A stretch of DNA of 64,000 nt from Heterostelium album PN500 (Eukaryota > Evosea > Eumycetozoa > Acytosteliales > Acytosteliaceae): positions 744,857 through 808,856 of the forward strand of contig NW_008805063.1 of NCBI RefSeq assembly GCF_000004825.1. The letters are read 5' to 3'. A program made the translations under genes and the position numbers. The notes below the pieces were generated by a model that had not been told where the DNA came from, made no database searches, and worked only from the letters and a program-made list of their open reading frames with translations. Positions 1 through 64,000 of this stretch are shown in pieces (positions within the stretch are counted from its first letter, which is position 1; the number at the start of each line of letters is the position of its first letter).

Positions 1-497
1 TAAAATAAATAGAGAAATACTAATACTAAGTAACAGTAATAAGTTTTAGTTTAATTAATTAAAAATGAATGTTAAAAATATTATTGTTGTTGTTTGTTGA
101 TCATCAAAAACACACACATCAGAGATTTTTATAATTTTTTTGAAGCATAGAAGCAAAAAAATTTTGAATTACACACAGAAAATCACACTGAATCTTCTTC
201 AGGAAGGTGAAAGAATGCAGATTCTTAAAAACACATACTGGAATAAATTTTTTAAAACACGAACGAATTAAACAAATAATAATTGTTAATTAATTATCAA
301 CTTCTATTTGTATAATACAATCAATACTTGACAACAAATAGAGGAGGAAAAAAAAATAAAAACAAAATGATATGAATTGACATGATGTGAAATGGAAAGA
401 AATGGAAAAATGAAAGTAATTGTTGAGTAGAGATTATTTTATATTTTAAAACTTTTATTCAAACTATCATAAGATGTAAGTGTTTAGTTCACTTCTT
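1..497. other. 3' flank of rps11, no gene seen
   Basis: A/T-rich DNA downstream of the ribosomal S11 gene. I see no open frame with coding character and no RNA gene. The part next to the stop codon (about 420-497) is presumably the 3' untranslated region of the minus-strand gene. Confidence 0.5.
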
Positions 498-1656
498 TTA
501 GAAAGCCTTGAATTGCTTCTTGGAGGCAGCGGATGGGTCGTGCTTGATGACGTTGAACTTGACGGTCTTGGCGAGTGGACGACATTGACCGATGGTAACA
601 GAGTCACCATCCTTGATGTTGAAAGCTGGTGAAGCGTGGGCAGAGATGTTAGAGTGTCTCTTCTCGAAACGGTTGTACTTCTTGATGTAATGGAGGTAAT
701 CTCTACGCATGATGATGGTTCTTCTCATCTTGGTTGAGACGACAACACCCTTCAAGATGGTTCCACGGATGGAAACGTTAGAGGTGAATGGGCACTTCTT
801 GTCGACGTAGGTACCATCGATGGCATCCTTTGGTACACGGTAACCGAGACCGATCGATTTGTAGTATCTGATACCTTCCTTACCCTTGATGGTCTTGGAT
901 TGGACGCTTCTGGTGAAAACACACAATTGCTTTTGGAAAGCTTTTTCTGCCTATTGTTTATAGTAGTAGTGGTGGTAGGGTAATGAATTATTATTAGTTT
1001 TATTTATTCTTTTAGCATATTATTATTCAGTATTTTTTTTTAGTTTTTTTTTTTTTGGATTTCGTATTTTTTTGTCAAATAGTTTTTTTTTGGGCATTTT
1101 TAAAGAAATTTATACATATCATCACCATCATCATTACCATTAAAGTTTCAGTGATTATCCTATCTCTCTCTTTTGACCAATTATTTTACTGACATGACTA
1201 TTTTTATATATTATTATTTTGATTTTATTATTTTTGTAGTTTAATCATTCAAACTATTATTTTTCGTAAAATTGTTTTGCTACTAGTTTTGTTTGTTTAT
1301 CTAAAATCTAGATGAATGAATGATTATCTCTATTCTGAAAACTATATTATTTTATCTGTTATTCTATGACTTTCTAACATTCTTTTTTCTAAATCTGTTT
1401 TGTTGTTTAATTATTTGCTGTCATTTTCATCTTAAAAACTTGTGATACATGAACGAGAGAGATAGATTGAAACTTTAACTACATTGATGACGATGATGAT
1501 TATGATAATATTTTCTAAAATAACCTAAAATAATATTTTATTTTCTAACTAAATACAAAGTAGTATATAATGATATGATATATCGTAGAATAAACTAAAT
1601 ACTGATAATAAAATTAATTAAATCAAATTATTAAAACCTACTTGGACATCAGCCAT
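498..1656 (-). CDS. rps11: 40S ribosomal protein S11 (uS17 family)
   Basis: Small-subunit ribosomal protein that binds 18S rRNA in the cytosolic 40S subunit. Two exons: 1656-1642 encodes MADVQ, and 950-498 carries the rest, joined in phase 0 by a GTAGGT...ATAG intron of 691 nt. The product is 155 residues, the usual eukaryotic length. Visible family signatures include [23 protein letters not shown], a run of Arg around [18 protein letters not shown] and the closing KKQFKAF. The start was fixed by the tiny first exon: the long open frame alone lacks an ATG, and the spliced N-terminus [13 protein letters not shown] matches the family. The intron is several times longer than the others in this window. 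It is transcribed divergently from the SETD9-like gene with 539 bp between the starts. Confidence 0.95.
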
Positions 1657-2195
1657 TTTATAATATCTCTAACTCTTAAAAGGGGGACAAGTAAGTGACG
1701 AAAAAAAGGAATTAACTTGATTCAAAGTGCGTTGTTTTTGTGCCAAATTTTTTACACACAAAATTAAAAAATAAAAAATTTAAAAAAATTGAAAAAATTC
1801 GTATTGAAAAAAATAACAGTGCCTATCATTTTTCTATGAGGACCATTCTGTTGAATCGGTTAAAATAAATGCACGAGCATTAATTTTCGATTTTATCAAT
1901 TTTTTTTTACAATTCTTTTTTTTTAATTTCTTTTTTTTTATTGGTAGATAATAATGATATACTTTTGATAATATTAAAATTTAAATAAATACATTTTTAA
2001 TATATTTATAACTTTGATTATTAAAATATTGTAATAAAACAAATTTGCTGCTGTCAATTGATTATTTTCATATGAAAAATTGTGTGTTGAGTTGTGTGTT
2101 TTTTTTTACAAAATGATTAATCATTAAGTTTAGATTTATGTCGATTGATCTGATTGATTGATTGATTTAATGACTGGACCTTACTTTAAATAGTT
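1657..2195. promoter_or_regulatory. Divergent intergenic region between rps11 and the SETD9-like gene
   Basis: 539 bp separating two divergent start codons. It contains T- and A-runs typical of dictyostelid promoters and no credible open frame. It must hold the promoters of both genes, but I could not pick out a specific factor site. Confidence 0.5.
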
Positions 2196-3308
2196 ATGTT
2201 ACATAGATTCGTTAGATCAGTAGTTGGTAAAACAAGATGGGGAAATAGATTGACACCATCTGAAGTAGAGGGTGCTGGTGGTGTAGAGTATTTTCAGAAT
2301 GAACAAGAGAAAGTAGATACTTTCAAAGCATTCTTGGCAACACAGATCTATCACAGACAAAACAATGGAGTTGGAGGTGTTGCAAAGGAGGAAGGCGAGT
2401 CGGACGAAGATTACTATGACAAGTATGTGCAGTCTCTGAAATCGACATCCTATGTGCGACAGAAGGAGAGAATCGACGAAGTCATTGGCAAACAGCTGCT
2501 CTCGATGTTTGAGCAGGTGCAATCGATCGGCGGAAAAAACTCTTATCCGCCACCGATCCAGAAACTGCCGCTCAATAGCATGGAGGCAAAACTGCGACGT
2601 TCACTCATTATTCGTGAGCAGAGCATTCAGGGCGCAGAGATTGAGCATCCCGACGGTTTTACTCTACAGATTTGTAGGTCGTCGGTTGACCACGAAGAAG
2701 CGGGCTACGGTGTATTCGTGCGGGGCGAAGTGATGCCGGGAACGGTCCTCGCTATCTACCCTGGTGACACCTACAGCGCCAACAGCATACTGCCGTCGGT
2801 CATCAAGGAGAACGACTACATGATGGCGCGGTTCGACGGCACCGTTATAGACGGTCGCAGTTGGCTGAGAAAGACCGATCTCGCCGTGTACCGTCCGCAG
2901 TATTTCAAAGAGAGTGGCGCAACGGTGAGCAGTCTCGATCTCGCACGATTCCGCAATCCCTACGCCATCGGACAGTTTATCAATCATCCATCGGCAACAC
3001 AGACACCGAATGTCATCGGTATCAAGTACGACTTTTCCAACCAGTTTCCGGAGCATCTCAAACCGTACATTCCCAATCAAGAGGTGACAGAGAACAACTT
3101 TTTACGAAATCCATCAATCTACCAGAAATCATTCATCATAGTAGCATATCAACCGATCAAAGACGAAGAACTATTTTTAAATTATCGATTCAACCCCGCC
3201 AATCCATATCCAGCATGGTATCATCAACCGGACATCGAAGAAGCAAAAAGACGTTGGGGTAAACTTGAAGGTTTTTCACTGAGAACCATAGCAAGTCGTT
3301 TATTTTAA
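2196..3308 (+). CDS. SET domain protein, SETD9-like
   Basis: Single-exon gene for 370 residues. The C-terminal 220 residues resemble the SETD9 family of putative lysine methyltransferases: GYGVFVRGEVMPGT (the SET start), AIYPGDTY, a DGTVIDGRS segment, then NPYAIGQFINHPS, which is the position of the SET 'N-H' cofactor-binding motif, followed by the proline-rich PNVIGIKYDF segment and a late ELFLNYRF, the position of the SET tyrosine. The first 150 residues are poorly conserved; the very N-terminus is basic and could be a targeting sequence. Substrate is unknown, also for the animal family. The middle of the gene is visibly more G/C-rich than its surroundings. The ATG at 2196 is the first in frame. 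Family assignment is from motif order; the enzymatic role is inference. Confidence 0.8.
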   Translation: MLHRFVRSVVGKTRWGNRLTPSEVEGAGGVEYFQNEQEKVDTFKAFLATQIYHRQNNGVGGVAKEEGESDEDYYDKYVQSLKSTSYVRQKERIDEVIGKQLLSMFEQVQSIGGKNSYPPPIQKLPLNSMEAKLRRSLIIREQSIQGAEIEHPDGFTLQICRSSVDHEEAGYGVFVRGEVMPGTVLAIYPGDTYSANSILPSVIKENDYMMARFDGTVIDGRSWLRKTDLAVYRPQYFKESGATVSSLDLARFRNPYAIGQFINHPSATQTPNVIGIKYDFSNQFPEHLKPYIPNQEVTENNFLRNPSIYQKSFIIVAYQPIKDEELFLNYRFNPANPYPAWYHQPDIEEAKRRWGKLEGFSLRTIASRLF

Positions 3309-3501
3309 ATAAAAATAATTTGTATATATATATATTAATTATTACTTATTATTACTATTATTATGTTTTTGTTGTTAGTTATGGGTTTATTAATTTAAAA
3401 TAGTTCAGACTTTTTGAACTATATGTGAGGTTAGGTTATTAGTGAATTGTTTTTCTATGATTATTATTATTACATCTATTGATCTGTTATTATTATTATT
3501 A

Positions 3502-4128
3502 TTATTTTTTCTTATCTCTTTCTTCTCTTTCTTGTTTCTTTGTTAAGAATGTTTGAAGTAAATCAATCTTTTCGTTGGTGTTGTTTAGTTTCTTTAGTTT
3601 TGGATACAGTTCATTCTCCAGTTGATTCCAATGATCAAGTATCTCTTGTGGACTGTTTGATGTTGCTATTTGATAGGAGTTGAATGGCTGTATGACAGTG
3701 TTGATTCTAAATGATTCGTTTGGGTCGAGTGTCCAGCTTGTTGGAACGACTTTGGCCAGCACCATAGTCCAACTGAATTGACAGAACTTTGAGAACATAT
3801 TACCAAAGAATCCACTTGTCATCTCTGTTTTCTGTTCTTCTTCCATCTTTGTTAATAAATATATTGATTGTTGTGGTGTAGTTTGTTGTTGTTGTTGCTG
3901 TGTAGGTTGTTGTTTATCTTTTTGTTGTTTCTGTTGTTGTTGTTCAAAAGGATGTTTAATCTCTGTCTTTTGAGCTTCATAGTATGTCAACAGTGGTACG
4001 GTGGGATTGTTCTTTGCGATGTAGTTCTCCGAGTTTTTCTCTAAAACAAAGTATCTATTTTGTTTGATTGGTTTCCAAAACAGAAACAAACCACGTGATG
4101 GTCTAATACAAAAGTTGCTTATCCACAT
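3502..4128 (-). CDS. Hypothetical protein with Gln-rich segment
   Basis: Open frame of 208 residues from the ATG at 4128. I do not recognise the family. The N-terminal 40 residues are hydrophobic and basic (WISNFCIRPSRGLFLFWKP), then comes a Gln-rich low-complexity run near residues 70-95, a more hydrophobic patch (FSKFCQFSWTMVLAKVV), and a charged helical C-terminus rich in Lys and Glu. A second in-frame Met (MEEEQKTE) follows the Gln run and could be the real start if the upstream part is not translated. The sequence at the first ATG, GTATGT, also resembles a splice donor, so the 5' end is uncertain. It is convergent with the SETD9-like gene, 193 bp away. Confidence 0.5.
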   Translation of the reverse strand: MWISNFCIRPSRGLFLFWKPIKQNRYFVLEKNSENYIAKNNPTVPLLTYYEAQKTEIKHPFEQQQQKQQKDKQQPTQQQQQQTTPQQSIYLLTKMEEEQKTEMTSGFFGNMFSKFCQFSWTMVLAKVVPTSWTLDPNESFRINTVIQPFNSYQIATSNSPQEILDHWNQLENELYPKLKKLNNTNEKIDLLQTFLTKKQEREERDKKK

Positions 4129-4780
4129 ACTTAATACTAACAAACAAACAAACAAAAGTAATTGTTTTTTTTTGATTGATTAAAATAACACCAGATTGAT
4201 ATTTAAACAAACTTAAAAAACTAGTTTACTGACAAAAGTAAATTTCTGTGCAGTAAGGTGTTGTTTCACACTTCAAGTACACCTAAATTTCCCATTTAAT
4301 GATTATTTTTTCGATTATTCCATCAACATAGTTTTTTTTTTTGATAATTGTGATTTTTGTGTAGTTTTTTTTTAGCTTTTGCAAAAAAAACCCCATAATG
4401 TTCCTTTTTTAGGTTCTGAACTCATCAGCCCTTTTATAAGAATAGTTAGATGATTTTTTTATTAAACTCAAAAGATTATTTACCAGTTATTATTTTGTTT
4501 AAGATAGTGTACAGTCTTTATTAAAGAGAAAGTTGTTTTTTGCAAATCAGCTCATCAAGTGACATATAGAAATTTTTAGTACCGAATAATTTTTATTTGT
4601 TTTATTTTAATATATTTACCCCACATCTCAGAAACACCATTATTATTTATCAGCTGATTAATCACAAAATAAAATAAATAAAAATGAACATCATTGCGTA
4701 CTATATTTCATATTTAATTTGGATTATAAATTTAAAATATAGATTTTTGTTTTGTTTGTTTATATTTTACTATTTTAATA
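4129..4780. other. Intergenic, no gene seen
   Basis: 652 bp between divergent genes. A/T-rich with no credible open frame. It contains a CCCATAA heptamer near 4392 and one copy of the palindrome TTTTGCAAAA (4377-4386). Confidence 0.4.
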
Positions 4781-5649
4781 ATGTTAAGATTTGATCAGTT
4801 ATTTGAACAAGAAAAAGATTTCAAAGTTGATACAAAGCGATTTAGAAATTTAGCTCCTACCAACTTAATTGATGAAACAGTAAAGAATCTCAAACAAAAC
4901 AAGTTCGATGTGACCGTTGTCGATGATGCTCAGGCAGCATTGGAATTCCTAGAAAAGAACATCCCTGAAAATGTTACATTAATGTCAGGTGGTTCTGTTA
5001 CTCTGGTATCTATCTATTTTTAATAGTATTTAAAATAATGATACTAAATTTACATAAATTATTTTTAGGATGAAATTGGTTTCAAAAACTATCAGTTTAC
5101 AACTGATAAATTTAAGAATCTTCATGCTGATATTCTAAAAGAGAAAGATCCTTTAAAAGCAGACTATTTGAGAAGAAAAGCTTTGTCAGCTGATTATTTC
5201 TTATCGAGTGTATCTGCCATTTCCAAAGATGGAAAGTTATTGTAAATATTATTATTATTTTTTTTAAATATATCAATCATTTTAATATTTTTATGATTAT
5301 ATATTTAAGTGTTGTAGATGCTTCTGGAACCAGATGTGGTGGTTTCCTAACAGCAGCCAAGAAATGTATTGTTGTTACTGGTAGCAATAAGCTGGTAGAA
5401 TCGGAGCAAGATGCCATCGAGAGGTGTTAACTAAATTTTTGTTTGCCATGTGAAAGTGTTAGATCTAGATTTGCATACAAAATACCCGGTTCCCAAATTC
5501 AAAACTTTGGTAAGTATTATAAGATTACATTTTAGACAAAATTAATACTAATTTTATACTATTTATTTGTATTATAAATAGTCAAAGTTGCAGTGGGTGG
5601 AATGAATCGTACACACATTTTAATAATTAAAAAAGTATTAGGTTATTAA
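4781..5649 (+). CDS. LUD-domain protein, copy 1, with one in-frame stop
   Basis: Four exons fit: 4781-5005, 5069-5241, 5310-5509 and 5582-5649, all with GT/AG borders and kept frame, giving 222 codons ending KKVLGY. The protein matches the LUD domain family (DUF162, LutB/LutC-like, linked to lactate utilisation in bacteria): GGSVTLDEIG, a VVDASGTRCGG glycine segment, KLVESEQDA and the FCLPCESVR block. It is clearly a paralogue of the minus-strand gene at 6515-7389. In exon 3 the frame is interrupted by a TAA at 5428-5430, between AIERC and LNFCLPCES, although both sides stay in the same frame and are conserved; there is one codon more than in copy 2 here. The only GT/AG pair that would remove the stop spans 33 nt and would delete the conserved FCLPCE block. 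Either a sequence error, a recent loss of function or a truncated product is possible. Confidence 0.7.
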
Positions 5650-5902
5650 TCGTTGTTATCTGTCCAGATTGTCACGTGGCATGTTGTTTTTTGGATTTAA
5701 AATAAATACTAAAAATTGTTTGTTTTCAATCAAAAAACTTGATGATTTAAGTTGAAAGTCAGTTGAACACCCCACAAATAAATAAATTAAATTTTCACTT
5801 TTCTTGATATAAATAATGAGTAATGAATATTATCAATTCAATTATTTATTTAATTTTTTGAAATTTATCTTTCTTTTTAAAGATATTCATTGACACCAAA
5901 AG

Positions 5903-6310
5903 ATGATCCATTTTAAATCTATGCCAAAGAGTAATAGACATTTATACTTAGGTATCAATCATTTTGATAAATATATAGATGATAGTAATGTAAGAGTTAC
6001 TCCTGTAGAAGATCAAAATCAATCAAATCATACTGGCATCGCAACAATCGAATATCAAAACGGATCAAATTTAAATAATATCGATTGGTCTGAAAATGAT
6101 AGCAATTATCAAATAGAAGAATCTTATTTCTTTGACAATTGTGAAGATAACAATAGATTTGAAATGGAATATATGTTTCAAGAAAATTCCAATAGAAGTA
6201 GCCCCTTTGGAATATCATCGTTAAGTGGAAAAACATATCAAAAGAATAGTGAAGAAATCAAATATGAACTGCACAGTGATCTGAAAGGACCGAATGCTAA
6301 GTTCTATTAG
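5903..6310 (+). CDS. Small hypothetical protein
   Basis: Uninterrupted frame of 135 residues between the two LUD genes, starting at the ATG at 5903; an in-frame stop lies just upstream, so the ORF cannot extend without splicing. It is acidic and rich in Asn, Ser and Asp, with aromatic residues (EESYFFDN, FEMEYMFQ). No domain, signal peptide or membrane segment is evident and I do not recognise it. Length and amino-acid use make translation plausible but not proven. Confidence 0.4.
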   Translation: MIHFKSMPKSNRHLYLGINHFDKYIDDSNVRVTPVEDQNQSNHTGIATIEYQNGSNLNNIDWSENDSNYQIEESYFFDNCEDNNRFEMEYMFQENSNRSSPFGISSLSGKTYQKNSEEIKYELHSDLKGPNAKFY

Positions 6311-6514
6311 GAATCAAAAAGTCATTTAAATAAATCAATCAATTCTATCTTACTAGAGTGATTTATCGATAGGAATTGGAAATTGGTAAAAAAAATAGAT
6401 TATTATATTTATTCAAAAAACAAATAGTTTATTTTATTCCATTTTTTTTGATATGATGATATTTTTCATTATTTAATATTGAATTATCATATTGTTCTGT
6501 TGCAATCAGACAGC

Positions 6515-7389
6515 TTAATATCCGAGTTCCTTATTCACAAAGATAATATGGATTCTCTCCTTGGCCATATTGCTATTGGCAATTCTAATAAGATTTTGGA
6601 CTTGACTTCCTGGTACTTTGTAAGCATAGTTGGATCTAACAGACTCGCATCTAATATATATTTAAAAATTAATAAGTTAACTTTTAAATTATTATATTTT
6701 AAAAACACTTACGGTAAACAGAAATCCCAGATTCTTCTCTCTGCCTCTTGATCATTTTCGACAATCTTTTGAGTACCAACAATGCAAACTACATTCTTGG
6801 CAGCAAATGGCATGGCGCCAGTTCTACTACCACTAGCATCACATGCTAAATAAATAAAAATAAAATAAATGAGTAAAAAAAAAACAAAAGATAATTAAAT
6901 TCTTAATATCAAAAAAAGATTACATACAATAAATAACACCTTCTTTGGTTACAGCTGGTAAAGAGCAGAGGAAATAATCAGAAGCCATCGAGAAACGACG
7001 AAGTTCAGTTTGCTTGGCTGGATCCTTTTCATTTAAGATGGCAACATGCAAGTTTCTCCATCCATGTTTATCATCCTTAAGATAATCCAACAAACCAATT
7101 TCTATAGTTTTTTTATGAATCATAATTAATTTCAAGTATATTGAAATGCTTTAATATATTTACCAGAAAGTGTAACAGAACCACAGTTCATAACTGATGA
7201 TTCCTTTGGAATCGATTTGATGACCAAGTCCAAAGCTTCTTTTTCAGTGTTGACAATGTCAACCTTGAATTGGTTCTCACGGAGTTTTTTGGCGGTGTTT
7301 TCGACCACATCCTTCGATGGCATCTTACGATACTTGTTATCGACCTTAAAGTCTGGCTTGTGTGATGGTAATTGGGCAAAAGTCAACAT
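6515..7389 (-). CDS. LUD-domain protein, copy 2
   Basis: Four exons, 7389-7164, 7101-6928, 6845-6713 and 6650-6515, splice in frame to 222 residues. Like copy 1 it has the LUD signatures: CGSVTLSEIGL, CDASGSRTGAMPFAAKN, a CIVGTQKIVEND segment, FCLPCESVRSNYAYKVPGS and the ending VNKELGY. Bacterial relatives act in lactate oxidation complexes; the role of stand-alone eukaryotic members is not known to me. Intron 1 lies at nearly the same place as in copy 1, while intron 3 (inside the LPCES block) is absent from copy 1, where that block is continuous. Tail-to-tail arrangement with copy 1 across a small hypothetical gene suggests an inverted local duplication followed by divergence. Confidence 0.85.
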
Positions 7390-9488
7390 TTTTATTTAAT
7401 TCTAATAAGATTGTTTGTAAAATAATAATAAATTAATATAAGAAAAACTAAATTTAATTAAATTGAAATAATGATGAAATTGGGTCGCAGTTATTTATGG
7501 TGAAGTTGAACTATTATGTTTATCAAAAAAATTATTTTGGAAATTAATTGTTTTTTTTTGTTGGGTGTGGTTAAATTAAAATTGAAGTTGAATGAATGTT
7601 TGTTCAAAAAAAACCCTAATTAAAATAACAATGATATAATGAGGTGTGGTATTGAGAGTAGATAGTATAATTTATTGTAATAGCACTAAACACAATTGAA
7701 AAATGCTTTGAAAAAAAAAAAAAAAAAAAAAAAAAGATAATAATAAAGTGTAAAATATATACATACAAGAATAAAACAACTGATAAATCGATAAATATTA
7801 ATATATGATTTTTGTATATATTAAACCTTATTCCATTTGCTTTATATAGAGAATTTAATTTAAATGGTTCAAGTTTATTAAAATATCAAAAATTAAATTT
7901 AAATTAAAGTTATGTCCAATTCCTTTTTCCTCCTTAACCAACCCATTGAAAAGATATTTTATTTTATTTTTTGCTTGTTTCCGGATTTTATTAAAAAAAC
8001 AAAAAGTAAAGATCAAAGCAATAGTGATGAATTTGTTCTCGGAACGTCTCTACTTCCGGACTTGAAAAGTATTTTTAGAGATGATAATGAGCTTATTGTT
8101 ATAAAATTTGGTTGATGAAGTTGTTGAACAAAATATGTCAGAGCTTCCGAGAAGCTTTTGCAAAAAAAAAATAAAGTATAGATTAAGCTATATTGATTTT
8201 TGTAACGTCAATTCCAGACTTGAATAGTATATTTAGAGATTGATGAATCATTGTTTTAAAATTTCTATTGGCGAAGTTGCAGTTGAAAAAATATGTCATA
8301 GCTTCCGAGAAGCTTTTGCAAAAAAGTCAAAAATTCGTGAACAGTGTGACATCATTTAGAATAGCTCTGTTTGAAGTGAACGGATGAGTCATTAATCGAA
8401 AACAGTTATATTTGGTTATTTGATGATAGTTATTAATAAATCAAAATTTAACAAACATGAAAATGAATTTTGTTCTAACTAAATATGTAAAATGATGCAG
8501 TTCTTGCAAGAGCTCGATTTTCATTCGATCTTATTTATTTTATTGTAAAATTATTAACACTTCACATGTTTAGGTTTGTTTTACTTAATTATTGGAGAAA
8601 ATCATAGCAAATAGAACTTCAATTGTCATTATTAATATTATATTGTTGTCACTATAACTATACACATTTAGTTTCTAACAAAAAAAAAAAAACCATTATT
8701 TTAGAAACAATTCGATTATACACTAGAATAATAAAATTCTAAAGATGATGATGGGTTTTTCATTAAAATAAATATTGATTGTTTCTTGCAAAAAAATTAT
8801 TTGTATTTTTATGATAATTAGAACAAAAAATGATGAAAAAAAAAAACTGAAGAACAAAATACCCCCTTTTTATTGATCAAAAATTGGCTTGTCTCATACT
8901 TTATTTTTTTATTTTAAAAAAAACTTTAAACTTAGTTAAAGATTATTACGACAAAAAAATAAAAGAATAATAATAATAAAAGAATCAATCAAAACTATGA
9001 CCTATTTAAATAATATTTGATTAAATAAAAAATAAGATAAATAGGAAAAAAAAAAAGAAATAAAAATATTTTGCAAAAAAAAAAAAAAAGCAAATCAAAA
9101 AATTTTTTTTTTAAATAAACAATTTTAATAATAGATAAATCAATCAAATCAATCAAATCAAATCAGTAGACAAAGATAGATAGATATATTATAATTATAT
9201 CAAAAATAATAAAATAAAATAAAATAAATAAGGATAACATAATTTATTAATAATAATAATAATCATTATAATAGTAAAACAATACAAAAATAGTAGTTGT
9301 AACAACAATTTTAGTAAAAGCTAAAAATAAAATATAATAAAAAGAAAAGGATTAAAGATAGATTAATTAGTACATTATTTTTAAAGAAAGAAAGAAAAGA
9401 AAAGAAAAGATAGATTTATTGTGGAAGAAAGATAGATAGATTTGATTGTTAGTGATATATTATAGATTATAAAGAAAATAGGATAGAG
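7390..9488. other. Long non-coding stretch
   Basis: 2.1 kb of A/T-rich DNA with A-runs (25 A at 7711-7735), a degenerate tandem repeat (8041-8327), three TTTTGCAAAA palindromes (8156, 8314, 9069) and A/T-rich simple sequence toward the Rap-GAP start. A 67-codon open frame at 7912-8115 starts at an ATG and ends in the first repeat copy; it is not convincing as a gene. Confidence 0.45.
8041..8327. repeat. Degenerate direct repeat, two copies of about 125 bp
   Basis: Copy 1 at about 8041-8165 and copy 2 at about 8200-8327 share, in order, GGAACGTC/GTAACGTC, GACTTGAAAAGTAT, TTTAGAGAT, AAAATTT, GAAGTTG, AAAATATGTCA and an identical 23-nt end from the hexamer AGCTTC to the A-run, with scattered mismatches and small indels between. 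The shared end contains a small hairpin (AGCTTC-CGA-GAAGCT). The origin is unknown. Confidence 0.65.
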
Positions 9489-10740
9489 ATGAATACAATG
9501 ATTACACCATCAGTTGGATACAGAATCGAAGGTTCTAATGATACAGAACCTAAAGTATTTGATTGTTCAACGGTACCTAATCTTTTAGAGGGTGTATTCG
9601 ATCTGTCTGATAACGATTCCCTCTATTTTCGTGAAACTTTTTTAAATAGAGGTATAATATCATATATGTTAAACATAAACAAAACAAATTACATCAATAA
9701 ATCAACAACAACAACAGCATCACTCAATCGATCGATCAATAACTTTTTTTAAAAATCATACATAATAATACTTAATCAAATCAGTCCATATTCATATTAT
9801 TCAAAGAGAAAAGAAAGAGAGACTAGAGTTTAAACTTAAACGTTAAGAAAGAACTCAAAACTCAATATATATTTTTATATTGGTTGGATAATAATAAAGA
9901 AGTGAGGTGAAAAAAAAAATAAAAAAAATAGAGAATGATAGAGTTTTTACAAAAATTTTTAGATTTTTTAGATCTTTTAAAGAATCGGAGAATATCGGAT
10001 TTAAATTACCACACCTTAATAATAGTTTAGTTATTTATTGATCAATTATTATTATTTTATTATTATTAAAATAGATTGACTAATCATCATTTTAATCTTA
10101 CCTTTTTTTAGATCACTATAATTTCATTAATACAACAACACCAGAGAATCCAGTCTGTATATCAATAGTTTTAGATAAAGATGGAAAGAACTATAGTAGT
10201 TTACTTAGAACCTCTGCTGTATGTTATCATCATCATCATAATAATCATCATCACACCACAATGACAATGACAAAAACAATAATAATAATGTCAACAACTC
10301 ATTAAAAGAAAGAAAGAAAGAATGAATGACAGATTACGTTAGTATTTTAGGTTTGATCGTAGTCCTTTGTTCTTTCTTCTCTTTGCTTTATTGTGAATGT
10401 CATTGTCAAATTTAAATTGGTGTTGGAAACGATTTTGTATGTTTGTTTGTTTGTTTAACCATTTTTATTGTTGTTCAAAATCATTTAGGGTAATCAAAGA
10501 TTGAGTGTACCGGCGGACAATGTAAAAGCATCATGGTGGAGAAGATTATTTAAAGCAGGACCCTCACCCTATGACATGTTAAGATCGATCGCACCACAAC
10601 ACTACAACGGAATGAAATTGATTGTTGATCCTGCATTGCCACCTGCACTTATGAACTTGGAAGAGAAACAAGTAAACTATATATCCTATTATCACCTAAA
10701 AATTAATTTAATAGAGATCCACACAATATTCTAACATATC

Positions 10741-10780
<40 letters not shown>

Positions 10781-11611
10781 AGACTATTAAAGGATTTAAA
10801 TTTGGTATATTATATGGACAGGAAGGTCAAACTAAAGAGGATGAAATGTTTGCAAACGTTGATTCAAGCGCTGAATTCGAAGAGTTTTTAGACTTTATTG
10901 GTGAGCGTGTCCCATTAACTGGATGGCCAAACTTTAGAGCAGGTCTCGATGTTAGAAGTATGTGTGATAACCTCTCTTTTTGTTTTTTTTTTTTTTGTGG
11001 ATCTAGATAGCATGCTAACTATTTTGATATTCATTTTTAGCTGGAACAACTGGAAGTCACTCTATCTATCAACGTTGGAATAACAATGAAGTGATGTATC
11101 ATGTATCGAGTATGCTGCCATTCAATCAGAAGGACAAGCAGCAACTCGAGAGAAAAAGACACATTGGTAATGATATTGTGGTCGTTGTCTTCCAGGATGG
11201 CGACACCGTTTACAGACCTACCACCATCAGTTCGCGTCAAGTTCACGTCGTCCTGGTAGTCAAGGCAGTCAAGGTTGAGTCTGACCCAGGACAGCGTTAC
11301 TATCGATTGGCAGTGGTCTCGAAAGACTCTGTACCAGAGTTTGGTCCACCAATGCCACAGAACGGTTTATTCAAAAAGGATCAAGCATTCAAAGATTTCT
11401 TTTATGCAAAGTGTAAGATTTAATTAACCACTACCTATTATTATATTATTGTATCTTACTTATTCAATGATTCGTTCAATTCAATTCATTTCAATTCATT
11501 TCTATAGTGTTAAATGCAGAGAAAGCAAGTTACTCTGCACCAATCTTGGAAATGAAACTTTCACGTACAAGAAAAGCATTGTTAAAAGATGTTTCTGAAG
11601 CCTTTTGTTAA
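9489..11611 (+). CDS. Rap/Ran-GAP domain protein (Rap GTPase-activating)
   Basis: GTPase-activating protein expected to switch off Rap at the plasma membrane and cortex. Six exons: 9489-9651, 10112-10219, 10489-10671, 10783-10957, 11041-11412 and 11508-11611, about 367 residues. Rap-GAP signatures are TTGSHSIYQRWN, HVSSMLPFNQKDKQQLERKRHIG and GNDIVVVVFQD near residue 250, whose Asn is the catalytic 'asparagine thumb' of the family, followed by SSRQVHVVLVV. No extra domains are seen, so it is a compact, near-domain-only GAP. Exon 2 does not keep its frame: around 10196-10209 the run AGTAGTTTTACTTAG gives a stop, while one T fewer would read SSLLRTSA into GNQRLSVP. This looks like a one-base indel, real or from assembly. 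Introns 2 and 3 contain CAT and TTA simple repeats. Confidence 0.88.
10741..10778. repeat. (TTA)n microsatellite in Rap-GAP intron 3
   Basis: About 12 consecutive TTA/ATT units immediately before the 3' splice site. Confidence 0.9.
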
Positions 11612-12906
11612 TATTATGAGTAATAGTTCAGATAGATAGATAGATAGATAGATGATGATCAATCAATTAGTAACAAATAACAAATAACAAAACAACAATA
11701 ATAATAACAACAAATTAATCATCGTCATCATCATCATCATCATCATCATCAATAATATTAAAATTACTATTTATTTTTCTTTTTCAACTTTCAACATTCA
11801 ACATCAATCTAAACAACCAACCAACATAAAATTGTTTTTAAACTTTACCTTTACTGAAAAACAAACTCCAAACTCCAACACCCATCACCTTTCACTTTCA
11901 ATCTCACTTCCAAACTATCAACAACTTCAAAATCAGTAACACTACCTACTAAATATCAACAATACAAAGAAAGATCAATTTTAATTATCTATAACATCAA
12001 CAACATCAACATCAACTCAACAACAATTACAAACTAAACTATACTATTTATTATTATTATTATTATTAAAAAAGAAAGAAAAAGAAAAAAAACAAAAAAA
12101 AAAAAAAAGTCAACAATCAACCTTCTCTAAATTTCCCTTATCTCAAACACATGGTTTGACGAAAATGTGTATGATAGAAGATGCTTTAAAAAGGCGAGAT
12201 GATTACTCCACTCCCTCTATATCTCTTCAAACCAAAATAACCAACAAACAAACAAACAAACAAACAAACAAACAAACAAACAAACAAGCAATCAATCAAT
12301 AACAACAAGATTTATAATAATATTAAAAAAAAATAAAAAATAAATAAAATAAAAAACTTTTAAAATAAATTAATTATTGTCTTATTAAAACCTAATCATT
12401 GTAATGTAATTAATTAATCAATCGAATTGTGTGTGTGTGTATGATCACAATTAACAATTGTAATTTCTTTAAATCGGGTCAACAAAAATTGCACCATTCT
12501 ATTTATAAATTGCTGGTAAAGCTGTGTGGTTAAAGAAGAAGGAGGAGGTGACGTCGTTTTTTTAATGTATTTTTTTTTTTTTTTGATTTTTCCAATTTTT
12601 TTTTTAATTGTTTTCAATAACTTCTTCTGCTTTTTTTGAAAAAGTAAGTGTGTAAGAATTTAACTACTACTGTTTTTTTTATTATTCATTATAGTTTTTT
12701 ATTTTTGTATCATTATTATTATTAATTATTTTATTTTTTATTAATTTTAGATATTGCAATCTATCTATTTTTTTATATATAATTGTTATATCACAATAAT
12801 TATTATTTTGTTTTTCAGTTTTTTTTTTTAGTTAGCTGTTTTTGTTTTTTTTTGATTGATTGAAAGAGATTATAACAACAGAAACATAATAGAAAATATT
12901 AAAAAG
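11612..12906. other. Intergenic between Rap-GAP and ArfGAP genes, simple repeats
   Basis: 1.3 kb with GATA repeats (about 11631-11651), CAT repeats (about 11719-11750), C/A-rich sequence, a CAAA array (12244-12287) and T-rich DNA before the ArfGAP start. No credible gene. Confidence 0.5.
12244..12287. repeat. (CAAA)n tetranucleotide array
   Basis: About 11 uninterrupted CAAA units. Confidence 0.9.
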
Positions 12907-13187
12907 ATGTCATTGTCTGCCAGTGCTACCAATAATATCAATAGAGCTAAAGAGTTGTTCAAGAAGCTCAAGGAAGAAGATCCATCAAACAAACAGTGTT
13001 TCGAGTGTAGATCGGCAAATCCACAATGGGCATCTGTATCATACGGTATTTTCATTTGTTTGGAGTGTAGTGGTGTTCATAGAAGTTTAGGTGTACATCT
13101 TAGGTAATGTATATTTTGAATTCAGAGAAAAATAATAAAAATAATTTAAAAACAGATCATTTTTATTAATATCTATTATTGTTGTTC

Positions 13188-13223
<36 letters not shown>

Positions 13224-14920
13224 TGTTAGAAGTTTAACAATGGATCAATGGTCGGATAAACAATTGGAAATGATGTCGGTCGGTGGTAATGCAAGGGCAA
13301 GAGAGTTCTTTAAGAAGCATGGTGTGCCAGAGGGATTGGATATAAAGAACAAGTACAACAACAAGAACGTTCAGATGTACAAGGAGAAGATTCTCGCGTT
13401 GGTCGAATCAAAGGTTTGGAAGGAACCGGAACCATCGTCTTCCTCCTCATCGAGCAGATCGACATCCACCTCCTCCTCTGCACCATCGTCAAGCAGCTCA
13501 ACACCAACCACAAAGAAACCAACACTTATCAGTAAAGGTTTTGACGATTGGGACGATTGGGATTCGAACAACAACAGTTCACCAAAGTCATCTTCTAAAT
13601 CAACATCATCATCCTCTTCCTCTTCTTCTGTTGTTAAAAAAGATAAAGAGAGAGAAAGAGAAAGAGAGAGGGAGAGAGAAAGAGATAGAGATAGAGAAAC
13701 TTATTCATCTACAACCTCAAAGTCATCACTTACCAATAGCAGTGGTGGATATAATACCGGTAGTAAATCATTCTCAAGTGAATCGTCGTATTCTTCACAG
13801 TCGCAACAATCGTCGAATTCATCGCAATCCTATTCAAGCTCTGCCAAGTCATACTCTTACAACAGCAATAACAATAGCGGCAGTAATACAAATGATCAAC
13901 GTCTCAAACAGTTTAGCAATGCTAGATCGATATCTAGTTCCGACTACTACGGTGAGTCCGACGGTGGATACAACTCGTCGAGAGGTGGCGGTGGTGGTGG
14001 TGGATACAACAACTACTCAACAAACAACTCAACACTCGACTATGGTTTATCATTGTTGGGTGAAGGCATTAGTAAACTATCTGTTGTTGCCAATGTAAGT
14101 TATTTATAAACAACTCTATCAATCATCTAGATGAGTAAACATACTAATCATATTATTTTCGGATTTTGTAAATCAGACTGTTTCAAATAAAATACAAGAT
14201 GGTACATTGCTAAGTGATACCTCAACGATGGTATCTACATATATTCAAAAAGCAAAGGAAATGGTCAATAACTATGATGATCCAAGATCGTCGTATGGTG
14301 GCGGTGGCGGAAACGGCTACAATTCATATAATTCCTATGATAACAGTGGATACAATAGTTATAACAATAATGGTAATAGCATGAGAAGTAGCAACGACGG
14401 ATATAGCAGTAACAATAGTAATAGTAATAGTAGTAGAGCGAGCGGCGGAATGGGTAATAATAATAGTAATAACAGTATGAGATCATCATCTGGTTCAAAC
14501 TCAACAAAGAGTAATAGTAACAGTGGTAAATCATCATCATCATCATCTAAATCACAAAAGAAGTCAAGTAAACCAACTACGGTTGCTGCCGACGACGAAG
14601 AGTTTGTAGGTTGGGATGTAAAGAGTGATGACGAAGGTGATGAGGATAACGAAGACGAAAGCAATAGCATTAGAAGCAGCAATAGCAATAATAGCAGTGC
14701 CAACAACTCCAATCACAACAGCAAGCCAAACAGTGACAACGAAGACACCAAGGATTCATGGGTATGGGGTGAGGAGGAATCTACTTCATCTGCCACCAAG
14801 TCATCGTCAAAGAAAACATCATCATCGGAATCAACAACACACACCAAAGCATCAACCAAATCATCATCAACCAAAAAACAACAACCACAATCAGATTGGG
14901 ATAATTGGGATAACGAATAA
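12907..14920 (+). CDS. ArfGAP1-like Arf GTPase-activating protein
   Basis: Stimulates GTP hydrolysis on Arf, expected at Golgi/COPI membranes. Exons 12907-13103, 13221-14094 and 14177-14920 give 604 residues. The ArfGAP zinc finger is intact: CFEC, a 16-residue spacer, then CLEC followed by [10 protein letters not shown], which includes the arginine finger region, and [13 protein letters not shown] after intron 1. Beyond residue 130 the protein is mostly Ser/Asn/Gly-rich and disordered, with a charged Arg-Glu run. Trp motifs (DDWDDWD near residue 170, [18 protein letters not shown] and the C-terminal SDWDNWDNE) resemble the tryptophan motifs by which ArfGAP1 binds coatomer delta subunit. A helical Ser/Gly segment around [16 protein letters not shown] could be a curvature-sensing (ALPS-like) helix; this is inference. 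The ATG at 12907 follows an A-rich leader; the frame is open upstream but without ATG. Confidence 0.92.
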
Positions 14921-14977
14921 AAACAAAAAGAAAAAAAAAACATAACATTACAATGATGTTATCAAATAAAACATAAC

Positions 14978-15010
<33 letters not shown>

Positions 15011-15485
15011 CAATCTTTAACACCATATAGATTCTCACCCAAACTAATCATTCTAAATAATGGTATCACCAATCAATCAATCAACCAACCAACCAACCAG
15101 CCAACCTCAAATCCTACCTTTTAACCTTTATTATTTTTTTATAAGGGTAAAACTGAAATAAATAAAATTATAATCACTAAATACATAATTGAAAACGATT
15201 ATTAGTATCACGTCATACACCAACAAAGAAATAAATATAACAAATACAGATTGACGTCAACAAATAATTTAACACACTTTTAGATCACATCATATTTTTT
15301 ACTATTTTTTTTGAGAAGTGTGGTGTTTTTTTTTTTTTTTTAAGATTAATAAATTGGTAATTTCTAAAACGAAACATTGCAATTGCTTTGTTTGTTTACA
15401 TAAATATGATAAATGTTTATTCACTAAATCAATAATATTTAAAGTAACTTTTTTTTTTTTGTTTTTAAAGAGAATAATAATAAAA
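14921..15485. other. Intergenic, A/T-rich with (AAT)n
   Basis: Contains a run of about 10 AAT units (14979-15008), CCAA repeats near 15080-15105 and a T-run near 15330. The frame preceding the dehydrogenase is open here but low in coding character and lacks an ATG. Confidence 0.5.
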
Positions 15486-16442
15486 ATGGAAATAATAAAA
15501 GAGATAACTATATCTTTTATTATTACATTGGCAGATATTATTATACAGACGACTTTTTCGATTTTGGGATATATCTTCTTCCTTTTGATAACACCGATAC
15601 TCTATTTCATTGGTTTATTCAATGCAAAGAAGTTTCCGGATCCAAGGAGTATCTTAATTACCGGTGCGTCCAGTGGCATCGGTAAAACCTTGGCTATAAA
15701 CTACGCGGCTAAAGGAAAAGTATTGTTTCTAACTGGAAGAAATAAAGAGCGTCTCGAGGAGGTTGTCTCATTGTGTCAGAGGAAAGGTGCCAGAGTCGAA
15801 TATACCACTATCGATGTGACGGATCGCGAGATTTCCGAGTGGATCGTCGATTCCGACCGGAAGTCACCGATCGACTTGGTCATTGCCAACGCCGGAGTAA
15901 CCGAACTCGTACTTCCCGAAACAATGACGTACGAAGAGAAACTCCACAGAGTCAACGATGTCAATGTCAATGGTGTTTTGAATACTGTGATGCCTCTGAT
16001 ACCGGCATTCAGGGAGCGTTCCACCGGCCAGATTGTGGTGACTGGCAGTATATCCTACCAGGTTCCTTTGGCGTGCCCCATCTATTGTGCCACCAAGAGT
16101 TGGGTTCAATGCTGGTGTACTTCACTGCGCCAGGAACTCTTGCCGTATGGCATCGGTGTCACTGTTTTGGTGCCTGCATTCGTGAGGACGCCAATGTCAG
16201 AGGCGGTGCCAATTGCCAACAAACCATTCGAAAAGACCACCGATGAAAGTGTCAAGATTTTCATGAGAGACATAAGCAGCAACAAAGCATTTTCATGCGA
16301 CAATAACGCCGTTCTATATCTTTCAAGTCTCTTCAAAGTATCACCAAATCTCAGAGATGGATGGACATTCATTCAAAACAAAATATATCCAGAAGGCAAT
16401 ATGGATACCTACGATTATACATCTAAAAAGAAGAATCAATAA
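15486..16442 (+). CDS. Membrane-anchored short-chain dehydrogenase/reductase
   Basis: Intronless, 318 residues. The N-terminus (residues 5-45) is strongly hydrophobic and should anchor the enzyme in the ER or lipid-droplet membrane. Then comes a classical SDR Rossmann fold: TGASSGIG near residue 59 (cofactor binding), IDVTD, VIANAG, VNVNG with the structural Asn, the catalytic Ser in VVTGSISY, and YCATKSW with the catalytic Tyr and Lys near residues 200-204, then PAFVRTPM. The arrangement resembles hydroxysteroid or 3-ketoacyl/retinol-type reductases (HSDL/KAR families), using NADP(H) or NAD(H); the substrate cannot be told. The ATG at 15486 is preceded by the A-rich leader usual in this genome and begins the hydrophobic segment. 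Confidence 0.88.
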   Translation: MEIIKEITISFIITLADIIIQTTFSILGYIFFLLITPILYFIGLFNAKKFPDPRSILITGASSGIGKTLAINYAAKGKVLFLTGRNKERLEEVVSLCQRKGARVEYTTIDVTDREISEWIVDSDRKSPIDLVIANAGVTELVLPETMTYEEKLHRVNDVNVNGVLNTVMPLIPAFRERSTGQIVVTGSISYQVPLACPIYCATKSWVQCWCTSLRQELLPYGIGVTVLVPAFVRTPMSEAVPIANKPFEKTTDESVKIFMRDISSNKAFSCDNNAVLYLSSLFKVSPNLRDGWTFIQNKIYPEGNMDTYDYTSKKKNQ

Positions 16443-16795
16443 TAATAATAATAATATTGAACATTTTTAAAAAGTAAAAAAAAATAATTAAACTGTAATA
16501 CTATTATAATAATTACAAACTTTTTCGAACAAAAGTTTCTAAGACCTTTGCAAAAAAAAAACAAAACAAAAGAGAACGGTTTAATTTTTTTTCTATTTTG
16601 AGTCACCAAAAAAGCAAGGTCAAACTTAACACACATTTAAAATAGCTACGTTTTATTTTTGGTTTATTATTAATTTTTGATCTTTCTAGTACACCAATTT
16701 GGTCTCAATCTGTTTTATAATTTTTTTCTTTCTCGAGAGAAAAAGTTTATAAATGTTTGCGATTTACCAGTGTTGTTAACTTAAATTTATCAAGA
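16443..16795. other. Intergenic, no gene seen
   Basis: 353 bp between two co-oriented genes; A/T-rich, holding the 3' region of the dehydrogenase and the promoter of the monooxygenase. Confidence 0.4.
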
Positions 16796-18082
16796 ATGTT
16801 TAGTGATAAATTAATTAAAAATAAACGAATTGCTGTGATTGGTGCAGGGCCATCAGGTCTTTCGTTGGCTTGTTTATTACAAAAGAGAGGTGCTACTGAT
16901 GTAAAGGTTTATGAAAGAGATATAAATAGATTTACTAGAATTCAAGGCGGTAGTTTGGATATTCACCAGGACTCTGGTCAGTTGATCATTAAGGCATCGG
17001 GCTTGCTAGATCAGTTTCAAAACAAGAAGATTCGTACAGGTGGTAGTTCTCATTCAATCTTGGACAAGGATGCCAAGCTCCATTATATGGTACCCGAGTT
17101 TAAATTATTGAATAGTAGACCTGAAATTGATAGAGGAGATTTAAGAGATCTGTTTCTAGATGCTTTGGAAGAGGATACAGTACTATGGAATCATCATTTA
17201 ATAGGCGTAGAAATCGACAACAACTTTTTAAATAATAATTCGGTTACTTTGAAGTTTCAAGATGGAACAGTGGATCATGTTGATATACTGATTGGCGGTG
17301 ACGGTTACAATAGTAAAGTTAGAAACCTTCTATTACCACCAGACAAAGTTCAAGGTGTTTACAAAGGTATCCTTTTGATTCAATCAGAAATTGAGAATCC
17401 ATCTGAAAGGTGTCCACAAATAGATTCATGGGTGGCCAATGGCAGTATGTTTGCTTTGGGTGATGGAAAGCTATTGGGTGCCCAACAAAAGTCATCTGGG
17501 AATCTGGTTGTCTTTTTCTCGACGAAAAAGAATGAAGATTTTGTAAATCAATCCAATCTTCTATCTAACAACAACGATCTAATTAGAGAATTTCTATTTA
17601 AAGAATTCAACGGTTGGAATCAAGTGTTTATTGATTTAATTATTGAAGCCACAACATCAGTTCCTATTACAGCTAGATTATTATATGGAAATATTTGTGA
17701 GAAATGGGAGACCAACCCAAGAGTCACTCTGATAGGTGACAGCGCACATACCATTCTACCATTCACAGGAGAAGGAGCTAATATTGCAATGTTAGATAGT
17801 CTTGACCTTGTCAATGAATTAACTGATCCAAATAATAATTCAGTAGGTGAGGCATTCGAAAGATATGAAAAAAAAATGATAAAGAGATCAAAACAGACTT
17901 TATTGGAAACAGATATTGTGGCTGAGAAATTACACAATCAAAATGGTTTGGATAATTTCCTTAGAGAGATACTTCCCGGTCCTTTTTATTATTTTAGATC
18001 CTTTATGCCAAAAATTATAAACACATTAAATTATTTATATGGTTTCTATAGTTATTTATTTAAATCACCAAAAAAAAATTAA
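16796..18082 (+). CDS. TetX-like FAD-dependent monooxygenase
   Basis: Intronless, 428 residues, class A flavoprotein monooxygenase. Three motifs are intact: GAGPSGL (FAD ADP-binding, residues 15-21), GGDGYNSKVR (the DG motif, near 168) and LIGDSAHTILPFTGEGAN (the GD motif, near 312). The stretch with YERD, GGSLDIHQDSGQ and then RPEIDRGDLRDLFLDALE closely resembles the order seen in bacterial tetracycline-inactivating TetX and its housekeeping relatives from Bacteroidetes, more than plant or fungal salicylate hydroxylases. Substrate is unknown; resistance activity should not be assumed. A basic/aromatic C-terminus (FRSFMPKIINTLNYLYGFYSYLF) might contact membranes. Intronless state plus bacterial-like sequence suggest horizontal acquisition. 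The ATG at 16796 is the first in frame. Confidence 0.87.
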   Translation: MFSDKLIKNKRIAVIGAGPSGLSLACLLQKRGATDVKVYERDINRFTRIQGGSLDIHQDSGQLIIKASGLLDQFQNKKIRTGGSSHSILDKDAKLHYMVPEFKLLNSRPEIDRGDLRDLFLDALEEDTVLWNHHLIGVEIDNNFLNNNSVTLKFQDGTVDHVDILIGGDGYNSKVRNLLLPPDKVQGVYKGILLIQSEIENPSERCPQIDSWVANGSMFALGDGKLLGAQQKSSGNLVVFFSTKKNEDFVNQSNLLSNNNDLIREFLFKEFNGWNQVFIDLIIEATTSVPITARLLYGNICEKWETNPRVTLIGDSAHTILPFTGEGANIAMLDSLDLVNELTDPNNNSVGEAFERYEKKMIKRSKQTLLETDIVAEKLHNQNGLDNFLREILPGPFYYFRSFMPKIINTLNYLYGFYSYLFKSPKKN

Positions 18083-21000
18083 TAAATAAATTAATAAATA
18101 AATTAATAAATATTCCAAATAAATATCTTTTTTTTTATGAACTTGTTTAGAATCTGGAATTTAGATCTTGATAGATTGTTTAAAGGGGTTAAATATCTTA
18201 TAAATGATTCTATTTTTTTTTTTTTTTCCACCTACAGAACCATTCCCAATGGTTTATAGAATTTAAGACATTGAACAATTTTATTTGTTTCTACTTTTAT
18301 GTCTCTATGTATTTGAAAGTTATTTTCTAAATGTTTGAGATTTAAAAAAAAACCGTAGATCTTGTTAATCGAAAATTGATATTTTCTTGATCGAAACTGA
18401 TCCTTGATCTAATTTTTTTTTCTAATTTTGTGTAACCTTTTGCAAAAAGGAAAATATTAACCTAGATATCTGTTCCTTGTTTGTATGTAAAACATTACTA
18501 AATAAATAAACAAATTCCTTTTTAATATTGAGTAACTCTAGATATTATTTATTTTCTTTAAAGCAAAAGCAATGAGGTGAAGATGTAATGTTGGAATAGA
18601 TATTTGAAAAGAAAACGAATCGTTTGCAATAACAAAATAAAAACATCAGGCAAAAACAAAAGTTCACATTTGCATACACTACAAATAAAATGCAAACATG
18701 AGATAAAAATCAAAAATATCATTTGAAAAAGATGAATGAACAACTTCAATTTTAAGCTGGTTGCAATCATGATCTTGATTTAATTAATTTAAAAAAAAAC
18801 AAAATTAATTAATTTCGTTTTTTGTTTTTGCAAAAAATCTGCAAATTTCAAGGTGTTTCATCAAATTTAATGACAAAATTAATTTTGTTTTTTGTTTTTT
18901 TTTTGTTTTTCAAATTCAAGGATTCTATTTTTTGAGGCTCAAAATTACAATTTTTTCATTGACTTAATGCTGAGAGGATAAATCTTTGTTGATTTGATTC
19001 TAAATTTGCTTGATATACCGTTGTGATCTCTCTCGATCTAAAACTGGATTTGACAAAAACTACCTAGGGATGGAGTTCTTATATCATTGTGTTATAGAAA
19101 TTTTGAGTATAAAGAAATTTGTAGTTCTTCCTTAAAAATCTTGTTGTTGTCGTCAACCAATAGAAACAAACTTTCATGCCAAGTGGAGTAAGTCGATGGA
19201 ATATTAGATCATATAAGGTTATTATGAGGAATAGCTATATAAATCGCTGAGAATTTGAAATGATAAGCTTTTTTCTCTGGTGTTGTAGTAACGATGATCT
19301 GAATGATATTAATTCTACAAGATTGATATTGCAACTTGTAATTTTATAAATTTAAATAATTTCTTTAAACAAAAAAAAATTGAAGAGATTTTTAACTATT
19401 AAAACTTATCAACAAATTTAAACCATTTGGAATTAAAAATAATTAACTATCATTAAATCAATTTGTAAATATTTATCTCTGGTAAGTTAGATATAAAGTT
19501 TACATCATCTTTCAAATAAATAAATATAATAATACTTCATTGTCAAATATTTACTTTCAAAAAAATTAAATTTTTTTAATAATAAACTTCAAATAGTTTT
19601 AATTTTGTTTAATTTCCTTTCTTTTCCTTTCCTTTTATTTCAGATAGATATTAAAGATTAGTTGTTAAAAATGATCAGTTAAATTAAATATAGAATGTTA
19701 TTTTTTTTTTCATCTTCATACCTCCTCCCTTTTCATAAAACCCCTATCTTATCATATTTCAAACAATTCAATATCTATAATTTTTTGTTACAAACCATCA
19801 TTAAAAATATATCATTCAAACCACATGACCTCACACTGTGTCTCCATATGAAATTGTTTATCTCATCAAAACACCCAAACTATCATCAAAAAAAATAAAA
19901 ACAAAAACCCTTTTTTTATGAAAAAAATAAATTAAATTAAATAAAATGATTGATCATCAATGATATACATTCATTTCATTACATATCTTAAATGCTATCA
20001 ATCATACCAATAAATTCAATCTATTTTTATTTTATTTTATTATCTTTAATTTATTGTATAGAAACCAACCAAACCAAACAATCACTCAATATGACACCTC
20101 TTTCTTATTGATTGTCTCAAATCATCCAACACAACCCACAGCAGTCCTGATTTACCAACAAGTTTGTTTATAGCTCGACGAATTAAATTTTATTGTTATC
20201 TTGTAGTTGAGCAGTGTGTGTTTGTGTTTAGAGGTGGTGTGTTAGTAATTTGATGTTACAACTTTCAGTGATGATCAGAACATAGGCTTTTATATTGCTG
20301 ATTTGCAAATACAAGAATAACAATGTGTTTGTTTGAGTGTAAGATCGCTGTGGTTTACACATTACACTACAATAGTCGACTTGCTGTGATATATCTATTT
20401 GCTATAATAGATTTTTCAATATCATAGCTTGGATATTAGAAAAACAATAATAAAATTCAATTATTTCTAAATAATAATAATAATAATAATCATTTTTTAC
20501 TATTACTAGACCAACAACTCGCTATACCACTTTCTCTCTAACAAAATAAAATAAAATCAACTATATCAGTAACAATAATATTAAAAAACCAATCATAATC
20601 TTGGAGACATTTTTTGTTTTGAAGGAAAGTTCTAACTTAACTTTCAAGTCAAAAGTTCTTCTTGTTTTACTCAAAAACAAATAAAAAAACAAAACGATCA
20701 AATCAAAAGTTTGTGGCTGATATACTGACATCAGAACAACACTATCTATTACTTTTCACACTTGCTCCCTCTCTGTTGTTTTGCAAAAAGTAAAGTAGCC
20801 AATTAATTTCTATCGATGTTGGAATTATCCTCATCAAACCACACACACCACTTCAAATCTCAAGTCTTTTGATTTTACAAAAAGTCAGGTTCATAAATGT
20901 GTGTTTGGTTTGTTTTTGATTGAAACTTTAAAACTGGATTTATCACCCCATTCATAATATAATTCTTTTTTTTCAACAAAAACAACAAAACAACAACTAG

Positions 21001-21974
21001 AATAAATGTTTCAACCTTTAATTTAAGTGATCAGATTGTATGACAAAATCGATTTTGGAACACATCGAAAAAATTAAAGAGAGACTGTTAAATCTTGATC
21101 TACTATCGTTCTGCTTGGAACTCTTGAAAACAATATTAAATATAGACCATAAATATGCTTAGTTATCCCAATAACCACAACCAAGTTCTTTCTTTTGACC
21201 TGTCAATATAATCAACACTTGAGTGATGTGGATCTCTATCATTTAGTGCATGATCACTCTATTCTTTTTTTCTCCCCGTCCCAAGTTTTTTCTTTTTCAA
21301 ACAATTGTTTTTAAAAAGGAAATGAAACGCTTTATTAACAACAATCTCAGAGTGATGGTTAATACTACTACTAACCACATAAACACAAACACCGAGCTCA
21401 TTTCAAACACTTACTCTTCAATATCTATTTTATTTATTAGATAGATAGGTGGTAGTCCTTCTACTTCTTCTAATTAAAATAACAATTTTTTGGTTTGACC
21501 CGTCAAACAATAATAGCATGTGTTTAAATATTTCTTTAAATCAAAGATAGTTTATCATTTTCTGTATCACATTATAAATAAACCAACACCATCATCAAAC
21601 ACCAATAACTACATCCAAATTGGAATATATAAATCAACTGGTGCCAAGTTGACATTAGACTGTATCTATGTTGATCATACACTTTTAAAGAATCAAATTA
21701 ATATTTGAAATTAATTAGATTTGTTAATTAATATTACCAATCAATCAATCGTTCACTTAAAAAATTCACCTATTTAAATGGTCCTGTTTATTTGTTATTT
21801 TAAACTAACATATTAATTCCTTTAAATATATATAGAAAAGGTTCGAATTCTAGTTTAATAAACAAACTTTTCGACCATTAATTTTAAACCCCATATATAT
21901 ATCTATATATCTTCTATTTATTTAAATCCATTCTATTTTTTTGTATATAATATCATATAATATCTCATAATTCA
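18083..21974. other. 3.9-kb non-coding stretch
   Basis: The longest gene-free interval in the window. I found no domain-bearing frame on either strand. It contains T-runs, three TTTTGCAAAA palindromes (18438, 18826, 20779), T/G-rich sequence around 20200-20400 and, at about 21587-21708, a short coding-like frame without its own ATG. The region is likely 3' flank of the monooxygenase plus a long upstream region of the membrane-protein gene; an unannotated non-coding RNA is possible but unsupported. Confidence 0.4.
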
Positions 21975-23998
21975 ATGAGTTATCATAATAAAATTAATAT
22001 ATTAAGAAGCACATCGGTGGGCAGCCAACAGCCTGAACATAATACCCCAAACTTTAACCATCAAAACACCACCAATTTTCAAATGAACAATAATACACCG
22101 ACATTGGTTGGTTCATACCCATCATACTTGGCACCATTGGAAATACCACCACCACTCGACCAATCTTTTGACAACAGTAACAGTAGTACCAATCTAATCA
22201 GACATAATACAATCACTTCCAACAACAGCAACAACAATCCACTGACAGCAAGTGAAAATGACATCTCCAAATCGACTGCCACTGCCACTACCAATACCAA
22301 CAGAGTGGTGGATTCCTTTGATTTCAGTATGACAGACCAATCACTCAGTGAAAGTGTTTCACCTCGCAGACTCAGTCAGACCAATGAAATAGAGATGGAA
22401 TCGATCAGTCGGAATTCCTGTGAGATGGACGGTGCCAAGATTGACGATGAGCCAAAGTCGTTCAAAGGTGATATCGAAGAAAACAACTACGATCCATTCG
22501 ATCCATACCACGAGAAATTGTACACCATCGAAGATGTTGGCTGGAAAGGCAAACAAACCATAAAACTCATGTTCCAAAGATATTTTTTGGGATTAATTGT
22601 AGCAATATTTGTATCATTAGTCGTTTTTATAATGTCCCAAGTCGATTGGAGTGGTGATTCCAACGCCAATGTATATTTAAATAGAAAATCATATCATATT
22701 TTCTTTCAATTCGCTATTGTAAGTAAATGTTTTACAAAAAACATTAATATAGAAAAACATTATAATATTAACATTCATTAAATAATCATAATCAGTTATT
22801 ATTTGGTCCAATTTATATTACTCTTGGATTCTCAGTATCATATGGTTTAAAAAGAATAAGAGAATCCAAAATATTGTATTATTCCATTGGAATCTGTCTG
22901 TTCTTGGTATTGTTCTATATGATATTGTATTTGAAGGGTATCAGTTATTGGTTCTATTTCATCGATGCCTTTGGTGTCGTTGTAATGTATACTTGTGGAG
23001 AGGTCATTTTCGCCTATAGTATGTCCATGCTCCTACAAAGTGAAACTGGAAAGCAACCGGACAAAAAGAAAGCGTATGGCGTCGCCTACAACTATTGTGC
23101 CCCCGATATCTTTGTAACCGTATTCACCGTTATCTATATGTTCTTTCTGCTGCCAATCTACTTCTCCATAGAAAGTGATATTCTGCGTTTGGGATGGCGT
23201 CTCGTTATCCATCCGATCTACTGGACCGCCATCATTGTTGTGGCGCGTCAGTTCTTGACACGTGACATCTCGACCGACGACATCATGCTCAACACCAACA
23301 TCGTGCTCCACACCTTCTTCCACCACCAAACCCTCGGTAAAATCTTTGTATATACATTCAGTAGCGACGCTCCCTATCTCACTGAGGTCGGTATGATTGT
23401 TTCCGCGCTGGAAGACATCATCTTGCGTGCACTCGCTTTGAAGCGTGACGAGATTGTCCTATCGTTCTACTATGGAAAGGAGCGTGCTCGTCAAATTGTA
23501 TATTCTCAACAGTCGCTCCAGCTGCGTGCAGCCATTCTCAACATCCAGGTCGCCCTCGAGTTCAGCGGTCTCATCTCGGCGCCCATCTTTATCTACCTCT
23601 TCCAAAAGTGGAAGATGTTGTTCCACTTTTTCGATACCGGTGCAATCAATCCGGTTACACTCTTCTATCAGAGTGTGCTCTCGATCGGTCTCGATCTCAT
23701 AGCGGAATTCGTATGTACTTTTATTGAAACCAAGTATTTCAAGCTGCCACTCGAGCCCACTTGGAAATGGATGAAGTCTCACAAGTGGTTCTTGGCATGG
23801 CTTGTCTACGGATCTATAACGATGGGTCTGTTTGGAATGCTTTGGACATGCGCACGTGTACCTCGTGCCGGTCTGTGTTCTGCCGACGACATATGTACAT
23901 GCAATCAAATCATCTCTAGTTCAATTCCAGATTTCTGTAAAACAAATTCAACAATCATTCCATTATTAAACACAACAACCTCAAACTTTATATTTTAA
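21975..23998 (+). CDS. Multi-pass membrane protein, dictyostelid-type, unknown function
   Basis: Exons 21975-22718 and 22796-23998 splice in phase 0 to 648 residues. Residues 1-195 are polar and disordered (Asn, Ser, Thr, Pro). From about residue 200 there are roughly eight to nine hydrophobic segments, for example YFLGLIVAIFVSLVVFIM, ILLFGPIYITLGFSV, then LFLVLFYMILYL and IFVTVFTVIYMFFLLPIYF. A conserved-looking soluble region (TRDISTDDIMLNTNIVLHTFF, then EIVLSFYYGKERARQIVY) sits between them, and the C-terminus has a Cys cluster (CARVPRAGLCSADDICTC). I do not recognise a characterised family; it resembles uncharacterised multi-spanning proteins known from social amoebae. The 3.9-kb upstream gap may indicate developmental control, which is inference. 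Confidence 0.8.
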
Positions 23999-24576
23999 AC
24001 AAATAAAAAAATAACTAAATAAAAAAATAATAAATTATATGTATAGATAGAACAAAAAATAAAAACATAAATTATTTGTCTTTATTAAAAGTCATGAGAT
24101 ATGAAGTTTAGAATTAAAATAAAAATGAAATACAATCATATGTCAATTGACGATGATATCATCTTACATACTATTGATTCAAAAAATAGTTATATTTGTA
24201 GAGTGTTTATTTTACACATAAAAACAATGAACACTAAACACTTTCATCAACCTTTTTCACATCACACCCTATATATCTTATCAACCACTAAGTCAAGATA
24301 AGCAAATATATACAATTTTGAAAGAATAATATCATATTCATTTATTTTTGTTTTTTTTTTTTTTTTTTTGATGTATGTTTATAAACATTAATATTTGAAT
24401 TAAAAATAATATTATTAATATTAATTTATAGAATTAATTTATTTGGTTATCTCTTATCTATTTGATTTTATTATTATTGTTTTAATAATTTATTTTATTA
24501 TATTTTATTTCCAGAAATTCAAAGATATTTATTTTTAGATTATCTATTACTTTTAATATGATATGTTGATCAAAAT
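23999..24576. other. Intergenic, no gene seen
   Basis: 578 bp, A/T-rich, with a T-run at 24351-24369. A short frame at 24101-24301 has no coding character. Confidence 0.4.
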
Positions 24577-27500
24577 ATGGTTAGATTATTTTCAAGTAAA
24601 TCAAAGAAACAAGATGATCCAAATGCAATAAATAATGCCTTTCAAGTGGTATTAGATGAAGTTGGTGTACCAGAAACTGAAAGAAAAGCGTTGATGGATT
24701 TGTAAATATCAAAAAACAATATAATTTGATGAACATCAATTTTCAGATTTATTTTTTAAAAAATAACATATATTAATTTATTTTATATACAATTGTATTT
24801 TATAGAGATGTAGAAAGAAAACAACAACTTATTACATCATTTAAGAATAAAGCAATTTCAAAAAAAGATTATGGATCTAGTCATAAGAAATCTACAAGTA
24901 AACCAGTCAGCCATTCGCCTCAGTATTTCGTGGAGGGTCTGAAGAGTAACCCATCAAAAGAGGTACTCACTTCACTACGTGTCAGACTTGGAAATCAACC
25001 TTTGAAATGGCTAAAGGAATTCATTGCAATTGATGGTGTTGCTTTATTAATTAAAGTTTTATCTACATTTGAAATCAAACCAAAGTAAATATAAAACAAC
25101 GAAACGAAATCAAATCGAATTGAATCAAATTAATTAACTAATCAATATTAATCTTAATTAATCTTACTAGTAAAACACCGGATGATATATTAATTATTGC
25201 ACAATGTTTACATTCTTTAAAGTTGATTATGAATAATAGAATCGGTTTGGATGCAGTCATAAAGATTCCCAACAGTATTGGATCGATTTCATTGCTGTTG
25301 GATACACCGCATGTAAAGTCAGTGTTGATGGTGTCAGAGTTGTTGGCCGGTTTGTGTGTTCTGCACCAGAAAGGACATGGACTTGTACTCTCGGGAATGG
25401 AACACTACAGGGAGGTGAAGCGTGAGAAGAAGCCATTCATCAACTTGATCAACGGTTTGTCACAGCCGGGCCCGTTGCAACCTGTGACTTTTGCGCTTAT
25501 CAACACTCTGATTAGCACGGCACAGAACGTCGACGATCGTATCAAGATTAGGAATCAATTCAAGCGAATTGGAATTCAAAACATTGTGCATCAGATCGCT
25601 ACAGAGCTACGAAAGAATGCCAATCCAGACTTGCAGACTCAACTCGATCTCTTTGAGCAAGAGGCGCGTTGGGACGAGCAAGAACAAGCCGAGAATATTC
25701 GTGGTGACCAATCCGATGACAATCCAAACTCGCTGTTGAGACAGTTGACCGAACGTACTACTGGCGGTCCTTTGTATCCGGCATTCATCTCCATCATGAA
25801 ACTGATGCTAAAGAATGCAACGGAAGATGATACCAGCGATGAAGAGTGTCTTTCGAATTTCATCTTTGTCGAGAAGATACTGAATAAGATGAATGGAGGT
25901 GATATTAGTAGCGATGATCTCAATGGATTCTTTGGTGATATGACTGGTGGCGGTGGTGTTGGCGGTACCATCGACATTGCCAATGTGTCGTCGGAGAAGG
26001 CCGTTCTCATTCAGAAGGAAATAGAGGATCTGAGAAAGGAGAAGAAGAAATCCGCTGAGAAATTGCATGAGAAGGACATACTACTGACAAAGTTGGCAAA
26101 GCGATTGAAGAGATTGACCGATGCCATTAAGAATGGAACCGCTGAAGAGGCACTCAAAGAAGAGGAGGAGTTGGAAAGCGATCTAGTCAAAGTGGCATCG
26201 ACTTCCACTGGCGTAGGAGCAAAGGCAGGCTTGCAGACAGTGAAATCCGGTCTCGATACCAATCAATTGATCAGGGCGAAAGCTCCTACTGGTGAAGTGA
26301 CCAACTTCCTCTCTGGACTATCCGGTGAAGATACCGACGCTTCTGCTGATCCCGCCGCTGCTTCCGGTGGTATTCCTTTGCCTCCAGGAGTGCCTCCACC
26401 TCCACCACCACCCGGACTGAAAGCGCCAGCCACACCTGAGCGATGCTCACGTCCTCCCAATGTCAAACTAAAGAGTTACCAATGGAACAAGTATCGTACA
26501 AGAAACATACCAAACACTTTCTGGACCAAGGTCAACTACTCCAAGTACGATGATTCCCTTCCCTACGAACAGATTGAAACACTGTTTGCTGCGGCAATCT
26601 TTGAGAAGAAGCAATCGGAGCAAAAGAAAGGTGATGTTACTGTGATCGATCCGAAACGTGCACAAAACATCGGAATTCTGCTCTCGCGTTTCAAGGGTAT
26701 CTCCTATGACACTCTCTACGATGCCATCTACAATCTTGACGACAAGGTACTAGATCTTGAAACGATCAATCAGATGATAAAGTATGTACCTACCAAGGAG
26801 GAGATAGATGCTATCAAAGCATTCAATTCCGCCAACGAAGCCAAACCCGTTGAAGAGCGTCTTAAACTCGGCAAAGCAGAGTTGTTTATCGATAAGATAT
26901 CGGATATTCCAAGATTGACACAACGTATACAGGCACTCCATTTCAAATTAAACTTCCCAGAGAAGTTGTACCATGCCAAGCCAGACATTAGAACATTCAA
27001 TGAAGCAATGATGGATTTACAAAATGAGAAATTATTTTCTGTTATGGAGGTATGTATATTTTATTATTGGTATATATATTTGATTACTAATATTATTATT
27101 AAAATAGTTAATTCTTTCAATTGGTAATTTCATAAACTATGGTACAAATAGAGGAAATGCTTCTGGTTTCAAGATTGACAGTATTAACAAGATGGCTGAT
27201 ACTAAGTCAAATGTCAAGGACAAATACAATTTGGTTCACTTTTTAGTTGAATTAATCATGTCTATCAATCCAAATATACTTAATTTCTCTGAAGAAATTC
27301 CAAAGGTCGCTGATGCCGCAACACGTAAGTTATTTTATTTATAATTTTTAAACAATTCAAAACATACTTAAACTTTTATACTCTATTAGTATCATTTTCA
27401 ACATCAACCTCTGAAATTAGATTGTTAAAGGCTGGCTTGATTAAATTGGAAAAGGAGTTATTTGAAGGAAAGAAAGAAGAGGAAGAAGAGGAATCAGAAA

Positions 27501-28506
27501 AGAAAGAAGGTGATGAAGCCGAAGGTGAAGGAGATGGCGAAGCTAAGGAACCACCAAAAGAAAAGCCAGTCAAAGTATCACAAGTATCTCCACTTGATGA
27601 TAATGATCCATTTAGATTACAATTATCAGTAAGTTATTTTTCAATTAATTTATATAATTCAAATAATTAATGTTATATTATAATTATAAATAGGAATTCA
27701 TATTATCAGCTAAAACTGAATTGTCAGATGCAGAATCATTATTAGGAGAAACTGAAATTCTTTATACAAAGGTTACCAAGTTCTTCGGTGAAGATACTTC
27801 AAGACCGATGGAGGAGTTCTGTGCTATCTTTAAGCGATTCTCTGATACCTTCCAGAATGCCAAGAAGGATTTGGACAGAGAGAAGGAATTGACTGAAAAG
27901 GCAAACAACAGAAAGAATCAGAAACTCACTGCTGCCGCCAACAAAGCCTCACCATCAAAGACCACTCCTAATCTTGCCAAGTCAAAGTCCAGTCGACTTG
28001 GTATGCTAAAGAAAGGACTTAAGAGATCGGTTGGCTCTGAGAGTGAAAGTAGCAGCTCCAACGAAGATGAAGATGCCATCAGAGAGTACATAAACTCGTT
28101 GGAAACTGCCAGTCCAGGTACACACAGTGATTCGACCGATGGCGAAGGAATGATGGATGATGTACTCAACCTCATTCGAGACGGTGACTTTAGAACCATC
28201 AGAAGACAGCACCTCTCCAAGGGTAACAAGATAAGACCACCAAAACCTAAACCACATATCCCTGAGGATACCATGTCTACCTACTCCTCTGCATCCTCGA
28301 GATTCGACGCAGAACCTCTTGAGGAGAGTGAAGATGATGGTTCAATTGATGACTTTTCAGATGATGACCACGAAGATGATGAGAATGAAGAAGAAGAGGA
28401 TGATGATGGTGATGGTGATGATGATGATGATGAGGATGAAGAAGAAGAGGATGATGATAGTGATGATGAAGAAGAAGAAGAAGAAGATGATATTTTAGAA
28501 GAATAA
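24577..28506 (+). CDS. Diaphanous-related formin (GBD/FH3-FH1-FH2-DAD)
   Basis: Actin-filament nucleator and elongator. Six exons, 24577-24701, 24806-25084, 25171-27049, 27108-27324, 27390-27628 and 27694-28506, give 1183 residues. Order: GTPase-binding/FH3 armadillo region (about 20-370) with LRVRLGNQPLKWLKEFI; Gly-rich linker and coiled coil (about 420-480); one short FH1 Pro tract (LPPGVPPPPPPPG, about 535); FH2 (about 560-980) with NIGILLSRFKG and the GNFINYGTNRGNASGF signature. Near residue 1062, GEGMMDDVLNLIRDGDFR matches a diaphanous autoregulatory (DAD) helix, followed by basic residues, so release by a Rho-family GTPase is expected. The protein ends in about 70 nearly uninterrupted acidic residues, unusual after a DAD. 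Which dictyostelid formin letter this is cannot be decided by eye. Confidence 0.93.
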
Positions 28507-28679
28507 ATAAATAAATAAAATAAATAATCTGTATATTATCTTTTGTTTTGAATCAATTATGTTTGTTTTACTTTTTAAGATCTCAAGCAATCATGATTAT
28601 TTTGTTTATTTCTGTTAATAAATAGATCAACATCGATAGTTTTGCTATCAGTTTATAAATAAAGAATGAAAGATATAGT

Positions 28680-30010
28680 TTATTGCAAGATAAACCAACT
28701 GTTTCTACATTTGGTGGCTTCTCTTCTAACCAATCTCTTCTTATCATCTAAAGCTGGAACTATACCGTTGATAACTTGATTTCTAAATGGATAGATCTTT
28801 GGATATGGAATAGCTCTTGAAATTCTTGTTAATATTTCTAAACTCGATTGTCTAAATGTCTGTATATTCAACAAAAAGGTAATTGTAAATAAATCAAACC
28901 AATTAGTATTTGTTAAAGAGAATATGAGATTGAGTTATTTATCATTTAACATACCAATGATTCACCATTGACAGATATCTTAATTAATGTTGGGATGAGT
29001 GAATCCAAATGTGAACTGATTGAGGTTGATGCTTCATCGACCAACATCATTAGGGTTTGAAGACTAGAGTTTAATAGATCTCTTTGATTCGAGTGTAGTG
29101 AGTGCAAAACTATTGGAAGAACCTCTTGTAGTTCTCCCAAAAGAACCTCCTTTGGTACATTTCTCAATAGATTGGTGATTGCAACCAAAAACTGTGATGA
29201 TACTGTTTCATTCTTTTGTCTCTGGTATGTTTTGAATGATTCTAATAAAGATGGGAATAGAATAGTAAAGAATTTTTGTTTATATAGAATCTATATTGTT
29301 GTTTTTTTTTTTGATAAATATTATTAATAAGTATTTTTTTTCTAATCAAATTAAATTTATTTTTTTTTGTTTGTTAATTACCTTTACAATTGCACCTGAT
29401 TTATGATCGAATGTATCATGATCACTCAAAAGAATATAGAATGATTTAGCTGCTTTTTGAGAAATCTCTGTATTTTCACTGGTGATAAGTTGTGCTAATA
29501 GTTCACCAACCTTAATGCTTTGAGGATTTCCATTGGTAACTAAACCCTTTTCAATCTATTGAAATATTTGTTAGTTTGTATTTAATATATAAAAGTATAG
29601 AATTAGATATATATATATAAATAACATACCCAAATCAATAAGTTTAAGGCTTGGGTTTTGTTTGTTGATGAACTTGAAATCAATTGCTCTAAGTGATCCA
29701 AAGGTAGGTCGGTCTGATCGGTTTGTTTGTTGATAATAGAACCATAGCATATAGCACAGGCATTTGAAATCGACTCTTCAACATTGGAATCCAATGCTCT
29801 GCTCATTAGCATCTCTTTGAGTAACTTGTTGGTCGACAGTTCAAATTTGCTCTGTGAAATAACACTAGTAAAGATTGGAATCAAAAGCTTCGCTTGTTCT
29901 GTTGCATCGCTTGAGAATGGTTTGAACTCCTTGTTGATTTGCAGCGCTGAAAGATCACCATTCAAATAAATATTAATAAATAATTCTATTGCTTCTTTTT
30001 TGTTGTTCTA

Positions 30011-30057
<47 letters not shown>

Positions 30058-32796
30058 GTTAGTCATAACTAGTTAGGTTGTGATAATATTTTAGTATTTG
30101 AATAGGTTACTTACTCTTTTGATGTATTTTGAATAACAGAATGTATCATTGAGATAGCAGGTTTCATTATACCAAGAACTTGATCTTTTTGTTCTTGACT
30201 ATTAACGTCCAATGAGAATACTTGTTCAAACAATTCCTTGACCAATGGAAGTAGTATCTCTCTATAACAAATGGTCATTGTTTGTTCATCGATAGAATTG
30301 CTAAAAGTGTTCTCCAAACTCTGTAATACCAATAGACTGTTTTCAAATTCATCTAAAAAGTATTAGTAATTAAGTGTAAAAGTGTAAGTATCAGTGTATA
30401 TTGTTGTTTGTATTTGTATAATGAATATTAATATAACTTTACCATTGTTAATATATTTCTTTTTAATACTATGTTCAAGTAATGTCTTAATTTGAGGTAT
30501 TACACTTTGTAATAAAGGTTGGTGTGTACACAACTGTGAGAATGCCTCCAAGTAATGTTTACTCTCTGATACGTTCTTTGATTGATTGGCATTGATCATC
30601 TGTAAGAGTGTTGGTATAGCAAACAAATTCATCTGTTCAACCTGTTCCAATTTAGTGATTGACATGAGTGCTTCTAAACTCTTATTTCTAAATATCTGTA
30701 TTAATAACCAAACTCCCTAAACTAAACTAAAATAAACTTCATTAAACAACCATCTGAATACAATACCTCTGACTTTCATCGGAATCATTCAACAATCCAA
30801 CTAGATCCTTAATAATAGATTGTCTCTTTTCTTGATCTAAAACAAAAGTGATCGGTACCGATGTCTTTATATGCCTGGTTACATATAGATTGGCAAGACA
30901 ATCCACTGCCAGTGTTCTAACCAATGCAGATGAATTCGAAAGTAATCCAATGAATAAATCATATAGCTTATCTTTATATTCTTCTAAAGGATTGATTTCT
31001 ATAATAATAATAGGTAAATATATGTTTGTTAATTTAATAAAAGTTATCGATAAATTTATAAATCATACCTTTATCTATATTTTCATTATTATATTGGAAC
31101 GAAATATTATTGGCTTTCAATAGATCGTTGAATAATCCGATGATTGAAAGTTGTTCGTTTGCCTTGTGGATGGGATCGTCAGAGAGGTGCAATGATAGTT
31201 CTTTGAAGAAATCGATGATCGTCGGTAGAATGTGAGAGAGAACGATTCTGGAGGATTTGACAGATGCACTGACCGTCTGGAAGAGAATAGAGGCACAACT
31301 GACCGCCAACTTTGAATCCTGTGATGTTTTGATGTGGTGGAGACACTCCTTGTCAACCATCGACAAGAATGACTGAAGTGTTTCCTGATCTGCAGCCAAC
31401 ACTCTTGTCAAGTAGAACATTGTCTTTTTAGATTCGTCAATGACGGTCGCACTCTTTTGTGTGAGAATCTGTGTTCTCAAAGTTCCCCAAATATCATCGA
31501 GATGTGGTCTCAGTGCAACCGGTCCATACTTTGAACAACAAAACAATAATGTTTTCAATGATTCAATCTATAGTAGATAACAAAGAGTATAAAGAAAGAT
31601 TAGTTATTTTCACTTGAATCTATAGGATGATCATCATCATTTGAATTGTTACCTTTGTATCAACAACATTTGAACATATCTTATCAATTAAAAATGGAAT
31701 ACAATGTTCAGCAAAATATGTAGATGCACCAAAACAATTCCTATATTATAATAATATCGTTATGATTAATAATTGTTTGTAACATATATTGATAAATAGA
31801 TGCTAACTAATAACTAACTAACTAACTGAATTGAAGATACATACAATAAAGAACTAACAAGATCATCTTTGGTAATTGAATTTGGATCACCTGGTTTCGG
31901 GTTGAATGAAATCGGGAAGTAACATGAAAGTATTTCGAAAAGTGAATCTGCGAAATTCTTGTACTCTGGAATATATAATATCACTCTTGGTATCAATCTG
32001 AATGTATAAATGATATTTCTTGGATCCTTTTCACCGTCGATAAATTGAAGGAATCCTGCCATGAAATCACCTTTTAACTCTTGAATCTCTGTTTTTTTAG
32101 ATATAATATATATATATATATTTAATATGAAATAATAATAAATAAATAATCCTATAGATAAATAGAACTTCTAAATCTAATAAACATGATATGACATGAC
32201 ATTGATGCACAAAACATACCAGTTAAATTATGTTCTAATAGATGCTCAATCAATTGTAATACCATTTTACGATGAGTTTGGACTAGTGTTGATGGATGTA
32301 CCTCTTGAAAGATCGCTCTAATCATCTTTTGGTTGTGTGGGTATGGTACTTTGTGATTTACACAGAGACCGTAGACACCTTTAACTACCTCCGATGCACA
32401 TGCATAGTCTTGCAGACGATCATGATAGAAAGCCGCTAGAAACTCGACTTGTGCTTCATTCAACTTTAAATCTGGCAATCTGCACAACACCTCTGACAAC
32501 AATAACGTTCCTCTAGCTCTCAATATTGAATCTGTATTCTGTAAATAATCACCTAAATATTCTACTAATTGATGAATACTTAATTTATTTGCATTTATCT
32601 CTATAATATAATATCATGTTGTTGTTGTTGTTGTTTAAAACAAGTAAAGTTAGTCAAAAATTAAGTAAGTTCAACCACCACCAATAATATTTTATTTATA
32701 TTTATTCATACCCAATAATAATATATTTAAAGAAGTTTGTTTCGTTTGATCATTGTTATTTATATTTATATAAGAATCTATATTTGCTTTTGACAT
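28680..32796 (-). CDS. mms19: MMS19-like cytosolic iron-sulfur assembly/DNA repair protein
   Basis: HEAT-repeat adaptor that delivers Fe-S clusters to nuclear enzymes such as XPD and DNA polymerases. Twelve exons: 32796-32712, 32600-32220, 32088-31845, 31740-31653, 31567-31069, 30998-30767, 30687-30443, 30352-30115, 30007-29630, 29555-29382, 29290-28955, 28859-28680; about 1026 residues, the family length. Signatures: LVEYLGDYL, RGTLLLSEVL, the highly characteristic GDFMAGFLQFIDGEKDPRN, and a C-terminus DDKKRLVRREATKCRNSWF typical of MMS19. All junctions keep frame except exon 8 to 9, where the only visible GT/AG pair leaves the frame one base short; adding one A in the A-run at the exon 9 start would restore it. 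An (AAT)n tract occupies that intron. It is convergent with the formin, 173 bp away. Confidence 0.92.
30009..30056. repeat. (AAT)n microsatellite in an MMS19 intron
   Basis: About 15 AAT units, directly at the exon 9 splice acceptor on the minus strand. Confidence 0.9.
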
Positions 32797-33247
32797 GTTT
32801 TGTTATTAAATATATGATCTGCGCTGATCTTCAACCACACAGCAATTACAACTTATTATTATTGAATATATTATTTTTAAATTGTGTTGTGATGATATTA
32901 GAGTTGTTATCAATGTGTCGTTCGTAATGTTTCTAACAAGGTTTGACTTGAAATCGAATGCAAGATCTTAAAAAAAAAATGATTGCTCAAATTTGGGTGT
33001 GAGAATTTGAAATTTTGTTTTTTTTTTGTTTTTTTTTTACCAACAAAGTGGTGTTTGCTGGGATTTGATTTATTAATGTTTTTTTTAAATCATTAATAAA
33101 TCACTAATACTAAAATAAATAGTGATAAAATAAAATAAATTTATATTATATATCAAATCAAATCAGCTATCATAAATATATAAACTAACAACACTACCAT
33201 TACACACAACACAAACACACAACAACAACACTATTTTGTTTTTACTT
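32797..33247. other. Intergenic upstream of mms19
   Basis: 451 bp, A/T-rich with T-runs and CA-rich sequence; presumably the mms19 promoter and that of the short plus-strand candidate gene. Confidence 0.4.
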
Positions 33248-33454
33248 ATGTATTTATTATTGTAACTGTATTATATTATCAATAGTTGTTGTTATTATTA
33301 TTTATTTAATTGTATTTTTATTTGTAATAGTATTTTTGTTTCATTTTATTATTTTAGTTGTTGTATTATAATTATTATTATTATTATTATTGTTGTTGCA
33401 TCAGCACAAGCTAGTACTGGTCTACCTCCTTACCCCAAAAAGAAACCAAAATAA
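33248..33454 (+). CDS. Candidate 45-residue secreted peptide
   Basis: Too short for routine gene finding. An ATG at 33248 begins exon 1 (33248-33261); a 69-nt GTAACT...AATAG intron leads to exon 2 (33331-33454) in phase 2, and the joined frame is 46 codons ending in TAA. The product would be a hydrophobic N-terminus with a long Ile run ending in VVASAQA, a good signal-peptide cleavage pattern (Ala-x-Ala), then a mature tail STGLPPYPKKKPK. The last 60 nt are clearly less A/T-rich than the surroundings, which drew attention to it. The Ile codons come from an ATT repeat, so part of the frame could be fortuitous. No homologue is known to me. Confidence 0.33.
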
Positions 33455-33911
33455 CAAAACAATAACCACATTATTAATAAAAGCAGACAATCACAAACAC
33501 ACACACAAATTTCACAATCGCTCAATCCCAATCAACCAAACCAACAGTTGAATTGAATTGAATCAATCATCAATCATCAATTATTCAGTCAGTAAATAAT
33601 TTAACTTTACTTTACTATAATTTAATTATTTATTTTATAATATTTGTACTTAAAAATTCTATTGTTTTATCATTTGGTATTTTAATATAAACAAAGTTCA
33701 AAAAGTTTGATCCCAATAAACAAAACAACAACACAACAACAATTCCACCATACCAATATTTAGATTACATCACCACATAATAATATCAAGAAGTTCAAAA
33801 TCAAAAACACCATTTGAAAGTTCAATCAAACTCAAAACATAAAACTTCAAACTTCAAACCTCAAAGCTCAACTCAATATTAAGTTATTAGTTGGTTTGTG
33901 TCTATAGATAA
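33455..33911. other. Intergenic, C/A-rich leader region
   Basis: 457 bp rich in CAA and CAT stretches, with no credible frame; likely promoter and 5' untranslated region of the VWA-Pru gene. Confidence 0.4.
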
Positions 33912-35534
33912 ATGAGGACATATCTATCAAAGAATAATGAATTATTAATAGTTATTTGGTATGTATGCCTAATAACAATCTATGAAAGTTAATTGGAAAT
34001 TATTATTATTAACAATGTTGTTTGTTGTTTATAAACTATGTTTAGTATTGATAATTCAGATTGGATGATCAATGGCGATTACAGTCCGAATCGATGGGCA
34101 GCACAACATCTGGCGGTGATACACCACGCCAACTACTTGCATAATCAACAGGTACCTTACACTATGTATGTCGTGTTGATGGCAGGTCTCAATGCGAGTA
34201 AGCGACCGTTGGTATACTCGATCATCTCCAACAACAAATACTCATCGCCTTTCAACGTCAAGGGAATCAAGCTCGCCGGTCAATCGGACATTGTCGGCTC
34301 ACTGCAACTCTGTCAACTGCTCTTTAAGAACAAAGAGTATCCACGTTACATCAAACGACTGATACTCTACAGTGGCAGTCCATTCCAAGGAAGTACAGAG
34401 CATCTCGCCGAACAAGCAAATCTACTGCACAACAACAACGTTTCACTGGAACTAATAACCTTTGGTGATAGTTCACATGACATCTTAGAGAATCATCTTT
34501 ATCAACATTCATTTACATCATCTACAACCAACAAAAGGTATCTATCATATCAAACATTCAATTCAATTCAATCCAATACTATATTATACTATACTATTAT
34601 ATATCATATATGATGTTAACTAACTATCCTATTTATCTATAGTTATTATAATAAGTTGATTCAAGGAAAGAATCTATTGGTACCTAATCTTACTAGTATG
34701 AGTTGGTTGGATTCCTATAAAACAAAAATGAACAATAACAACAACAACACCAATAATAATAATAATGACAATAACAACATTAACACTAGTAACAATAACA
34801 ATATTAACACTAATAACAACAATAATAATAATAATAGCAATAATATAGTGAGTAATTTAAGTGTGAATGAAGAGGATGTAGCATCAACAAGTGGAAATGG
34901 TAATGAACAATCTGTAAATAGTAGTCGCCCAAAATTACCAATAAAGAGAATTAAGATTTCAGCTTTTTTACCACAAAATCAACAACTTCGAGAACAGCAA
35001 CGAGAACAGCAGCTACAACAACAACGAGAACAGCAACAACAATCGTTTTCTTCACCTTCGTCACAGTTACAACCACGACAGCAACAACAACAACATTTCC
35101 AACAATATTATCAACATTATTATCAACAACAACAACAACAACAACAACAACATCATAATAATCATAATCATAATTATAATCAACATCAACATCAACAACA
35201 ACAGATTCAAAATAGTAAAAAATCATATCTACCAATGGTTGCAGGATCTACTGGAGGTTCTTGTAGAAAAGTAGTTGTTGATCTATCTAGACTATCACTT
35301 CCAAAGTCAAAGTATCATTTAGTGGTTAACTTTACACTGAGTAAACTTTTAGAAAATACAGAGGAAGAGATAGAAGCTGATGAGCAAAATAATAATGTAG
35401 ATGGAAGCTCTCAAAGTCAAATAGAAATCAATAATGTACAACCCGATGACACTACAACAACAACAACAACAACGACAACCACCACAACGACAACCACAAC
35501 TACAACCACCACTACGACAATGACAACAGCAACA

Positions 35535-35565
<31 letters not shown>

Positions 35566-35909
35566 CAACAACAAAAGATAACAACAATAATGTAGATAAT
35601 CAACAACAAACACAAAAACAACAAAAACAACATAAAAAGCATACTATTTATGGTGATCTATTGTTTTTATATAAGAATAGTGTATGTTTATAGAATTTAT
35701 TATTGTTAGATTATATATATTCTAATTATTATTTTGTATCAATAGAGAATATTGTTAGAATTCCCAGCAGGTAAATGTTTATATCAAAACGGTATTGTAT
35801 TACCTTTGCCAGCAAGAGGTCAACTATCACTGGTGAAAATTGGTATTACAAACTATCAAATCATTTGGAGAAATACAACAACAATGAAAGTTGAAAATGT
35901 AATTATAAT

Positions 35910-35961
<52 letters not shown>

Positions 35962-37328
35962 TATTGAATATGTTAACTAATTTGTTATATTTGTTTTGTT
36001 TTATAAATATCATTTAGACTATATTCTTTAATTTTAGAGAGGTTAAATATTTAAAAGTACCATCGACAGTCACACAGGATAGAATATTCTATTTCAAGTT
36101 TCCGTTGTTGCAGCATCAGCACCAAGCGAAACCAAGCTTTTTCATATGGCCGCAGTACGACGATATTTTTAGAGATGAGCTGAATCTCTTGCGTATCAAC
36201 GAGATTGTTAATTCACAGAGATCGGAGCGCACCCAAGAAAAGATATCGTCGCTCGTCAAGATTATCTCTCAGAATATGTCGTCGTCGCCTCTGACACTGC
36301 CCCTACTGCAGCACATCCAACAACACCAAAAGATGATCAATAGCACCAGCACACCTCCACCAATGGCCAAGTTATTCTCCATTAAGACATCACAACTAGT
36401 AAATTCGAAGCTTGACACAAAGACACCACTTCCTGAAATCAAACTTAATCATTCCGCACTTCAACATAATAGAGAGATTAACTTTGTAAATAATAACAAT
36501 AATAATAATAATAATAATAACAGTAACAATAATAGTATATCAATCAATAATAATAATATTAATAACATTGTAAATAGTAATAATAATAATAACGATAAAA
36601 CATTTAAATCAGTTAGTGAAGATGGTTTGACATGGACGTTGAATCCACTACACGAGTCAAAGAAGACAACAGCGGAAATCAACAAGTTAGATGTGGAAAC
36701 TGAAGGTGATGATGTTTTTGTAGATGATGATGAGGTTGTTCATCCAGTTTCATCGGTGTCCTCTTCCTCTTCATCAACGATCGATCAAATACTTAAAGAA
36801 GAAGAGGATGATGGTAATGAAGAGGTGTTGAATAGTGACATTGTAATGGCTGACGACGATGATGATGAGGAAGAAACAACATTGGTTACAAATTCAACAA
36901 TTGTTGTCGACCAAAATGTTGATGTCGATGTCGAAGTTGTTAGTGGAAGCACCGGTGATAGCATTATAGCTGGTAGCAGTGAGGTTGGTGCTGACAATGA
37001 TAGCGGCGCTGATGTTCCTGTTTCTTTGTTTTTGGAAACCACGAAACTAAGTCTGTTCAAGCCGAATCCGCTAACGAGCATACCGATTCCCGATCCACTG
37101 ACAAGCATGCCAACAACAGCAATGCCGGCAAACAGCATAACAACAACAACTACCACTACGATAGTTCCAAGTCAAGAGATACAAAATGCCTATGACAACA
37201 CAACCAAAGCGCCTGCCACAACCGCCCAAGCAGTGGCAAATGCCACTTCCACCACCACAACAGCAACCGCAGTCAACACACCCTCCACAATAGACAAAGA
37301 GATCGATCCTGATATAACCAATCTGTAA
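33912..37328 (+). CDS. Rpn10-type VWA and Rpn13-type Pru domain fusion protein
   Basis: Five exons, 33912-33958, 34046-34537, 34643-35681, 35746-35898 and 36018-37328, all in frame, give 1013 residues. The short first exon supplies the first VWA strand: NNELLIVICIDNSDWMINGDY then SPNRWAAQ matches the proteasome subunit Rpn10 (VLVIDNSEYMRNGD...P.R...AQ). VWA spans about 5-190. Residues about 210-470 are Asn, Gln, Thr and Ala repeats. Residues about 525-640 match the Rpn13/ADRM1 Pru domain: LLEFPAGKC (LVEFRAGKM), ARGQLSLVKI, a Trp (IIW for HFCW), NFREVKYLKVP, DRIFYFKF and FFIW...RINEIVN. No UIM (the Rpn10 ubiquitin motif) and no clear DEUBAD follow; the rest is acidic and Thr-rich. Both parts belong to ubiquitin receptors of the 26S lid/base, so a proteasome-associated role is inferred. 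A standard separate psmD4 and adrm1 presumably exist elsewhere. Confidence 0.88.
35908..35962. repeat. (AAT)n microsatellite in intron 4 of the VWA-Pru gene
   Basis: About 17 AAT units just after the 5' splice site. Confidence 0.9.
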
Positions 37329-37431
37329 ATCATATAATATATAAAGACTAAAATTATAGTTCCATAATAAAATCACTTTTTGTATTATTACAACCCAAAA
37401 ATGTATTATTTGAAAAAAAAAAAAGATTTTA

Positions 37432-37451
37432 TTCGGAGGGGGAGCTCCGAA
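37432..37451. other. G/C-rich inverted repeat
   Basis: TTCGGAG and CTCCGAA form a perfect 7-bp stem around a GGGGAG loop, in otherwise A/T-rich DNA between the VWA-Pru stop and the F-box-like start. Possible 3'-end structure or protein site. Confidence 0.5.
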
Positions 37452-37547
37452 AAGACTCTTTATTTCGAGCCACTTTTAAAATTTATTATTTAAATAAATT
37501 TATAATTCCTTTTTTAATTTTAATATTTAATAAAGATACAACAAACT

Positions 37548-39238
37548 ATGAAAATTAGAACTAGAAACAGATCATATCTATACTCCAATTTTCAAGAAGA
37601 AGAACCAGACAATGAAATAATTATCAACATTGAAGGTATCGATTCCAATAATCAATTTTCATTGATAAACTTTAATAGGATTTTTAATCTCTATTATAAG
37701 TGTTTGGAGAATAGTGATGACCAAACGAGATCACAATGTGTAAGGTACTTTATAAAGTATTATGAATACAAGTTTCTACACTATATCGATGAAGAAGGTT
37801 TTACCAAATTCATTGTTGACGTATTCTTTGATCCTTCAATTAATGTATTCAACAACATGTCATTATATAATTGTGGTGATAATATTTCACTAATACAAGA
37901 TATTTACAAAAGAATTATTAATGATAAAAGAGTAACTATTTCTTAAATTCAATGATAAAAAAAAATTATTAATACTAATTTTTTTTAACAATCAAATCAA
38001 AGAAAATAAATAGTGATCAAATAAAGAATAGAATAGAAGTCTATCAAGAATGTTGTAATTTCAAATGTATTCCAGAACAATACTTGGATTTCAATTTTTA
38101 TGATTTCTACAACAGGTTATTAACAAATGATGACACCAATATCAATGAAAATCAAAATACTATCGTTAATCAAAATGAATTAGAGAAGAACGACGACGAC
38201 GACAACAACAACAACAACAATAGCAACAATAACTACGACAACAGCAACGAAGAAAATTACACTGCTCTTGTCAAATCATTCATTCTACCAGAAATATTGT
38301 TGGAAAGAATCATTTCATTTTTGCTACAAGGAGGAAATTTTGAAACAAAAGAGGTTGAAGGATATATTACAATGATAGTGAGTATATTTTGAATATTGCA
38401 ATGGTTTCCAAACAATTCTTTAAGCTTTCATCAAAGAAGTATCTCTAATAGCTATTATAATATTACAAGACACATCAATCTCGAAAGTAAATATTCATTG
38501 ATCAAATCACCGCCATTGTTTTTTGATTATGAATCGATCAATTTCTTCAAATACGGTGAAAGTACCGAGCGAACAAATCAAATGTTTTCAAGAGTTCAAG
38601 TATTTCACATTAAATCTGATGAATACGATAGTAATACTAATGATGGTGTACGGAGACACTATTTCCGAGATAATAATAGCTTCTTCACTCAAGATGATGA
38701 ACACTATTATCGAGTGTCTATTTCAAAGAATCGATACTTGACACAACTTCCTCCGATGCCTCAACTCAAGCACATCTCTATCACTGACTACCATGGATAT
38801 ACTGGTAATTACAGTTCATTTTTGAAAAAGATCCTCGAGAGCACACCCAATGGAGATGGTCATGGAATCGAATCATTCTATATCAATATCGATAAGGATT
38901 GGAACGATTGTCCAGACTACAGTAACTTGAACTTTTTGTTACCACTGTTATCACTTCACTCGAAAACATTGAAATCTGTCGTGATCAGCTATGATGATAG
39001 TTGCAAATACGGTGATGTAATTACACTATTGGAGATTCTAAAAGAAACGCTTTCGACAATGAAACAATATAATTACTCATTCATTATGTATGGTAACTTT
39101 AGAATGTTAAAAGAACAATGCAATAATGAAGTCGATTTGGAGGTATATCGATATCTACTTAATCAAAAAAAGATTTCAAACAAATTTGATTATGGTTTAG
39201 ATCAATATGATGAAGATGACCTTAATGATATAATCTAA
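37548..39238 (+). CDS. F-box-like protein, reading frame disturbed
   Basis: Exon 1 is 37548-37933; a GTAACT intron to an AAG acceptor at about 38027 joins, in phase 0, a second open frame running to 38392. After an Asn-rich stretch it has the F-box start LPEILLERIISFLLQGGNF. The same frame resumes after a TGA at 38390-38392 and stays open to 39238 (NITRHINLESKYSL, then a Leu/Pro segment LTQLPPMPQLKHISITDY and an acidic end). Between about 38380 and 38447 the plausible F-box continuation, NIAMVSKQFFKLSSKKYL, lies in another frame, and dropping one T near 38447 would join it to NSYYNITRH. So two small, mutually compensating shifts flank it. The gene may be a decaying paralogue, mis-assembled, or spliced in a way I cannot see. 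Such F-box families are large and fast-evolving in dictyostelids. Confidence 0.55.
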
Positions 39239-41857
39239 TCGAAACAAATAGTTTTTTAAATAATAAATGATCAAAAAAAAGTTGGTTTTTAAAAAAACAA
39301 ATTTTAATTTTTGTTTCATCTATTAAATTTATTTATAACTGTAGTTATAACAATGAATAAAATAGTGGTTGTAATAACTAATCGATAGATTATATTATCA
39401 TATCAAAAAACTTACAAAAAACAAAACTGATAGACAAGAAAAAACATAAATAATATACAAATGATAATGTATGTATCTTAAATCAAAATCTTTAAACATT
39501 GATATGTAACAAGATGTTTCATTCCATACTATTTATATGTTGTTGTTGTTTTTAAAGCAATTTTAACACTATACAAGATATTCACTATTTTGGTTCAAGA
39601 TTGTTTCATTTATATTAATAAAACTAAACATGTTGACATCAACAATAACTACTAATTAAATTTGACAATCAGAATTTGAAATTAAATGATTCTAAATTGT
39701 TATTTTTTAAATCATTCAAATAAATAGTAAATGTGTGTGTCTAAAGATAAAACTAGTTATTTTTTGCAATGTAATATACTTTTATATCTCGATGAAATTA
39801 AAGCGTAGTAATCAAATTTAAATCTTTTAAATAATGAGGTAATCAATCATAACATACCACATTGGGTATTAATTCATGCGTATCGATAATTATCTATTGA
39901 AACTAATATCAATAACCATCGGATGTGGTGATTGGGGGTAACGACTGTAGAAATATTAAGATATCATTCATATGAAAACAAGTTTGTGTGATTTTATTTT
40001 AGTTGATATAATGTTGATTGATGGTAATATAGATTACGTAAAATTTAAAAATATTTCAAAAAGATTAGTTTATTAAAATATAAAACAAAATTAATAACAA
40101 TCAATTATTATGATATGCAAAATGTTAATAGTTTCAGATATTTTCTTATTGTTCACCATTTAAATGACAGACGGTCAACAACGACAGAATAAAAAAAAAA
40201 AACAACAATAACACCTCATATGAATCATTCACACATTTTTATATAATGTTAATATTATAGTTAAAACACACACAACATTCGATGGTTTAAAAGGGTAAAA
40301 TGACACAAAAACTCAAGGAGTTGAATCAACTTTCTAACAACAAGTACTATTGTCTGCCCGACCTGCTAAAAATGTCATTCCAAAAGCCAAAAGATTGAAC
40401 CATATTGATTAAATATGTTTTCTTCTCATCTATTAATCAAAATACAACTTGCCACTAGTGGCTTGTTATATCAATATACTATAAATTATTTAAGTATCAA
40501 AATTTAGATATATTTATTTCAATCTAATGATAGTTTCTGATCAAAAACCAAACGAATCATTCAAAAACACCCCACTACATATAAAAATAAAGATTAAATA
40601 TAAAAATAAAAGAATAAACGATAGAAGGAGAGAAACAAAAGAATCAAGTGTTTGTGTTTTTGTGGTTATTCATATCATAACTAATTTTAGTTGGAATATT
40701 TTTTGGGGTAACAAAATCAAGAATTAAAGTTTGGGATTTTATTGTCGATGATATCAATAGTGTTATGTGTGTGTGTGTGTTGTTGTGTTTTGGATCAATC
40801 GGTGACGCTGATGTGGTTTTTTAACACACATCAATTTTAGAAAATCAAATAGATCGATAGATATTATCATATCATACATACATATACATATATATGATGT
40901 AAATTTAAATTTTATTATCTTTATCCATTATATCACGATGGATTGATTGATGTGAAGGTTTTTTTAATTGAGTTATTGATGGATTGATGGATGGCTTGGT
41001 TTGTGGTGTGTGTGGTTTTGACAAATCAAAAATAATTATCTAAAACTTATTAATTTTGTTTTATATTGTTTGTAGTACCTACTACTACTACTGTTTATTC
41101 TGTTTCTACAGCAGCTACAGTGTAGTGTTGCTGCCTGGAAAATTAGTTGACTGATAGCAGACTGACTGACTGAATTAGTGTCAGAATGAATGATGTTTTC
41201 CAGACTGACAGTAAAATTTACTGAAACATTTAAAAAGTGATTGACAGCCACAACTACTATCTTATTAAAGAGAAAGACAACAATCAACAATTAGTGATTT
41301 ATAAATCTTTCTAAATGACTACTTTGTGCTTCTGCTATTTTTTTTAATGAATTGTAAAACAACCACAAACAAATACTAATTAAAATAAAAGAAAATAACC
41401 ATTACAATTTAATCAATCAAACAATCAATCAATCAAACCAATCACTATTAATTATAACCAACCATTTTTAAACTTTATTTCTTTTACTACTACTCTTTTT
41501 TTTTTGTTTTTAAACTATTTATGGTCCAGTATAATCAATTATTCTATTTTTAATACTAGAATTGCTATTGTGTTTTTTTAAATTAGTACTGGATTTGGAT
41601 GAATACCAGTTTTGACTATTCTAGAATCATCTAAACAATAATAATCAGTAAATAATCTTTGTCTGTATGTAAGTTGTATATTTTTGCTAATATAATACAC
41701 CTTCTACTCTGATTCTAAATAATAAAAATTCTTAGTTGTTTAAATAATTTAAAAATAATAAAACATAGTTATATTGGATCGACAAAGAATACCAAAAAAA
41801 AAATAATAAATTAAAATTGTACCATACTAAATATAATAATAACTATATATATAAATA
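39239..41857. other. Long intergenic region
   Basis: 2.6 kb, A/T-rich, with one short coding-like frame (40300-40398), GT-repeat DNA near 40760-40785 and a mixed-composition patch with repeated CTACTA and GACTGACT words around 41080-41200. The open frame on the minus strand there has no ATG and is not convincing. It contains the promoter of the S28 peptidase gene. Confidence 0.4.
40300..40398 (+). CDS. Possible 32-codon small ORF
   Basis: ATG to TGA, reading MTQKLKELNQL and later YYCLPDLLKMSF. It stands out because its base composition and codon choice (AAG, CTG, CCC, GAC) look coding in the middle of very A/T-rich DNA. No family is recognised and no splice extension was found. It may be a relic of a longer gene. 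Confidence 0.22.
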   Translation: MTQKLKELNQLSNNKYYCLPDLLKMSFQKPKD

Positions 41858-43945
41858 ATGAAACTGTATTTAAATATATTTATATTTTTTATTATTTCAT
41901 TTTTATATAATAATGATAATATATTGATGGTTGGTGGTATGACACCACTCGATTATCTGCAACCATCGAGTTTTTATAGTTTCAGTCAGACTGTTGACCA
42001 TTTTAGCATTGGTCAAACACTGAAATTTCAACAAAGATATTGTTTAAATAGACAAAATGTTCCATACAATACTTATCCAACAAATGTATTTTGTAAGTAG
42101 AAAAAAAATTAATATTTGAAAAAATTTGTTTTAATTAATTTTTTAATTAGTGATTTTGGGTGGAGAGGGACCAATTGTTCCTGAAATGACAAGAAGAATG
42201 CCTTTCATTAGTGTGGCAAATGAATCAAAAGCATTGGTGATAGCTCTTGAATTAAGATATTATGGAAAAAGTATTCCAGTTCCTGATTTATCAACTGATA
42301 ATTTAATGTATCTTTCAACTGATCAAATGTAATTATCTCAATATATATTTATTATCATCTCACTTCTTGATATTAATATATATATATTTATTTTTTAGTC
42401 TTGAAGATATTGCTGAATTTCAAATTGAATTTTCAAGACAATTTGGTTTGACTGAGGCAAAATGGATTGTCATGGGTTGTTCTTATGCAGGTACTTTGGC
42501 TGCTTGGTATCGTATGAAATATCCACATATGGTAGGTGCTGCAATTTCATCGTCGGCACCATTGAAGGCTGTCACTAGATTCGATGCCTACGATAAAAAA
42601 GTTAGGGCTGCTCTTGGTCCAAAATGTTCTTCCGCTTTCAAATCATTGTTTGATCATATTGAATATGAATTAATGGAACTTAAGAATCAATCCATTAAGG
42701 ATGTATTTAGTTGCAACCGTTCAATTGATGATAGAATGTTCTTATTTATGTTATCTGAATCACTTAGTTATTCAGTACAATATAATTCAAAATTTAAATT
42801 ATTAGCAAATGTATGTTTAAAAAAAAAACAAACTCTTCAATCCAATAATATTTCTAATATTTTTTTTAAATAACTAAGATATGTCCACTATTTATTAAAC
42901 ATTCAAACAATATGAGTGCATTGTTAGATATGTTTATTGGATATATTAAAAATATGTTTTTGTTTCAAGGTGTAAGTTAAAATTTATCTCCTAAAAAAAG
43001 AAATCAAAATCATTTTCTAATTTGTATTAATTTTTAAATCTAGACAACCTGTGATGATTATAATATTTTCACATATGCAAATACTGAAATAGATTACTCT
43101 GGAACTAGACAATGGACATGGCAGATGTGTAGTGAATATGGTTGGTTCTTGGTTGCCTCTGAAAAGAATGTAACATTGAAGTCATCACTTCTCAATGAAA
43201 CCTGGTGGCAAAATGAAGTTTGTAGAATTTTATTTGGTAGACCAATGAAACCATTTGTAGAAAAAATTAATTTACTATATGGGTATGTAATTATTATTAT
43301 TATTTTAAAAAAACAAATAACATTGATTCTAATTATAAAAAAATTGTTATAATCTTTAGACCTGATAATATTAAACAATTATCAAGTGTTTTATATACTA
43401 ATGGAGATTTGGATCCATGGAGTACATTGTCGGTTTCAACTTCATGTGATGCTCCCATCTCTAATATCTTAAATATTGCCGGTGAAAGTCATTGCGCAAA
43501 CTGGTACGGAGAAACACAAGAAGACTCTTGGGATTTAAAGAATGCCAGGTTACTCGGGAATGCATTCCTACGTCAATTTATTAAATCCGATTGTAAGAGA
43601 GACCAGTGTGAGAGAAAAGGTGGTATCTGTTTGCCCAAGAAAGATACAGAGAGAACTGCATCATCAATGTGTGTCTTCCCAGATGTACGATGCTCTGGAA
43701 ACAACCGTTATTTCTCAAAGCTTGACTTGGACGACAATACCATCACCAACATAACCTATGTTGACCCAGCCGAAACAAACAACACTACCAACGATCCCAA
43801 TGGATTCGACAGCGATCCCCCAACGTCGTCAGCAGCTTCCGCCACATTTCAAATCAACGCAGGAGTAGACACCATTTTTTTTCCATTCCAATGTCCGACT
43901 TTCATAACTCTATTTTCGATCATTAGCTTAATACAACTAATATAA
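41858..43945 (+). CDS. S28 family serine carboxypeptidase (PRCP/DPP7-like)
   Basis: Secreted or lysosomal serine peptidase that cleaves after proline in this family. Six exons: 41858-42092, 42151-42328, 42399-42810, 42879-42971, 43044-43282, 43360-43945; 580 residues. The N-terminus is a signal peptide (KLYLNIFIFFIISFLY). Family blocks: QTVDHF, GGEGP, ALELRYYGKSIP, then the nucleophile in GCSYAGTLAAWY (Ser about 166), the Asp in TNGDLDPWS (about 402) and the His in GESHCANWYG (about 430): the triad is complete and in the S28 order. Several Cys and N-glycosylation sites (NQS, NRS, NVT, NET) fit a secretory protein. After the Cys-rich tail the C-terminus ends in a Ser/Thr/Asn stretch and a hydrophobic segment (FITLFSIISLIQLI), which suggests a GPI anchor signal; that is inference. 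Confidence 0.92.
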
Positions 43946-44019
43946 GACTACAAACATATAAAAATACAATACTACCATAATATTTATTAAAATTCAATCC
44001 CACAATACATTCCTGTTTT

Positions 44020-44198
44020 AAAGTGTTTTGAATTACAACACTTTTATCAAAAAATCATTGTAGTAGATGATTTCCTCTAGTTTCCGAACAACAACTTAGT
44101 TGTTATCATCATAAAAACATTACTATTCTGATATAATTCATAAGTATTATACTTATGGATATCAAAAAGCAAAGTTATTGAAACCCTTTCTTTTCAAT
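44020..44198. other. Run of five stem-loops between convergent genes
   Basis: Perfect inverted repeats follow each other: AAAGTGTT/AACACTTT (44020-44044), AAATCAT/ATGATTT (44052-44073), AACAAC/GTTGTT (44090-44104), TGATAT plus CATAAGTA paired with TACTTATG plus ATATCA (44129-44164, 14 base pairs in two helices around a TTA loop) and ATTGAAA/TTTCAAT (44177-44198). They lie in the 429-bp gap between the convergent S28 and C-CAP/SEC-C genes, so RNA 3'-end structures or a small structured RNA are both possible. Confidence 0.5.
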
Positions 44199-44374
44199 CA
44201 ATTCTCCAAACTCAAACTTTAATAATCCAAGAAATTGTAATCAATTAAATTAGGTTGGAGTAAAAAAATAAAGATTTTTAAATAAATATTAAAAGTTTCT
44301 TAAAAATTATATTATATTATTATTCTATATTATATTATTTATTTTATTTTTTATTTGTTTTTTTTAAAAAAGTT

Positions 44375-45379
44375 TTATGGTTTGTTTCCACAACACTTTT
44401 TGTATTTTTTACCGGAATTACATGGACAGGCATCGTTTCTACCGGTTTCCTTCTTGGCCATACCCAAAGTACCCAATGTGATACCGCTTTCCTTTAATCT
44501 AGATCTTACGTATTCTTCGGCTTTCTTTGCGTTGGCTTCAGAGTTGCTATCGAATTCACGTGCCTCTCTTTCGGTGGTTGGATAACCGTTGGACAAACGA
44601 ACGATCTGCTCTGTGATCAAATCACCCTTGACAATTCTAGTTGTGAACTGATCGACTGTGAAACTCAACTCTGTTCCTGGGTATTGTTGCTTCATCTGTT
44701 CGAAACCAGTCTGGTAGATGAAATCCTTCTCGTCGACGAATCTAAGTTTCATATCGTTGACACCACTCCATACCAACGAATGCAACGATGCTCTAGTATC
44801 AAAGTGAACATTCATTCTCGATGTCATATCGACTTGTAATGTCTTTACTTGATCATTTAAAATCTATATTATAATAAAACAAAACCAAAAAAACAAACAT
44901 ATTAATTAGTTTATAAACACAAACACAACTCTTTGTTATTCCTTTCTAAAAAAAGTAAATATACATACGTGAAGATTCAAATCAACAGTCTTCCATGCTT
45001 CGATTGTATTTGTGAAAATTCTACCTTTGAATGTGAATGTACATCTCTGGCATGCTTCAATGAGGATCTTAACGACTCTTGCTGAAATTGTGTAGTTACC
45101 GTCTTTGCAACCCTTGAAGTATACGGTTGCCTTTGGACTGACTGATTTATCTAATTCTTTGGTTACTTTATTCTCGTCTTTGACAAAGAAGACCTCTTGA
45201 TCTTTGGCACCGGAACCCAATTGAGCGTCGGCTTTCTTGTCTTCAATGTCAGTCTTGATAGAGGTAGCTTCTTGACCCTTTGGTTGTGGCAGCGAGTTGT
45301 TTACATCGGCAACTGTAGCGATTTGATCGGCTAACACTTCAGCCTCTGCTTTAGTTTTTGGTTGATTTGTATTTGACAT
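44375..45379 (-). CDS. C-CAP/cofactor C-like domain protein with C-terminal SEC-C motif
   Basis: Exons 45379-44969 and 44863-44375 join in phase 0 to 299 residues. Residues 1-80 are polar and charged. Residues about 85-185 look like the C-terminal beta-helix of cyclase-associated protein (actin-monomer recycling): KATVYFKGCKDGNYTI, the turn-strand rhythm CTFTFKGRIFTNTIEAWKTVDL, then QVDMTSRMNVHFDT. Then a helical region and, at the very end, GRNDACPCNSGKKYKKCCG, a complete SEC-C zinc-binding motif (CxCx8CC) like the tail of bacterial SecA. This pairing is unusual. Function is unknown; an actin or G-protein link via the CAP-like part is inference. Start at the first ATG of the frame. Confidence 0.82.
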
Positions 45380-46229
45380 TCTCTCTTATTGTTATAATGT
45401 TGTTTTGTTTTAATTAAATAAATATAATTTTACAAATTTTAAATATATATATATATATATGGTATATATGTGGGATTGTTGTGTATGTTTTGTGTATATG
45501 TACAGTGGGGGTATACTTTGTGTAAAAAAAATGAACTTTTTAAAAAAAAAAAAAATAAAGATTTTTTTATTTTAAGAAGATGAATGAAAAAAAATTACAA
45601 AAAAAAAATGACTTGTTTGGATTGATCATTGAAATTTGGTTTGAATTTATAGACCCAACAAACCGAAAATTTGGGTTCAAGAGTGATGGATGGGGGTAAA
45701 TAAATTAGTGGTTATTTCACTGAAAATTTGAAATTATTTTTATCATTAAATTGTTTGAAAATGATCAGAAGCAATTATTTAAAAATAATATTTATTTGTT
45801 TGTTTTTACAACTAACAAACTACGAAAAACTAATTAGATCGATTGATAATTGATATTACTACAATTTCTATGATTAGTATTAATATCTTTATAATAAATA
45901 TTTATATTATATTCAAGATAAATTTACTTGATTTTCTATTTGTAAGTCAAAGTTAACAAGTCAAAGTAATTTTCATTATAATTAGTATAATAAATAACAG
46001 ATCAAAACTCTTAATTACACTTGTGACAACATCAATTAATCTATTTTATTTAATAGTTCTTCAAATTGTTTCTAATAAAATCTAAAATTTGATTAGATTT
46101 TTTATTTTTATTTTTATTTTTTTTTGTTCCAAAAGGAAAACATAAATTTATTTTGTTTCCAAATCTTATGAATTAATTTAAATATACAATTAATTAATAA
46201 TTAATTAATAATAGAAATAGTTATAGAAA
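45380..46229. other. Intergenic between divergent genes, no gene seen
   Basis: 850 bp, A/T-rich with A-runs and an AT-dinucleotide stretch near 45440-45460. Should hold both promoters. Confidence 0.4.
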
Positions 46230-46568
46230 ATGAAAGTCAAAGTTAATACTAATAATATGGTATCGTTTGGATTGTTTTTGATATTTGTAGTTGTGCTATT
46301 AAATATATTGACAGAGGCCAATCTGATTATTTTACATTTGGTGAACAGTGACGTCAAAGGACTGGTAGTAGGAATACTTTTCGTTGCTCTTTTGTATACA
46401 CTTTCAGATGGAATTTCCTACCACAAATATACATTCCTCTTGACAGTGTTTGGTGGTATGGTTCTCGGATACTCATTGCATCCCACCAGACTATTGGACT
46501 TTGTTGATTCCATAGAGGTTGCATTCGGTCTAATCATTTTATATTTGGCCTACCATAACTCTGCGTAA
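46230..46568 (+). CDS. Small membrane protein, unknown function
   Basis: Intronless frame of 112 residues from an ATG preceded by an A-rich leader. Hydrophobicity suggests four membrane segments: VSFGLFLIFVVVLLNIL, GLVVGILFVALLYTL, FLLTVFGGMVLGYSL and VAFGLIILYLAYH. Polar turns (SDGISYHKY, HPTRLLDFVDS) separate them. I do not recognise the family. Codon use is consistent with a real gene. A coding-like island 150 bp downstream (46700-46807) could in principle be an alternative exon. Confidence 0.6.
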   Translation: MKVKVNTNNMVSFGLFLIFVVVLLNILTEANLIILHLVNSDVKGLVVGILFVALLYTLSDGISYHKYTFLLTVFGGMVLGYSLHPTRLLDFVDSIEVAFGLIILYLAYHNSA

Positions 46569-47236
46569 CTATCTACAATCTTATTCTATCATTATTGATT
46601 TATTTTCAAACAATATATCCATTAACTATATATATAATATAGTCAAAATCTAAAGTTAGGTTACATTATTCATTTGATTTGGATCTTGTCACATCATCAT
46701 CATGTCTCTTCATTCTTAGCAACCAAGTCACTATTTACCTTCAAAACACAAGTGTCCAGTATTCTTCCATCGTTCAGCTTGGTAGTCGACCTAGTAATCC
46801 TCTATAAATTACATTGTCATTAAAGAAATGATCATCCACCACTAGATGAATGAATGAATGGATCTATTGTATTATAATAACTAAATATACATATTCCTAA
46901 TTTTATAAATTTATTAAACAAAATCCCAAAAAAAATAAAATAAAAACAAACATTTTTTTTTTTTGGTTTTCAGAAAACAACACATCAATTAAAACTTTAA
47001 TTAAATTTATTTCATCAAACATTTACCTTATTAGATTGTACAATTTGATCACTACCAAATATAGAAATCTCTCTTAATTTTTATCTATTTTTATTACTTT
47101 TATTTATAAAAAAGAAAATATATACACTTTCTTTAGTTAATCAAAGTTGTTGTTTGATTTAATAATACCCAAAACAAATAAATTAGAGATAGATTAATAG
47201 GTAGAAGGATATATAGATATAGAATATAAATATAGA
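46569..47236. other. Intergenic with a coding-like island at 46700-46807
   Basis: Mostly A/T-rich. The island is less A/T-rich and open on both strands: on + after a TTCTTAG acceptor-like site (46720-46807, ending in TAA), and on - after a TTTATAG acceptor-like site (46801-46700, ending in TGA). Neither has an ATG, so it could be the last exon of a small gene whose 5' exon I could not place. Confidence 0.35.
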
Positions 47237-48469
47237 ATGGAGAAGAAAAGAATATATACATATAATTCACCTTGGACTATTTATGGTCTGAGTTGGAGTA
47301 GTAGATTGAATCAACCATTCCGATTGGCAATCGGATCGTTCCTGGAGAACTATACAAATAGAGTAGAGGTTATACAGCTAAACGAAGAAACAGATTCATT
47401 TGAAGTATTGTGTGGGTTCGACCATCCTTATCCACCCACCAAATGTATGTGGATACCTGACAAATCAGGGTCTAGATTAGATCTGCTTGCAACCACTGGT
47501 GACTATCTCAGACTATGGGAGCTAACAAGTCAGAAAACAATTAAATTAAAGAGTTTATTATCAAGTGTAACTATCTATCAACATACACTTTATATATACA
47601 TCATCATTTGATCAAACTAACAAATATTTATATATATCAAGAGTAAAAGTACAGAATTTTGTGCACCATTATCATCTTTTGATTGGAATGAATCCGATCC
47701 TACATTATTAGCAACATCTAGTATAGATACAACTTGTACAATATGGAATATAGAAGTATGTATATATATTAGTTAACTATGTCTCTAATTTGATGATGAA
47801 TGTTACTAATTAACTAACTAATATTATCGTCGTATTAATTAAAGACACAACAACCAAAAACACAATTGATTGCACATGATAAAGAGGTGTTTGATGTGGC
47901 ATTTGCAAGAGGAACCGATCTGTTTGCTTCGGTGGGTGCAGATGGTTCACTGAGAATGTTTGATCTGAGGAACTTGGAACACTCCACTATCATCTATGAG
48001 ACACCGCAATTTACACCACTGCTTCGACTGTGTTGGAACAAACAAGATCCCAACTATCTCGCAACTATTCAACAAGATTCACCAAAGATTATCATTCTCG
48101 ATATTAGAGTACCGTCGGTACCCGCCGCAGAGCTGGTCTTCCACAAGTCAGCGGTCAACGGAATCGCATGGGCACCTCACTCCAGTTGTCATATATGTAC
48201 GGTCGGTGACGACAAACAAGCTTTAATTTGGGATTTATCATCACTGCCAAAACCAATTGAAGGTAAATTAATTGAATACATTTATAAATTGTATACAATG
48301 TGTTGTAAATCACTCCAATATATTAATATCTTTATTTTATTTTATTTTTATAGATCCACTTTTGACATATGGTGCAGATGCAGAGATTAATCAATTGAAT
48401 TGGTCATCAAGTCAACCCGATTGGATTGCAATTGCATTTGGTCAAGGATTACAAATATTAAAAGTTTAA
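47237..48469 (+). CDS. dcaf7: DCAF7/WDR68 (HAN11)-like WD40 protein
   Basis: WD40 scaffold conserved from plants to animals, known to bind DYRK/HIPK kinases and DDB1-Cul4. Exons 47237-47566, 47642-47755, 47845-48262 and 48354-48469 give 325 residues. Nearly every family block is visible: [154 protein letters not shown] and [18 protein letters not shown] at the end. The conservation makes the assignment secure. Intron 1 has a slightly ambiguous donor; the choice SSS at the junction keeps frame. Confidence 0.95.
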
Positions 48470-48731
48470 CAATATAAATAACAATTACAGATTCATTAAT
48501 TCACAAACCAAAAAGAAAACAAATGGTGGTCGTTACTCCAACTGTACTGTTATTTTTACATAGAATTGTGAGAAGCAACAATTGAATAACTATCATCACT
48601 TTACAAATGACAACTAAATAATTAGCTATAGCTCTTTATTAAGTAAATAACAAATTGTCATTAGCAAATCTACCAATTCTTTTTAATAAACTTAAGATTA
48701 TTAAATAAGGATTAAAAATTTATTAATACAT

Positions 48732-50360
48732 TTAAATTGTAAAAAATAAAGGATTGTAATTTTTTGGTGATGTTTTGATTAGGTATTCAAAAGTTGAGAA
48801 ATGGTCGAAATCCTTTGATTTTATGATACCACCTTGATTGGTATCAGAGAATAATAGATAGCTCTGACCATTCAATCTTCTTAGTATAGTTTTTGTGTGA
48901 TCAAATAATGTAAAACTATCCAACAGGATTATTGTAGTGACCGTGAGAGGAATTGATTCCAAAAGCCTACTTGTCATACCTCTCAATGGAATCTTTAAGG
49001 TGGTTATCGATGGTCCGATCCAGTTGAATCCATATTTTTTTTGGTTAAGTATATTATTAAAAAAACCTAGAGCCAAACTTGCAAGACCTGACCTCTGTGA
49101 AATGTTTTCCATATTGGTAATCTCCAGGTCTATATACCTTAGGTATAGATAATTGATAGTCCCTGGTATACGATCGAACTGATCCGAACTTATTAACTTT
49201 AGTCTAGTGAGAGTATCGGGAACAACGAACCTGCTAAGCTTTTGATTGAACGACTTATCAAGTCGTAGCTTCTTCAGACCATATGGCAATTTTAAAACAA
49301 GTGGTTTGTTGTCTATGCTTGGTGGTGTACCAATCATTATCATTTTAACGGTATTTGGAATGTAGGTGTTTAGCAGCTGCTGCTGCTCACTATTATCTCT
49401 ATCATCATCAACATCATCATCATCATATGGGTTGTAGAAAACCAATTTTCCAGTGTACGATGCCAGACCTATTGATCTCAATGAAGTTGGTAGTACTCTT
49501 TTGGCGATAGGCTGGTCATATGATGAATACTGAATCTCTAGTGATTCTAGATATTCCGGTAACACGCCATAATCAAACTTTGGTGCTGCATCGACCAGTC
49601 GCAAATTCTTGAGAGACAATGGAAAGAATCCTTTTTCAAACTGTGTGTGGCATGAATAGAGTGTAAGTGATTCCAGCTGTGATGGTAACGATGCATTCTT
49701 TCCAAAAGATTCTCCTGAAATACTATCAAAAACAAGACGTAGCGATCTGATATTGTTAGGGATGGCGTAATCTATCGGTGAAATCAGTGGCACATTTATT
49801 GACTTGATCCTTTTGAGAGCAGGAATCGAAAGTAATGAATCGATCTCCCTCGTAAAAAATAACTCTTCGATATCATCACTAATATCTGTTTCGTTTAATT
49901 GTTGTAAACTTTCTATTATTTTTTGAAAGATGTACATAAAGTTAGTTATAATTTTGCTACTATATTATATCTATAGACTATTGTTGTTGTTGTTGTTGTT
50001 GTATTAATATGATTATAACTATTTACCATTATTAAAATAACTTGAGAATACCTTTGGAAATTCACCGAAATGATCATGGCCAACTGTTATTATTGTTTTT
50101 ATTGTATGATAACTATCATCTAAATGATCATATGATTCTATTTGATTTACAAAAGAACGTAACTTTAGATTCTTTATCATAGATCTCGATGTCTGATTGG
50201 TGATGTTTAAAGGAATATTGAGATATCTATTTCTATTGTCATATAACTTTTTAGATACCAACGAAAAAACAATCTTATCAATATTATGATCTAAATATGA
50301 TAAAATTTTCCTAAACAAAAAATATGGTAACTTGAACAAATCTTTGATATCATCATTCAT
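48732..50360 (-). CDS. F-box protein with FNIP-like/leucine-rich repeats
   Basis: Exons 50360-50027 and 49912-48732 give 504 residues. An F-box is near the N-terminus (LPYFLFRKILSYL, then IVFSLVSKKLYDNR). The rest repeats a pattern of 20-24 residues with Leu and Pro at regular spacing, for example LPSQLESLTLYS, LPEYLESLEIQY, LPTSLRSIGLAS, and LPYGLKKLRLDKSFNQKLSRFVVP, which has the FNxxL-VP order of the FNIP repeat abundant in dictyostelids. An Asp-rich insertion with a Gln run lies near residue 300. Likely a substrate receptor for an SCF ubiquitin ligase, with the repeats binding targets; the target is unknown. Convergent with the DCAF7 gene. Confidence 0.82.
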
Positions 50361-50931
50361 TTCCAATTCTTATAAATCTGTTTACTTAATAGATAGAGAT
50401 AAGAAAAAAAAATTATTCACAACTAAAATAATTTAACAAACAAGAGTAAACAAAAAAATTGAACTTAGTTTTTTAATTTTTTTGTTCAACCAACCAATTA
50501 AATAAATCATTCAAGTTTGAAATCTGATTTAGATTGTAATGATCTTTTATTTTTATAACTTATTTATTTTTTGAAATTAAAATATAATCATTTTGAAGGT
50601 TATGTTATATTTAAATTTACTATGATTTCAGATATTTAAATAACATAATGAACTTGAAGGTACTATTGAAAATAATAAACTTTAAAAAATAGTATTCCAT
50701 TTAATCTTAACATATAATATAAAAATGTTTCTGTTTGTATATTAAATTCTGACCATACAACAACTTTTATTGAAATTCAAATTTTTGAAAAAGTTTTTTT
50801 TTTTTTTTTTTTGAATATAACTGTTTTATTTTTAAATAAAACAAATCTAATCTCTATATCTAATCTAAATTTATAAGAATATATAATATTTATACTTTAT
50901 ATTTTAGTATATTTAGATATTTTGATAAAGA
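50361..50931. other. Divergent promoter region, F-box/FNIP gene and cdc73
   Basis: 571 bp of A/T-rich DNA with a T-run near 50795. No gene seen. Confidence 0.4.
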
Positions 50932-52993
50932 ATGGCTGATCCATTGACTATGCTCAGAGATGTGTTGTCGAAACAACAACAACCAGTGATAGAGGGTGAC
51001 GAATATGTGTTTGGTAAGACAAGATTCAATAAGAATGTACCGACCGCATTCAAAAGCTCTGCAAACAACACATACTACACCTTACAAGCTGTACATCTTT
51101 GTCATCTCAATCGTGATGTATCTCGTGGTGTCTATGTACTTCAAGTTGCTCGTGCCGGTACAACCGCTGTTTCACTGTAAGTTTAAGTTAACCACCAATA
51201 GCTATTAGTTATCACTTTAAAGTGTGATAGTAGTAGTAGTATTAGAACTAACATAATCTTATTATTATTATTATTATTATTAAACAAATATTTGTTATTG
51301 TAGTAATGATAGAAAGGAATTGTTAGCATATCTCGATGGTGAAGTCGATACTTCGTCATCGATTGTCTATGATAGTTCTTTGATGAGTGGAAGTAGTAGT
51401 AGTGCAGTGTCTACCGGTACGCAACAATCGATGGATTCATCGCTTACCAGTCAGAGCGATGCTATGCAGGTAGATGATTCCAACAATCAGTATTCAACAG
51501 GTACTCAGCAGCAGAGTATGTACGATGCTTCCGGTGCTTCGCTTGGTGACCAATACAAGATTGGAGGTGATCACGACTACCAATACGATGCATCGTATCG
51601 ATCATCGCATATTCCAGAGATTGATCTCACCGACGAAATGATCAGCGAGAAATCTGCATTCACTTCACATCTTCTTGCTGTACCAAGCAAACCAAATGAA
51701 TCATAGTAAGTAATCAAACTAAAATCTAAAGAAAATAATAATATAATATTAACATATATATCTTAACTTATCTTATCTTATCTATCATAACAGTTCACTT
51801 AAAGATAGTGAGAATCAATTTATGGAGGATATTGGAAATAAGAGAAAAGCATTGAGCATGGAAAAGTCAAATTTTATGATGGCAGACGAACCAATCACAA
51901 AGATGATATTACAAAGAGAGAAAACAACAAATGATAGAACATCTATTTTGAATGGTCCAACTGTATGTAATATAATCAATATAGAAGATGTTAAACATAG
52001 ATTAGATAGTTTAGTGTAGATAACTAACTCGAAATATATATATATATATGAAATGATAACTATATAGGCATATTTAGATATATTGGATAAATACAATCAA
52101 TTTAAAAAAGAAGAAAAGAGACCATCGTCTTCTTCATCTATACCAGGTAGTTCGAGCAAACCACACCCAACAAGTGGTGGTGCTAATAACAAATCATCGA
52201 TGACATCAACATTACACGATTCTGCAAGCATTGGTTCAAACCGTAAGTTATCATCAGACAATCAAGTTTGTTAGTTAAGATCATCAAATTTAACACTATC
52301 TCTATCTATCTATCAATCAAACTATTTTAGGAACACCTATTATTATTGTACCTTCATCATTGACTGCAACATTATCTATATTTAATGCACAAGACTTTCT
52401 TCAGAACGCCAAGTGGACACCGTCTTTGGAGAAAAAGAATGAACTTTCCTCTCAGAACATATCAAAGCCTACGGTGATCGCATTCGACAGAATCTCTACA
52501 CCAAAGATCACCTACGAAGTATACGACAATATAAAACTATTGAAAGCTGAAGACTGGCCAAGAGTGGCTGCTGTATTTGTACAAGGTGAAGCCTGGCAAT
52601 TTAAAGATTGGAAATGGCCAACTCCAGTCGATATTCTTTCAAATAGTAAATAATCCTTTTCATTAAGACAGTATATTATAAGAACACTAATCATACTTAC
52701 ATTACTTTTTTTTTTTTATAGTTAAAGGATTTTATCTGAAACTCGACGATACAACTGTACCAGAATCAGTTAAATCATGGGATGTGAAAATATTACATGT
52801 AAATATCTATAACTATCATTATTTTATTATTATATTTTTATAATATATTGACAAACGATCTTAATTTAATCAAAAACAAACAAATCAATAGATAAGCAGA
52901 CAAAAACGTCATTTAGATTTAACAGGACAAATTGAATTTTGGAAGGCATTTGACGAATATATTTTAACTAGAAAACCATTTTTGAATCATTAA
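50932..52993 (+). CDS. cdc73: Cdc73/parafibromin, Paf1 complex subunit
   Basis: Component of the Paf1 complex that travels with RNA polymerase II and supports histone modification during elongation. Seven exons: 50932-51176, 51304-51705, 51794-51962, 52068-52242, 52331-52645, 52722-52798, 52892-52993; 494 residues. The N-terminus MADPLTMLRDVL, the YTLQAVHLCHLN block and DRKELLAYLDGE match the conserved Cdc73 N-terminal domain. A Ser-rich low-complexity segment follows, then RKAL... and, from about residue 330, the Ras-like C-terminal domain: RTPIIIVPSSLTATLSIFNAQDFL, EDWPRVAAVFVQGEAWQFKDW, GFYLKLDD and the ending RHLDLTGQIEFWKAFDEYI. All splice joins keep frame. The gene symbol follows the family; the start is the first ATG of exon 1. 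Confidence 0.95.
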
Positions 52994-53072
52994 AAGAAAG
53001 ATTAAATAAAGTTAAAGTAAATAAATAACTATAATGTTTATATTGAAGATTTATTTTATTTATTCCAATTGA

Positions 53073-54169
53073 CTATTGAGATGGCATGGATGTTTTACCG
53101 CAGTCTGAAAACTCAACAACTGCCTTTCCAAAGACGTTGTTACCCTCCAAAAATTTGTGTCCTTCCGGTAGTTGTTCGATTCCCTTGAATGTCTTACCGA
53201 CAATCGACTGAGTCTTTGGCAGTAGCTTGTTGATAAATTGAACTGCTTCCTCAAGACAATCTGGCAGTGTTGTATACTCTGCCATAAAGTAAACTTTGAA
53301 AGTCAAGAACTTGGAGAAGCACTGGTAGTATGGTAGAATCATTGGTTTCGGACCAGGCTTTCCATACTCAATGATGATACCACGCACGGCTGTAGCGTCG
53401 GCCAACTTCTCAAGCCAATCACCACCGACCGAGTCGTAGATAAGATGTGCACCTTTGCCGCCGGTATACTCGAGGATCTTCTCCTTGATGTCCTCCTCGT
53501 TGGTCGCGATGAAACGGTCCGCTCCAAACTTCATGAGCAAGTCGCGCTTCGAAGAGGTACGACTGGTAGCAATGACATTGGCACCGAGATACTTTGCCAT
53601 TTGGACAGCTGCCAAACCAGCACTGGAACCGGCAGCAGTAATCACAGCCCAGTCACCCTTTTTCAACTTGGCGTTGGTTACCAAAGCAAAGTAGGCTGTC
53701 AAGTAGGCTAGCCATGTTGAGGCGGCATCTTGGAAACTCTGGCCATCCAACATCTTGACCAAAGCATACTCTGGGAAGATACATTCCTCCATATTCGTTG
53801 GGTACTCAGACATCAAAACATTACACAAAACGGCAACTCTATCACCAACCTTGAATTTCTTGACACCTTCTCCTACTTTATCAACAATTCCAGCACCTAT
53901 TTTTTTTTGATTTATTTTTTATATTAATATTTTAGATATTTATTTTAATTCAAATAATTACCTTCATAACCTAAAGAACTACCCTTTCTAAGATCTTTCG
54001 GTTGTTCAGTGAATTTTCCTTCTACAAAAACAACTTCAGCACGGTTCAAACCTACAGCCATCATTTTAACTCTGACATGACCTTTAGTTGGTTCTTCGAT
54101 GGGAACATCTTCAATTTTTAATTTCGAAGAATCTCCATACTCATGAAAAATAACTCCTTTAGCTGACAT
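53073..54169 (-). CDS. Zeta-crystallin-type quinone oxidoreductase (MDR family)
   Basis: NADPH-dependent medium-chain reductase. Exons 54169-53962 and 53896-53073 encode 343 residues. MDR features: the GROES-like N-domain ending in GLNRAEVVF and LGYEGAGIVDKVGEGVKKFKVGDRV, then the Rossmann part with AAGSSAGLAAVQMAKYLGANVIAT (the AxGxxGxxA pattern of quinone reductases), TSRTSSKRDLLMKFGADR and LIYDSVGGDWLEKL. The Cys/His ligands of zinc alcohol dehydrogenases are missing, in line with zinc-free quinone/enone reductases. Convergent with cdc73 and only 79 bp from its stop. Confidence 0.9.
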
Positions 54170-54688
54170 TATTTTATTTTAATTATTTTAGTTTAAATTA
54201 AATCTGTAATTTAATTGAATGGATTTAAAAACTACAACATTTTAAATAATTTTAAATATTTAAATAAAACATAAATTCGAGTTTTTATACATAAATAGAA
54301 ATTTTGTAAACTAATTTCCATATTCATATGAATAAATATAACCCATTTTCGAATTTGTAAAAACAATAAACTGCTGTTGAATGTTTTTTTAATTGCTATT
54401 TATAATCTTTATTAAAAATCAAAGATAAGTAATTTTTTTAATAATATATTACAAATAGAAATGATATATATATGAACCTATACTCTTAAGATACAGATAA
54501 TAAACAAACTTGGAAAAAATAAAAAATGAAAATGCTGAACTTAAATTTTGGAGGGTTTTTTTTGAAGAATGAAAAAAAAAAAAAATTTAAAATCGAAAAT
54601 AAATTTATTTTAACAAAAAAAGCTATTTTACTTGATTGATCTGTTGTTGTAATATATAATTATTTAAATAATATATTGTTAGATAGAT
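54170..54688. other. Divergent intergenic region, quinone reductase and nup62
   Basis: 519 bp, A/T-rich, no gene seen; carries both promoters. Confidence 0.4.
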
Positions 54689-57101
54689 ATGTTTACTTCA
54701 GGCACATCAGGTAGCAGTACAACAGGTAGTAGCACACCTTTTGGTAGCTCGTTGTTTGGATCGTCCACTACAACTCCATCTACTGGTGGAAGTTCATTGT
54801 TTGGCGGCGGTCTGATTACACCATCTACACCTGCCACCGGTGGTAGTGGTACTAATTTGTTTGGTGGTGCTGGTGGTGCCGGTACTGGTTTATCTTTGAC
54901 TACACCATCTACACCTGCCACCGGTAGTTCTAATCTATTTGGTGGTTCCGGTCTAGGTTTGACTGCACCGTCAACAACTTCCACCGGTGGTGGTAACAAT
55001 TTGTTTGGTGGTTCAGGTCTAGGTTTGACTGCACCATCGACATCGACAACAACTGGAAGTTCGCTATTCGGTGGTGCTTCTAGTGCACCGACTACTTCAT
55101 CGACATTGTTCGGTGGTGGTTCAGGTTTAGCAACACCATCGACATCGACAACAACTGGAAGTACATTATTTGGTGGATCAGGCTTAACAACACCATCGAC
55201 ATCCACTGCTACTGGAAGTACATTGTTCGGTGGTGGTTCGAGTTTGACAACACCATCGACATCCACTACTACTGGAAGCACATTGTTCGGTGGTGGTTCG
55301 AGTTTGACAACACCATCAACAACTTCCGCAGCACCTAGTGGTGGTCTTGGCGGTGGTTTATTTGGTAGTAGTTTAACATCTAATACACCATCGACAACTG
55401 GCACTTCACTCTCTCTAGGTGGTACAACAACCACACCATCTACATCCAGTGGTATTGGTGGTGGTTTATTTGGTAGTAGTTTAACATCTAATACACCATC
55501 GACAACTGGTACTTCACTCTCTCTCGGTGGTGCAACAACCACACCATCTACATCCAGTGGTATTGGTGGTGGTTTATTTGGTGGATCTTCAACTACAACT
55601 GGTGGCTCTAGCTTAACATTGGCTCCATCGACCACCAGCACACCTGCCACCGGTAGTACATTGTTTGGTGGTAGCGGTACTAGCTTATTGAGCACACCTT
55701 CCACTACATCTTCAACACCTAGCACAACTAGTTCAACAACACTCGGATCGGGTGGATTGTTTGGCACAACTACAGCAGCAACAACAACAACTCCAACAAC
55801 AACAACAGCAACTCCAACTTTGACAACACCATCGATCACCAATTTAACAGGTGGAACCTCTTCATTGTCTTCTGGTGGTCTCTTTGGAAGTAGCACACCG
55901 GCATTATCATCAGCAACAACAGGTGGACAGACTTCCACCTCAACTATTACACCAACTTCAACTACAGGCTCATCATTGTTATCGGGTGGCTTGTTTGGTG
56001 GATCGTCTGCAGCAACTGGATCTTCGTTGTCAAGTGGTTTACTTAGTGGAACATCCTCAGCCACCTCCACCTCCTCGGCTACACCATCACTGTCTCTCGG
56101 CACAACCTCAAGCCCAACAACTACTTCAGGTCTATTTTCAGGAGCTGGCCAAACATCTACCTCAACTATAACTCCAACTGCAACTGGCACTTCGACAACA
56201 CCGGCATCATCTAGCTTAACTGCCACCTCTTCTACATCACCACTCACAACATCAATGTTGGCATCCGCAAAGCCAGTAACAGAAGATGTCATCGAAATTA
56301 ATGAAAGCAAGATTCTAGAGCAACTATTTGGAGAGTGGAGCACAGAGATTGAGAAACAAACAAGAGAATTCTATCATCAAGCTAAACAAATCTATCAATG
56401 GGATACTGCTATCATGGAAAACTCTCAAAAAGTAAGTTTAAAGAATTAATGATCATTTAAACGAGAGATGATTATATATTATAATATTAATAACTAAATT
56501 ATTTTCATTTTTTATTTTTCTTTTAGTTAAATAAACTCATGGAAACAGTTCAACATATAAACTCACAACAACAATCATTAGAACAAGTTATCAATATCAT
56601 AACCGATCAACAATCATTACTAGAGAAATCATTAAATGCACTTGACCAAAAAATTAAATCAAATCCAAGAGAAAATGAATCTTCTTCTGATATTGAAAGA
56701 GAAAGAATGTATGTATCAAACTTTTTATTTATTTTTATTTATTTCTCATTCTAAACTTTAATCTCTACTTTATCAATAGTTACTATTCAACAAAGAAGAT
56801 AGATGAAGATATTTTAAGTATTGAATCTAAGCTCCAATCAATTGTATCAAATATCAATCAATCACAACCAAACGAACCAGTAGATCAAGTAAGTTTTTAT
56901 ATTTATTTTTTTACTTTTGCAAAAACTTATTAATTATTTTTAATCTTTTTAATATAGAAACAACAAATTGTAAAGATATTAAATGATCATTTAAATGCAC
57001 TGCAGTGGTTAGACAAAGGATCAATGATATTACAAGAGTCTCTCAGTGAAATTCAAAACTTGGAAGATGATCTCTCAATAACAAGAGTCAGCAGAAGATA
57101 G
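54689..57101 (+). CDS. nup62: Nucleoporin Nup62 (FG repeats plus Nsp1-type coiled coil)
   Basis: Central-channel nucleoporin. Exons 54689-56431, 56527-56708, 56780-56888 and 56958-57101 give 725 residues. Residues 1-515 are a low-complexity array of Ser, Thr, Gly and Phe with about 20 GLFG/SLFG/TLFGG-type FG units spaced by TTPSTSTTTGST-like linkers; several neighbouring units are nearly identical, showing recent internal duplication. From about 522, MLASAKPVTEDVIEINESKI leads into the conserved Nsp1/Nup62 C-terminal coiled coil (EQLFGEWSTEIEKQTREFYHQAKQIYQWD, then NALDQKIKS and a heptad-rich end), which assembles with the Nup54/Nup58 partners. The antisense strand of exon 1 is open for 554 codons only because of the repeat composition. 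Confidence 0.93.
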
Positions 57102-57334
57102 ATAAAATAAATTAAAAAATATAAAACAAATATAAATACACAAAAAATTCAAACCGCCAAGAGTATTATAATTACTTTAAAACACAAAGTATTTATATGC
57201 TGTTAACTACAATCTTTGTTTAAATTTGTTTTTTTTTTTATAGGTTGTTGCCGTGTAACTGATCTAATGGATAAGCATAAATAATGTGGAATGAAATTAT
57301 AATAGGATGATAAAAAAAATTCACTTTATTTGGT

Positions 57335-59409
57335 TTAAGATTGGTTTTGACTTTGGTAACTGTGAGAGTTGCTTATGATTCTACCAGAGTACGAGTTGTA
57401 ATAGTCTTCATTATCGTCGTTATCTAAGATTTCGTTGATTGAATGTGAATGTTGGTTGTTGTAGTTGTTTGAATCATAGCTGTGTCTATCTCTCTTTTTG
57501 TTATCTTTAGACTTCTCATCTTCTTCCTGGCTGCTTCCACTGGAATGATTTGAATTCTTTAAAAGTATTTCCATAATCTCCTTGTCTTCTCCTTCTCTCT
57601 GCATGATCTCTAGAGCCAACTTTACAGATGAGCCCTTACCGATTAAATATTTTACAAAATTAAACTTTCCTGTCTTGGCAGCCAAATATAGTGGTGTGTG
57701 TCCTTGGTCATCCAAGACATCGATTTTTCCTTGATAATTATCAAAAATTAGTTGTCCCATCATGACAGTTCCATACTGTACAGAAAGATGTAGGGCGTTT
57801 TGTTTATTACAAGTCTATATATATAAAAATATTATGTTAATATAAAATGTTGGTTTTTTTTTTGTTGTTATTATCATATCCTTTAACTTACACTTAAATC
57901 TAAATTGGATCTATTTTTAATTAATATTTTTACAGTTTCAATTCTGCCTTCTCTGATGGCATAATGAATTGGAGAGAATCCTTCATTGTCTTGAATGTTG
58001 GGGTTGGTTCCTTTTTCCAAAAGATAAGAGACAATCAAATCGTTACCCATGAGTGAGGCGGTATGTAATGGAGTGTGACCTTCGCGATCAAGAGATTCTA
58101 AATCGGCACCATACTTGACTAAAAGTTTGACAATACCAATGTGTCCCATGATTGAGGCATGATGAAGTGGTGTGTAGTTATTTACATCGAGTACAGTGGG
58201 TTTCGCTTCGTTCTCCAAAAGCAATTGGCAAATACGTTCAGAGCCCTTAAGAGAAGCGATATGTAGAGGTGTTTCACCAGTGGTCTGGTGACGTGTGGAA
58301 ACTTCGGCATGATTTTCGAGGAGACATCGCACAATGTTGGTATGTCCACTCTTGGCAGCTGCGTACAAAGGAGAAACACCCTCATCGTTAACTAGGTTAG
58401 GATCGGCACCATATTGGAGTAAGTACTCCACATTGTGAATATTTCCCAAAAGGGATGCGGCAAGTATCGGGGTGTTTCCCTGGTTATCACGAATGTTTGG
58501 ATCGGCACCACTTTCAATAAGTCTTCGAACTTGGAACTCGTATCCAAGAACAGCGGCTGTAAACAAAAGTGAGAGACCGCGACTGTCTCTAGTGTTGACA
58601 TCGATAGAGTTTGGATCCTCTGGATTGTAGCGAAGGAGGCTTTCGGCATTTCCTGGGTGTAGCAAAATACGATTCCATATTGATGCTACCGATGGGGATT
58701 TGTCACCTGGCGAACTTGATCCCGATTGCTTATCATTTATATTTGAATATACATCACCCTTTATCGAGGAAAGACCAGTGAGTGAATCGTAGAGATGCTC
58801 CGATGATCCGGTCAAAGGTGGTCTAAACTCCATGTTTCTGGCTTTGGCACGTCTATTTTGGAACCATATTTGAACAGAACGCGGTGTCATTCCGAGCTCA
58901 ATGGCCAATTGATTTCTCAAGTTTAGACTAGGATGTTGATGTGCAAGGAATATTCTCTCTAAAATCTTTAGTTGATCCGGAGATGTTCTCTTTCTCTTCT
59001 TTTTCAATGGATCATCCTCAAGATCCAATAAGTTGCTGGTTGAAAGTGAAAGTGATGGTGATAGACTCTGTGAAATCGATTGTGGTGGTGGTGATTTATG
59101 CTTCTGTTGGTAATAATCGTTGCCAGACGATGAACCATACAAACTGAAGCCAGGTGCTTGTTGCTTTATATTTTGGTTGTATTGTGATGGGTATGGTGCC
59201 GATGAGAATTGATAAGATCGATCGGGAGGCGGTGCTCTGCCATCGATATAATGATATTGTGGAGGTGCTTGTTGGTATTGATGTGGAGTTGGATGATGAT
59301 GTGCTGCTGCTGCTGCTGGTGGTGCTGCTGCTGATGGATAACCATAGATATTGGTGGGCATGGAGTAGTGTCCACCTACTGGTGGATTCATTGCTACTCT
59401 ATGTGACAT
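57335..59409 (-). CDS. warA: Wariai-type homeobox and ankyrin-repeat protein
   Basis: Developmental regulator; D. discoideum Wariai controls the size of the prestalk O zone. Exons 59409-57892 and 57814-57335 give 665 residues. N-terminus: Pro, Ala, Gln and His-rich disordered segment. Homeodomain about 136-192: KKKRKRTSPDQLKILERIFLA, a LNLRNQLAIELGMTPRSV helix 2 turn, and the recognition helix WFQNRRAKAR. From about 245 a set of about ten ankyrin repeats (GNTPILAASLLGNIHNVEYLL, then GADPNLVNDEG, ETPLHIASLKGSERICQLLL, TPLHHASIMGHIGIVKLLVK and so on), one split by the intron. A charged, Asn/Ser-rich tail ends the protein. The combination of homeobox and ankyrin repeats is diagnostic. It is somewhat shorter than I recall for D. 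discoideum. Transcribed away from a 3.1-kb upstream region. Confidence 0.92.
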
Positions 59410-60107
59410 TTTGATTATTAATATATTGTCTTACTATTGTTGTTATTTTTATTTTTTTATTTTTGGCAAATTGTTTGAAAAAAAAAAGTTAGTCAAAGTT
59501 GGTGTTATTAATAAAATTGATGAATTGATTGAAAAATAATTAAATAAAATCAAAAAAAACGTGTGAATATGACATAAACCACTGGTTAACAGTACTTTTT
59601 GAAATTGTGAAAAACAAAAAAAATCAATCAAAATTTATTTATTTTATTAAATAACGATTAGTTGTCTGAGACTTTGATGATCGCAGGTTGTTCTTTTTTG
59701 TGTGTGGATGATGGTGTTTCAGGATGGTGTTGGGGAGGTGGTTGGTTTTGGACCAATAAAACAAGCTTTTTTGTGGTTTGCTCGAACCAAAAATAATTTA
59801 AAAAGAGGCGTTGGTGATGTAAAGCAAACAATAAGATAGTGAGATTATTAATATAATGAAGTGAACAAAGAGAAGACAACAACCTCCAAATATGGTAAAA
59901 AAAAAAAAATAAAAATTAATAAAAAACTATTATAACATTGTATGATAAAAAAAGATGAACAATGAAATTGGGGAGAACTTTGTTTTTTTTTTTCTGAATC
60001 TTTTCAAGATATTTTATTATTTAATTGTGAAAAATGTGTATCATATGTAAAAAATATTATTTATTTAAATCTAACCTTCTTCAAATTTCTTAATTATTTT
60101 ATGAGTT

Positions 60108-60112
60108 GAAAA

Positions 60113-60143
<31 letters not shown>

Positions 60144-60157
60144 AAAAGAAAAAGAAA
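60108..60157. repeat. Poly-purine (A/G) tract
   Basis: About 50 nt of almost only A with a few G, within the Wariai upstream region. Confidence 0.8.
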
Positions 60158-60411
60158 TAATATACAATGTTATGTAGTGTTTTTATTTTTGTTTTGTTTT
60201 GAAACAATGTTTGTTATATGATGTGAAGGTTATTGTAATAATTAAAAAATGTGACCACCCCACACATTGAATAGATTAATTAGGGGTATGATGTTATAGG
60301 GTTGATTCAATTTCTACACAATTAATTAATTCAAAATTAATGAACGTTTTAATTAATTCTACAGTGATTTTGTGGAGAATTATACCATAACCTGACGAAT
60401 TTGTTGAATAC

Positions 60412-60433
60412 GTTGATACATTGGTGTATCAAC
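60412..60433. other. Inverted repeat upstream of the Wariai gene
   Basis: GTTGATACA and TGTATCAAC form a perfect 9-bp stem with a TTGG loop. A palindromic protein site or RNA hairpin is possible. Confidence 0.5.
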
Positions 60434-62523
60434 AACAACATATATATATTATGTCAACATTTATATACAAACAAATAAAACAAAAAAAACAAACAAACAA
60501 ACCAATAATGATGCTTCATATCACAAGAATCGCCATATAAGTGTGAGTATGAAGGAAGAGTGTGTTTGTGAAGGTGTGCGTATCTATTTGATGAGAGAAA
60601 AAGGGTAAAATCCACTCTAGGTTATTGGATTTGTTTTTAGTTTTAGATAAATGTATTTGTTAGTGCATTCTTATTAATTGTCATGGGTGATGAGGGAGTT
60701 TTAGTGCTGGTAGGGGTAGTTAAATATTGTAGATATTTATACTTTACTTTGTCTGTAAGATCTTATAGTAGTTTAATTAAAATAGATCTGTGTTATTATT
60801 TATAAATTAATATTTGTTGTTGTTGTTATTAATATTATTTATATTTATTATTCTATTATAATTACTAATGTGATGATTAGTATATTGATATTCTCCTGTT
60901 GTTGTATGGTGTTGGTGATGTTTTTTTTTTATTTTTTTTTTATTGCTGTACAAGTGTTTCTTTTATGTAATAGTATACTATATTCTTAACAAGTAGGTAG
61001 GTAGGTTGAAACAATACCAAATAATAGAATTAATTTACTATTTTTATAGGTAAAAGAGTAATCTAGATGTTTTTTATTACTATATTGTTTTTGATGTGGT
61101 TTGGTTTTCATTAATGTTTGATGATGTTATTTATTGTTTGTAATAATGGTTGTTTTTTTTTATTAATTAATGGAGTGTTTTCACTATTATGTTATACTGT
61201 GGTGTGTTACTGTTTAATTGTGAATTTTATATGGATTTTATTGTGATTAACTATTTAGTTGTAAATTTAACTATCAATAATATATATTTGGGGGGTGTCG
61301 AAATGGTAATTTAGTTGTTGTTGCAAAACTAATTAATTGAAGTAGATTTATATGTTGTTGTTATGGTGTTGTTGTTTTTAGGGAAGAACTAATCATGAGC
61401 AGCAAAAAGTGTTTGTGTTGAAAAAGAAAAAAAAGCAGCACAAAAAAATAATAAATAAGATGCTAGGTGTTCAATATCATACACCGGTCACTACTACTGT
61501 TACTCAGCGCTGTAGTGTAGTTTAGTGTAGTGTGTGTTATTTACCTTCTATAATAATGATAGTATAGTAAGCTGATAGTAATATTATAATATATATATTA
61601 TAAAAATGATATAAACGCTGTGTTTAAAATAAAAAAAGAAAAAAAGTGATAATTTTGTTTGTTTTAATAAATTAATTAATTATAATAAAAATTTTAATTG
61701 TTATTGGTGAGTTTAATTTTTTTTTTTTTAAAATATTCTAATTTTTTAATTGTGAAAAAAACCATCACCCAAAAAGTAACTTAAAAAAAAACAAATATTT
61801 AAATTAAAAAAATTAAAAACCGAATTTAATAAATTAATTAATTAAATCAAAAATACAAAAAAAATCTAAAAAAAAAAAATCTAAAAAAAGACCAAAAATA
61901 GAAAATTGTTTTTTTTCATACAAACTTTCTTTTTTGCAAAACAAAAAAAAATATGGATTTGTTATTTGTCCAATGAAAATTAAAAATGTTTCAGTTTTTC
62001 TTAATTTTTTGAATTATTAATTAAATAAAGATATGGATTGATATCATTTTTTTTTGAGCTTTAATTCCTATGAATAATAGAAAAAAAAAAAACAGATTTC
62101 TAAATTTATTGTAAAATTTAACTTTTTTTTATTTTTGAATATCAATGGTTCAAAAAAACATTAACAATTACTATGAATGAAAGTTTGCACTGTCTAATAT
62201 CTCTCTTTTTAGTAATTTAACATATGTAACCCCTCGGGTTAGTGTTACAATATTGATAATAATAATAATCATTCGTTAAAACTTTAGAATTTAGATATAT
62301 TATATCTATTATCAATTAAAGGTAATGATTATATACTAATACTAAAAAAAAAAAAAGAAAAAAAAAATATTTAAAAGATTGTTTTTAATCTCAAAATAAA
62401 AATAATTATATAAATTAAGGAAAATGTGAACTTGATAATCTCATGAGATTACATATGAATAAAATGGATTAGATACATTTCATCAATTTTACTTTATTAT
62501 AATTAATTTTGAATAAAAATTGT

Positions 62524-64000
62524 TTAGAAATTCTCTTTGTGGAATTTAAATTTCGTTCCTTTTAAGCTTGTAAAGTGTTTACATTTTCCATAGAGTTCTT
62601 TGGATAGTGCTGGCGGTCCACAACAAAACAATCCTATTGCTAAAGTTAGTTGGTTATCGTGAAAATTAATGAGGTTTGTTAGTTAGATGTTTTGTTTTGT
62701 TTCGTTTCAATTAAATTCATTTCATATTACATACTTTCACCTGGGTATTTATTTGAATAGTAATCGAATATCGCGTCCCAATTCGGACGTCCCCAATGTG
62801 TTTTGAATGGTAGGTTGGTGGTTGGATCCAATCCCTGATGTTTGAACATCTTTTCCAATCCATTCCAGAGCATAAAGGTACGTGCATCGTTCTTTGGAAT
62901 ACACTGGGTGGTGAATGTGTGCACCGATATTTTCGGTGTATCGTTTCCGGTTCTCGCGATTTCCATCAGCAACTCTTCGAACCACTGGAAGCAATTGGGA
63001 TCTCTGTTTAGCCAGAAGAAGTGTACTTTCTCGAGATTGCCAATGTCCATCGCCTTTTCGTTTGACGCACCGTAGTTGCCAGAGGCACGGTTCTTCAGAG
63101 AATCCTTTTTCAGCTTGATATCCTGCAAAAGCGATGCCATCGGGGCAACACCAATGCCAGCGCCAACGAGAATGATCTGCTTCTCTTTGAGTGCGTATTG
63201 CGAAGAAGAGCCAAAAGGTCCATCGATGTTGATCTCAATGTCTTTGGCACCGACTTCCAAGTCGAGAGCATCGTTTGTTTGTTTCCTCGAGAGATAGTCA
63301 AACAGCGATTTAGTCCAACCGCCAGTCACTCGAATGTGCACACTAATATGATCTTGGAGTGGCGACGATGTCATTGTGAACGGGTGCCACTGAAGTTTCG
63401 AGATCTGCGGTACGTTGACCAACAGGTATTGTCCAGGTTTGTAGTTGAACGAGCTAGGTCTACTGAAAGTGAGATTGATCACCTTGGAATTCTTTAGACT
63501 GAAGTTGACTATCGATACTCTGTGTGTTTTTCGGCATAGACGGAATCCTCTGTCCAACATATAGAGTGCAGCAGGCCCGATGAACCACTTCCAAAACGAT
63601 GGCGGTGAGATCCAACCCTGTGATCCGTGGACAATCAACAAAATATAAAACAAAATGAAAATGTGATGTGTGTAGTAGAACCCCTCAAAGAATCTCTTTC
63701 TGAAACTCTTGAACGAACAAGCTAGCATAACGATGAGTATTGCCAGCATGAGAAATCCAGTGATTCCAGGAACACTGAGAAATATCATTGCCCAAACAGT
63801 AGGTCTGGCTGTGAAATGTGGAAACATACAACTAAAGAATACATAGTCTGGTTTGGTCGATGCAATTCCCATACCAAAGAACCAGCCGACACTTGATATC
63901 GATCGATCGATCAATCAATCAAAGTTAGTTAGTTAAATGTTTTGTTGGTTTATGTTTGCAGTTTTTCATATATACATACGTGTGAACTAATGATGCTAAA
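62524..64000 (-). CDS. NADPH oxidase (Nox) heavy chain, 3' part
   Basis: Superoxide-generating membrane flavocytochrome; incomplete, the 5' part lies beyond the window. Exons seen: up to 63980 (partial; ends VHT), 63891-62735 and 62639-62524. Membrane part: [12 protein letters not shown], a long hydrophobic helix [13 protein letters not shown] and [21 protein letters not shown] with the paired heme His of helix 5. The cytosolic part has the FAD motif [28 protein letters not shown] (NADPH pyrophosphate), FFWLNRD and the family C-terminus FHKENF, in full. [13 protein letters not shown] precedes it. Dictyostelids have Nox genes with and without EF-hands; which one this is cannot be decided from this fragment. 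Stop at 62524-62526 (TAA). Confidence 0.93.

What the first reader, a model, noticed from the sequence alone, without database searches (positions are those of the whole stretch)
33912..37328. Fusion of two proteasomal ubiquitin-receptor modules: Rpn10-type VWA plus Rpn13-type Pru
In one spliced gene, an N-terminal VWA reading IDNSDWMINGDY matches Rpn10, and residues about 525-640 match the Pru domain of Rpn13 block by block (LLEFPAGKC, ARGQLSL, KYLKVP, DRIFYFKF, FFIW, RINEIVN). Normally these are separate subunits. No UIM and no clear DEUBAD are present, and the acidic loop of the Pru domain (human VEDD) reads VENT. I infer a bipartite adaptor that could contact the lid through VWA and Rpn2 through Pru, or a decoy or alternative receptor used in a particular stage. 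The Asn/Gln-rich linker could be long enough to reach both sites.
Basis: partly seen in the sequence, partly recalled or inferred. Interest (0 to 1): 0.85.

Follow-up and report, generated by a model that had tools for sequence, protein, structure and literature searches.

The report
Slime-mould Rpn10-VWA plus Rpn13-Pru fusion protein
A social amoeba carries one gene that joins the anchoring parts of two separate proteasome receptors, Rpn10 and Rpn13, and a second social amoeba has the same joined protein, so it looks like a real, retained protein whose role, probably linked to the proteasome, is untested.

Summary
Five exons (33912-37328, +) give one 1013-residue frame with an Rpn10-type VWA (best PDB match Rpn10, E 7.6e-17) and an Rpn13-type Pru (PF04683 E 5.7e-9 on the piece; 8 of 8 PDB matches ADRM1). 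Tieghemostelium lacteum has the same VWA-linker-Pru order in one 908-residue protein, continuous across introns 1, 3 and 4, with a shared C-terminal motif (14 of 19 identical). The same genome also has an Rpn10 with UIMs and an Rpn13 with Pru+DEUBAD, so this is an additional paralogue. Intron 1 shares codon and phase with that Rpn10 gene in 24 of 24 alignments, intron 2 in 18 of 24: the VWA half looks like an Rpn10 gene copy. UIM and DEUBAD are absent. Five of 14 human Rpn2-contact residues and one of six ubiquitin-contact residues are kept. Best reading: an accessory proteasome adaptor that probably does not bind ubiquitin. Docking is inferred only. Loss of 29 of 52 Rpn10-invariant VWA positions, and Arabidopsis data on the residue matching F76, leave an off-proteasome role open.

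The parts
33912..33958 (+). Exon 1 (MRTYLSKNNELLIVI + first two bases of the Cys codon); start of the VWA
   Evidence: donor GTATGT; same intron codon and phase as the Rpn10 gene of this genome
34046..34537 (+). Exon 2: most of the Rpn10-type VWA (IDNSDWMINGDY ... TTNK)
   Evidence: genome-wide VWA_2 hit at C2:778891-779229 = window 34035-34373
34643..35681 (+). Exon 3: end of VWA (about to 34703), then Asn/Gln/Thr-rich linker, ending in the pre-Pru block FLYKNS (residues 521-526)
   Evidence: FLYK conserved in T. lacteum
35746..35898 (+). Exon 4: first half of Pru (RILLEFPAGKC ... MKVEN)
36018..37328 (+). Exon 5: second half of Pru (TIFFNFREVKYLKVP ... RINEIVN, to about 36221), post-Pru block, low-complexity tail, stop
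33948..34703 (+). VWA domain, residues about 13-200 (introns included in the span)
35746..36221 (+). Pru domain, residues about 527-645 (one intron included)
36627..36650 (+). Small block LTWTLNPL, residues 781-788 (T. lacteum LNWTYSPL)
37044..37100 (+). Conserved proline-rich C-terminal motif KLSLFKPNPLTSIPIPDPL, residues 920-938 (T. lacteum KISLFQPNPMSSIPIPVPL, from residue 813)
   Evidence: 14 of 19 identical

Best explanation
It is a paralogue present in at least two dictyostelids. A copy of an Rpn10 gene kept its VWA and at least the first of that part's introns, has no UIM-bearing tail, and is joined through a long low-complexity linker to a Pru domain without DEUBAD (anatomy shown; the order of events is inferred). 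Most likely mechanism, inferred: it works as an accessory proteasome adaptor. The Pru holds the C-terminal tail of Rpn2 through a groove that keeps V38, P40, V85, W108 and Q110. The VWA docks on, or competes for, the Rpn10 place beside the lid. The low-complexity regions and the conserved C-terminal SLF-PNP--SIPIP motif recruit a partner. It would add a client or regulator to some proteasomes without binding ubiquitin itself.
For: Both domains were found independently. Pfam. PDB sequence search: 9 of 10 VWA matches are named Rpn10/PSMD4/S5a and the tenth, 8amz_W ('VWFA domain-containing protein'), aligns as a plant-like Rpn10; 8 of 8 Pru matches are ADRM1. The same architecture exists in T. 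lacteum DLAC_08409: VWA 31% identical (58 of 190), Pru 43% (49 of 113), C-terminal motif 14 of 19. Intron 1 shares codon and phase with this genome's Rpn10 in 24 of 24 alignments, intron 2 in 18 of 24. A separate Rpn13 with DEUBAD and Rpn10 with two UIM stretches (E 8.3e-7) are present, and Rpn2 ends in PQPFEFTD. Of 14 human Rpn2-contact residues taken from PMC5494190 (passages), 5 are identical in the fusion, 6 in T. lacteum and 7 in this genome's canonical Rpn13. D11, whose alanine mutant was not found in 26S proteasomes in Arabidopsis (PMC11546751, passages), is kept.
Against: The VWA keeps only 23 of 52 positions invariant in four canonical Rpn10s; H99, R100, Q101, K103 and N44-P45-E46 are lost in both species. 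In the Pru groove M31 is C and L33 is Y in both, and T36, T37, T39 and P112 are changed. In Arabidopsis, RPN13 F67 and F88 (human F76 and F98) are needed for RPN2 as well as ubiquitin binding, while M22A (human M31) has no effect (PMC11546751, passages): F76 is N/D in the fusions, though it is also A in this genome's canonical Rpn13. Ubiquitin-face identity to human is 1 of 6 (fusion), 2 of 6 (T. lacteum) and 2 of 6 (own canonical), so loss of ubiquitin binding is only suggested. Intron 2 agrees in only 6 of the 12 alignments that hold no recalled sequences.
Confidence: 0.42

Rival explanations
1. The protein has left the proteasome: VWA and Pru now serve as protein-binding modules of another complex, with the C-terminal motif as the conserved partner site.
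For: 29 of 52 canonical VWA invariants lost in each species, 24 of them in both; M31C and L33Y shared by both, and F76 polar in both, the matching residue being needed for RPN2 binding in Arabidopsis; a conserved C-terminal motif whose SIPIP core is not in the own canonical Rpn13.
Against: Two modules whose known homologues both dock on the same particle are kept together; V38, P40, V85, W108 and Q110 are kept in both.
Confidence: 0.37
2. A true ubiquitin receptor: the Pru still binds ubiquitin and the fusion is an alternative receptor of the proteasome.
For: F98 kept; D79 is E, as in Arabidopsis RPN13 (E70), which takes part in ubiquitin binding (PMC11546751, passages); T. lacteum keeps S55; the own canonical Rpn13 is itself atypical on this face.
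Against: L56 is N in both, F76 is N or D, D78 is R or K; no UIM found.
Confidence: 0.1
3. Bivalent occupant: one molecule fills the Rpn10 and Rpn13 places at once and makes a receptor-swapped proteasome at some life stage.
For: Long linkers (314 residues here, 225 in T. lacteum, as cut); both docking modules are present; the canonical Rpn10 copy shows a frame break in this assembly.
Against: Same VWA and Pru losses; no stage data; canonical subunits present.
Confidence: 0.08
4. Artefact: two neighbouring genes joined by a wrong gene model, or a decaying relic.
For: No RNA evidence here; the gene's own product was not returned among public proteins of about 557-1772 residues.
Against: T. lacteum carries both domains in one listed protein; homology is ungapped across introns 1, 3 and 4; exon 3 holds both the VWA end and the pre-Pru block in one frame.
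Confidence: 0.03

Closest known systems
Rpn10 / PSMD4 / S5a
   Same: N-terminal VWA with the DNS...NGD signature; shared intron 1 (and probably intron 2) with the Rpn10 gene of the same genome
   Different: No UIM found; 29 of 52 canonical invariant VWA positions changed; long low-complexity linker and a Pru instead of the UIM tail
Rpn13 / ADRM1
   Same: Pru domain with groove residues V38, P40, V85, W108, Q110; lack of DEUBAD is shared with the short yeast Rpn13 (PMC11546751, passage)
   Different: Pru is internal, not N-terminal; no DEUBAD, unlike the Rpn13 of the same genome; L56 and F76 replaced by polar residues; intron places in the Pru differ from the own Rpn13 gene (by eye)
Tieghemostelium lacteum DLAC_08409 (P0003)
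   Same: Same order VWA-linker-Pru-tail, same C-terminal motif; best read as the orthologue
   Different: 908 residues; VWA_2 just below Pfam's cut-off (25.1 against 27 bits); shorter linker; database name only 'hypothetical protein' / 'Pru domain-containing protein'
Reduced, VWA-containing proteasomal receptor of Giardia (PMC4352536, search listing only)
   Same: VWA-based Rpn10 relative with reduced anatomy
   Different: No Pru is mentioned in the listing; a reduced subunit, not an additional fusion

Membership tests
Rpn10 (PSMD4) | N-terminal Rpn10-type VWA with DxS | tested here: met
   VWA_2 over cut-off, PDB matches Rpn10, D11-N12-S13 and N18-G19-D20 kept
Rpn10 (PSMD4) | one or more C-terminal UIMs | tested here: not met
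   no PF02809 listed at E<=1; no UIM-like match in either fusion protein, present in the Salix control; own canonical Rpn10 scores E 8.3e-7
Rpn10 (PSMD4) | incorporation beside the proteasome lid | not testable with these tools
   needs purification; residue retention is 23 of 52
Rpn13 (ADRM1) | Pru domain | tested here: met
   PF04683 E 5.7e-9 on residues 525-663, not listed in the whole-protein scan; T. lacteum E 7e-7 in the whole protein
Rpn13 (ADRM1) | C-terminal DEUBAD (usual, but absent from yeast Rpn13, so not strictly defining) | tested here: not met
   no RPN13_C listed at E<=1, while the canonical Rpn13 of the same genome scores E 2.6e-21; not listed for T. lacteum at E<=10
Rpn13 (ADRM1) | Rpn2-tail groove residues | tested here: inconclusive
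   5 of 14 identical to human (6 of 14 T. lacteum, 7 of 14 own canonical); F76, needed in Arabidopsis, changed
Rpn13 (ADRM1) | ubiquitin-face residues S55 L56 I75 F76 D79 F98 | tested here: inconclusive
   1 of 6 identical (T. lacteum 2 of 6, own canonical 2 of 6)

The most novel reading that the evidence does not exclude
A previously undescribed dictyostelid proteasome-subunit paralogue that clamps both receptor sites (Rpn10 place through VWA, Rpn2 tail through Pru) from one polypeptide, displacing the ubiquitin receptors and recruiting a client through its conserved SLF-PNP--SIPIP tail, so that a subset of proteasomes becomes ubiquitin-blind.
Probability: 0.12. Interest if true: 0.88.

Novelty: new variant of a known kind. 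Interest (0 to 1): 0.55.

Why it matters
Rpn10 and Rpn13 are treated as separate subunits in the evolutionary survey of which I saw passages (PMC4453063). A single protein that keeps both docking modules but has no detected UIM or DEUBAD, present in two amoebae, is a natural test of what these modules do besides catching ubiquitin. This ties in with Arabidopsis work (PMC11546751, abstract and passages) in which the ubiquitin-binding part of RPN10 was dispensable and the RPN13-RPN2 contact mattered in vivo. Dictyostelids can be grown in the laboratory (recall), so purification and gene removal are feasible.

Tried and rejected
Two-gene artefact: rejected because of the T. lacteum single protein and the exon 3 linkage. 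TFIIH-type VWA: this genome's p44-like VWA is a different locus (L009, named by eye and recall), and the PDB matches of the fusion VWA are Rpn10. An intramolecular copy of the Rpn2 tail in the C-terminal motif was considered; the motif lacks the P-F-E-[YF] core, so it is not claimed. The motif has no PDB match at E<=10. A DNA pattern for PNPxxSIPIP finds one further place in the genome (C14:588019, not read further). The whole-protein Pfam scan also listed New_glue (E 0.001, below its cut-off) over the Thr-rich linker; taken as low complexity. Distribution: with the Pru, one search returned only T. lacteum (1 protein at E<=10 among 280 candidates), which used the T. lacteum Pru, returned only the query itself (28 candidates). 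With the VWA, one search returned two Salix gene models carrying an Rpn10 VWA (289 candidates) and missed T. lacteum. The tool needs exact 5-residue words and a length window, so absence from D. discoideum or others is NOT shown. The sigma-70/terminator scan is irrelevant to an amoeba. Literature: none of the titles or abstract starts listed (20 of 38 papers listed; 10 of 30; 12 of 19; 12 of 422; 10 of 10) describes a VWA-Pru fusion; (the T. lacteum gene name) found no paper. Only open-licence PMC papers were searched. I also set the artefact rival at 0.03 instead of 0.02, a small correction because single transcription is untested.

Full report
Gene model. Five exons at 33912-33958, 34046-34537, 34643-35681, 35746-35898 and 36018-37328 (+) join through four GT-AG introns into an uninterrupted 1013-residue protein.

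Domains. Residues 13-125 match VWA_2 (PF13519) at E 3.9e-8, above the curated cut-off. In the PDB sequence library residues 1-209 have ten matches at E<=1: nine are named Rpn10, PSMD4 or S5a, and the tenth (8amz_W, named 'VWFA domain-containing protein') reads as a plant-like Rpn10; best E 7.6e-17. Residues 525-663 scanned alone match PF04683 (Rpn13 Pru) at E 5.7e-9, above cut-off; the scan of the whole protein did not list it. All eight PDB matches of that piece at E<=10 are ADRM1, best E 4.4e-4. No UIM and no DEUBAD model is listed at E<=1, and no UIM-like expression is found.

Not chance, and very unlikely a mis-joined model. A search with the Pru region returned one protein, T. lacteum DLAC_08409 (P0003, 908 residues, E 6.2e-24). 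It has the same VWA at its N-terminus (31%, 58 of 190 columns, E 5e-26 as a single comparison; VWA_2 at 25.1 bits, just under the cut-off of 27). The two Pru domains are 43% identical (49 of 113 columns), against 20-26% of either to human or to the own canonical Rpn13. Homology runs without a gap across introns 1, 3 and 4; around intron 2 it is weak. Exon 3 carries the VWA end and the conserved pre-Pru block FLYK in one frame. Outside the domains both share K[LI]SLF[KQ]PNP[LM][TS]SIPIP[DV]PL (14 of 19 identical) and L-WT--PL. The best local alignment of the two tails scores 122, against at most 101 in 300 block shuffles.

Context in the genome. The assembly that holds the window (32.9 Mb, 39 contigs) also has a separate Pru+DEUBAD Rpn13 (C24:1067155) and a separate Rpn10 (C3:1953802-1954294) whose later exons carry two UIM stretches (E 8.3e-7). 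Its Rpn2 ends in PQPFEFTD, like the human Rpn13 dock (human letters from recall). So the fusion is additional. One caution: the only canonical Rpn10 copy found shows a frame break in its third exon in this assembly, which may be a sequencing error. If so, the two carriers belong to two orders, Acytosteliales and Dictyosteliales, and the fusion would date to the ancestor of both. That is inference.

Origin. Intron 1 splits the Cys codon of ICIDNS (TG|T), exactly as in the own Rpn10 gene (ICVDNS, TG|T); the columns agree in 24 of 24 alignments. The VWA half is therefore most simply a copy of an Rpn10 gene; intron 1 is the firm part of that argument. The two introns in the fusion Pru are not at the places seen in the own Rpn13 gene (by eye).

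What the residues say. Of six ubiquitin-contact residues (S55, L56, I75, F76, D79, F98; PMC11546751, passages) the fusion keeps one, T. lacteum two and the own canonical Rpn13 two. L56 is N in both fusions but L in the canonical one; F76 is N/D (A in the canonical one). Of 14 Rpn2-contact residues (PMC5494190, passages) the fusion keeps five (V38, P40, V85, W108, Q110), T. lacteum six and the canonical one seven. Against docking: in Arabidopsis RPN13 the residues matching F76 and F98 are needed for RPN2 binding and the one matching M31 is not (PMC11546751, passages), so by that map the fusions keep one of two. Of 52 VWA positions invariant in four canonical Rpn10s (own, Salix, human, yeast; human and yeast from memory), each fusion keeps 23, 18 of them in both, including D11-N12-S13. 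This fits a kept VWA fold and a partly kept peptide groove, and weakly disfavours ubiquitin binding. It does not prove docking.

Mechanism. Shown: architecture, second carrier, separate canonical genes, no detected UIM or DEUBAD. Inferred: Pru-Rpn2 contact, VWA-lid contact, partner recruitment through the C-terminal motif. I give the adaptor reading 0.42 and an off-proteasome role 0.37.

Limits. Protein searches need exact 5-residue words and similar lengths, so other dictyostelid carriers may have been missed. The gene's own product was not returned in the length range of about 557-1772, so a public model, if any, may be split or absent (inference).

Noticed in passing
L006 (G000:C3, minus strand), third exon of the canonical Rpn10: The only canonical Rpn10 copy found reads in two different frames within its third exon; assembly error or real change is not known.
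   Followed up: partly
L001 (G000:C24:1065655-1068867): The canonical Rpn13 gene lies beside a small, oppositely oriented gene whose exons look ubiquitin-like (read by eye; no profile search made).
   Followed up: no
window 57883-59409 (-): Homeodomain followed by many ankyrin repeats in one open frame, resembling the Wariai protein of Dictyostelium (name from recall).
   Followed up: no
window 62727-63872 (-): NADPH-oxidase/ferric-reductase type protein with FAD_binding_8, NAD_binding_6 and part of Ferric_reduct.
   Followed up: no
window 25229-27127 (+): Formin with FH3 and part of FH2; its GBD match is below the cut-off.
   Followed up: no
window 37044-37100: Proline-rich motif KLSLFKPNPLTSIPIPDPL conserved to T. 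lacteum inside an otherwise poorly conserved tail; no PDB match.
   Followed up: partly
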